This document shows positions 1 through 37,159 of a stretch of 37,159 nt of DNA, piece by piece. The notes below the pieces were generated by a model. It worked only from the letters and a program-made list of their open reading frames with translations. It had not been told where the DNA came from and searched no databases. The stretch is from NCBI GenBank assembly GCA_947447625.1, contig CANFKS010000037.1:1-37159 (forward strand), written 5' to 3'. Every line of letters begins with the position of its first letter. Positions within the stretch are counted from its first letter, which is position 1. Both the position numbers and the translations under genes were made by a program. The stretch comes from Rhodospirillales bacterium. Lineage in GTDB: Bacteria > Pseudomonadota > Alphaproteobacteria > Acetobacterales > Acetobacteraceae.

Positions 1-59
1 CCCTTCGCAACCAGCGCCAGCGCTCGCTCCCGTAGATCATTCGAATATGGTCGTGGCAT
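1..59 (-). CDS. IS630-family transposase, N-terminal fragment at the window edge
   Basis: The start codon is at 57-59 on the minus strand and the frame stays open to the left edge, giving about 19 residues beginning MPRPYSNDLRERALALV. This N-terminal pattern (basic start, then S-x-D-L-R-E-R) is typical of the helix-turn-helix domain of IS630-family transposases. The DDE catalytic domain lies outside the window, so it cannot be judged whether the gene is intact. Confidence 0.7.
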   Translation of the reverse strand, partial: MPRPYSNDLRERALALVAK

Positions 60-122
60 CGCTCCTGGCATCCTATACAGCCAGCAACTTGAATCAGATT
101 TCAGATCGCGCCGGAATCCCTA
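1..122 (-). mobile_element. End of an IS630-family insertion sequence (continues off the left edge)
   Basis: Reading leftward, the minus strand runs from a TA dinucleotide at 121-122 into a transposase start at 59. IS630/Tc1-mariner elements insert at TA and duplicate it, and the disrupted methyltransferase reading frame changes character exactly around this TA. I therefore place the element end there, with the terminal inverted repeat starting GGGATTCC on the minus strand. The other end is outside the window, so the terminal repeat pair and the target duplication cannot be verified. Confidence 0.65.
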
Positions 123-787
123 GATTCAACCTCTTGCAGACACGCTCTAACGTCGCTAAATCCTGCAGCTTCAAACAACGCGATCAATCGGGCTGGATCC
201 GAAAAGGAAAATAGGCCTGGGCCTGTCGATTTCAGGGCTTTGTTCGCATGTCGAGAGAAAATCACGACTGGTTCAGAATGTGCAGGGTTTTTATCTGCGG
301 GGGCAAAAACCAACGCTCCGAAGCGCCCCTGTGGCCGTAGGATATTGTACACTGCTTCAACCGCCGCAACAGGGTCGGGAAGCAGCATCAGGCCAAGACG
401 ACAAATTGCTGCGTCAAATTGAGCCTGATCCTGCGGCAGAGCCTCAGCGGGACACGCATGGGTTGAGATATTGCCCAGGTCCGCGGAAAGAGCTTGGCTT
501 CGAACGAAGTCGAGCATCGGTTGTGCTATATCAGTCGCCAAGACATATCCGGTTGGTCCGGCACGCCGCGCCGCAGCCAGCGATTGATCACCTGCTCCAC
601 ACGCAATATCTATGACGCGGCTGCCTGTTGTTACGCCTGCAAGGTCCAGCATGCGTTGGCTTGCATCCGCGAGCGCCTTATTGTGAACGGGCTCCCACTT
701 GGTCCAGCCGGCGGCCGCGCCGGTCCAGCGGCGAAGAGCTTCAATGTTATTTAATTTGGGATTATTATCGTGCGGAGCAGTGGACAT
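101..787 (-). pseudogene. Class I SAM-dependent methyltransferase, C-terminus cut by an IS630-family element
   Basis: The open frame gives 228 residues. A Rossmann-type SAM-binding motif I is visible at about residues 58-66 (VIDIACGAG), followed by motif II near ATD and a UbiE/methyltransferase-11-like pattern ending in the FxxAGF segment near the C-terminus. Related proteins usually continue about 40-50 residues beyond that segment. Here the frame instead runs into the presumed IS630 end at 121-122 and stops at 101, so the last seven or so residues are IS-encoded. The substrate cannot be deduced. There is no good Shine-Dalgarno sequence before the ATG at 787, only an A-rich stretch. The gene is probably non-functional, although the catalytic core is complete and some activity cannot be excluded. 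Confidence 0.75.
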
Positions 788-1049
788 TTTATTTTTCTTT
801 CGGCCACATCATTACGTGCGGCGACATGAGCCTATCCCTGCCAGATTGCATATGCAAACGGCCTGCAGCACGACAACGGAAGGTAATGCTTCAAACGAAC
901 AAAAATGCCAGGGGCCCAATTGATGATCGTTCGTTGAAGGCCGTTCACCACGAGGCGAAGCGATCGGACTTGGGATCGGGTCCGGTGGATGGCCACGCCC
1001 TTGGGGAGAGGTGGCTCGGTCTCTCGCTCCAGCGTTTCGGTTCCGTTAG
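788..1049. other. Intergenic stretch with no recognised gene
   Basis: I see no credible gene. Short open frames on both strands have no recognisable domain. The stretch lies between the truncated methyltransferase and the left end of an IS5-family remnant, and it may hold further decayed IS DNA that I could not identify. Confidence 0.4.
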
Positions 1050-1226
1050 GGAAACTCTGAAAAAGTCATTTGCGATTCGTCAGCAGTATGATTATCGGTC
1101 ATCTGACAGACCAGGATTCTCCGGATGCAACGCAGCTTTGCCGTGTATGATGGGTTCCGTAAGCAGCACGAACGCACCCGCCGCGAAACCTTTCTGGCGG
1201 AGATGGCACGCGTCGTGCCGTGGCGA
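1050..1226 (+). mobile_element. Left end of an IS5-family element, truncated by an IS256-family insertion
   Basis: A TTAG at 1046-1049 matches the YTAR target preference of IS5-family elements and is followed by a plausible terminal sequence (GGAAACTCTGAAAAAG). A transposase start at 1125 reads MQRSFAVYDGFRKQHERTRR and continues to VVPW. This is the characteristic N-terminus of IS5-group transposases, where F-L-x-E-M-x-x-V-V-P-W is strongly conserved. The match ends at 1226, exactly where the IS256-type inverted repeat begins. The read-through frame stops at 1284-1286 inside the IS256 end. Only about 34 transposase codons survive. Confidence 0.75.
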
Positions 1227-1336
1227 GGGGATGTCCCGGCCCATGTTGAAACTTTCCTGGCGGCGTTGCCTCCGTTGAGCCGATAGGCTCGGCGTGTCGA
1301 ATCCGCAAAGGAAAGCAACACCACGAGAAAGAGTAG

Positions 1337-2411
1337 AGAGAGCGGTGCGCCCACACCAGCACCAGAGGTATAACCCAAGCCTGGGACCAGGTCGGTGCCA
1401 GATTCGAGCGTTTCTGCCTGACCGCGGGGCTGATACCGAAACCCTGTGATCGCTGCTCTTCCGCGATCACAGGGTTTCGGTATGCGCGCCGGGTTGTGGG
1501 CGGCGGCGCGCGGAAAAAGACTCATACCAAGGGTCGCGCTTTGCGAGCCTTGGTATGAGTGCCTTGAGCCAAATGATGGAGCAGGACGCGGCGGCACTAT
1601 GCGGCCCGCATTATTGTCATCGCGATGGGAGGCCCGGCCATCGCTGGGGTAAGACCCAAGGCAAGATCGGCTTCCACGGCGGCAAGGTTTCGCTGGACCG
1701 TCCTCGGGTCCGCGGCCGGGGCGGCCGGGAGATGCTGGTCCCGAGATGGGAAGTCGCCCAATCGGAGGACCTGCTCGCCCGCTGGGCGATGAACCTGATG
1801 CCGATCAACGTCTCCACCCGCCGCTTTGCCTGCGCGGTGCGCCTGCCCGAAGGCGACATCCCCACGGGCAAAGGCGACGGTGTCTCGAAATCCGCCGTCT
1901 CACGCACACACCGATCCAGCGCTGCCAGATCCACAAGGGCCGCAACATCTTGGAGCGATTGCCGAAACACCTGCACGCCTCGGTCCGGCGAACGCTCCGC
2001 CAGGCCTGGGAACTGGATGATGTGGGGAAGGCGGAACAACTGCTCCGCAATCTTGCGCGTCGACTGGAGCAGGAGGCGCCCGGCGTGTCCGAGACCATCC
2101 TCGAGGGGATCGGCGAAATCCTGACTGTGGTGCGCCTGAAGCTGCCCCCGCAACTCCGCCGTTCCCTGGCCTGCACCAACATCATCGAGAACATGATGGG
2201 CACAATCCGGCGCGTATGCCGCAACGAGACGCACTGGCGGAATGCCGCGATGGCGCTCCACTGGACCGGGGCGGCCATCCAGGAAGCCGCCAAGGGGTTT
2301 CGGCGGTTGAAGGCTCACAAGCAGTTGCCGGCCTTGCAGGCGGCACTCCGTGCGATCCAGACACAACAGGACGCCGACAGGGGCGTTGCCCCCGAAGCCG
2401 TCGCTGCATAG
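1337..2411 (+). pseudogene. IS256-family transposase, interrupted and internally deleted
   Basis: Three blocks of the transposase can be read. The first is 1337-1432, ending WDQVGARFERFCLTAG. The second is 1558-1905, from ALSQMMEQD through IGFHGGK, RPRVRG, AMNLMPINVSTR and SKSAVSR. The third, from about 1906 to 2411, runs from HTPIQRCQIHK through LACTNIIENMMG to GFRRLKAHKQLP. Blocks one and two are separated by the 122-bp double-hairpin insert. At about 1900-1907 block two jumps directly to block three in another frame, so the central region that normally follows SKSA is missing. In this family that region carries the catalytic aspartates. The gene is clearly inactive. Confidence 0.85.
1434..1555. 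repeat. 122-bp double-hairpin cassette inserted in the IS256 transposase, flanked by TGA
   Basis: Hairpin 1 spans 1433-1483: 1433-1453 pairs perfectly with 1463-1483 (21 bp) around a 9-nt loop. Hairpin 2 spans 1520-1560: 1520-1532 pairs with 1548-1560 (13 bp) and an inner TCGC/GCGA stem extends it. The cassette begins TACC and ends GGTA, with TGA at 1431-1433 and again at 1556-1558. Removing the cassette plus one TGA (125 bp) gives the codons ACC GCG GGG CTG AGT GCC TTG AGC, which join the two transposase blocks in frame as TAGLSALSQMMEQD. This indicates a discrete insertion event, perhaps of a REPIN- or MITE-like element. Confidence 0.75.
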
Positions 2412-2466
2412 GGTCTTACCGGACGATGGCCGCCAGGCGAGTTTCAACAGAGCGCGGGACATCCCC

Positions 2467-2559
2467 AGCCGCCGCGCTTGGCGGGTAGTATCAGCGGGGC
2501 GATCAGCAACTATTCGTCGTCGGTCAGATCACTCAGATAACGCAGATTGCTGCGGTCAT
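2467..2559 (-). pseudogene. N-terminal remnant of a second IS5-family (IS427-like) transposase
   Basis: On the minus strand, from an ATG at 2559, the sequence reads MT, then after a one-base frame correction RSNLRYLSDLTDDE, a TAG stop at 2510-2512, then LLIAPLILPAKRGG. The S-D-L-T-D-x-E-W-x-L-I-x-P-L-x-P-x-A-K-R-G-G pattern is the standard N-terminus of IS427-group IS5 transposases; here the conserved Trp has become a stop. The remnant ends abruptly at the right end of the IS256 element, and the rest of the gene is missing. Confidence 0.75.
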
Positions 2560-2592
2560 CACGCCCCCCTCCGCGCCAAGAACAGGCAGACT

Positions 2593-2634
2593 TAGAGCAG
2601 GATGCCTTCGCCTATCAGAAGGCATCCTGCTCTA
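2593..2634. repeat. Palindromic repeat, hairpin A only, overlapping the speE stop codon
   Basis: Perfect 17-bp arms at 2593-2609 and 2618-2634 (TAGAGCAGGATGCCTTC and its complement) enclose an 8-nt loop. The same hairpin occurs at 3551-3594 and 24698-24740, and in degenerate form at 36899-36932. Here the conserved spacer and hairpin B that accompany the other copies are absent. The TAG stop of speE (2632-2634 read on the minus strand) lies within the right arm, so the repeat may also act as a transcription terminator or 3'-end stabiliser. Confidence 0.85.
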
Positions 2635-3498
2635 GCGGGGCAGATGCTTAGATATATAAGGCGGCAGGTTGAACGCACCTGCATGGATCTCAGGCGTCCA
2701 ATACTGCGTCGAGCCCAGTATGCCAGCCGCCTGCGCCCGAGTGCGGATCACGTCGGTTGGGACCTGGTCAAAACCCGGGGCCTTAGAGGCAAAACCCAAC
2801 GTCATGTAGCCGCCGACATAGGTCGGCACCGCCGCGACGTAGGCGCCGACATGCGGAAAGAAGCGAGCGCGTCGAATGCTGGTGTCGTGCAGTTCGTCGG
2901 CCTGCATGGCAGGCACGCCGCATTGGTTCACGATCACGCCGCTGGCGGTCAGGATACGGGCGGCATTTTCGTAGAACTCGTCGGTGAACAGGACTTCTCC
3001 GACACCGATCGGATCGGTTGAGTCGACGATGATGGCGTCGAACATCGCTGCCGGGGCCCGTCGAACATAGTCGATTCCATCTCCAACGATCACCTCAGCG
3101 CGCGGGTCATGCCACGCATCGCCAGCGATCCCGGGCAGGAACTCCTTGCTGAGCCGGATCACCTCGCCATCGATTTCCACCATCACGGCGCGCTCGACAG
3201 ACCCATGCTGAAGGACTCGACGGAGCACGCCGCCGTCACCGGCGCCAATAATGAGGACATTGCGTGCTGCACCATGGCCCAGCACAGGAACGTGGGCGAT
3301 CATTTCCTGGTAGACGAACTCATCGGACTCGGTGATCTGAACCACCCCATCGAGAAGCATGATCCGTCCATGGGTGTAGGTCTCGAAAATCCCTATGTCC
3401 TGGAAGTCGCTCTGCACACGAGCCAGTTCGCGCTTCACTTTGAAGCGCTGCCCCCACGCGGCGTAAAGGGTCTCATTAATCCAGGAATCGACCGACAT
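2632..3498 (-). CDS. speE: Spermidine synthase (polyamine aminopropyltransferase)
   Basis: This enzyme transfers the aminopropyl group of decarboxylated SAM to putrescine, making spermidine in the cytoplasm. The 288-residue protein starts MSVDSWINETLYAAWGQRF, as the family does. It carries the nucleotide-binding GAGDGG motif (residues 85-90), VEID (107-110), GDG (about 139-141) and the VDSTDP segment (158-163) with the catalytic Asp. I chose the ATG at 3498 because AAGGG stands 8 nt upstream. A longer in-frame start at 3612 exists, but its 38 extra residues are a translation of the palindromic repeat and are not family-like. speD, which supplies its substrate, lies upstream on the same strand. 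Confidence 0.93.
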   Translation of the reverse strand: MSVDSWINETLYAAWGQRFKVKRELARVQSDFQDIGIFETYTHGRIMLLDGVVQITESDEFVYQEMIAHVPVLGHGAARNVLIIGAGDGGVLRRVLQHGSVERAVMVEIDGEVIRLSKEFLPGIAGDAWHDPRAEVIVGDGIDYVRRAPAAMFDAIIVDSTDPIGVGEVLFTDEFYENAARILTASGVIVNQCGVPAMQADELHDTSIRRARFFPHVGAYVAAVPTYVGGYMTLGFASKAPGFDQVPTDVIRTRAQAAGILGSTQYWTPEIHAGAFNLPPYISKHLPR

Positions 3499-3550
3499 GT
3501 GCATGTCCCTTGGCATAGTTTGGGCCGGATACTGATCGGCACCTGGCCCG

Positions 3551-3655
3551 TTAGAGTGGGATGCCTTCTGATAGACGAAGGCATCCCGCTCTAACGCTTT
3601 GTTTCGTCGCATGATTCAAATTTTTGGCGGTTCCACCAAAAATTATCAGGCTCCA
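3551..3655. repeat. Composite palindromic repeat (hairpin A, spacer, hairpin B) between speD and speE
   Basis: Hairpin A has 18-bp arms at 3551-3568 and 3577-3594 around the core GGATGCCTTC, with one T:G position. The spacer contains CTTTGTTTCGTCGCATGATT. Hairpin B, about 3619-3643, is built on the TTTTTGG/CCAAAAA core and is more degenerate here; the unit ends near CAGGCTCC. The order and spacing match the copies at 24637 (inverted) and 36893. One strand keeps an open frame through the unit, which artificially extends the speE frame upstream. Confidence 0.85.
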
Positions 3656-3677
3656 GAATTGTCGCAGAACGCAGAAA

Positions 3678-4157
3678 CTATACGACCCGCCCACGGCGCT
3701 GTTCGTCCACGTCGACACGCTCGGGCGAAAACGCGCGCTGAAGGACCGGAATCGACAGGTTCGGGTCACACACACCGCACATGAACAGATCGATCGCGGC
3801 AAAATTCCGCTCGGGCCACGTGTGGATCGAGATATGGCTCTCCGCGAGCACCACGACCCCCGACACGCCGCCATTGGGCGTGAAATGGTGAAAATGGCTG
3901 TGCAGAATCGTCGCCCCAGCGACGATCGCTGCTTCGCGCAGAGCCTCGTCAATCCAAGCCGGCTCATCGAGGCGGCTGGCGCCCCATAGGTCGACGAGCA
4001 GATGCGTACCAGCAAACGTCATCCCGTCCCTCTGGACGAAATAATCGGTTCGCTCATCGGCACCATCGTGCCCAGGTTGTGCCTCGCGGCGAGCAGTGTT
4101 CGTCTGGTTCTCGCTCGGCAGATCCGAGACCATCCCCAGTGGCGCGAGCGCGTTCAT
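3678..4157 (-). CDS. speD: S-adenosylmethionine decarboxylase proenzyme
   Basis: This pyruvoyl-dependent enzyme decarboxylates SAM to the aminopropyl donor used by SpeE. The 159-residue proenzyme contains the bacterial SpeD core GTHLLVDLWG (50-59) and the self-cleavage region LAESHISIHTWPE: cleavage is expected between Glu106 and Ser107, with Ser107 becoming the pyruvoyl group. Catalytic-type residues His112 and Cys127 (FMCG) are present. The ATG at 4157 was chosen because GGGAG lies 8 nt upstream. Its N-terminal 40 residues are longer and more polar than in the shortest family members, and Met46 just before the core could be an alternative start. speE follows downstream after the composite repeat, so the two probably share transcription unless the repeat terminates it. 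Confidence 0.92.
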   Translation of the reverse strand: MNALAPLGMVSDLPSENQTNTARREAQPGHDGADERTDYFVQRDGMTFAGTHLLVDLWGASRLDEPAWIDEALREAAIVAGATILHSHFHHFTPNGGVSGVVVLAESHISIHTWPERNFAAIDLFMCGVCDPNLSIPVLQRAFSPERVDVDEQRRGRVV

Positions 4158-4326
4158 GACGCAATCTCCCTTTCCGACCAGTAGACAGCCTTTTGGTCCA
4201 CGCGCCTCATGCACGTTTTCCCTTGGGCTAAGGCGGCGGAACATGATCAAAGGGGGGGGCGTGCGCAAGCGAAAAATGCGACTGGAATGTGATTTTCTGT
4301 TCATGACATTTAGCATGGCACACACA
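4158..4326. promoter_or_regulatory. Leader region upstream of speD
   Basis: This 169-nt gap separates the stop of the 931-residue protein gene from speD, both on the minus strand. It contains a run of eight G at 4252-4259 and a local AT-rich stretch at about 4262-4325. I see no riboswitch or convincing -35/-10 pair, but it is the obvious place for a speD promoter. Confidence 0.3.
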
Positions 4327-7122
4327 TCATCGGATCGCCGTCCGTAATGCGGCAGGGATCGTCGAGGCGAGTTTGGCTTCAGCCGCCGCTCTTTTGAAAT
4401 CGCTCACACCGTCAACCCGCTCGGCGGTCAATATCTCAAGCATTGCTCGAAAATCTGGCGCTGCCACGCGTGGCACGAAGGCCGATCGGATTGACATGAT
4501 TTCTCCCCGATCGCCCGCCCTTGCTGCGGCACTTGCCCACCGCACGACCAGCAACGCACCTGAATGATCGATCGGCCCCTGCGACGCCACACTGCGATCG
4601 ACCAGGCGTCGCAAATCATCGCTTGCTCCTTGCCAAATTCCCGCACTTTCCTGGATGGTGACCCGCAATTCGAGGGATACGGGAGACGTCAGGTCCGCAA
4701 GAGTCGCGAGAGCGGAACCGGGATCGCCCGCTGCGGCCATTGATCGGGCGAAGGCGAGGGCCCGCCGCTCCTGCAAGTCAGTCGGTAGGTTCGGCGTGGT
4801 CGACCCGTTCAGGGCATCGAGCGCGCCGGCTTCATGACCCATCTGATGCCGCTGCGTCGCAAGCCTGAGACCCAGTTCCGCTCGCCCCAGCCCTTCCGGC
4901 GCCGCGGCCACGAGCCGCTCCAGCACTTCGGCCGCGCGGCGCGGCAGTTCGATCTGCTCAAGCTGATCGGCCACATGCCGGGCCACATCTTGCCCCTTCT
5001 CGCCTTCCGGCAACAGATCGACGTTATCAGCGGCCAGGGCCAGAAAATCGAAAGCAGCGATAGATTTCTCCTTGCTGGCCTCAAATACCTTTCTAAAAAC
5101 GTTTGATAGCAATGGTTTGATCTCGCCGGCCTGTTCCGGCCAAAGGTTTGCAGCCTCGCGCAGTTGCAACAGTGCTTGCTGCCACTGCCCGGCTTGCTCG
5201 CGGAGGACCGCAAGGCGCAGACGCCGTCGCTTGTCCAACTCATCGCCCCGCCAAGAGAAAATCGTCCGTTCAAGCGCGTCGGCCGCTTGGCTTACTGAAA
5301 TGGTGTGCGTTGAAAGCTTGAGTTCAATACGTTCGCCCAGGGCGCGCGACCGGGCGAGCCGATCGGGACCGTTGATCATCTTATCCAGGAGATGGAGGGC
5401 AACGGATGGATCGTCCTCACGTGCCTCTGAGCGTGAGAGTACAACACGAGCAAAGTCGAGCCCAGGCGAATCGCGCGAGGCCTCCAGGAGCCTGCGTGCC
5501 GCGATCGTCTCGGCACCACGGGCCAGTGTTTCCGCAGCCAAGGGCAGGAAACGGTTTTTCAGAGGGGCGGGATACTCCAGCAGAATCGGGAATGTGGCAC
5601 TCAACAGAGGTGCGGCTGATCGCGGGGGCTGGCCGGTCGATGCAGCCAATAATCCGCGCCATAATAAAGTCTCGTCGCTGCCGTCGACTGCACTGGCGTT
5701 CAGGCGAGTCGCCTCGTCGAAACGCCCAGCAATGACCGCCGATATCGCCTGGAGGTCCAGCACATCGGCGTGGCTTGCAGCGCGTGGGTCATCGGAGACG
5801 GTTACTGTCAACAATGACTGGGCTTCGACGCCCAGACCGAGCGATAAGAGAGCCTGAGCAAGTTCGATCCGTCGGACTGTTCGATCTTGCGGTGCGGCAG
5901 TCGCGGTCGCTGCTTGTGCGGCCTGCAACCGACGCAGCAGCGCCTCAACGGGAAGGGCCGGAAAATCGAACTGCCGTGGCAGTGGCTTGGCCCCGGGGGG
6001 CGCGGCGGATTCGATGCCGGACAATGCAAGTGTTGTGTTGGCGCCAGCGCTCAGGACGAACCCCTTGCGCGCCGCCCGCATCGAGACCCGATCAGCGACC
6101 GGATGCACCACCAGGCCGAGAAATGTCGATGGCATTCTGAATTCCGCAGATCGTCGGCTGGTCAGCATTGCCGCATTTGATGTCCGCAAGGTCCCAACCA
6201 GGATCGGCGCGCCACTCTCCGCGTCAAACAGGGTCACCACGCGGCCCGGCGTGTCGGTTGCCACCAGGATGGCGCCATCATTCGGTTCGACGCTGAGCAT
6301 GCCGGTGTGGTCAGCTGCCAATCGAGGCCGGACGTCGACGATCCAGCCGATCGACCCGCGCGACAGGACGACACCGATGTCGGGCTCCGCCGGAATTGTC
6401 AGCACGGTTCCACTGGGAACAAGGCGGATTTCGGCCTTCGCAAAGAGCGGGCTGTCGCGCAACGGGGCGAGATCAATCGGCCGTGCCTCGTCAAACACAA
6501 CGTAGAGCAGACGCCCCTCACGAAACGCCGCCGCGCCAACATCTGCCCCAAAGGGGAGCACAATCGCCGAACTGGCGCCGCCGTTCTGGCGGGGAATCAA
6601 GGCGAGCGAAGGCCGCTCCGGCTCAATCAGACTGGGTTTTATATCGACCGCTTTCAGCACGCCCTCAGGCTTCGATTCTCGATCCGTTATCACAACCGGT
6701 GGCAACGTGATGTCGGGCGAAGGGGGGATCACATCATCTCGTGCGCGCGCTTCGATCGGTGCGGCTGAGGTGGCGACGGGAGAGTCCAAGAAATCGAAAA
6801 TGAGCTTGTTCTGTTCCTTGATCCGGCGCGGCGGGACGTCAGAGGCGAACTCGATGCGGGCCATGTTGCCCTCGGTTTTGATGCCGACCACGTTGCGCGG
6901 TGGGCGCGGCACGGCTGCCCACCGGGTGGTGGGCCCCATCCTGATCGTCAGGACACGTCCCGCGAGAGCGACTTCGGGTGCGGGGCCGCCTAAGAGATCG
7001 AACACAATTCTGCCAAAGCCAGGATGATTGCCGACGCGAATCGACATCACAGTATCGGCCGCCCCCGCGATCCCAGGGAGGAGCAGTCCGGCAATCAAGC
7101 ACAGGATCCGCATCGTTTGCAT
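4327..7122 (-). CDS. Large exported protein, AMIN-like N-terminus and helical-repeat body, function unknown
   Basis: The 931-residue protein begins with a clear signal peptide (hydrophobic residues 5-17, then GIAGAA with probable cleavage near residue 22), so it should act in the periplasm or envelope. Residues about 25-115 (VGNHPGFGRIVFDL, later IEFASDVPPRRIKEQNKLIFDF) resemble AMIN-type beta-strand domains that bind peptidoglycan or envelope partners. Residues about 390 onward are Ala/Leu-rich helices with spacing suggestive of degenerate TPR repeats. It is the last gene of the minus-strand flagellar string, 18 nt after the cheZ remnant, so a motility-linked envelope role is possible but inferred only from position. 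The start at 7122 lacks a strong ribosome-binding site; Met4 is an alternative. Confidence 0.7.
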   Translation of the reverse strand: MQTMRILCLIAGLLLPGIAGAADTVMSIRVGNHPGFGRIVFDLLGGPAPEVALAGRVLTIRMGPTTRWAAVPRPPRNVVGIKTEGNMARIEFASDVPPRRIKEQNKLIFDFLDSPVATSAAPIEARARDDVIPPSPDITLPPVVITDRESKPEGVLKAVDIKPSLIEPERPSLALIPRQNGGASSAIVLPFGADVGAAAFREGRLLYVVFDEARPIDLAPLRDSPLFAKAEIRLVPSGTVLTIPAEPDIGVVLSRGSIGWIVDVRPRLAADHTGMLSVEPNDGAILVATDTPGRVVTLFDAESGAPILVGTLRTSNAAMLTSRRSAEFRMPSTFLGLVVHPVADRVSMRAARKGFVLSAGANTTLALSGIESAAPPGAKPLPRQFDFPALPVEALLRRLQAAQAATATAAPQDRTVRRIELAQALLSLGLGVEAQSLLTVTVSDDPRAASHADVLDLQAISAVIAGRFDEATRLNASAVDGSDETLLWRGLLAASTGQPPRSAAPLLSATFPILLEYPAPLKNRFLPLAAETLARGAETIAARRLLEASRDSPGLDFARVVLSRSEAREDDPSVALHLLDKMINGPDRLARSRALGERIELKLSTHTISVSQAADALERTIFSWRGDELDKRRRLRLAVLREQAGQWQQALLQLREAANLWPEQAGEIKPLLSNVFRKVFEASKEKSIAAFDFLALAADNVDLLPEGEKGQDVARHVADQLEQIELPRRAAEVLERLVAAAPEGLGRAELGLRLATQRHQMGHEAGALDALNGSTTPNLPTDLQERRALAFARSMAAAGDPGSALATLADLTSPVSLELRVTIQESAGIWQGASDDLRRLVDRSVASQGPIDHSGALLVVRWASAAARAGDRGEIMSIRSAFVPRVAAPDFRAMLEILTAERVDGVSDFKRAAAEAKLASTIPAALRTAIR

Positions 7123-7140
7123 TACCGTTACCGTTTTAGG

Positions 7141-7454
7141 TCAATCGAAATTTTTGAAAAACTGGTCGAGATCGTTCCGGCCTAGCCACAGCGCCGGGTG
7201 TCGCCAGGGCGATTGCAACGTCATCCAGGGTCCCACAGTCCGCGAGAATGCCAGCAGTCTCAGCCGCCGCATAAGCAACGATCGCGTCGCGGAAATCGGT
7301 CGTTGAAGGAATCTGGCTGCTCGATAGATCATTGACTCCGAGTGCCGCGATCTTCAGCACGTGCTGAGGATATCGTGCGCGCCACGTCCTCGATTTCGGT
7401 CGAGACCACGGGATCGCGACGCTCCAGCCCTTCGCGCCCAGCCTGATTATGCAT
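7141..7454 (-). pseudogene. cheZ: Eroded cheZ-like chemotaxis phosphatase gene
   Basis: Three frames carry pieces of one protein. Frame 1 starts with an ATG at 7454 that overlaps the cheY stop by 8 nt and reads MHNQAGREGLERRDPVVSTE then IEDVARTIS, ending at a TGA at 7329. Removing one base near 7352 continues it as ARAEIAALGVNDLSSSQIPS then TTDFRDAIVAYAAAET. The last frame, ending at 7141, gives GRNDLDQFFKNFD, resembling the C-terminal CheY-binding tail of CheZ. Alphaproteobacterial CheZ proteins have this order, but between the second and third pieces they carry a central region with a CSFQDITGQ-type motif holding the catalytic Gln. That motif is absent here. About 310 bp remain, against some 600-700 for a normal gene. 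It is therefore a remnant; a single sequencing error could not explain the missing core. Confidence 0.65.
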
Positions 7455-7833
7455 GACCCAGCACCTTGTCGATTTTTTCGCGCAGCGTTTCGGCGTTGAA
7501 CGGCTTCACGATATAATTGGAAACGCCAGCCTGCTTGGCTGCCACAACATTCTCGACCTTGCTTTCGGCCGTGATCATGATGAAGGGGGTGCTGCATAAC
7601 CGATCATCGGCACGGACCTCCTGGAGCAAATGCAGGCCGGTCATCGGCTGCATGTTCCAGTCGCTGATGACCAGCCCAAAACTCCCGCTGCGCAGCTTGG
7701 CCAACGCCCCAGGCCCATCGGTCGCCTCCTCAACATTGTTGAAGTCGATCTGCTTCAAGAGATTGCGGATAATCCGCAACATCGTTTTATAATCATCGAC
7801 AATCAAAACATTCATCGCTTTATCAATCGCCAC
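7447..7833 (-). CDS. cheY: Chemotaxis response regulator, single receiver domain
   Basis: The protein has 128 residues, the usual size of a stand-alone CheY. The acidic pocket (Asp13, Asp14), phosphoacceptor Asp58 (ISDWNM), Thr88 (ITAES) and Lys110 (VKPF) are all present, so phosphorylation-dependent switching should be intact. Phospho-CheY would bind the N-terminal LNQAEIDSLLG peptide of FliM, encoded upstream in the same string. The start is a GTG at 7833 with AGGA 6 nt upstream; the in-frame ATG at codon 7 is the alternative. Its dephosphorylating partner gene cheZ, immediately downstream, is broken. Confidence 0.93.
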   Translation of the reverse strand: MAIDKAMNVLIVDDYKTMLRIIRNLLKQIDFNNVEEATDGPGALAKLRSGSFGLVISDWNMQPMTGLHLLQEVRADDRLCSTPFIMITAESKVENVVAAKQAGVSNYIVKPFNAETLREKIDKVLGHA

Positions 7834-7881
7834 TTCATTTCCTTTCTTTGGATATGACCGTAAATTATTGTTATATTGTAT

Positions 7882-8562
7882 TTATATTCCATTCCTGGTG
7901 GCGATGCTGCCGGCGCCGGGGGGGGCGTTGGCCTTACTTCGCATCTCGGCGAGCCGCGTCGTGACCAGGCGGGCTCGATCCGGCTGCATCGCGGCCAACA
8001 CAATCGCCGTCTTTGCCGCCTTCATCCGGTCGAGAACCGGCAGCAGGACCGCCAAATCGAGATCATTGAAGATTGCCGCGGCGTCTTTCGGCTTCATCCC
8101 TTCATAGACCTTGACGAGTTCGGTCCAGTTCGCCTCGTTGTGGTCCCGTCTGGCTTTTTCGAGCGCTTCAAGCTTCTTTTGCAATGCCACCAGTTCGTCC
8201 GCGCGCGCAGCCAGGCGCTTTTCAGTTGCTGCCAGCACAGTTTCCCGCAGCGACATCGCCGTCTCGCGCGCATCGAGTTCCCTGCGGCGCGCGCGAAGGT
8301 CAAGCAGCAGGGCCTTCTCCGCAGCCGAAACCGGCGAATCCAGCGGTTCGGCGCCTGAGACCGGTGCCCGCGGGGCCGATATTGGCGGAGCGGTCGCAGC
8401 GGGGATTGCTCCTGGGGGGGCGGTGCCTGCGGGGGCCTTGCCTGGGGGGGGCGGTGTTGGAACTCCTGCGCGCACGATGGCGACGGATTTTATGACGAGA
8501 AGCGCCGCCATTAATGCGATGCAGATCGGGAGAAGGCGCGGTCTGGCGTGCAAATCGGTCAT
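7882..8562 (-). CDS. MotE-like flagellar motor-associated membrane protein
   Basis: The 226-residue protein has an N-terminal membrane segment (about 9-30) and a Pro/Ala/Gly-rich stretch (34-78). A charged heptad-like coiled coil follows (about 78-140), then a C-terminal MgtE-N-like helical domain (about 145-208: WTELVKVYEGMKPKDAAAIF and so on). This is the architecture of MotE, the periplasmic chaperone of MotC described in Sinorhizobium, and of similar proteins encoded next to fliM in other alphaproteobacteria. It probably helps stator or motor assembly. The gene contains three long G/C homopolymers (7918-7925, 8414-8420, 8444-8451), the last two in the proline-rich linker. It lies 25 nt downstream of the DUF6468 gene. 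Confidence 0.75.
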   Translation of the reverse strand: MTDLHARPRLLPICIALMAALLVIKSVAIVRAGVPTPPPPGKAPAGTAPPGAIPAATAPPISAPRAPVSGAEPLDSPVSAAEKALLLDLRARRRELDARETAMSLRETVLAATEKRLAARADELVALQKKLEALEKARRDHNEANWTELVKVYEGMKPKDAAAIFNDLDLAVLLPVLDRMKAAKTAIVLAAMQPDRARLVTTRLAEMRSKANAPPGAGSIATRNGI

Positions 8563-8587
8563 TGAACCGGTTCCTCTGGCATCGCCT

Positions 8588-9025
8588 TCAACCCGCGATA
8601 CCGAGGGCGCGCATCAACTCCCGCTCGGCTTGGCTGCGTGGCCGCGATGTCGCAGCGGTGGGGGGGGGATCCGGCTGGACAGGAGCCATGGCAGGCTCCT
8701 GTCCAACCGGTCTGCCGGCGCGTACCGCCCCCTCGAGCCGGTCGGCCAGCGTCTCCGCGCGACCGATTAGGAAGGTCAGGTCGTCTTGTCGCGCCTGCGC
8801 AGACTCGACCTGGCATGCCAACAACCGGCCGGCCCCCTCCGTTGCGGCGCGCAACTGCCCGATCCCGTGCTCGACCGCCTGCGTGCTGGTGTTGAATCCC
8901 GCGATCAGATCCTGGATCGCGGCACGATCGCGCTTCAAGACGGCCAGCGCGCGCTCCAGCTTGACCGCATGGAACAGCGTCACGGCCAGCAGACCCATCA
9001 GTGAAAGTTCGAGATACCATTCCAT
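8588..9025 (-). CDS. DUF6468-type membrane-anchored flagellar-locus protein
   Basis: The 145-residue protein has one N-terminal membrane helix (about 4-20), a long amphipathic helical region (25-105) with coiled-coil character, a Pro-rich linker (115-128) and a short conserved-looking C-terminal tail (AERELMRALGIAG). Proteins of this layout occur between fliM and motE-like genes in alphaproteobacterial flagellar operons and are known only as a domain of unknown function. A run of nine G at 8660-8668 encodes the proline stretch. The ATG at 9025 has only a weak GGCGGG upstream. Its role is inferred from position. Confidence 0.65.
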   Translation of the reverse strand: MEWYLELSLMGLLAVTLFHAVKLERALAVLKRDRAAIQDLIAGFNTSTQAVEHGIGQLRAATEGAGRLLACQVESAQARQDDLTFLIGRAETLADRLEGAVRAGRPVGQEPAMAPVQPDPPPTAATSRPRSQAERELMRALGIAG

Positions 9026-9091
9026 TCAACCCGCCTTGCTGCCCATTTTGGCAGGAGATCATGAACAACTTGCTTCCATGGCGGCGCGCTC

Positions 9092-10168
9092 TCATCGATC
9101 GAACACCGCCAAGCGCGTGACTTCGCGCTCGATGCGGACGGCCATGCGATTTTTCCGTTTGCCAATTCGTGCCTCGAACAGCGTGGTGCCGCCGCAGCGC
9201 AGTTCAACTGTCGCGTTGATCTGGGTGTTGAGCACGATGCGGCTGCCAGGCTGCAACGCCATCACATCGGACAATCGCATCGTCAGCTCATCCAGCACCA
9301 CGTCGAGGTCGACCTCAGTGTTCCACAACTCCTCGGCAAGATGGGTTTCCCAAATCGAGTCGCGGCCGAATTTCTCCCCCATGAACTGCTGCAGAAGCAG
9401 TTCGCGCACCGGCTCCAGCGTCGCATAGGGCAGCAGCAACTCCAGCCGTCCGCCGCGATCCTCCATATCGATCCGCAACCGGGCCAGCACTGCGGCGTTG
9501 GAGAGCCTGCTGATGGTGGCAAAGCGCGGATTGACTTCGAGGCGCTCGAACCGGAACGTCACCGGGCAGAGCGGGTCGAAGCTCACGGAGAGATCGGCGA
9601 GCACCACATGGATCAGGCGTTCAACGAGCGTCCGCTCGATCGTGGTGTAGGGGCGGCCCTCGATGCGCATCGCAGCGGTTCCACGCCGACCGCCGAGGAG
9701 AACGTCGACGATCGAGTAGATCAGCGTGCTGTCAACGACCATCAAGCCGTAATTGTCCCATTCCTCGGCCTTGAAGACCGCCAGCATCGCGGGCAGCGGG
9801 ATGGAATTCAGATAGTCGCCGAAGCGGAGCGAGAGGATGTTGTCGATACTGACTTCTACGTTGTCGCTGGTGAAATTGCGCAGCGACGTCGACATGATGC
9901 GTACCAGACGATCGAACACGATCTCGAGCATCGGCAGGCGTTCGTAGGACACCAGACCAGAGCTGATGATCCGCTCCATGCCTGTGCTGTTCTCGCCGTT
10001 GCCTGGGCCGCCATCAAAGCCGAGGAGGCTGTCAATTTCAGCCTGATTGAGGACGCGCGCCGGCTGAACAGCGGCCTCGCCATAAGCTTCGGCTTCGGTC
10101 TCGGCGCCCCAGGCGGCCGCGAGGTCCTCGTCGGCCTGACCGGTGCTTTCGTTTTCCGTGCCGCTCAT
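9092..10168 (-). CDS. fliM: Flagellar motor switch protein FliM
   Basis: FliM forms the middle of the C-ring, binds phospho-CheY and sets the direction or speed of rotation. The 358-residue protein has an acidic N-terminal extension, the CheY-binding peptide LNQAEIDSLLG at residues 40-50, a CheC-like middle domain (about 65-260) and a C-terminal SpoA/FliN-like domain (about 270-345, including LSDVMALQPGSRIVL). Its ATG overlaps the fliL stop by 4 nt (ATGA), indicating translational coupling. The N-terminal extension before the CheY peptide is somewhat longer than usual. Confidence 0.95.
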   Translation of the reverse strand: MSGTENESTGQADEDLAAAWGAETEAEAYGEAAVQPARVLNQAEIDSLLGFDGGPGNGENSTGMERIISSGLVSYERLPMLEIVFDRLVRIMSTSLRNFTSDNVEVSIDNILSLRFGDYLNSIPLPAMLAVFKAEEWDNYGLMVVDSTLIYSIVDVLLGGRRGTAAMRIEGRPYTTIERTLVERLIHVVLADLSVSFDPLCPVTFRFERLEVNPRFATISRLSNAAVLARLRIDMEDRGGRLELLLPYATLEPVRELLLQQFMGEKFGRDSIWETHLAEELWNTEVDLDVVLDELTMRLSDVMALQPGSRIVLNTQINATVELRCGGTTLFEARIGKRKNRMAVRIEREVTRLAVFDR

Positions 10169-10782
10169 TGGATGAGGATCTCGATAAACAGCAGATCTTG
10201 AATACGGGCCGGTGCGACGGCGATGTTGGCGCGGGCGATCAATTCTTCGCGCAGGCGATAGGTGCCCGCCGAGCCACGCATTTCCTCGGGCCTCATTTCG
10301 CGCAGATAAGTCTGGAACAGGTCAAGCACACGCGGCATGGCCGACCTCACCACCGCTTCGTCGGCTTGCCGGGCCACCTCGATCCGGCTCTTGAGCTTGA
10401 CATAGACGGCGCGGCGGCCACCCGTATTCAGGTTTGAAATGATGTCGGGAAGTTCGACAAAGAGCGGCGCCATCACCGCAGGCGCCTCGGCTTTGGCCAC
10501 CGGCTTGCCGCCGTGGCCCGCCGGCGCAGCGGGCTTTGCCCCGTGCGCGTCAGCGCCAGACTTCTCACCATGCCCCTGGGCCGGCTTGTGCTCCGCCTCG
10601 TTCTGCCCGGCGGATTTGTCCATCCCCAGCAGCAGCGGGACGATACCTCCGAACCAGAGCCCGGCGCCGATCAGGACCAGCACGATCGGCACCGCCAGGA
10701 TCAGCAGCCTCTTCTTGCTGCCTTTGTCGCCAACGGTCGGGGCATCCCCGGCCGCTGATGCGCCAGGCGCTGCGGTTGCCAT
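10165..10782 (-). CDS. fliL: Flagellar basal body-associated protein FliL
   Basis: FliL is a single-pass inner-membrane protein that surrounds and stabilises the stator units. The 205-residue protein has a membrane helix at about 25-50 and then a Gly/Ala/His/Lys-rich linker (about 55-97) unusually rich in histidine. The periplasmic FliL domain (about 100-205) includes FVELPDIISNLNTGGRRAVY and ends FIEILIQ, as FliL proteins typically do. It is the first gene of the minus-strand string, with TGGAG 9 nt before the ATG, and is divergent from flgF. Confidence 0.92.
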   Translation of the reverse strand: MATAAPGASAAGDAPTVGDKGSKKRLLILAVPIVLVLIGAGLWFGGIVPLLLGMDKSAGQNEAEHKPAQGHGEKSGADAHGAKPAAPAGHGGKPVAKAEAPAVMAPLFVELPDIISNLNTGGRRAVYVKLKSRIEVARQADEAVVRSAMPRVLDLFQTYLREMRPEEMRGSAGTYRLREELIARANIAVAPARIQDLLFIEILIQ

Positions 10783-10965
10783 GTGAAACTGCTCCAGTCA
10801 TTGCCCGGATCGCATCATGTGTTCCGGCGTGCCCCCGCATGGTGCGCGGAGGATATTAAGAAAGTCTGAACACGAGACCCGCGCGATGCCGTTTTTTGCC
10901 GGGCTCACTCGGCAGGAACTGCCGCCCTCTGCCATCCCCGATCCCGGAAATCTGCGTGGAATGCG

Positions 10966-10980
10966 TGGCACGAGGCTTGC
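10966..10980 (+). promoter_or_regulatory. Sigma-54 (RpoN) promoter upstream of flgF
   Basis: TGGCACGAGGCTTGC matches the RpoN consensus TGGCACG-N4-TTGC at every fixed position, with the required GG-N10-GC spacing. Transcription would start about 12 nt downstream near 10992, leaving a short leader with AGGAGG at 11000-11005 and the flgF ATG at 11011. Sigma-54 promoters with enhancer-binding activators are a known way to control middle flagellar genes. I did not find an equally good site on the minus strand for fliL. Confidence 0.85.
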
Positions 10981-11010
10981 GGAGATCAATGCAGTCTCCA
11001 GGAGGACCGC

Positions 11011-11754
11011 ATGCAGAATATCACCACGATCGCCCTCTCCCGCCTTGCCGCTCAAGAGCGGGTCATCGACGTCGCGGCCTCCAACATGGCAAACACAGGG
11101 ACACCGGGGTTCCATGCCGAACGGATGGTGTTCGCGGATTGGCTGCTCCGTCAGCCGGTCGGGAGCCAGCCACCGGGGGGGCAGACCATCGCCTATACCC
11201 AGGACCGCGCCACCTACCGCGACCTCCGCCAGGGCCCCCTGATCCATACCGGCAATCCGCTCGACATCGCCATCGGCGCACCCGATGGCTACTTCTCGGT
11301 GCAGACCCCGCGCGGCGTCCGCCTCACCCGGGCCGGCCATTTCGAGCTTTCGGCCAACGGCACCCTTGTCGATGGCAGCGGCAACGCCTTGCTCGATACC
11401 CAGGGGCAGCCGATCCAGGCACCACCCAATGACAGCAATTTCAGCATTACCGGTGACGGCACGCTGAGCGGCGCCAGCGGACGGCTCGGGCGCATCGCCG
11501 TCGTCAAGCCCGCCGATCCGCAGGCCCTGCGCCCCGAGGGCAACCGCCTGTTCGCCACCGACAAGCCGACCACGCCACTCGCCCGGCCCGACATCGTCCA
11601 GGGCGCCATCGAGGACAGCAACGTCCAACCGATCACCGAAATGACCCGCATGATGGCCGATCTGCGCTCCTATCAGTTCATCACCCAACTCGTGCAATCC
11701 GAGGCCGAGCGGGCGCAGACGGCGATCGACAAACTCACCCAGAAACGCGCCTAA
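11011..11754 (+). CDS. flgF: Flagellar proximal rod protein FlgF
   Basis: FlgF is part of the proximal rod of the flagellar basal body. The 247-residue protein has the N-terminal rod-protein motif (ALSRLAAQERVIDVAASNMA, with the A-x-N-x-A-N pattern), the central FlgF/G beta domain (GYFSVQTPRGVRLTRAGHF) and the C-terminal helix that packs in the rod. The start is supported by AGGAGG 5 nt upstream. It is the first gene of flgFGAH and lies directly behind the sigma-54 site. A run of seven G at 11175-11181 lies in the early part of the gene. Confidence 0.94.
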   Translation: MQNITTIALSRLAAQERVIDVAASNMANTGTPGFHAERMVFADWLLRQPVGSQPPGGQTIAYTQDRATYRDLRQGPLIHTGNPLDIAIGAPDGYFSVQTPRGVRLTRAGHFELSANGTLVDGSGNALLDTQGQPIQAPPNDSNFSITGDGTLSGASGRLGRIAVVKPADPQALRPEGNRLFATDKPTTPLARPDIVQGAIEDSNVQPITEMTRMMADLRSYQFITQLVQSEAERAQTAIDKLTQKRA

Positions 11755-11768
11755 GGGGGGCGATCAGC

Positions 11769-12554
11769 ATGCGCGCGCTCGATATTGCCGGGACCGGGAT
11801 GCAGGCCCAGCAGACCAACGTCGAAGTGATTTCCAACAACATCGCAAACATGACCACCACCGGATTCAAGCGCCGGCGGGCCGAGTTCCAGGATCTGATC
11901 TACCAGAATCTGCGCCGCGTCGGCGCCAATTCCTCCGACAGCGGCTCCGTCGTGCCGGCCGGCGCCCAGGTCGGTCTCGGCGTCAAGACGGCGGCGATCT
12001 ACCGCATCAATGAGCAGGGAAACCTGCAACAAACCAATAACAGTCTTGATCTCGCGGTGCGCGGCAACGGCTATTTCCAGGTGACACTGCCCTCCGGCGA
12101 CACCGCCTACACCCGCGACGGCACCTTCTCGCTCTCGCCCGGCGGCGAAATCGTCACGGCCGATGGTCATGTCGTGCAGCCCGGTATCACGGTCCCGTCC
12201 AACGCGACTTCGGTGGTGATCAACAGCACCGGACAAGTCCAGGTCACGATCGACGGACAGACCGCGCCCACCACGCTCGGCCAGGTCCAACTCGCCGTCT
12301 TCCCCAATGAGGCGGGGCTTGATGCACAGGGCGACAACCTCTTCGTGCAGACCGCCGCCAGCGGCAACCCCGTCACCGGATCGCCGGGATCGCCCGGCTT
12401 CGGCTCGGTGCTGCAGGGCTTCGTCGAAAGTTCGAACACCAACGTCGTAACCGAAATCACCAACCTCATTACCGCCCAGCGCGCCTACGAAATGAACAGC
12501 CGCGTCATCACGACCTCCGACCAGATGCTCTCCACCCTCACCAATCTTCGCTAG
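11769..12554 (+). CDS. flgG: Flagellar distal rod protein FlgG
   Basis: FlgG forms the distal rod linking the motor to the hook. The 261-residue length is standard. The N-terminal block (MRALDIAGTGMQAQQTNVEV then ISNNIANMTTTGFKRRRAEF) and the C-terminal block (SSNTNVVTEITNLITAQRAY then EMNSRVI) are strongly family-like. It starts 14 nt after flgF behind a purine-rich AAGGGGGG sequence, so the two are cotranscribed. Confidence 0.96.
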   Translation: MRALDIAGTGMQAQQTNVEVISNNIANMTTTGFKRRRAEFQDLIYQNLRRVGANSSDSGSVVPAGAQVGLGVKTAAIYRINEQGNLQQTNNSLDLAVRGNGYFQVTLPSGDTAYTRDGTFSLSPGGEIVTADGHVVQPGITVPSNATSVVINSTGQVQVTIDGQTAPTTLGQVQLAVFPNEAGLDAQGDNLFVQTAASGNPVTGSPGSPGFGSVLQGFVESSNTNVVTEITNLITAQRAYEMNSRVITTSDQMLSTLTNLR

Positions 12555-12562
12555 GAACCGCC

Positions 12563-13537
12563 ATGCGCGCCCTGCTCGTCACCCTGCTGCTGCTCAGCCT
12601 CCGGGCTGAGGCGGCAAGCTTGCGTCCGCTCGCCACCATCGACGCCTCTGTGGTGCGGCTGTCCGACCTCTTCGACGATGCCGGCTCGGGTGCCGACCGG
12701 GTGCTTGGCGCAGCACCCGCGCCCGGCAGCCGTTTGCTCATCGAGGCCCCGCAACTCGCTGCGATCGCGCGGCAATTCGGTGTCGATTGGCGCCCCGCCT
12801 CGCCCGCCGACCACCTGGTGATTGACCGGCCCGGCCGGGTCGTGCCGCGCGAGGCGGTGCTTTCGGCCTTGCGCGCGGCACTGACAGAGCTCGGCGTCGG
12901 AAGCGATCTGGAACTCGACATCGGCGGCTTCTCCGCTCCAATGGTGCCCCCCCGTGCAGCGGTCAGCGCCGGGGTCGAACACTTCGACTGGGATGCCGCG
13001 ACGGGGCGCTTCACTGGCCTGCTGAGCCTGATCGCCGAGGGCATGCCGACCCAGCGCCTGCGCCTCTCCGGCGCCGCACATGAGATGATCGCCGTCCCCG
13101 TGCCGGTACACCGGCTTAATCCCGGCGCGGTGGTGCAGGCGGATGACCTGCGAACCGCCCGCGTGCGCGCAGGACTGGCCCGCGGCGAGATCGCCCGCGC
13201 ACCCGAGCAGGCCATCGGCCAGACCCTGCGTCGCCAGGCCGTTGCCGGACAGCCGCTCGCTCTGGCCGATCTTTCGCGCACCCCGGTGGTAACCAAGGGT
13301 GCGCGCGTCACGATGCGGCTGCGCACGCCCGGCCTGGCCGTCGCTGCGATCGGTCAGGCGCTCGAAGCCGGTGGCGCTGGCGAGCACATCCGCGTGCTCA
13401 ACATCGCCTCGCGCGCCATCGTGGAGGCCGAGGTCATCGGCCCGGACGAAGTCCGCATTATCCCCGGCACCCAGCCGATCACCGCCGCCAACAGCCGAAC
13501 CGCAGCACTGACCCCGCCGATACGGAGCATCCCATGA
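12563..13537 (+). CDS. flgA: Flagellar P-ring assembly chaperone FlgA
   Basis: FlgA is a periplasmic chaperone for assembly of the FlgI P-ring. The 324-residue protein has a short signal peptide (MRALLVTLLLLSLRAEA), an N-terminal FlgA region and a C-terminal SAF-type beta-clip domain (about 175-300: VPVHRLNPGAVVQADDL, then RQAVAGQPLALADL and VIGPDEVRIIPG). Start ATG with AGGA 6 nt upstream, 8 nt after flgG. Its expected partner flgI is not in this window. A run of seven C near 12947 is present in the gene. Confidence 0.9.
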   Translation: MRALLVTLLLLSLRAEAASLRPLATIDASVVRLSDLFDDAGSGADRVLGAAPAPGSRLLIEAPQLAAIARQFGVDWRPASPADHLVIDRPGRVVPREAVLSALRAALTELGVGSDLELDIGGFSAPMVPPRAAVSAGVEHFDWDAATGRFTGLLSLIAEGMPTQRLRLSGAAHEMIAVPVPVHRLNPGAVVQADDLRTARVRAGLARGEIARAPEQAIGQTLRRQAVAGQPLALADLSRTPVVTKGARVTMRLRTPGLAVAAIGQALEAGGAGEHIRVLNIASRAIVEAEVIGPDEVRIIPGTQPITAANSRTAALTPPIRSIP

Positions 13538-14268
13538 ACCGCGCCCTCGTCCTGCTGCTTCCAGCCCTCCTGGCCGGCTGTGGCTCGCTCACCCGCCTCT
13601 CGGAAATCGGCCGCCCGCCCGGGATGTCCCCGATCACCGACCCGACCCAGGAGGCCGGCTACCGCCCGCTCAGCCTGCCGATGCCATCCCCGCAAATCGC
13701 AGAGCCGCAGGCCAATGCCCTGTGGCGCAACGGCAGCCGCGCCTTTTTCAAGGACCAGCGGGCAGCCAATGTGGGGGATCTGCTCACCGTTCTGGTCAGC
13801 GTGAAGGATAGCGCGGTGCTGCAAAATGAAACCAGCGCCAACCGCACGAGCACGCAAAGCTTCGGCCTGCCGAGCTTCTTCGGCCTCGAAACCGCCGCCA
13901 TCCCGCACATGCTCACCGGCGCCGCCGCCGCCTCTCTGCTTAACGGCAACGGGGGCACCGGCAACAAGGGCACAGGGGACATGAAGCGCAATGAAACCAT
14001 CCAGCTCCGCCTCGCCGGCGTCGTCACCCAGGCTCTGCCCAACGGCAATTTGGTGATCGCCGCGCGCCAGGAAATGCGCGTCAACAACGAGCTCCGCGAA
14101 CTGCAGGTCAGCGGCGTGATCCGCCCGCAGGACATCGCCTCCGACAACACCGTGCTGCATGACCGCATGGCCGAAGCCCGCATCGCCTATGGCGGCCGCG
14201 GCCAGTTGATGGATGTGCAGAGCCCGCGCTGGGGCCAGCAATTGATGGATATCGTGCTGCCGTTCTGA
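13534..14268 (+). CDS. flgH: Flagellar L-ring lipoprotein FlgH
   Basis: FlgH forms the outer-membrane L-ring around the flagellar rod. The 244-residue protein begins with a lipoprotein signal whose lipobox is LAGC (residues 13-16), so Cys16 should be lipidated. Typical features follow: LWRNGSRAFFKDQRAANVGD, an Asn/Gly-rich middle, and a C-terminal region with VVTQALPNGNLVIAARQEMR and VSGVIRPQDIASDNTV. It overlaps flgA by 4 nt (ATGA). It ends 2 nt before the stop of the convergent VOC-family gene, with no terminator hairpin seen between them. Confidence 0.95.
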   Translation: MNRALVLLLPALLAGCGSLTRLSEIGRPPGMSPITDPTQEAGYRPLSLPMPSPQIAEPQANALWRNGSRAFFKDQRAANVGDLLTVLVSVKDSAVLQNETSANRTSTQSFGLPSFFGLETAAIPHMLTGAAAASLLNGNGGTGNKGTGDMKRNETIQLRLAGVVTQALPNGNLVIAARQEMRVNNELRELQVSGVIRPQDIASDNTVLHDRMAEARIAYGGRGQLMDVQSPRWGQQLMDIVLPF

Positions 14269-14270
14269 GC

Positions 14271-15170
14271 CTACATCGGCAAAGGCGGCATCGCGGCAAG
14301 CCAGCTCTCGCGACCCGGGGCGTAGACGGTGTTGGTCTGCTCCGGATTGCGGTTGACCAGAGCGCGGGCGTACATCGGATGGCGCATGCTGCGGACCTCG
14401 TGCTCGATCACCGCGAGGTCCCGCCCATCCTGAGGATCGATGATCCGCTCGAAGCGGTACTGCGCGGCGTTGCTCTCCTCGGTGATCAGCCCACGCTCCA
14501 GCAGGCGCCGATGCGGACCCGAGAAATCCGCCAATGCCACCTGAACATGGTGCCCATCATACGGCGCGAGGGCCGCATCGGTCTCGCGGAACACCAGCAC
14601 CTCGCCAAGCCCGACCGCGATGCGCGCGCACTCCGCCCCCGCCTCGTGCGTCAGCGTGCCGGGCGAGCCGATGATGTCGCGATAGAAGCGCACGATCCCC
14701 GCCGCCGTGCCGCGGTTCACATCGATTTCGATATAGGGCATGCCGAGCGTGATCCGCCCGAACCGCGCCGCATCCGGGGCATGGCAGCGGATCCGGTTGC
14801 CCCACGGGCACACCACCTCCACTGTATCGCCGGCCCGCGTGAAGCCGAACCGCGTACCCGCCAGCCGCGGCGCCACCAGCGCCAGGCGCGCCACCAGCGC
14901 ATCGAGATCGGGCAGCACCAGCCCGGTCGTGCCGCGCAGCACCTGCGCCGGGCCAACCGGCAGATGGAACTGGCACATCCCGACATTGATCCAGGTGTTA
15001 TCGACGCCCACCACGAGATAAGGGTCCCGGGTCAACCCCAGCCCCATCACATAAAAGATCGTCGCCAGTCGCTGGTCCGGCACGCGCACATTGAGGTGGC
15101 CAAGCTCAACCATGTTGCCGATATCCTGGGTCGTCCGATCGAACACCGGACGGGCGGAAGCATCATTCAT
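14271..15170 (-). CDS. VOC-family (extradiol dioxygenase/glyoxalase fold) protein
   Basis: The 299-residue protein shows two VOC-type beta-alpha-beta-beta-beta modules. The first opens with VELGHLNVRVPDQRLATIFY and the second with PYIEIDVNRGTAAGIVRFYR. Later HHVQVALADF and RFERIIDPQ occupy positions where metal-ligand residues often sit. Two-module VOC proteins of this size include ring-cleaving dioxygenases and metal-dependent lyases; the substrate cannot be named. It is 11 nt downstream of clpS on the same strand, so it is probably the last gene of an echA-clpS-VOC transcript. Confidence 0.75.
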   Translation of the reverse strand: MNDASARPVFDRTTQDIGNMVELGHLNVRVPDQRLATIFYVMGLGLTRDPYLVVGVDNTWINVGMCQFHLPVGPAQVLRGTTGLVLPDLDALVARLALVAPRLAGTRFGFTRAGDTVEVVCPWGNRIRCHAPDAARFGRITLGMPYIEIDVNRGTAAGIVRFYRDIIGSPGTLTHEAGAECARIAVGLGEVLVFRETDAALAPYDGHHVQVALADFSGPHRRLLERGLITEESNAAQYRFERIIDPQDGRDLAVIEHEVRSMRHPMYARALVNRNPEQTNTVYAPGRESWLAAMPPLPM

Positions 15171-15181
15171 GGCGTAGGTCC

Positions 15182-15490
15182 CTATTCCTCGGGTTCGGTT
15201 GTGAACATCAGCGGATAGCCCTGCTCGCGCGCCAGATCGACCGCCCGCGTCGCCTTGGTTTCAGCGACGTCCTTGGTATAGACCGCCACCACGCAGACAC
15301 CCCGGCTATGCGCGGTCAGCATGATGCGGTTGGCCTGATCCTCGGAGATCCGAAACTCGACCCTCAGCACCGTGACGACGAAGCTGCGCGGCGTGTAGTC
15401 ATCATTGACCAGGATGACCTTGTAAAGCTTGGGCCGCTCGACCTTGATCTCGACGCCCGTCTTGGGCGTGGTGGTGGTTTGATCGCTCAT
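15182..15490 (-). CDS. clpS: ATP-dependent Clp protease adaptor ClpS (ClpS2-like)
   Basis: ClpS hands N-degron proteins to ClpAP. The 102-residue protein has the NDDYTP motif (Asn29, Asp30, Asp31) and His61, which bind the alpha-amino group of the substrate. The segment after TP reads RSFVV rather than the PMEFVV form typical of canonical ClpS, and the C-terminus is KDVAETKATRA...YPLMFTTEPEE. Both resemble the second alphaproteobacterial paralogue, ClpS2, which has altered residue preference. The ATG overlaps the stop of the enoyl-CoA hydratase-like gene (TGATG), indicating coupling. No clpA is visible in the window. Confidence 0.9.
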   Translation of the reverse strand: MSDQTTTTPKTGVEIKVERPKLYKVILVNDDYTPRSFVVTVLRVEFRISEDQANRIMLTAHSRGVCVVAVYTKDVAETKATRAVDLAREQGYPLMFTTEPEE

Positions 15491-16278
15491 CAGGTGCCGC
15501 TCCAGGAGGCCGCGCGTTTGTCGATGAAAGCATCAATCCCCTCGCGCGCATCGTTCGTCATCATGTTGCGCGTCATCACCTCCGAGGCATAGGCATAGGC
15601 CTCATCGAGCCCCATCTCGGCCTGCCGGTAGAACGCCTCCTTGCCGATGGCGAGGGTCAACGGGCTCTTGGCGGCGATCTGCAAGGCCAGCGCCAGCACA
15701 GCGCCATCCAGCGCGACCTCCGGCACCACCCGATTGATCAGCCCCAGTTCGCGCGCCCGGACAGCCGCCACCAGATCTCCGGTCAAGAGCATTTCCATCG
15801 CCGCCTTGCGCCCGACCGCCCGGCTCAGCGCCACCATCGGCGTCGAGCAGAACAGGCCGATATTCACCCCCGGCGTTGCGAATAGTGCCGTCTCGGCCGC
15901 CACCGCCAGATCGCAGCTCGCCACCAACTGGCATCCCGCCGCCGTCGCCACGCCATGCACGCGCGCAATCACCGGCTTGCCCAGCCGCATGATGCGGGTC
16001 ATCAGCGCCGAACACTGGGCGAACAGCGCCCGCATCGACGCCTCCGACGGATCGGCTCGCACTTCGCGCAAATCATGCCCGGCACAAAACGCCGGCCCCG
16101 CTCCCGCAATCACCACCACCCGCACCGCCGCGTCTGCCGCAGCCGCCGCCAGGGCGTCCGCAAGCGCGGCCATCAGCGCCGAGGACAGCGCATTGCGCGC
16201 ATCGGGCCGGTTCAGCGTCAACCACGCGACGCCCTCGGCGGGATGGTCTGTCAAGAGGATCGGAGGGCCGGAAGGCAT
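15490..16278 (-). CDS. Enoyl-CoA hydratase/isomerase-family protein (ECHDC3-like)
   Basis: The 262-residue crotonase-fold protein has the CoA-binding GAGPAFCAGHDLREV block (about 54-68) and the second oxyanion block GVATAAGCQLVASCDLAVAA followed by FATPGVNIGLFCSTP. The sequence AAGCQLVASCDL in place of the more usual GGG-x-E-L form, and the LFCSTP segment, match the ECHDC3-like subgroup, whose hydratase activity is uncertain. Downstream, its stop overlaps the clpS start. Upstream, 29 nt separate it from the DUF305 gene. Confidence 0.85.
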   Translation of the reverse strand: MPSGPPILLTDHPAEGVAWLTLNRPDARNALSSALMAALADALAAAAADAAVRVVVIAGAGPAFCAGHDLREVRADPSEASMRALFAQCSALMTRIMRLGKPVIARVHGVATAAGCQLVASCDLAVAAETALFATPGVNIGLFCSTPMVALSRAVGRKAAMEMLLTGDLVAAVRARELGLINRVVPEVALDGAVLALALQIAAKSPLTLAIGKEAFYRQAEMGLDEAYAYASEVMTRNMMTNDAREGIDAFIDKRAASWSGT

Positions 16279-16307
16279 CGGGGTCAGACCTTGTTCAGGA
16301 TGCGCGA

Positions 16308-16706
16308 CTAGGGATGCTGGGCGAGCCAGGCGTTCATGAAAGCGATTTCGCTTTCCTGCGCCGCGATCACATCCTCGGCCAGTTTGCGCAGTTCAGGATC
16401 CGTTCCGTATTTGAGTTGTATCCGCGCCATATCGACCGCCCCCTTATGGTGCGGCACCATGCCACGAACAAAATCCTTGTCGGCATCGCCGCTGTAGCGA
16501 AATGCCATCTCCTTGTGCATCCGATCCATCGCCGCGCGATACTCGGCGGTTGACGGTGCCACCGACTTGGCGCCCGGCGCTGCAGGTGCATGCATATGCC
16601 CCTGCATGGATTGTCCGGGCTTGGCCTGGCCGCCCCCCGGTGCCGTCTGCGCCATCGCGCCGCCCGCCGTCACAGCGCACAGCGCCGCTGCCAGCAGCCG
16701 GATCAC
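16308..16706 (-). CDS. Exported DUF305-family protein
   Basis: The protein has 132 residues. I take the start as a GTG at 16706 because it gives a clean signal peptide ([19 protein letters not shown]) and overlaps the upstream HMA gene stop by 4 nt (GTGA). Longer in-frame readings only run antiparallel to real genes. The mature part has a His/Met/Pro-rich linker ([11 protein letters not shown]) and the DUF305 ferritin-like core [20 protein letters not shown] then [16 protein letters not shown]305 proteins often sit beside copper-handling genes, and the neighbour here is a copper-chaperone-like protein. A periplasmic copper role is plausible but inferred. Confidence 0.85.
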
Positions 16707-16906
16707 GCCGCGATCGCCTCGGGCGAGAACCCTGCATCGCGCATCGCCTCCGCCAGCACCGCGGCACTCACGGATCCCGTGACATCGACGCGGTGGGTGT
16801 CGAGATCCGTCACCACCGTCGCATCCGGCGCCACGTGCTTCACCGCGGCCGTGATCGCCTTCACGCAGCCGCCGCATGTCATGTCGGAAACCTTGAAGCT
16901 TGTCAT
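16703..16906 (-). CDS. Heavy-metal-associated (HMA) domain protein, copper chaperone-like
   Basis: The 67-residue single-domain protein has the metal-binding motif MTCGGC (Cys11, Cys14) and the beta-alpha-beta-beta-alpha-beta pattern of CopZ/Atx1-type chaperones ([20 protein letters not shown] then [19 protein letters not shown]). Copper(I) is the likeliest ligand but silver or other soft metals are possible. It is the first gene of the minus-strand run and is translationally coupled to the DUF305 gene. No copper-exporting ATPase gene is present here. Confidence 0.9.
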
Positions 16907-17208
16907 CCAGCCCTCCTCACGCGTCTTCGATCAGGGCGGCAATACCCCGAACCTCGCCGATTCACATCGTCACAATCGCGCGCTGCGCCCCGCGCAGGGG
17001 ATAAGCCGCCCGATCGTCAGTGCATCCATCCATCAGCATTCCGCCGTCACGACCGGTCGGGGTGCGGGCGCGATGGCAGACAGAACTTAGGCTCGTGGCC
17101 GCTGCCCGACAAGATCGGCCCAATGACGCGGGATGGCCAAGCCGTCAGCACGCCCGACAGAACCCAAGTTGCATGCGCCGCCGCCCGGCAAGATCACCGC
17201 CAAGCGCA
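16907..17208. other. Intergenic region without a recognised gene
   Basis: This 302-nt gap lies between the 3' end of the phytanoyl-CoA dioxygenase-like gene and the start of the HMA gene, both on the minus strand. It should contain the HMA-DUF305 promoter. I looked for a CueR-type dyad and did not find a convincing one. Confidence 0.4.
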
Positions 17209-18090
17209 TCAGACGCTCGTGTCCACCGGCGCGATCTCGCGCGGCAGCCCGTTGCGATAGGCATAGTTGCTGCCGGCGTCATCGCCGTGCGGCACCGTGC
17301 AGCCCGCGTAGTTGCCGTCCTCGTCATGGAAATGCGCCAGGTGATCATCCACGCTGCCCCACACCGTGCCGATCTGGTGATAGTGATACTGCACCGCCCG
17401 GCGCCGCATGTTGGAGGTGTTGGCGGCCGTGTAGTGGTGGATCAAGCCATGGAAAACCAGCGCATCCCCCGGCCCCATCTCAATCGCCCGGCGCGCTGCC
17501 AGATCGACCTTCCCCGGCACGATCCGGCACAAATTGAAGTCGTTCTCATGCACATGCGGCACGCCGCCGCCGAGATGGCTGCCCGGCACCAGTTCCATGC
17601 AGCCGTTGGAGCGCGACGCCTCGTCAAGCGAGATCCACACGCCCACCACGAGCCCCGGATCCTTGATACGGAAATACGACGCATCCTGATGCCACGGCTT
17701 TTCCGACCCGATGCGCGGCGGCTTGACCAGCGCCATCTCCTGGAACAGCACCCGCCCCTGCCCGAGCAACTGATCCAGCACCAGATGAAGTCGCCGGCTG
17801 AACGCCGCATCGCGCAGCGCCGGCGCATCCATGCAGAAATCCATGTATTTGCGGATCGCGAACTCCCGCTCCTCCGGCGACAACCGCGCCACATCGACGC
17901 CCTTTTCATACATCAACGACGTCTCGCGCGACGCGATGCTGCCCACCGCCAGCCCCGTCAGCGCCGCTTTGCACGCCTCGATGCTGCGCGGCCCCAGCAG
18001 GCCCCTCAGCACCACATACCCGTCGCGCCGGTACTGAGCGATCTCCGCGCCGGAGAGCAAGTCAGACTTCATATCGGGGGCAACGTCCAT
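17209..18090 (-). CDS. Phytanoyl-CoA dioxygenase (PhyH) family protein
   Basis: The 293-residue protein is a non-haem Fe(II)/2-oxoglutarate-dependent oxygenase. It begins with the PhyH signature EIAQYRRDGYVVLRG and carries the iron ligands H134-Q-D136 (PWHQDASYF), with a distal His around 214-218 (LVFHGLIHHYTAANTS) and NMRRRAVQ further on, where the 2-oxoglutarate-binding Arg is expected. The substrate is unknown; family members act on phytanoyl-CoA, compatible solutes and secondary metabolites. I chose the ATG at 18090 because AGGAGGAG lies just upstream; an in-frame start 33 nt earlier lacks this. Confidence 0.85.
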   Translation of the reverse strand: MDVAPDMKSDLLSGAEIAQYRRDGYVVLRGLLGPRSIEACKAALTGLAVGSIASRETSLMYEKGVDVARLSPEEREFAIRKYMDFCMDAPALRDAAFSRRLHLVLDQLLGQGRVLFQEMALVKPPRIGSEKPWHQDASYFRIKDPGLVVGVWISLDEASRSNGCMELVPGSHLGGGVPHVHENDFNLCRIVPGKVDLAARRAIEMGPGDALVFHGLIHHYTAANTSNMRRRAVQYHYHQIGTVWGSVDDHLAHFHDEDGNYAGCTVPHGDDAGSNYAYRNGLPREIAPVDTSV

Positions 18091-18129
18091 CGCGGGCTCC
18101 TCCTGAGCATTTTTTTGAAGCATGACCTA

Positions 18130-18165
18130 AAAACCACGCCCCGTAAAACCAAGCCCCGTAAAACC
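18130..18165. repeat. 15-bp tandem repeat, 2.4 copies
   Basis: AAAACCACGCCCCGT at 18130-18144 is followed directly by AAAACCAAGCCCCGT (one difference) and a partial third AAAACC. It lies 40 nt upstream of the PhyH-like start in the divergent interval before upp, so it could affect either promoter. No function is evident. Confidence 0.8.
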
Positions 18166-18338
18166 TCAGGCCGGCAAAGCCTCTCGGCTTCCGATCCTCC
18201 GCGCCCCGCAACGGGATCACCCCCCATTCCGGCCGGCGCCTCCATCGAAATGGACGCCAAGAAAGCGACGGGCTATTTCAGCCTGACGATACCGGGCACA
18301 GACGAACTGCGCATGGCCACAGGACGAGGTTTGACGGG

Positions 18339-18986
18339 ATGACCCACCACACGAAAGAAGGCCATGTCGTGGTCCTGGATCATCCGCTGATCCAGCACAA
18401 ACTGACCCTGCTGCGCCGGAGGGAAACCAGCACCGCGGTCTTCCGCAGCCTGGCGCGGGAAATCGCCCTCCTGATGGGCTACGAAGTCACCCGCGGCCTG
18501 CCGCTCGAAACCATCCAAATCGAAACCCCGCTCGAAGCGATGGACGCCCCGCAACTCGCCGGCAAAAAACTCTGCTTCGTCTCCATCCTGCGCGCCGGCA
18601 ACGGCCTGCTCGACGGGATGCTGGACCTCGTGCCCAGCGCCCGCGTCGGCCATATCGGCCTATACCGGGACCCGCACACCCTCTCCCCCGTCGAATACTA
18701 CCTCAAACTGCCCGATGACATCGGCGAACGCATGGTCATCGTCGTCGACCCCATGCTCGCCACCGGCCACTCCGCCGCCGCCGCCATCGCCCGCCTCAAA
18801 CAGGCCGGCGCCACACAGATCCGCTTCGCCTGCCTGCTCTGCGCCCCGGAAGGCCTGCGCCTGCTTCACGAACAACACCCCGATATCGACATCTACACCT
18901 GCGCCACCGATCGCCAACTCGACGAGCACGGCTACATCCGCCCCGGCCTCGGCGACGCTGGCGATCGCCTTTACGGGACGAAATAA
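18339..18986 (+). CDS. upp: Uracil phosphoribosyltransferase
   Basis: This enzyme salvages uracil with PRPP to make UMP. The 215-residue length is close to that of the well-known bacterial enzymes. The PRPP-binding loop is [15 protein letters not shown] (about 132-146), and the uracil-binding C-terminal motif [17 protein letters not shown] is complete. It stands alone, divergent from the PhyH-like gene and convergent with the TRIC-family gene. The region upstream (18166-18338) holds no obvious riboswitch. Confidence 0.96.
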
Positions 18987-19140
18987 CCGCTCGCGGCACA
19001 GCGCGGCCCTGCAACCAGCCCGATCCATTCACCACTGGACTGAACCGCCCCAGGCTCCCGCGAGGCTCGAAGTCCCGAGACGATGAACCAGGCGGGCTGC
19101 GCATGTCCGCTCCCCCCGTGCCCCACCGCGTTTTCCAGCA

Positions 19141-19782
19141 CTACTCGCCCTCGCTGGCTCCGTTTCGAGCCGCGACAGGCAGACGCCAGCCGCGGAAGAT
19201 CGCCATCATGCGCAGGAACAGGCAGAGTGCTGCGCCCGCCGCCGTCGCAGCCTCGACGGGCATGTTCAGCATATTCCCCAATACGACGGTGGCTGCGCCC
19301 AGCAGCGCTGCCAGCGCATAGATTTCGCTGCGCAAGACAACCGGAACGCGCGCCATCAGCACATCGCGCACCATGCCGCCGCCGATGCCACTCAGCATGC
19401 CAAGCATCGCCGCCATCGGCGGGTTCAGGCCATGGTCGAGAGCAGCGCGTGCGCCCGTCGCAGCAAACACGCCAAGCCCCGCAGCATCAAAGAGTTGAAC
19501 GGGGTGTCGCAGGCGCTGAACGAGGGTGGGCCATACGAAACACAGCGTGCCTGTCAAAACAGCGAGCCCGGCCGGCCGCCAATCCGCGATCGCGCCCGGC
19601 GGCACGACACCGATCAGCAGATCACGCATCACGCCGCCCGATACTGCAGTGACGACCGACAAAACCAGGACGCCAAAAATGTCCATGCGCGCCCGCACGG
19701 CCAACATCGCGCCGCTGGCTGCAAAGACGCATGTGCCGATCAGATCGAGCGCCCGGAGGAACCCGGCGGCGGAAAGATCCAC
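19141..19782 (-). CDS. UPF0126/TRIC-family membrane protein (YicG/YadS type)
   Basis: The 213-residue protein has about seven hydrophobic segments arranged as two similar halves. The first is LDLIGTCVFAASGAMLAVRA through VVTAVSGGVMRDLLIG; the second is FDAAGLGVFAATGARAAL through GIGGGMVRDVLM. The repeated GGxxRDxL motif is the UPF0126 hallmark. Members are related to trimeric intracellular cation channels; transported substrates in bacteria are not well settled. I chose the GTG at 19782 (VDLSAAGFLRAL), preceded by GGAGG 4 nt upstream; the longer frame adds 36 non-family residues. Confidence 0.88.
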   Translation of the reverse strand: MDLSAAGFLRALDLIGTCVFAASGAMLAVRARMDIFGVLVLSVVTAVSGGVMRDLLIGVVPPGAIADWRPAGLAVLTGTLCFVWPTLVQRLRHPVQLFDAAGLGVFAATGARAALDHGLNPPMAAMLGMLSGIGGGMVRDVLMARVPVVLRSEIYALAALLGAATVVLGNMLNMPVEAATAAGAALCLFLRMMAIFRGWRLPVAARNGASEGE

Positions 19783-19953
19783 GCTGCCTCCCTTGCAAGC
19801 CCATGAATGCAGAGGTGCGTCATGGCAGGCCGACCCATTCCTGTCGACCCCAGGGTCGCTGGCATGACAGGGCGGACCGAACTGCCACAAACCGCTCGCT
19901 TTGCCCCGGACCGGAAGAGCGCGCCTGCCTGTCCCTCCAAAAACCAGTAAGGA

Positions 19954-21105
19954 TCAGCCGTTGAAACGCGGCGCAGTCGCGACGATCGCAGTGAGCCGGT
20001 TGAGGATGCGCAGCCCAACCGCCCGGCTGCCATGGGTCCGCAACACATCCGCCTGCCCCCGCCGCGCCAAATCCGCCGCCGCCGCCGGATCATCCAGCAA
20101 GGGCGCCAACACCGCATGCGCATGCGCCACGTCAGCATCCGCCCATTCCTGGCCACGCCAATGCGGATAGTCGTCTTTCTTCAACTTCACAATGTCATGC
20201 CGTACCATCAACGAATTCTCCGGCGTCATGAAATCGACATTGCCCGACCACCCCGTGCCCAACCCAATCCGCCCCAGCCCCATCGCCTCCCCCAACCCGC
20301 GCCCAAACCCCTCCGCACGATGCAGCGACACAAACACATCGCACGCATTGATCAGGCTCTTCACCCCCAGCGTATCCAGCGGCACCGAAATAACCTTGAT
20401 CTGCGGATCATCCGCCACCCCCGCCGCCCACGCCTCCGCCGCCTTCTCCCCGTTCTTCACCTTCAACACCAACTGCACATCCCGATATGGATCGCCCGCC
20501 CGCACCCGATCGAACAACGCCAACACCGCCGCCGGATTCTTGCGCGACGGGTACGACGACAAATCAAAGAAATGCAGCATCACGAACGCGGCTTCCCGAA
20601 TGTCGAAATGCCGCCGCGGCAAACACACCCCCGCCTCGAACTCCACCGCCTGCCCCACCAGATGCGATGCAATCCCCGACGCCGCCAAACTCCGCTCGAT
20701 GAACGACGACAACGCCCAAACCTCGTCGAACCGCCTGAGTTTGGCCGCCCACACCTTCGGATAGGCCGGCAACTCCCACGCCGGCACGATGATATTATAT
20801 CCCGCCGCGAAATCCCCCCCCCGCGCCTCGAACGCCGCCACCACGGCATCCACCTCATCGCCATTCACATGAAAAATCCGCACCCCATCCGGCGGAACCG
20901 CAATCTCCAACCCACCCAACAACCGCCCATGCGCCGCATCCACCCGCTGCGCATAGCGAAAAATATCGAACACCCGATGATGCAAGTGAACCGCATTGCA
21001 CGCATGAACATAACTGCGCAACTGCTCGCCCATCCCAATCGGCGCCCACGGATGCCCAATGATCGTAACCGGCACATCATCCAACACCACCATGGGATGG
21101 GTCAT
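19954..21105 (-). CDS. Glycosyltransferase, GT4/GT-B-like
   Basis: The 383-residue protein resembles GT-B retaining glycosyltransferases. It has an N-terminal acceptor domain (VTIIGHPWAPIGMGEQLRSY) and a C-terminal nucleotide-sugar domain in which SLINACDVFVSLHRAEGFG followed by RGLGEAMGLGRIGLGTGWSG contains the E-x7-E element. The specificity is unknown. I place the start at ATG 21105 (MTHPMVVLDD), with GAGG about 11 nt upstream. An in-frame ATG at 21192 would add 29 low-complexity residues encoded by short tandem repeats. It lies downstream of the large GT2/WbsX gene on the same strand and near the rhamnose genes, so it probably helps build a surface polysaccharide. Confidence 0.85.
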   Translation of the reverse strand: MTHPMVVLDDVPVTIIGHPWAPIGMGEQLRSYVHACNAVHLHHRVFDIFRYAQRVDAAHGRLLGGLEIAVPPDGVRIFHVNGDEVDAVVAAFEARGGDFAAGYNIIVPAWELPAYPKVWAAKLRRFDEVWALSSFIERSLAASGIASHLVGQAVEFEAGVCLPRRHFDIREAAFVMLHFFDLSSYPSRKNPAAVLALFDRVRAGDPYRDVQLVLKVKNGEKAAEAWAAGVADDPQIKVISVPLDTLGVKSLINACDVFVSLHRAEGFGRGLGEAMGLGRIGLGTGWSGNVDFMTPENSLMVRHDIVKLKKDDYPHWRGQEWADADVAHAHAVLAPLLDDPAAAADLARRGQADVLRTHGSRAVGLRILNRLTAIVATAPRFNG

Positions 21106-21220
21106 GCGGCCGATGTCCTCTGCGGGGGGGGAAGCAAGCAAGCAAGGCGGGGTCGAGGGGCTGCGGCCCCGCGTTGCCTGCATTGCCTCCATTGCCTCCC
21201 CCTCCGCAAAGCCAGCGCCC

Positions 21221-23989
21221 TCATGACCATCTCTTGCCCGTCAGGGTGTCGCGCAAGGATTCGAGCCAGCGGTGGCCGTAGGCTGTGTCGGGTTCAAGGT
21301 GGGCGCCTTCGGCCCATTCATTCCAGGCGTTGATGAACAGGAGGCGTTCATCCCCCATATGAAAACGTCGGATTTCCTCGATTTTCTCTTCAGCATAAGC
21401 ACGGAAAGCGTCCGGGCTGGCACGATCGAAACTCGTGCCACGCAAAGGTTGGCGCGGTGTGTTGTCCCAGGAAGGGAACACTGCGGGGTAGCGCGGATAT
21501 CCAACGGACGGCCGCGCAGCGAAAGTGGCCGCGGTGGCGGGGTAGTCGTAGCGGTATCCGGCCCAGCCATCCTTAACAATGGTGACAGCGTCCTCGGCCG
21601 GGGTGGCAAGACCATGCGGCGGGAATTCGACGGCGGCGTCGAACCCGAGATCGGCGGGCCGGATCGCCCGATCAACCGCCTCCATCGATTCGACATAGGC
21701 GAGATGCACGCCAACGAAGCCCGCCGCAGCAAAGCCAGCGCGACAGGCGGCGGCAAACCCCTTGGCATCGGGCAGCAGCAACGGCCGATAGACCAGCAGC
21801 AACGGCTTGCCCGCAACGGTGATGTAGCGCGGATCGCGCGCCTGATCGACGGCATCGGCGATGATGCTGTCCAGTGTCGCCTGGTCATAGAGCTGTTCGA
21901 GCAGAATGGATTTCTCCCCGCCATCCCAATGCCGCGTCCAGTTCTCGTTCGCCCAGCACAGGCACCAGTTGAACGGGATGTCGGGATTGGCGCGGATCAC
22001 ATCGAGGGGCCGGTGCAACACCCGCCGCGTGCCGAAATTGTAGTAGTAGACACAGAACCCATCCACCCCATAACGCCGCGCCAGGTCCGCCTGCGCCCGC
22101 AGCGCCTCGGCGGATCGCAGATCATAATACCCGAGATCGGCCGGCAGATGCGGCTGATAATGCCCCTCATAGCTCGGCCGCGCCTTCGCCACATTGGTCC
22201 ATTCGGTAAACCCACGCCCCCACCAAAGATCATTCTCCGGTGTGGGATGAAACTGCGGCAGATAGAACGCCAGCACCCGGATCCGGTCGAGATCGCGGAT
22301 CGATTCCTCCCATTGCGCAACCAGCTTCTGCTGATTGGCCACGATGCTGCGCAGTTTGCGCGTATTGGACTGCCGGTTGGTTGACACGCTGAGGTGATGC
22401 ACCACCAAAGCCTCGTGCACATAGCGCACCCGCCCGCCATCGCGTCGCAGCCGCAGGCAGAGATCGACATCCTCGCAATAGGCCGGCCGATACTGCTCGT
22501 CGAACAACACCGGCCCCACCCGCTCCCGCCGCAGCATCAGCGCCGCGCCGGAACTGTAAGGAACATCCCGATCGTAGCAGAACCCCTCTTCCAGAGGATC
22601 GCCGAACAGCCCGATCATTCCGCTCTCGCCGTTCGGCCGGATGAAACAGCCCGCCTCCTGCAACCGCCCATTGGGATAGACGATCTTGGGCCCCACGGCC
22701 GCCAGCGACGCATCCTCCGCCAGCGCCGCCACCATCCGCGACAGCGCGCCATGCATCATCTGCGCATCGTTGTTGAGCAGCAGCACATACGCGCCCCGGC
22801 AGCGCGCAAACGCCGCGTTGCAGTTGCGGATGAACCCCTGGTTGGTCTCCTGGCGCACCACCACGAGGTTCTTGACCTTGCCCAGCAGCGCTGCCGCCGG
22901 ATCGGTCGAGCAATCATCCGCCAGCACCACCTCGAACGCCACATCCGGCGCGTGATGCATCACCGACAGCAGACAATCCGCAGTATAGTCGAGTTCGTTA
23001 TACACCGGGATCAAAATCGAAAGCACCGGTCGCGCGGCGGCCGGAAACTTCACCTTGCGCAATGCCGCCGCCGCATCGGTGGTTTTGAAAATCTTCGGCG
23101 GCCGGTCCGCCACCGCCTCGATCCGCGCCTGCCTGGCCCGCGCGATCAACCCCTGCGTCGCCGCATAGGCCGATACCACCTCATCCGGCAACACCGGCGC
23201 CGGCAGGCCGACCGGCACCGAGCGCATCGCCGGCATCACGACCTCGGCCGGCGCATCCGCCGGCACCTGCCGCCCCTCGAAACGCCCCTGCAGAAGGAAA
23301 TGCCACAACGGCGGCACCGCGGCGGCCGCGATATCCGGATAGCGCGCCCGATACAGCGCGCCATTGAACCCCGGCCCCGCCGCCCGGCCCTCGACATCGC
23401 CGAGCACAATGAAATGCCGCAACGCCAGATACGGTTCGGCGATCACATCGCCATACTGCGCGGCATACCAAACAGGGTCGAAATACGGATTGACCGGGAT
23501 GCCCGCAGCCGCCCCCCTGGTGAGAAAATGCCGCAGCATGCCGTGCGCCGGCGCCATCCCGCCCAACCGCTCACGATACTCATCCGGATCGAAATACGGG
23601 CTCGGCGCAATCAGGTCATATTCCAGCAGTTCGAAAATCGCCTCCGGCCCGGGCCGCTCCCCCAGCACCAGCGGGTCGGACTCGGCAATGAAGCGCAGAT
23701 CGATCAGCGGATGCGGCGCGCGCAATTCTGCCGCCCCGGTCTCGATGAAATGCAACAGCGGATCAAACCCCGCCTCCATCACATCGGGATTGCTCACCAG
23801 ATAGAATGCGCGATCGAAATAGGGCGTGATCGCGGGCCGCTCGCCGATGGGCAGCGCAAGATAGCGCCCGATCGACGTCAGATCCGCCCGCTGGCTGCCC
23901 AGTGCCGCACGGAATTGTTCGTCGGTGATGAAACCCGAACACAGCAAACGATGCGCCCGCATCACCGGATTCCGTCCGCCCTGCGGCAT
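21221..23989 (-). CDS. Three-part glycosyltransferase: N-terminal repeats, GT2 domain, WbsX-like (GH99-like) domain
   Basis: The protein has 922 residues. Residues about 56-243 hold five degenerate repeats of about 37 residues built on PYFDPxxY-x5-PDV-x-PLxHFxxxGxxEGR. Residues about 320-545 are a GT2 domain (VLSILIPVYNELDYTADCLL, LADDCSTD, LLLNNDAQ, YCEDVDLCLRL), similar to rhamnosyltransferase-type enzymes. Residues about 570-915 form a WbsX-like domain (LAFYLPQFHPTPENDLWWG, GFTEWTNV, WCLCWANENWTRHWDG, INAWNEWAEGAHLEPD), common in O-antigen and surface-layer glycan clusters. It probably elongates a cell-surface glycan, with two catalytic modules in one chain. The role of the repeats is unknown; the neighbouring 151-residue protein consists mostly of the same unit. 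Confidence 0.88.
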   Translation of the reverse strand: MPQGGRNPVMRAHRLLCSGFITDEQFRAALGSQRADLTSIGRYLALPIGERPAITPYFDRAFYLVSNPDVMEAGFDPLLHFIETGAAELRAPHPLIDLRFIAESDPLVLGERPGPEAIFELLEYDLIAPSPYFDPDEYRERLGGMAPAHGMLRHFLTRGAAAGIPVNPYFDPVWYAAQYGDVIAEPYLALRHFIVLGDVEGRAAGPGFNGALYRARYPDIAAAAVPPLWHFLLQGRFEGRQVPADAPAEVVMPAMRSVPVGLPAPVLPDEVVSAYAATQGLIARARQARIEAVADRPPKIFKTTDAAAALRKVKFPAAARPVLSILIPVYNELDYTADCLLSVMHHAPDVAFEVVLADDCSTDPAAALLGKVKNLVVVRQETNQGFIRNCNAAFARCRGAYVLLLNNDAQMMHGALSRMVAALAEDASLAAVGPKIVYPNGRLQEAGCFIRPNGESGMIGLFGDPLEEGFCYDRDVPYSSGAALMLRRERVGPVLFDEQYRPAYCEDVDLCLRLRRDGGRVRYVHEALVVHHLSVSTNRQSNTRKLRSIVANQQKLVAQWEESIRDLDRIRVLAFYLPQFHPTPENDLWWGRGFTEWTNVAKARPSYEGHYQPHLPADLGYYDLRSAEALRAQADLARRYGVDGFCVYYYNFGTRRVLHRPLDVIRANPDIPFNWCLCWANENWTRHWDGGEKSILLEQLYDQATLDSIIADAVDQARDPRYITVAGKPLLLVYRPLLLPDAKGFAAACRAGFAAAGFVGVHLAYVESMEAVDRAIRPADLGFDAAVEFPPHGLATPAEDAVTIVKDGWAGYRYDYPATAATFAARPSVGYPRYPAVFPSWDNTPRQPLRGTSFDRASPDAFRAYAEEKIEEIRRFHMGDERLLFINAWNEWAEGAHLEPDTAYGHRWLESLRDTLTGKRWS

Positions 23990-24030
23990 CGCCCTACCCC
24001 TTTAGCGACGGGCAGCGCAGAGCGTGATGG

Positions 24031-24486
24031 TCACCGCGCCACCTCGTCACGCAGCACCGTAAGCCACCCCTCGATCTCTCCCTTGACCAGCGCGTTGGGA
24101 ATCCGCCCCTCAGCCGCACCCGAGCGCAGATAATGCTCACCGCCCGATGCCACATCGCCGCGCTTCACCGCGTCGGCCACATCGGGATAGGTGGTCGCGT
24201 AAAAATCCTCGTTGACCGTCGGCCCCGCCCCGCTACGCCCCTCGAAATAACCCTGCTCAATGAAATGCGCCCGCAGATCCGTGATCTGCCCGCTGGCATG
24301 AGCCTCGGCGATATCGGGATTGTTGCGCAAATAAAACTCCGATGAAAACGGCGCGGCCTCAGCCAGCGACTGCAAAAAATGCCGCAAAACCTTCGCATCC
24401 ACGGCGATCTTCGACTTGCTCAACAGCCGCTCACGATTGATCCGCAGCGCGCGGAGAAAGATTTCGATGTGGGGAAGATACTCCAT
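24031..24486 (-). CDS. Small stand-alone protein of the FYxxxxPDV repeat type
   Basis: The 151-residue protein has no signal peptide or catalytic motif. After a helical N-terminus (about 1-45), it carries two copies of the repeat that opens the 922-residue glycosyltransferase: SEFYLRNNPDIAEA...HFIEQGYFEGR and EDFYATTYPDVADA...HYLRSGAAEGR. It is encoded 41 nt upstream of that gene on the same strand, so the two are probably cotranscribed and may interact through the shared repeat. It could instead be a split-off N-terminal part of a former longer enzyme. The ATG at 24486 follows a GGGG-rich sequence. Confidence 0.75.
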   Translation of the reverse strand: MEYLPHIEIFLRALRINRERLLSKSKIAVDAKVLRHFLQSLAEAAPFSSEFYLRNNPDIAEAHASGQITDLRAHFIEQGYFEGRSGAGPTVNEDFYATTYPDVADAVKRGDVASGGEHYLRSGAAEGRIPNALVKGEIEGWLTVLRDEVAR

Positions 24487-24636
24487 GCCCCGGCCGACCC
24501 CCAGATATTTTTACACAAAATTGCAATTGCGTTTTTAATGGGCAAAGCCACACAGCGCAACGACAATTTCTTAAAAATAGCCATTTTTCGTCATGCGCCC
24601 AAACAAAAACTCCCCCCCCCGCCGCCAATCCCGACC
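24487..24636. promoter_or_regulatory. AT-rich upstream region of the glycosyltransferase string
   Basis: The 150 nt in front of the 151-residue gene are markedly AT-richer than the surroundings (for example TTTTTACACAAAATTGCAATT at about 24508-24528) and include a run of nine C at 24612-24620. This is the likely promoter of the minus-strand glycosyltransferase genes; I cannot assign exact -35/-10 boxes. Confidence 0.4.
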
Positions 24637-24740
24637 TAGAGCCTGATGATTTTTGGTGGAATCACCAAAAATCTGAATCAGGCGATCAAACAAAGAGTTA
24701 GAGCCGGATGCCTTCGCTATCAGAAGGCATCCGGCTCTAA
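24637..24740. repeat. Composite palindromic repeat (hairpin B, spacer, hairpin A), inverted copy
   Basis: Hairpin B (about 24641-24683) pairs GATTTTTGGTG with CACCAAAAATC. The spacer GATCAAACAAAGAG is the reverse complement of the spacer in the other copies. Hairpin A has perfect 18-bp arms at 24698-24715 and 24723-24740 around GGATGCCTTC and a 7-nt loop. The unit starts TAGAGC and ends GCTCTA, and is 104 bp long. The TAG stop of the acyltransferase-like gene lies within the right arm (24737-24739 on the minus strand). Confidence 0.88.
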
Positions 24741-25534
24741 GCGGTCAACCCAAGCCGCGCCCGCTCCTCGGCACTCATGCCAAGGCTGCTCCGCCCCCAG
24801 CTGATCCCCTGGCGCAACACCCGCGCCGGCACACCGGCCGCCACCGACAGGTCGGGCACGAAACCCTTCACCATCGCCCGCGCGCCCACAATGCTGCCCC
24901 GACCCACCCGCTCGCAACTCAGCAGCAGCGCATCCTGCCCGAGCCAGACATGCCGCTCCAGCACCGTGTCGCACGCCGCGCGATTGATCTGCCCCCCGCT
25001 GCGCAGGTCATGGATGGCGTGCATGTCGTAGTTTCGGATCCAAACATCATTCGAAATCAACGCATCATCACCGATCACACAACTCCGCCCGCTGCCCTCC
25101 AGTTCGATCGAAACCCCCACCGCCGTCGCCCCCGCGCCCCAGAACACCAACTGGTCGTCCGAGCGCAGCAACATCTCGTTGATCCGCACGAAGCCCTCCG
25201 CGCCGCAATCGTTCAGCACGAACAGCCCGCGGTCCCCCAACATCCGGATCGAGGCGACACAACTGCCCTGCCATGACGCATTGTCGAGCGCGATCACATT
25301 GCCCTCGCCCCCCGCCATCACCCGGATCTCCCCCACCGGCCGGTCCAGATCCGTCACCAGCACACCAGGCGCACCGCCCACCACTTCGATCCCAAGCTGA
25401 CGCAACAGCGGATCAGCCCCATCAAGCGCGATATAACCGCGCGCTGCCATCACCGCATCGTCGATGTCGGTGATCTCGGGCCGCAACCAGCCTCGCAGCT
25501 GCGCCGCCATAGGTTCAGATATCAGAGAAAACAT
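24737..25534 (-). CDS. Left-handed beta-helix (hexapeptide) acyltransferase-like protein
   Basis: The 265-residue protein ends in a left-handed beta-helix: CVIGDDALISNDVWIRNYDM, then HVWLGQDALLLSCERVGRGS and IVGARAMVKGFVPDLSVAAG VPARV, the last part being the usual end of such acyltransferases. The N-terminal about 130 residues (GNVIALDNASWQGSCVASIR and so on) also look beta-helical but are not family-typical. It probably O-acetylates a sugar of the nearby polysaccharide; the acyl donor and acceptor are inferred. The start is uncertain: ATG 25534, GTG 25540 or ATG 25510. None has a strong ribosome-binding site. The stop codon is inside the palindromic repeat. Confidence 0.75.
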   Translation of the reverse strand: MFSLISEPMAAQLRGWLRPEITDIDDAVMAARGYIALDGADPLLRQLGIEVVGGAPGVLVTDLDRPVGEIRVMAGGEGNVIALDNASWQGSCVASIRMLGDRGLFVLNDCGAEGFVRINEMLLRSDDQLVFWGAGATAVGVSIELEGSGRSCVIGDDALISNDVWIRNYDMHAIHDLRSGGQINRAACDTVLERHVWLGQDALLLSCERVGRGSIVGARAMVKGFVPDLSVAAGVPARVLRQGISWGRSSLGMSAEERARLGLTA

Positions 25535-25540
25535 GCACAC

Positions 25541-25714
25541 ACCCCGCCGCGGTCATCCAATTGATAATTGATGAATAACGCACTTGTTAACCCTTAAATT
25601 TGACGATTCTCGACATTTCCTCTCCCGCCGGGATTGCCCTGCGCCAAACGGGCTGTCACGTTCCGCCACGGAGCGGACCAACGGCCCATCCACAAAAGCG
25701 ATGAAGAGGATGAC
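25541..25714. promoter_or_regulatory. Divergent promoter region between the acyltransferase-like gene and rmlB
   Basis: The two genes start back to back here. An AT-rich core lies at about 25559-25620 (TTGATAATTGATGAATAACG and a TTAAATTT block), unlike the GC-rich flanks, and is the probable promoter area for both directions. AGAGGA is placed 4 nt before the rmlB ATG at 25715. Confidence 0.45.
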
Positions 25715-26803
25715 ATGCGGATACTCCTGACCGGCGGGTGCGGCTTCATCGGCTCCGCAGTCATCCGCCACGCCCTGCGCGCAACCGATCACACCATCAT
25801 CACCATCGACAAGATGACCTACGCCGCCTCGGAGGATGCGCTCGAGGCCGGCCGCACCAGCCCGCGCCACACCCTGATCCGCGCCGACATCTGCGACCCC
25901 GCCGCCCTGCGCGCCGCTTTCGCCACCCACCAGCCGGACGCCGTGATGCACCTCGCCGCCGAAAGCCATGTCGATCGCTCGATCGACGGCCCCGGCGCCT
26001 TCATCCAGACCAACATCGTCGGCACCTACACCCTGCTCGACGCCGCCCGCGAATACTGGTCCGCCCTCCCCGCTGACCGCAAGGCCGCCTTCCGCTTCCA
26101 TCACATCTCGACCGACGAAGTTTTCGGCGCGCTGCACGCAAACGACCCACCCTTCACTGAAACCACCGCCTACGATCCACGCTCTCCCTATTCCGCCAGC
26201 AAAGCCGCCTCCGATCACCTGGTCCGCGCCTGGCATCACACCTACGGGCTGCCCACCCTGGTCTCCAACACCGTCAACAACTACGGGCCGTGGCAATTCC
26301 CCGAAAAACTGATCCCGCTCGTCATCCTCAACGCTCTCGAAGGCAAGCCCCTGCCGGTCTACGGCGACGGCTCCAACATGCGGGACTGGCTGTTCGTCGA
26401 CGACCATGCCGAAGCCCTCCTCAAAATCGTCGAACACGGCGCAATCGGCGCCACCTATGCCATCGGCGCCCGCCAGCCGCGCACCAATCTGCACGTCGTC
26501 CACGCCATCTGCGCCGCCCTCGACACCCGCCTGCCCGACCCTGCGGGCCCGCGCAGCCGCCTCATAACCTTCGTCACCGACCGTCCCGGCCATGACTTCC
26601 GCTACGAGATCGACCCGTCCAACGCCGAACAGGCCCTCGCCTGGACCGCGCCCAACGATTTCGAAACCGGCCTCGGCAAAACCATCGACTGGTATCTCGG
26701 CAACCGCCCCTGGTGGGAGCCGATCCGCGCCGCCCGCTACGCCGGGCAACGCCTCGGCACGCCGGGCAACACCTCGGCACAACGAAAGCAGCGTGACGCA
26801 TGA
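25715..26803 (+). CDS. rmlB: dTDP-glucose 4,6-dehydratase
   Basis: This is the second step of dTDP-L-rhamnose synthesis: NAD-dependent 4,6-dehydration of dTDP-glucose. The 362-residue short-chain dehydrogenase-type protein has the nucleotide-binding GGCGFIG (7-13), the catalytic STDE segment (132-135) and YSASK (Tyr159, Lys163), then [15 protein letters not shown] and [16 protein letters not shown] chose the ATG at 25715, with AGAGGA close upstream; the longer frame from 25634 is not family-like. The last 14 or so codons are altered by a 20-bp tandem duplication, and the stop now overlaps rmlA by 4 nt. Confidence 0.96.
26741..26780 (+). repeat. 20-bp tandem duplication near the 3' end of rmlB
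   Basis: The unit GCCGGGCAACGCCTCGGCAC (26741-26760) is repeated directly at 26761-26780 with one change. Because 20 is not a multiple of three, the second copy and the remaining bases are read in a new frame. With a single copy rmlB would end ...AGQRLGTTKAA at a TGA 3 nt before the rmlA ATG. With two copies it extends to a TGA overlapping that ATG. Confidence 0.9.
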
Positions 26804-27675
26804 AGGGCATTCTCCTCGCCGGCGGCTCCGGCACGCGGCTCCATCCCATGACCCTGGCCGCCTCCAAGCAGTTGCTGCCGGTCTACGACAAGCCGATGGT
26901 CTATTATCCGCTCACCGTCCTGATGCTCTCAGGCATCCGCGACATCATGATCATCTCAACACCGACCGACCTGCCGCAATTCAAGCGCCTGCTCGGTGAC
27001 GGCTCCCGCCTCGGCTGCACATTCACCTACGCCGAACAACCCAGCCCCGACGGCCTTGCCCAGGCCTTCCACATCGGACGCGACTGGATCGCCGGCGAAG
27101 CCTGCGCCCTGGCCCTCGGCGACAACCTGATTTTCGGCGACCACCTCTCCCGCATCCTCCAGGCCGCCGCCGCCCGTCAGACCGGCGCCACCGTCTTCGC
27201 CTATCAGGTGCGCGACCCGGAACGCTACGGCGTCGTCAAAATGGACCCGGACGGCCGCGCCCTCAGCATCGTCGAAAAACCGGCTCTCCCGGAATCCAAC
27301 TGGGCCGTCATCGGCCTGTATTTCTACGACACCCGCGTGACAGACCTGGCCGCCCGGGTAACACCCTCCGCCCGCGGCGAACTTGAGATCACCGACCTCA
27401 ACCGCCTCTATATGGATATGGGTGAACTCACCGTCGAACGCCTCGGCCGCGGCTGCGCCTGGCTTGATGCCGGCACACCGGACAGCCTGATCCAGGCCGC
27501 AACCTTCGTGCAGACCATCCAGTCCCGCCAAGGCATGCTGGTTGGCTGCCCCGAGGAGGTCGCCTTCCGCATGGGCTGGATCGACGCCGAACAACTCCGC
27601 GCCCAGGCCCGCGCCCTCGGCAAAACCGAACTCGGCCGCGTCCTGACCGACCTGGCCGACGGCAAACACGAGTAG
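26800..27675 (+). CDS. rmlA: Glucose-1-phosphate thymidylyltransferase
   Basis: This is the first step of dTDP-L-rhamnose synthesis, joining glucose-1-phosphate and dTTP. The 291-residue length is standard. The nucleotidyltransferase signature GGSGTRLHP (8-16) is followed by [16 protein letters not shown], and the metal and sugar region includes [10 protein letters not shown] and [19 protein letters not shown]. Its ATG overlaps the rmlB stop (ATGA). The enzyme is normally feedback-inhibited by dTDP-rhamnose; nothing in the sequence suggests otherwise. Confidence 0.97.
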
Positions 27676-27680
27676 CCCCC

Positions 27681-28235
27681 GTGAAGATCGAGCCCCTCGC
27701 CATCCCCGACCTCCTGCTCGTCACCCCGGCCCGTTTGGGCGACAGGCGCGGATTCTTTTCCGAAACCTGGAACCAGGCCCGCTTCGCCACAGCCGGCATC
27801 CCCGGCCCCTTCATCCAGGACAACCACTCTCTCTCCGAAAAACGCGGCACCTTGCGTGGCCTGCACTGCCAGATCGCCCCCTCCATTCAGGGCAAGCTGG
27901 TCCGCGTGCTCAAGGGCGCCATCTGGGACGTCGCGGTCGACATCCGCCGCGCCTCCCCCACCTACGGCCAGCACGCAGCGGCCATCCTTTCGGCCGATAA
28001 CTGGTCCCAGCTCTGGGTCCCCGGCGGCTTCCTGCACGGCTTCGTCACCCTCGAACCCGATACCGAGGTCCATTACAAAGTGACCGGCGGCTCCTACGAC
28101 CCCGCAGCCGAACGCGGCGTCATCTGGAACGACCCCGACCTCGCTTTGCCCTGGCCGGTCGACCCGGCCGAGGTCCATCTCTCCGACAAAGACACCAAAC
28201 TCCCCCGCCTCAAAGACTGCGCCCCGTGGTACTGA
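27681..28235 (+). CDS. rmlC: dTDP-4-dehydrorhamnose 3,5-epimerase
   Basis: This enzyme performs the third step of the rhamnose pathway. The 184-residue cupin-fold protein has the expected landmarks: DRRGFFSETWNQARF near the N-terminus, then FIQDNHSLSEKRGTLRGLHC with the catalytic His in RGLH, then KLVRVLKGAIWDVAVDIR and VPGGFLHGFVTLEPDTEV. The start is a GTG at 27681, 5 nt after the rmlA stop. The 3' end overlaps the rmlD start by 10 nt. Confidence 0.96.
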   Translation: MKIEPLAIPDLLLVTPARLGDRRGFFSETWNQARFATAGIPGPFIQDNHSLSEKRGTLRGLHCQIAPSIQGKLVRVLKGAIWDVAVDIRRASPTYGQHAAAILSADNWSQLWVPGGFLHGFVTLEPDTEVHYKVTGGSYDPAAERGVIWNDPDLALPWPVDPAEVHLSDKDTKLPRLKDCAPWY

Positions 28236-29122
28236 GCGCCGCCCCCATCCTCGTCACCGGCGGCACCGGCCAACTCGCCACCGCACTGCTCGCCGCCCGT
28301 GGCCGCCGCGCGATGCTGCATGCCGGCCGCCCCGATTTCGACTTTGACCGCCTCGACAGCATTTCCGCCTGCCTCCGCGCCGCCGCCCCCAGCCTCATCA
28401 TCAACGCCGCCGCCTACACCGCCGTCGACCGCGCCGAATCCGAGCCCGACGCCGCACGCCGCGCCAACACCGACGGCCCCCGCCTCATTGCCGAATACTG
28501 CGCCGCCACCAACACCCCCCTGATCCATATCTCCACCGACTACGTCTTCGATGGCGAAAAACACGCCCCCTACCTCGAAACCGACCCCACCAACCCCACC
28601 ACCATCTACGGCACCACCAAGCGCGACGGCGAAGACGCCATCCTCGCAACCGGCGCACCCGCCATCATCCTGCGCACCGCCTGGGTCTACGCCGCCACCG
28701 GCCGCAACTTCGTGCTCACCATGCTCAACGCCGCAAAAAAAACCACCGAACTCCGCGTCGTGGCCGACCAGACCGGCTGCCCCACCGCCGCCCACGACCT
28801 CGCCGCCGTCATCATCCGCATCGCTGACCGCATCGCCACGGCCGGCTGGTCCGCCCAATGGCGCGGCCTCTACCATGCCGCCGGCAGCGGCGCGACCACC
28901 TGGCACGGCCTCGCCACCGCCACCTTCGCCGAAGCCGCCCAATACGGCACCACCCCGCCCACCATCATCCCCATCGCCACCGCCGACTGGCCCACCCCGG
29001 CCCGCCGCCCCGCCAACAGCCGCCTCGACTGCTCCAAACTCGGCCGGACCTTCGGCATCGCCCTGCCCGATTGGCGAAACGCTTTGTCACGAACACTTAA
29101 AATTGTATATAACGTAAAATAA
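28226..29122 (+). CDS. rmlD: dTDP-4-dehydrorhamnose reductase
   Basis: This NAD(P)H-dependent enzyme performs the final step to dTDP-L-rhamnose. The 298-residue protein shows the Rossmann motif VTGGTGQLA (10-18), then NAAAYTAVDRAE, HISTDYVFDG and the catalytic YGTTK segment (about residues 129-133). The start is a GTG at 28226 inside the end of rmlC, so the four genes rmlBACD form one tightly coupled unit. The last codons run into a conspicuously AT-rich stretch, in contrast to the very C-rich body of the gene. Confidence 0.95.
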   Translation: MVLSAAPILVTGGTGQLATALLAARGRRAMLHAGRPDFDFDRLDSISACLRAAAPSLIINAAAYTAVDRAESEPDAARRANTDGPRLIAEYCAATNTPLIHISTDYVFDGEKHAPYLETDPTNPTTIYGTTKRDGEDAILATGAPAIILRTAWVYAATGRNFVLTMLNAAKKTTELRVVADQTGCPTAAHDLAAVIIRIADRIATAGWSAQWRGLYHAAGSGATTWHGLATATFAEAAQYGTTPPTIIPIATADWPTPARRPANSRLDCSKLGRTFGIALPDWRNALSRTLKIVYNVK

Positions 29123-29160
29123 TGTAATGATTTACCGCGCAGGATCGCCTATATCCTGCA
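29095..29160 (+). promoter_or_regulatory. AT-rich block and small hairpin before the GT2 gene
   Basis: The bases from about 29095 to 29137 are almost free of G/C (AAAATTGTATATAACG, AAAATAATGTAATGATTT) and overlap the last rmlD codons. They are followed by a 7-bp hairpin (29139-29145 with 29153-29159). The block could be a secondary promoter for the GT2 gene at 29164. No clear Shine-Dalgarno sequence precedes that gene's ATG. Confidence 0.35.
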
Positions 29161-29163
29161 GAC

Positions 29164-30108
29164 ATGCTCCAGCGCCTGCCCGAAAACCGAGTGGCCATCC
29201 TGCTCTCAACCTTCAACGGCGAACGCTTCCTGCCGGCCCAGCTTGAGAGCCTCCTCGCACAAACCTTCGAGGAATGGACCCTCTACTGGCGCGATGACGG
29301 CTCGACCGACAAGACCGTCGCAGTCGTGGAGGCCTTCGCCCGCATTGCCGGACAGGGCCGCTGCGTCCAGCTGCAATGCACCTCCACCCGCCTGCACCCC
29401 GCCGCCAGCTACCTCACGCTCCTTGGTGCCGTGCAAAACCTGCTCGCCGACACCGACATGGTCGCCTTCGCCGACCAGGACGATGTCTGGCTTCCCAACA
29501 AACTCGCCCGCGGCGTCACCGCATTGCGCAGCCTCGATACGGAAGTCCCCGCCCTCTATTGCGCCCGCCAGATGCTGGTCGACGAGGCATTGAACCCTAT
29601 CGGCCTCTCCCGCAAAATCACCCCGTCCCCCGGCTTCCCCGCCGCCCTCATCCAAAACGTCACCACCGGCTGCACCCTGGTGCTCAATCGCCGCGCCGTC
29701 GCCATGCTCGCCAACAGCACCCCGCCAGCAGCCAGCTTGCATGATTGGTGGTGCTACCTCGTCATCACCGCCGGCGGTGGCCGCCTCATCACCGACGACG
29801 AAGCCACCGTCCTCTACCGCCAACACCCCGCCAACCTGATCGGCGCCGTCAACTCCATGCCACGCCGCGCCCTCGCCGCCCTGCGCCGCGGCCGCGCCAT
29901 CTACATGGAGGTCCTGCGCCAACACCTCGCAGCCCTCCTCGCCCAGCCACACCTCCTCACGCCCGCCACCCGCGCCCAGGTCGAAACCATCGACCGCGCC
30001 CTCAAAGGCAGCCTCCTCCGCCGCCTCGCCGCCCTCTTCATGCCCGGCCTGCGCCGCCAGACCGCCCCCGAAATGGCCGGCTTCTGGATCTGGTTCCTCG
30101 CCGGCTAG
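29164..30108 (+). CDS. Glycosyltransferase family 2, rhamnosyltransferase-like
   Basis: The 314-residue GT-A fold protein starts VAILLSTFNGERFLPAQLES and has the nucleotide-sugar motifs WRDDGSTDKT (about 37-46) and FADQDDVWLPNKL, the latter being typical of the RfbF/RfbN-like rhamnosyltransferase branch of GT2. Later LHDWWCYLVITAGGG and YRQHPANLIG also fit this branch. It directly follows rmlBACD, so dTDP-L-rhamnose is the likely donor, which is an inference from context. No membrane segment is seen in the N-terminal two-thirds; the C-terminus (MAGFWIWFLAG) is hydrophobic and may touch the membrane. Confidence 0.85.
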   Translation: MLQRLPENRVAILLSTFNGERFLPAQLESLLAQTFEEWTLYWRDDGSTDKTVAVVEAFARIAGQGRCVQLQCTSTRLHPAASYLTLLGAVQNLLADTDMVAFADQDDVWLPNKLARGVTALRSLDTEVPALYCARQMLVDEALNPIGLSRKITPSPGFPAALIQNVTTGCTLVLNRRAVAMLANSTPPAASLHDWWCYLVITAGGGRLITDDEATVLYRQHPANLIGAVNSMPRRALAALRRGRAIYMEVLRQHLAALLAQPHLLTPATRAQVETIDRALKGSLLRRLAALFMPGLRRQTAPEMAGFWIWFLAG

Positions 30109-30165
30109 TTCTATCGTCATACTCCGGTGCTAAACTGGCCTCCCACCCCCCAGGGAGCCCCGATC

Positions 30166-31188
30166 ATGATCTACCGCAACCTCGGCCGCAGCGGCCTTCA
30201 GGTCTCCCCGATCTGCCTCGGCGCCATGAACTTCGGCGGCCCCACCGACGCCGCCGAAGCCACCCGCCTCATCGCCATCGCCCGAGACGCCGGCATCACC
30301 TTCATCGACACCGCCAACGTCTACACCGCCGGCCGCTCCGAAGAGATCATCGGCGCCGCCATCCACGCCGACCGCCATCGCTGGGTGCTGGCCACCAAGG
30401 TCAACGGCGCCACCGGCGAGGGCCCCAACGAACGCGGCTCGTCCCGCAAAGCCATCATCGACGCCGCCCACGCCAGCCTCAAACGCCTCAACACCGACTA
30501 TATCGACGTCTACTACCTCCACCGCGAAGACCTCCGCACGCCACTCGCCGAATCGGTCCGCGCCATGGCCGACCTCCAGCGCGCCGGCGCCATCCGCTAC
30601 TTCGCCCTCTCCAACCACAAATCCTGGCGCGTCGCCGAAATCTGCCACATCTGCGACGACATGGGCATCGACCGCCCCGTCGCCAGCCAACCCTACTACA
30701 ACGCCATGAACCGCACGCTCGAGATCGAACACCTCCCGGCCTGCGCCTATTTCGGCCTCGGCGTCGTCCCCTACTCCCCCGTCGCCCGCGGCGTCCTCAC
30801 CGCCAAATACGACCCCGACGCCCCCCCGCCCAACGACAGCCGCGCCGCCCGCCAGGATCGGCGCATGATGCAAACCGAATTCCGCCGCGAATCCCTCCTC
30901 ATCGCCAAGACCCTGCAAACCCACGCCGCCGCCCGCGGCATCACGCCGGGCCAATTCGCCTTCGCCTGGGTCCTCAACAACCGCCTCGTCACCTCCGTCA
31001 TCGCAGGCCCGCGCACCGAAGACCACTTGCGCGATTATCTCGGCGCCCTCACCTACCGCTTCACCGCCGAAGACGAAGCCCTGGTCGACAGCCTCGTCCC
31101 CCCCGGCCACCCCTCCACCCCCGGCTACACCGACCCGACCGACCCCGTCCTCGGTCGCATCCCCTATTCCACCGGAGACCAAGCATGA
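30166..31188 (+). CDS. Aldo/keto reductase
   Basis: The 340-residue TIM-barrel oxidoreductase has the start YRNLGRSGLQVSPICLGAMN and the catalytic tetrad pattern: Asp in FIDTANVY, the following Tyr, Lys in LATKVNG and His in YYLHRED. The C-terminal NADPH-site region (VIAGPRTEDHLRDYLGAL) is family-typical. The ATG at 30166 is preceded by AGGGAG at 8 nt; an in-frame ATG at 30127 adds 13 poor residues. The stop overlaps the next gene (ATGA). The physiological substrate is unknown, and a link to the polysaccharide genes is not required. Confidence 0.92.
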   Translation: MIYRNLGRSGLQVSPICLGAMNFGGPTDAAEATRLIAIARDAGITFIDTANVYTAGRSEEIIGAAIHADRHRWVLATKVNGATGEGPNERGSSRKAIIDAAHASLKRLNTDYIDVYYLHREDLRTPLAESVRAMADLQRAGAIRYFALSNHKSWRVAEICHICDDMGIDRPVASQPYYNAMNRTLEIEHLPACAYFGLGVVPYSPVARGVLTAKYDPDAPPPNDSRAARQDRRMMQTEFRRESLLIAKTLQTHAAARGITPGQFAFAWVLNNRLVTSVIAGPRTEDHLRDYLGALTYRFTAEDEALVDSLVPPGHPSTPGYTDPTDPVLGRIPYSTGDQA

Positions 31189-32114
31189 ATTTCGGCATCC
31201 ACAACCCATCCTGGCACTTCCCCGGCGCCCCCACCGACCTTTTCGCCGGCCTCGCCGCCCGCGCCCAATGGGCCGAAGCCAACGGCTTCACCTGGTATTC
31301 CGTCATGGACCACCTGGTGCAAATCCCCATCGCCGGCGCTCCCGATGAACCCTTCATGGAAGGCTGGACCGCGCTGACCGGCCTCGCCGCCGTCACCAAA
31401 TCCATCCGCCTCGCCACCCTCGTCACCTCCGTGCACTACCGCAACCCCGCCCTCCTCGCCAAAATCGCCGCCGGCGTCGATCACATCAGCAACGGCCGCC
31501 TCACCTTCGGCTTCGGCGCCGGCTGGTTCGAAAGCGAATACCAACAATACGGCTACGATTTCCCCCCCGAACCCGCCACCCGCATCCGCCAGATGGTCGA
31601 GGCGCTGCGCCTCATCAAAGCCCTCTGGACCCAGGAGCGCACCACCTTCCACGGCCAGTGGTTCAAAGCCGAAAACGCCATCCTCGAACCCAAGCCCACC
31701 CAACGCCCCCACCCCCCCATCATGATCGGCGGCTCCGGCGAAACCATGACACTGCGCGCCGTCGCCCGCCACGCCAACGCCTGCAACCTCTTCGGAGACC
31801 CCGCCACCATCCGCGCCAAACTCGCCACCCTCAAACGCCACTGCGACGAAAACAACCGCGACTACACCGACATCGAACGCACCTGCACCACCAGCTTCCT
31901 CCTGGCCCGCACCCAAGCCGAAGCCCAGGCCAAGGCCCAACACCTCGACGCCGCCCCGGTCTTCCGCGGCCTCGTCGGCTCCGTCGCCCAAGCCACCGAC
32001 CTCATCGGCCAGTTCCAGGACGCCGGCATCCAACTCCTGATCAGCAGCAGCTGGCGCAACGATTTCGAGACGCAGGAATTGCTGGCGTCCGAGATCATGC
32101 CGAATTTCAAGTGA
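31185..32114 (+). CDS. LLM-class (luciferase-like) flavin-dependent oxidoreductase
   Basis: The 309-residue protein belongs to the bacterial luciferase/F420-type TIM-barrel superfamily. It has MNFGIHNPSWHFPGAPTDLF at the start, then WYSVMDHLVQIP, then TLVTSVHYRNPALLAKIAAG and VDHISNGRLTFGFGAGWFE, and PPIMIGGSGETMTLRAVARH. Sequence alone does not decide between FMN and F420. The start at 31185 overlaps the aldo/keto reductase stop by 4 nt, and the two may act on related substrates. A strong hairpin follows 3 nt after the stop. Confidence 0.9.
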   Translation: MNFGIHNPSWHFPGAPTDLFAGLAARAQWAEANGFTWYSVMDHLVQIPIAGAPDEPFMEGWTALTGLAAVTKSIRLATLVTSVHYRNPALLAKIAAGVDHISNGRLTFGFGAGWFESEYQQYGYDFPPEPATRIRQMVEALRLIKALWTQERTTFHGQWFKAENAILEPKPTQRPHPPIMIGGSGETMTLRAVARHANACNLFGDPATIRAKLATLKRHCDENNRDYTDIERTCTTSFLLARTQAEAQAKAQHLDAAPVFRGLVGSVAQATDLIGQFQDAGIQLLISSSWRNDFETQELLASEIMPNFK

Positions 32115-32117
32115 AGG

Positions 32118-32153
32118 GGTAGCGCTTCTTTTTTGAAAAAAAGAAGCGCTACC
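32118..32153. terminator. Bidirectional hairpin terminator between the LLM gene and recQ
   Basis: Perfect 17-bp arms at 32118-32134 and 32137-32153 (GGTAGCGCTTCTTTTTT and its complement) leave only two unpaired bases. The upper stem is A6/T6, so it reads as GC stem plus U-tract-like run from either side. It sits exactly between two convergent genes: 3 nt after the LLM stop and touching the recQ stop at 32153-32155. Intrinsic termination in both directions is the natural reading. Confidence 0.8.
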
Positions 32154-34096
32154 TACCCTTGCCTGATCACCTCCAAAACCGCCGCCCCATACCGCCCCAA
32201 CTTCGAAGCCCCCACCCCCTTCACCATCCCGAGATCATCGAGCGTCCCCGGCCGCACCGCCGCGATTTCCCGCAGCGTCGCGTCATGGAATATCACATAG
32301 GGCGGCACCCCCTGCCCTTTCGCCTCCGCCGAACGCCACACGCGCAGCGCATCGAACAGCGTGGTCCCCTCAGCCGACAGCCCGTCCACTTCCGGCCGCC
32401 CCCGCGCGCGATCCGCAGTTCGCCGCCGGTCGCGCGGCTTGGGCACATCGTCGCGCAGCATCACCTTCTCTTCCCCGCGCAGGATCGGCCGCGCCCGATC
32501 CGGCACCAGACACACCGTCGCGTATTCCCCGGTTTCGACATCGAGCGCCCCCTTGGCAATCAACTGCCGGATCACCCCACGCCAGAAATCCGCCGAACGA
32601 TCCGCCCCGATCCCCCAGGTCGGCAACCGGTCATGGCTCCATTTGACCGTCGCATCCGTCTCCTTGCCCAGCAACACATTGACCACATGCAGCGCCCCGA
32701 AGCGCTGCCCGGTGCGATAGACGGCGGACAGAACCTTCTGCGCCTCCACCGTTCCATCGAAAGTCGTGACCGGATTGGAGCAACTGTCGCAATGCCCGCA
32801 CGCCCGGCCCAACTCCTCGCCGAAACAGCGCAACAACGCGGCGGTGCGGCATTCGGTGGTCTCGGTGAGCGATATCATCGCCTCCAGCCGCCCCCGCATC
32901 GCGCGCTTCTGCTCCTCGGGGGCTGCGGAGGTCTGCAGAAAATACCGCGCCCGCGCGATATCCTCCCCGCCATAGAGCAGCAGCGTCTCGGACGGATCGC
33001 CGTCGCGCCCCGCCCGCCCGATCTGCTGGTAATAGGCCTCGGGGCTGTCGGGCATGTCGAGATGGGCGACAAAGCGCACATCGGGCCGGTCGATCCCCAT
33101 GCCGAACGCGATCGTCGCCACCACCGTGATCGCCTCGCCCGAGCGGAACCGCGCCGCCGCCGCCCGCTTGGTGTCAGGCGGCAACCCGGCATGAAACGCA
33201 ACGGCGGGATGGCCATGCCCATTGAGCCACAGCGCCATCCGTTCCGTCTTGGCCCGGCTGCCGCAATAGATGATTCCGGCCTCGCCAGGATGCCGCTTGA
33301 GCAGCGCATCGACCTGCGCGGTCTCGCCGGCCTTGGGCTCGGCGGCAATCATCAGATTGGGCCGATGGAACGAGGCCGCGAACACCCGCGCCCCATCCAT
33401 GCCGAGCGCGCGCAAAATATCCTCCCGCGTCCGCGGGTCCGCCGTCGCCGTGAGCGCAACGCGCGGCACGCCCGGAAAATGCTGCGGCAAGCAGGCCAGT
33501 TCCCGATATTCCGGCCGGAACTCATGCCCCCATTGGCTCACGCAATGCGCCTCGTCGATGGCGATCAGCGCAATGCTCTGCCGCTGCAACCGCTCCAGCG
33601 TACCCGACAGCAACAGCCGCTCGGGCGAAACATAGAGCAGATCAAGCGCGCCCTGATCGAGCGCCCGCCCCGTCGCCCGCGCCACGTCGGGCTCCAGATC
33701 GGAATGCAACGCCCCCGCAGAAATCCCCAACTGCCGCAGCGCCGCCACCTGGTCGTCCATCAGCGCGATAAGCGGCGATATGATGATCGCCGTGCCCTGC
33801 CGCGCCAGCGCCGGCAACTGGTAGCAGATCGACTTGCCCCCCCCGGTCGGCATCAGCACCAGCGCGTCATTCCCCCCCAGGATATGCTCGATCGCCGGCT
33901 CCTGCAGGCCACGGAACGCGGAATAGCCGAACACCCGGCGCAGGATGGCGCGCGGCGTACGGTCGAAATCGCTATCGGGCGAGGCCTCGGCAATCACGCG
34001 TGCGGCCGTCCGCGCAGGGGATGGGTCATGGTCGAGTCTCCCGGCCGATGATGCGACGGATGTTCCTGCGCTGCCCGCCGCGGTCGCGTCAATCAA
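32153..34096 (-). CDS. recQ: ATP-dependent DNA helicase RecQ
   Basis: RecQ is a 3'-5' helicase of recombination and replication-fork repair. The 647-residue protein has helicase motif 0/I (FRGLQEPAIE; PTGGGKS, 83-89), motif II DEAH (181-184) followed by the RecQ aromatic loop CVSQWGHEFRPEY, and motif VI YYQQIGRAGRDGDPSE. It also carries the zinc-binding cysteines (CRTAALLRCFGEE...CGHCDSC), a winged-helix RQC region and a C-terminal HRDC domain (TLFDALRVWRSAEA...GVGASKLGRYG). The first about 45 residues are a low-similarity extension beginning at a TTG at 34096; a GTG at 33997 is an alternative start. Confidence 0.94.
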   Translation of the reverse strand: MIDATAAGSAGTSVASSAGRLDHDPSPARTAARVIAEASPDSDFDRTPRAILRRVFGYSAFRGLQEPAIEHILGGNDALVLMPTGGGKSICYQLPALARQGTAIIISPLIALMDDQVAALRQLGISAGALHSDLEPDVARATGRALDQGALDLLYVSPERLLLSGTLERLQRQSIALIAIDEAHCVSQWGHEFRPEYRELACLPQHFPGVPRVALTATADPRTREDILRALGMDGARVFAASFHRPNLMIAAEPKAGETAQVDALLKRHPGEAGIIYCGSRAKTERMALWLNGHGHPAVAFHAGLPPDTKRAAAARFRSGEAITVVATIAFGMGIDRPDVRFVAHLDMPDSPEAYYQQIGRAGRDGDPSETLLLYGGEDIARARYFLQTSAAPEEQKRAMRGRLEAMISLTETTECRTAALLRCFGEELGRACGHCDSCSNPVTTFDGTVEAQKVLSAVYRTGQRFGALHVVNVLLGKETDATVKWSHDRLPTWGIGADRSADFWRGVIRQLIAKGALDVETGEYATVCLVPDRARPILRGEEKVMLRDDVPKPRDRRRTADRARGRPEVDGLSAEGTTLFDALRVWRSAEAKGQGVPPYVIFHDATLREIAAVRPGTLDDLGMVKGVGASKLGRYGAAVLEVIRQG

Positions 34097-34122
34097 ACAG
34101 TGTCATCGATCGCACAGGCATC

Positions 34123-35286
34123 TCAATCCAGCCGATCCGCCACCTCGGCAATCGCTGATAGATCGACATTGGCAAACGCCAGCCGCAAATGCCGCTCCTG
34201 CCCCGGCCCAAAAAACGGCCCCGGCAATGACGCAAGCCCCCGCGTGGACGCCAGCCGCTCCGCCGTCGCCACCGCCTCGGGCGCACCATCGGGCAGCCTG
34301 AGATAAGCGAAATAGGCCCCGAGCGCATCAAGCTTCCAGCCCTCGAACCGCCGCGACGCCGCCAAAAACGCCGCCGCCCGGCCCGCCATGATCGTCCGGT
34401 TCCCCGCCCGCCAATCCCGCAACCCCTCGATCGCCCAGGTCAGCGCACTCTGCGCCGCGCGCTGCGGACAGATCTGCAACGTATCCAGCACCTTCATCAA
34501 CTCGCCCCTGAACACCCCCCCCGCCGCGATGGCCCCAACGCGATGGCCCGGGATGCAGTAGCTCTTCGAAAACGAATACAGATGCACCAGCACATCCGCC
34601 CAGTCCGGATCGGCGAACAACCTGTGCGGCGGCACCGACTGCGCCGGCAGAAAATCGCGATACGTCTCATCAAGGATCAGCCACAACCCGCGCCTGCGGC
34701 ACAGCGCCGCAAACCGCGCAATCACCGCATCCGGATAGATCGCCCCCGTCGGATTGTTCGGGCTGACCAGCACAATCGCCCGCACCTGCGGCGTCAGCAG
34801 ACGCTCCGCCAGATCAGGGTCCGGCACAAACCCATCCTCCGCCCGGCACGGCAGCGCCACCGTGCCGATCCCATGCATCGTGAGCCCCATATGGTGATTG
34901 AAATACCACGGCGCCGGCAGCATCACCGCCTCCCCCGGCGCTGCCGCCACCGTCGCCGCCATGGTGAAAGCGAGATTGCACCCCGCCGTGATCGACACCT
35001 GCGCCGCATCGATCGCAGCCCCGTAGAACCCCGACATATCCGCCGCCAACGCCTCGCGCAGCCCGGCATCCCCCTCGATCGCCCCATAGGACGCCGCCGC
35101 CCGCGTGCCGGCCGCCGCCGCAAGGCGCTCCAGCATTTCGGGATGCGGCGGATAGCCCGGCACCGCCTGGGTCAGGTCGATCTCGGCGCCAGCCCGCCCA
35201 TCATAGGCCGCAGCCCAGGCACGGGCCGCGGGGATCGGAGGGGCGCCGGTGGCGAGAACGCGGGGGGAGATGATCGGATTCGACAT
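34123..35286 (-). CDS. PLP-dependent aminotransferase, class I/II
   Basis: The 387-residue fold-type I aminotransferase has SYGAIEGDAGLREALAADMS, then the cofactor-site motifs SPNNPTG (about 175-181), LDETYRDF with the pyridine-nitrogen Asp206, and SFSKSYCIPGHRVG with the Schiff-base Lys241. The amino donor is not evident. I chose the ATG at 35286 (MSNPIISPRV); the frame is open far upstream but only as antisense to the divergent solute-binding protein gene. It lies 26 nt upstream of recQ on the same strand. Confidence 0.9.
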   Translation of the reverse strand: MSNPIISPRVLATGAPPIPAARAWAAAYDGRAGAEIDLTQAVPGYPPHPEMLERLAAAAGTRAAASYGAIEGDAGLREALAADMSGFYGAAIDAAQVSITAGCNLAFTMAATVAAAPGEAVMLPAPWYFNHHMGLTMHGIGTVALPCRAEDGFVPDPDLAERLLTPQVRAIVLVSPNNPTGAIYPDAVIARFAALCRRRGLWLILDETYRDFLPAQSVPPHRLFADPDWADVLVHLYSFSKSYCIPGHRVGAIAAGGVFRGELMKVLDTLQICPQRAAQSALTWAIEGLRDWRAGNRTIMAGRAAAFLAASRRFEGWKLDALGAYFAYLRLPDGAPEAVATAERLASTRGLASLPGPFFGPGQERHLRLAFANVDLSAIAEVADRLD

Positions 35287-35383
35287 CCCGCCACGATGCC
35301 GCCGCGCCGCCGGTTCGTCCATGGGCCTTGCAGCCGCGGATGGGCCGCGCCACGATTGCGCCGAACCCACACGGAGACCCGTC

Positions 35384-36886
35384 ATGCGCCGCCTGCTGCT
35401 CGGCCTTCTTGCCGCCACCGCCCTGACCGGCCTGGCCGAGGCCCAAACCCTGAAGATCGGCCTGCGCCAGGACCCCGACATTCTCGATCCCACGCTCGGC
35501 TCCTCCTATGTCGGACGGATCGTCTATGCCGCGATGTGCGACAAGCTGTTTGACCTCGACACCGATCTCAACATCACCCCCCAACTCGCCACCGGCTACC
35601 GCTACGAGGACCCGACCCATCTGGTCATCACGCTGCGCCCCGGCGTCACCTTCCATGACGGCGAAAAACTCGATGCCGAGGCGGTCAAATACAAACTCAC
35701 CCGCGACCTCACGGCCAAAGGCAGCATGCGCGCCGGGGAAATCAATGCGATCCAGGCAATCGAGGTCATCGATCCGCTGACAATCCGCCTCGTGCTCAAG
35801 GCCCCCGCCTCGCCGCTGCTCGCGCAGTTGACGGATCGGGCCGGGATCATGATCTCGCCCAAGGCGACCGAGGCCGCCGGCGCCGCGTTCGGCCAGAAAC
35901 CGGTCTGCGCCGGGCCCTATGCCTTCGTCGAGCGCGTCGCGCAGGACCACATCACCCTCAAGCGCCATGGCGGCTACTGGAACCCGTCGGAGTATCACTT
36001 CGACCAGGTGATCTATTCATCCATCCCCAACTCCGCCGTGCGGGTGGCCAATTTGCGGGCCGGCAGTCTGGACCTGGTCGAATACATCCTGCCGACCGAT
36101 ATCGAGGCGATCCGCAAAGACCCCGCACTGCGGATCGCAATGACCAATTCCCTCGCCTACACCGGCATCACCTTCAACACCGGCAACGGCCCGGCCGCAA
36201 AATCCGTCGCGGGTCAGAACCCGCTGGTGCGCCGGGCGTTCGAACTGGCGATCGACAAAAAGGCACTGGTCGATGTCGTCTTCAACGGCGCATTCTCGCC
36301 GACCGCCCAGGCCAACCCGCCGTCATCGCCGATGTATGTGAAGGAGATCGTCTCGCCCACCCGCGATGTGGCGCGGGCGCAGGCGCTGCTCAAACAGGCC
36401 GGCGTCGCCCTGCCCGTCACCATCGTCCTGACCGCGACGAACGAACCGGATTCGCAGCAGGCCGCCGAAGTGATCCAGTCGATGACGCGCGAAGCCGGGT
36501 TCGACGTCAAGATCCGCACCATGGAATTCGCGGCCTCGCTGACCGCCGGCTATGGCGGCGATTTCGAGGCCTACCTGATCGGCTGGTCCGGCCGGTCGGA
36601 CGCGGACGGCAACATGTGGCAAATGCTGCACACCGGCGGAACCTTCAACTATGGGCGCTACAGCCACCCCACGGTCGATGCCCTGCTCGACGAGGCCCGC
36701 ACCTTCGGCGATGCCGCAAAGCGGCGCGAGATCTACGCCAAGGTCTGGCAGCAGGAGCGGGAGGATCTGCCGCTGGTATATTTGTGGAACCCGCAGAACA
36801 TCGTGGGCATGAAGGCCTCCCTCACCGGCTTCCGCCAGGTGCCGGATGGGCTGATCCGCCTGCGCGGGCTCAAGCCGGCAGGGTGA
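35384..36886 (+). CDS. ABC transporter substrate-binding protein, family 5 (peptide/nickel/opine type)
   Basis: The 500-residue protein has a signal peptide (MRRLLLGLLAATALTGLAEA, cleavage before QTL), so it works in the periplasm. It then shows the SBP family 5 pattern: LKIGLRQDPDILDPTLGSSY, then YRYEDPTHLVITLRPGVTFH and DGEKLDAEAVKY, RRAFELAIDKKALVDVVFNG and AYLIGWSGRSDADGN. The ligand may be an oligopeptide or similar molecule. The ATG at 35384 has GGAGA 7 nt upstream. The permease and ATPase genes are not downstream: the next sequence is a palindromic repeat and an opposing gene. It may be an orphan or serve a transporter elsewhere. Confidence 0.9.
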   Translation: MRRLLLGLLAATALTGLAEAQTLKIGLRQDPDILDPTLGSSYVGRIVYAAMCDKLFDLDTDLNITPQLATGYRYEDPTHLVITLRPGVTFHDGEKLDAEAVKYKLTRDLTAKGSMRAGEINAIQAIEVIDPLTIRLVLKAPASPLLAQLTDRAGIMISPKATEAAGAAFGQKPVCAGPYAFVERVAQDHITLKRHGGYWNPSEYHFDQVIYSSIPNSAVRVANLRAGSLDLVEYILPTDIEAIRKDPALRIAMTNSLAYTGITFNTGNGPAAKSVAGQNPLVRRAFELAIDKKALVDVVFNGAFSPTAQANPPSSPMYVKEIVSPTRDVARAQALLKQAGVALPVTIVLTATNEPDSQQAAEVIQSMTREAGFDVKIRTMEFAASLTAGYGGDFEAYLIGWSGRSDADGNMWQMLHTGGTFNYGRYSHPTVDALLDEARTFGDAAKRREIYAKVWQQEREDLPLVYLWNPQNIVGMKASLTGFRQVPDGLIRLRGLKPAG

Positions 36887-36892
36887 TATCGA

Positions 36893-36995
36893 ACGAGGGC
36901 GGGATGCCTTCCGAGAGGTGAATGCATCCCGCTCCACCTCTTTGTTCGACCGCATGATGATTTTTGGTGATCCCACCAAAAATCATCATGCTCCA
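36893..36995. repeat. Composite palindromic repeat (degenerate hairpin A, spacer, perfect hairpin B)
   Basis: Hairpin A is decayed here: only GCGGGATGC (36899-36907) and GCATCCCGC (36924-36932) still pair. The spacer CTCTTTGTTCGACCGC is conserved. Hairpin B is perfect: 36952-36969 pairs with 36974-36991 (18 bp, 4-nt loop, core ATGATTTTTGGTG). The unit lies between two convergent genes, 7 nt after the solute-binding protein stop, and could terminate transcription from both. Confidence 0.88.
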
Positions 36996-37013
36996 AGCCG
37001 CGCGCATGCGGCA

Positions 37014-37159
37014 TCAGGCCGCGACAAGCGCCAGGACGCGCAGCGGCGAGCCCGAGCCGCCCTTGATCTTCAGCGGGGGGGAGACAATCAGCGCCCCGGT
37101 CGGCGGCAGCTTGTCGAGGTTGGTCATGCATTGCAGGCCATAGCGGCCTTTGCCGTGCA
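37014..37159 (-). CDS. Cyclase-family protein (kynurenine formamidase-like), C-terminal part only
   Basis: The minus strand reads HGKGRYGLQCMTNLDKLPPT then GALIVSPPLKIKGGSGSPLR and VLALVAA before a TGA at 37014-37016. The L-x-N-L-D-x-L-P-P-x-G-x-x-x-x-x-x-P-L-K-I-x-G-G-S-G-x-P-x-R-V-L-A pattern is the standard C-terminus of cyclase-family metal-dependent hydrolases. The metal-binding HxxxD core lies outside the window, so substrate and integrity cannot be judged. Confidence 0.82.
   Translation of the reverse strand, partial: HGKGRYGLQCMTNLDKLPPTGALIVSPPLKIKGGSGSPLRVLALVAA

Follow-up and report, generated by a model that had tools for sequence, protein, structure and literature searches.

A double-hairpin DNA repeat with three-base target duplications, dispersed in a genome of the Acetobacteraceae

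The DNA analysed here, referred to as the window, is a stretch of 37,159 nucleotides from a Rhodospirillales bacterium of the family Acetobacteraceae (assembly GCA_947447625.1, contig CANFKS010000037.1). Near its left end lies the remnant of an insertion sequence (IS) of the IS256 family, the two ends of which match one another at 84%, and inside the remnant sits a non-coding unit of 122 bases (1434-1555). The unit begins with TACC (1434-1437), ends with GGTA (1552-1555) and is bordered on either side by TGA (Table 1). All of these signposts had been named in an original prediction made from the letters of the window, and all were confirmed on the sequence; its reading that the unit encodes nothing was likewise upheld.

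The unit is dominated by two strong hairpins. The first has a 21-bp stem without a mismatch (1433-1453 with 1463-1483) and a loop of 9 nt, as predicted, while the second, for which at least 13 bp had been claimed, proves longer and forms 17 of 18 pairs (1520-1537 with 1543-1560). Between them lies a GC-rich hairpin of 8 bp (1484-1491 with 1504-1511) that was absent from the prediction. It belongs to a core that usually has 29 nt (GCGCGCCGGGTTGGTGGGCGGCGGCGCGC) and that is one G short in the window copy. The DNA fold of positions 1425-1565 reaches -58.6 kcal/mol versus a shuffled mean of -25.9 (z = -11.65; 0 of 200 shuffles), and the element folded as RNA is likewise very stable (z = -11.84).

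Table 1. Position of the element, its parts and its host in the window
Feature	Position	Strand	Basis
IS256-family insertion sequence remnant hosting the element	1227..2466	+	inverted-repeat ends 1227-1264 and 2429-2466
Target duplication, left copy (TGA)	1431..1433	.	sequence; single-TGA site in G001:C150; family statistics
Hairpin 1, TACC..GGTA, 49 nt, 20-bp stem, 9-nt loop	1434..1482	+	fold; 49 nt in 24/26 versions; covarying pairs
GC-rich core with its own 8-bp hairpin	1484..1511	+	fold; alignment of own copies; exact core in 24/200 family genomes
A-rich linker and foot of hairpin 2	1512..1524	+	GANTC (CcrM-type) site GACTC 1519-1523; foot GANTC in 17/26 versions
Hairpin 2, TACC..GGTA, 31 nt	1525..1555	+	stem runs outward via foot and right flank to 1520-1560
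Target duplication, right copy (TGA)	1556..1558	.	sequence; empty site; family statistics

The host open reading frame (1746-2411) matches PF00872 above its cut-off and NF033543 at 92.5 bits, below the cut-off of 150, and of these models only the C-terminal part is matched. Stretches in two other genomes (G001 and G018) are 74-83% identical to this IS256; in the G001 relative, two alignment blocks lie 354 bases apart (subject 509 to 864), as against 38 bases in the window (query 763 to 802). The original prediction spoke of an insertion into an IS256 transposase gene, with excision on paper giving an uninterrupted transposase block. The family identity stands (PF00872), but apart from the insertion the gene is not intact: the host is an IS remnant, shorter than the G001 relative, that carries the element inside it.

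A related IS256 copy in a genome of the same genus (G001, contig C150) lacks the element and has one TGA in its place, with nothing in between. On either side of the site, the aligned block is 76% identical to the window copy; the two blocks overlap by 7 bases and have the one TGA in common. Element-free orthologous sites with a single TGA had been named as possible support for mobility, and the single TGA was found; the site itself, the sole clean one obtained, is homologous and lies in another, related IS copy, so that orthology is unproven. A second empty site was sought at locus L018, where genome G003 aligns as far as query base 396, just before the element; the right flank lies 882 bases off and the site is not clean.

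The source genome is a draft of 4.28 Mb in 197 contigs that is 96% complete. It contains 29 places with near-full-length copies, each 90-100% identical to the query over no fewer than 118 of its 130 bases. Since scoring covered 40 of the 69 first-look candidates, this count may be a lower bound; L022 and L039, both among the 29, have a left flank in common and may be one insertion. The many dispersed copies that had been foreseen are thus present. A dozen or more partial matches occur besides, some of which are units of arrays, and matches that lack the full core have the appearance of deletions. When the own copies are aligned with their flanks, identity ends at TACC on the left and at GGTA on the right, the TNA triplets excepted. 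Because identity stops at these ends and a related IS256 has the empty site, the element entered as a unit, as had been proposed. With dozens of near-identical and probably recent copies, the source genome is a place to look for a mobilising enzyme. Tandem arrays occur at six places of the genome (contigs C141, C185, C172, C118, C39 and C21; array loci L026, L029, L030, L035, L038 and L039). Their repeated unit is either the core together with hairpin 2 or the core by itself, and they form a BIME-like mosaic.

For statistics on the flanking triplets, elements were called by the core and two hairpins in the loci up to L247. This gave 68 calls, 10 of which were removed by an array filter, and the remaining 58 comprised 21 own elements, 121-125 bp long and representing 21 of the 29 own places, and 37 foreign ones, among which no own copy was refetched. 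The triplet before TACC equals the triplet after GGTA in 16 of the 21 own elements (shuffled mean 8.5) and in 30 of the 37 foreign ones (shuffled mean 18.3), values reached by none of 20,000 shuffles in either case; the matched triplets include TGA, TAA, TTA and TCA. Scored by eye on the 29 own rows minus three arrays and one truncated copy, triplets are equal in 18 of 25. Another caller, which misplaced some right ends, gave 11 of 19 for the own elements (reached by 3.8% of shuffles) and 26 of 38 for the others (reached by none). Together with the single TGA at the empty site, these counts bear out the 3-bp duplication that had been predicted. Unequal triplets border five own and seven foreign elements. 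In four of these five and two of these seven, the right triplet is reverse-complementary to hairpin 2's internal foot, and in the reverse case (L008 and L021) the foot follows the flank. Hairpin-templated correction at replication would explain both.

Among the 58 elements the left triplet is TGA in 39, TAA in 10, TTA in 5, TCA in 3 and CAA in 1; where no frame of at least 100 codons ends, the numbers are TGA 13, TAA 7, TTA 2, TCA 1 and CAA 1. As TGA far outnumbers TCA, the target has an orientation. Of the 49 elements with enough flank, 18 have as their left triplet the stop codon that closes a frame of 150 codons or more, against 4.3 expected from all [CG]TGA and [CG]TAA sites in the same loci; on the right side, reverse frames end in 3 of 49. 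Selection against insertions within genes could yield such an enrichment at stop codons without any targeting.

The original description of the element as MITE-like holds for its size, its duplication and its dispersal, and falls short in that the terminal inverted repeats amount only to TACC/GGTA and a few bases and that no parent was found in the loci examined. TA is the usual target duplication of the MITEs RUP, Correia/NEMIS and ERIC, whereas here it is TNA. These MITEs have TA at their termini, and the targets of RUP contain TA. According to the available text of a 2007 review (PMC2229807), RUP, Correia/NEMIS and ERIC are short and dispersed with a target duplication, as is the present element, and fold by pairing of their two ends, while each end here is a hairpin of its own. 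MITE terminal inverted repeats are given as 15-30 bp in the accessible part of PMC3733652, unlike the TACC/GGTA and partly alike bases found here. As for a parent, 66 hairpin-1-like sequences were met in loci mostly chosen for the element or its core, and 65 of them are followed by the core and one by a core variant. Generic inverted-end searches of the loci yielded one clear pair, that of L193, whose letters are different, and clustering of open frames across the loci for a shared transposase gave nothing transposase-like, as judged by eye from the frame starts. In a draft that is 96% complete, the transposase could be missing from the assembly.

A narrower version of the same idea, that the element is a MITE of an IS5-type (IS1031-like) insertion sequence with a TNA target, we regard as possible but tentative. 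IS1031-type elements use a TNA target, which fits the 3-bp TNA duplication; PF13340 and PF01609 both have matches in the source genome; and the ends of a second repeat of this genome, family B, described below, resemble those of the IS5-type element in L193. However, none of eight transposase loci with PF13340 or PF01609 has TACC..GGTA ends together with equal flanking triplets. A symmetric TNA target would, furthermore, give TGA and TCA equally, and the ratio of 39 to 3 at the left end, or 13 to 1 where no frame of at least 100 codons ends, disfavours it.

The hairpins keep their shape while their letters change. Hairpin-1 sequences below 80% identity were taken as distinct versions, of which there are 26 among the 58 elements. 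Hairpin 1 is exactly 49 nt long in 24 of them, and the other two bear a 31-nt hairpin like hairpin 2. Mean identity among the versions is 41-44% in the stem arms, 81% in the loop, 90% at the TACC end and 92% at the GGTA end; TACC/GGTA is present at nearly all ends, and the bases further in are only partly alike. In the hairpin-1 alignment (24 sequences, 480 cells), 92.5% of the cells are standard pairs, both-sided changes occur in 18 of the 20 stem pairs, and the covariation score is 0.774 versus 0.213 for shuffled and at most 0.163 for slid alignments. Since the caller required pairing in the outer 12 pairs, the outer figures are inflated and pairs 13-20 serve as the unselected test; double changes are found in all eight. 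The core is 97% identical across the 15 of 26 versions that have the commonest length, a figure inflated because most foreign loci were chosen by an exact core match.

Such stems might also belong to a structured RNA gene or a 3' UTR element that is kept for its RNA function and spread along with its host regions, and the stable RNA fold (z = -11.84), the stem covariation and the enrichment directly after stop codons would all agree with this. Against it, G-U accounts for 9 of the 45 non-Watson-Crick cells of hairpin 1 (20%), close to the one in six expected if no mismatch is favoured, which speaks for pairing as DNA and against selection as RNA. No Rfam family reached its threshold in window 1-4200, where weak microRNA matches fell far below it, and the equal flanking triplets and the empty site show insertion. 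We therefore consider an RNA role very unlikely; paired changes without an excess of G-U suggest a DNA structure kept by replication.

Still less credible, and largely refuted, is the reading as a REPIN, in which a RAYT (Y1 tyrosine transposase) would mobilise a pair of inverted REP hairpins. The original prediction had offered it as one possibility, and a short non-coding unit that is dispersed and has two hairpins would agree with it. These hairpins, however, differ from each other and are not a doubled REP, inspection by eye showed neither a GTAG nor a CGTC tag beside them, and a target duplication is present; to our knowledge, HUH enzymes make none. A search for PF01797 (Y1_Tnp), which matches 5 of 14 control genomes, found no match in the 96% complete draft of the source genome or in four other element-bearing genomes (G003, G011, G016 and G018). 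Y1_Tnp matches occur in 10 of 60 genomes, the source genome being counted among the 60, and include three with element matches, G023 and G034 above the cut-off and G001 below it, so that a RAYT has no consistent link with the element among its relatives. REPINs and the GTAG and CGTC REPs, as presented in the accessible part of PMC3733652, share with the element the paired hairpins and clustered units, and differ from it in the points just listed.

We favour, with a probability of about 0.8, the reading of the element as a mobile DNA repeat that is non-autonomous and keeps to one plan, in which hairpin 1 is followed by a GC-rich core, an A-rich linker and hairpin 2. It inserts whole at a TNA target that has an orientation, usually TGA and often a stop codon, and duplicates the three bases. 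Its dispersal, its entry as a unit, the duplication, one empty homologous site and the upkeep of the hairpin-1 stem through paired changes are shown here; a transposase acting in trans would move it. That enzyme is probably of the DDE type, the best inference from the fixed short duplication left behind, and would cut at the TACC/GGTA ends; a DDE transposon would ordinarily have much longer terminal inverted repeats, which counts against this reading. At replication the hairpins may be extruded as single-stranded DNA. Template switching on the extruded hairpins would then keep the stems palindromic, and the hairpins may present the ends and their GANTC sites to proteins.

GANTC sites are concentrated in the element. 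The 26 distinct versions have 29 of them in 3,475 bp (1 per 120), versus 1 per 692 over all loci, and they are located in the loop of hairpin 1 (12 of 26 versions) and the foot of hairpin 2 (17 of 26) and nowhere else. Scored by eye, the loop site is kept in 3 of the 29 own rows, and the window copy has the foot site only. The source genome encodes a methylase of the CcrM type, which matches PF18755 above the cut-off (among 14 control genomes, Caulobacter alone does so) and also PF01555, has 6pbd as its closest solved structure (E 1.5e-143), and scores 621.8 bits with NF050803, below the cut-off of 830.

This brings to mind repeats of other Alphaproteobacteria. RIME of Rhizobium is an intergenic repeat with two large palindromes in about 108 bp, and the element is like it, going by general description, in being an intergenic-type repeat of Alphaproteobacteria with two palindromes. 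CIR (Caulobacter CcrM-associated intergenic repeats, CIR1-4) are described in the available text of PMC2229807 as repeats of Alphaproteobacteria of about 110 bp in which a linker joins two inverted-repeat arms. One of the arms has GANTC in or at its loop, both termini are TA, and a terminal inverted repeat is lacking. The element has the same two arms and linker in 121-125 bp, and TA termini too, within TACC..GGTA in the window copy and most distinct versions; GANTC, however, is in the first loop in only 12 of 26 versions. The target duplication of CIR has a question mark in a table of that review, whereas the present family has a 3-bp duplication and an empty site. In the accessible part of a 2024 MITE review (PMC10969869), CIR is described as strictly intergenic, while the window copy interrupts an IS256 remnant. 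By its architecture, as compared with this description, the element belongs with the CIR repeats, the closest known kind. CIR-type two-arm repeats have been known in Alphaproteobacteria since 2003, and the 2007 review, in the text available, left their mobility open (PMC2229807). For the present family the unit is exactly delimited, three bases are duplicated, an empty site is at hand, the target follows a rule and the constraint on structure has been measured; its evidence for mobility is better than that given for CIR in the accessible parts of the two reviews (PMC2229807, PMC10969869).

An oriented target and stems that conserve shape are odd for a plain MITE, and they raise a bolder reading that we hold to be speculative and rather unlikely. 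The element, family B and perhaps CIR and RIME would form a class of DNA-hairpin transposons of Alphaproteobacteria, whose extruded single-stranded hairpins are recognised by shape and not by letters. Hairpin-templated correction would leave the stems free to drift, with the length, the loop and the 29-bp core remaining fixed; insertion would be aimed at stop codons, and CcrM methylation of the GANTC sites in loop and foot would tie movement to replication. Relatives in which the hairpins keep their shape while the letters change offer a way to study how such repeats move.

Beyond the source genome, the family is seen mainly in Acetobacteraceae. At E 0.001 the 130-base query found matches in 17 of 60 genomes, some of which show no more than short core-like stretches. 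An exact core is present in 24 of 200 family genomes and in 2 of 385 genomes sampled from the class (the source genome being counted each time), and the reversed control pattern of the core is absent from both of the latter sets. Among the matches listed (104 stretches), full elements are found in Limobrevibacterium gyesilva and Acidisphaera, and the core alone in Rhodopila globiformis (Acetobacteraceae). A metagenome-assembled genome labelled Nevskia (L143) has one element-like copy, and the core without the two hairpins occurs in Robiginitomaculum, Thalassospira, Rhizobium alvei, Pacificispira, Parvularculaceae and Tokpelaia. Among 72,556 plasmid records none matched at E 0.001, and viral contigs gave two stretches with the core only. 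A literature search for the letter string of the core returned no match; titles and opening lines of abstracts of the papers listed contain no description of this repeat family, nor do the accessible parts of PMC11109978 and PMC1273637. We regard the family as new within a kind of repeat that is already known, and as both CIR-like and MITE-like.

Lone 29-bp cores lie beside tRNA-Ala or tRNA-Ile genes (L078:147-175, L124:3631-3659 and L169 near 1030-1100), in Thalassospira, in Rhizobium alvei and at one further locus. They occur in both orientations, and their setting resembles that of an rRNA spacer. In Robiginitomaculum antarcticum (L075, L106, L117 and L123), the core is embedded in a different repeat, where GCGATGGCCCATYGRGTGACCACAT precedes it, and L159 looks the same.

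Family B, likewise a double-hairpin repeat, is about 100 bp long (GAGCCTGATGATTTTTGG..GGCATCCCGCTC) and TA-flanked in most copies, with the same plan as the 122-base element and a similar AAACAAAGAG linker. It has dozens of copies in the source genome (40 of 278 first-look candidates were scored), and GANTC is present in the first loop of 29 of 32 copies. At three loci (L003, L009 and L036) a family B repeat has the element at its end, the element being flanked by TTA (left) and TGA (right). L193:1411-2248 is an IS5-type element with perfect 14-bp ends (GAGCGCGTTGACAT) adjoining TA, the right one at the contig end, and is a possible parent of family B. In the window, family B occurs at about 3554-3653 (-), about 24638-24737 (+) and about 36890-36995 (-), with the hairpin only at 2593-2634. 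Genes for a spermidine synthase and an S-adenosylmethionine decarboxylase are adjacent at window 2632-3612 and 3678-4325, and family B sequence is found around the start of the first gene of this pair and in the intergenic gap.
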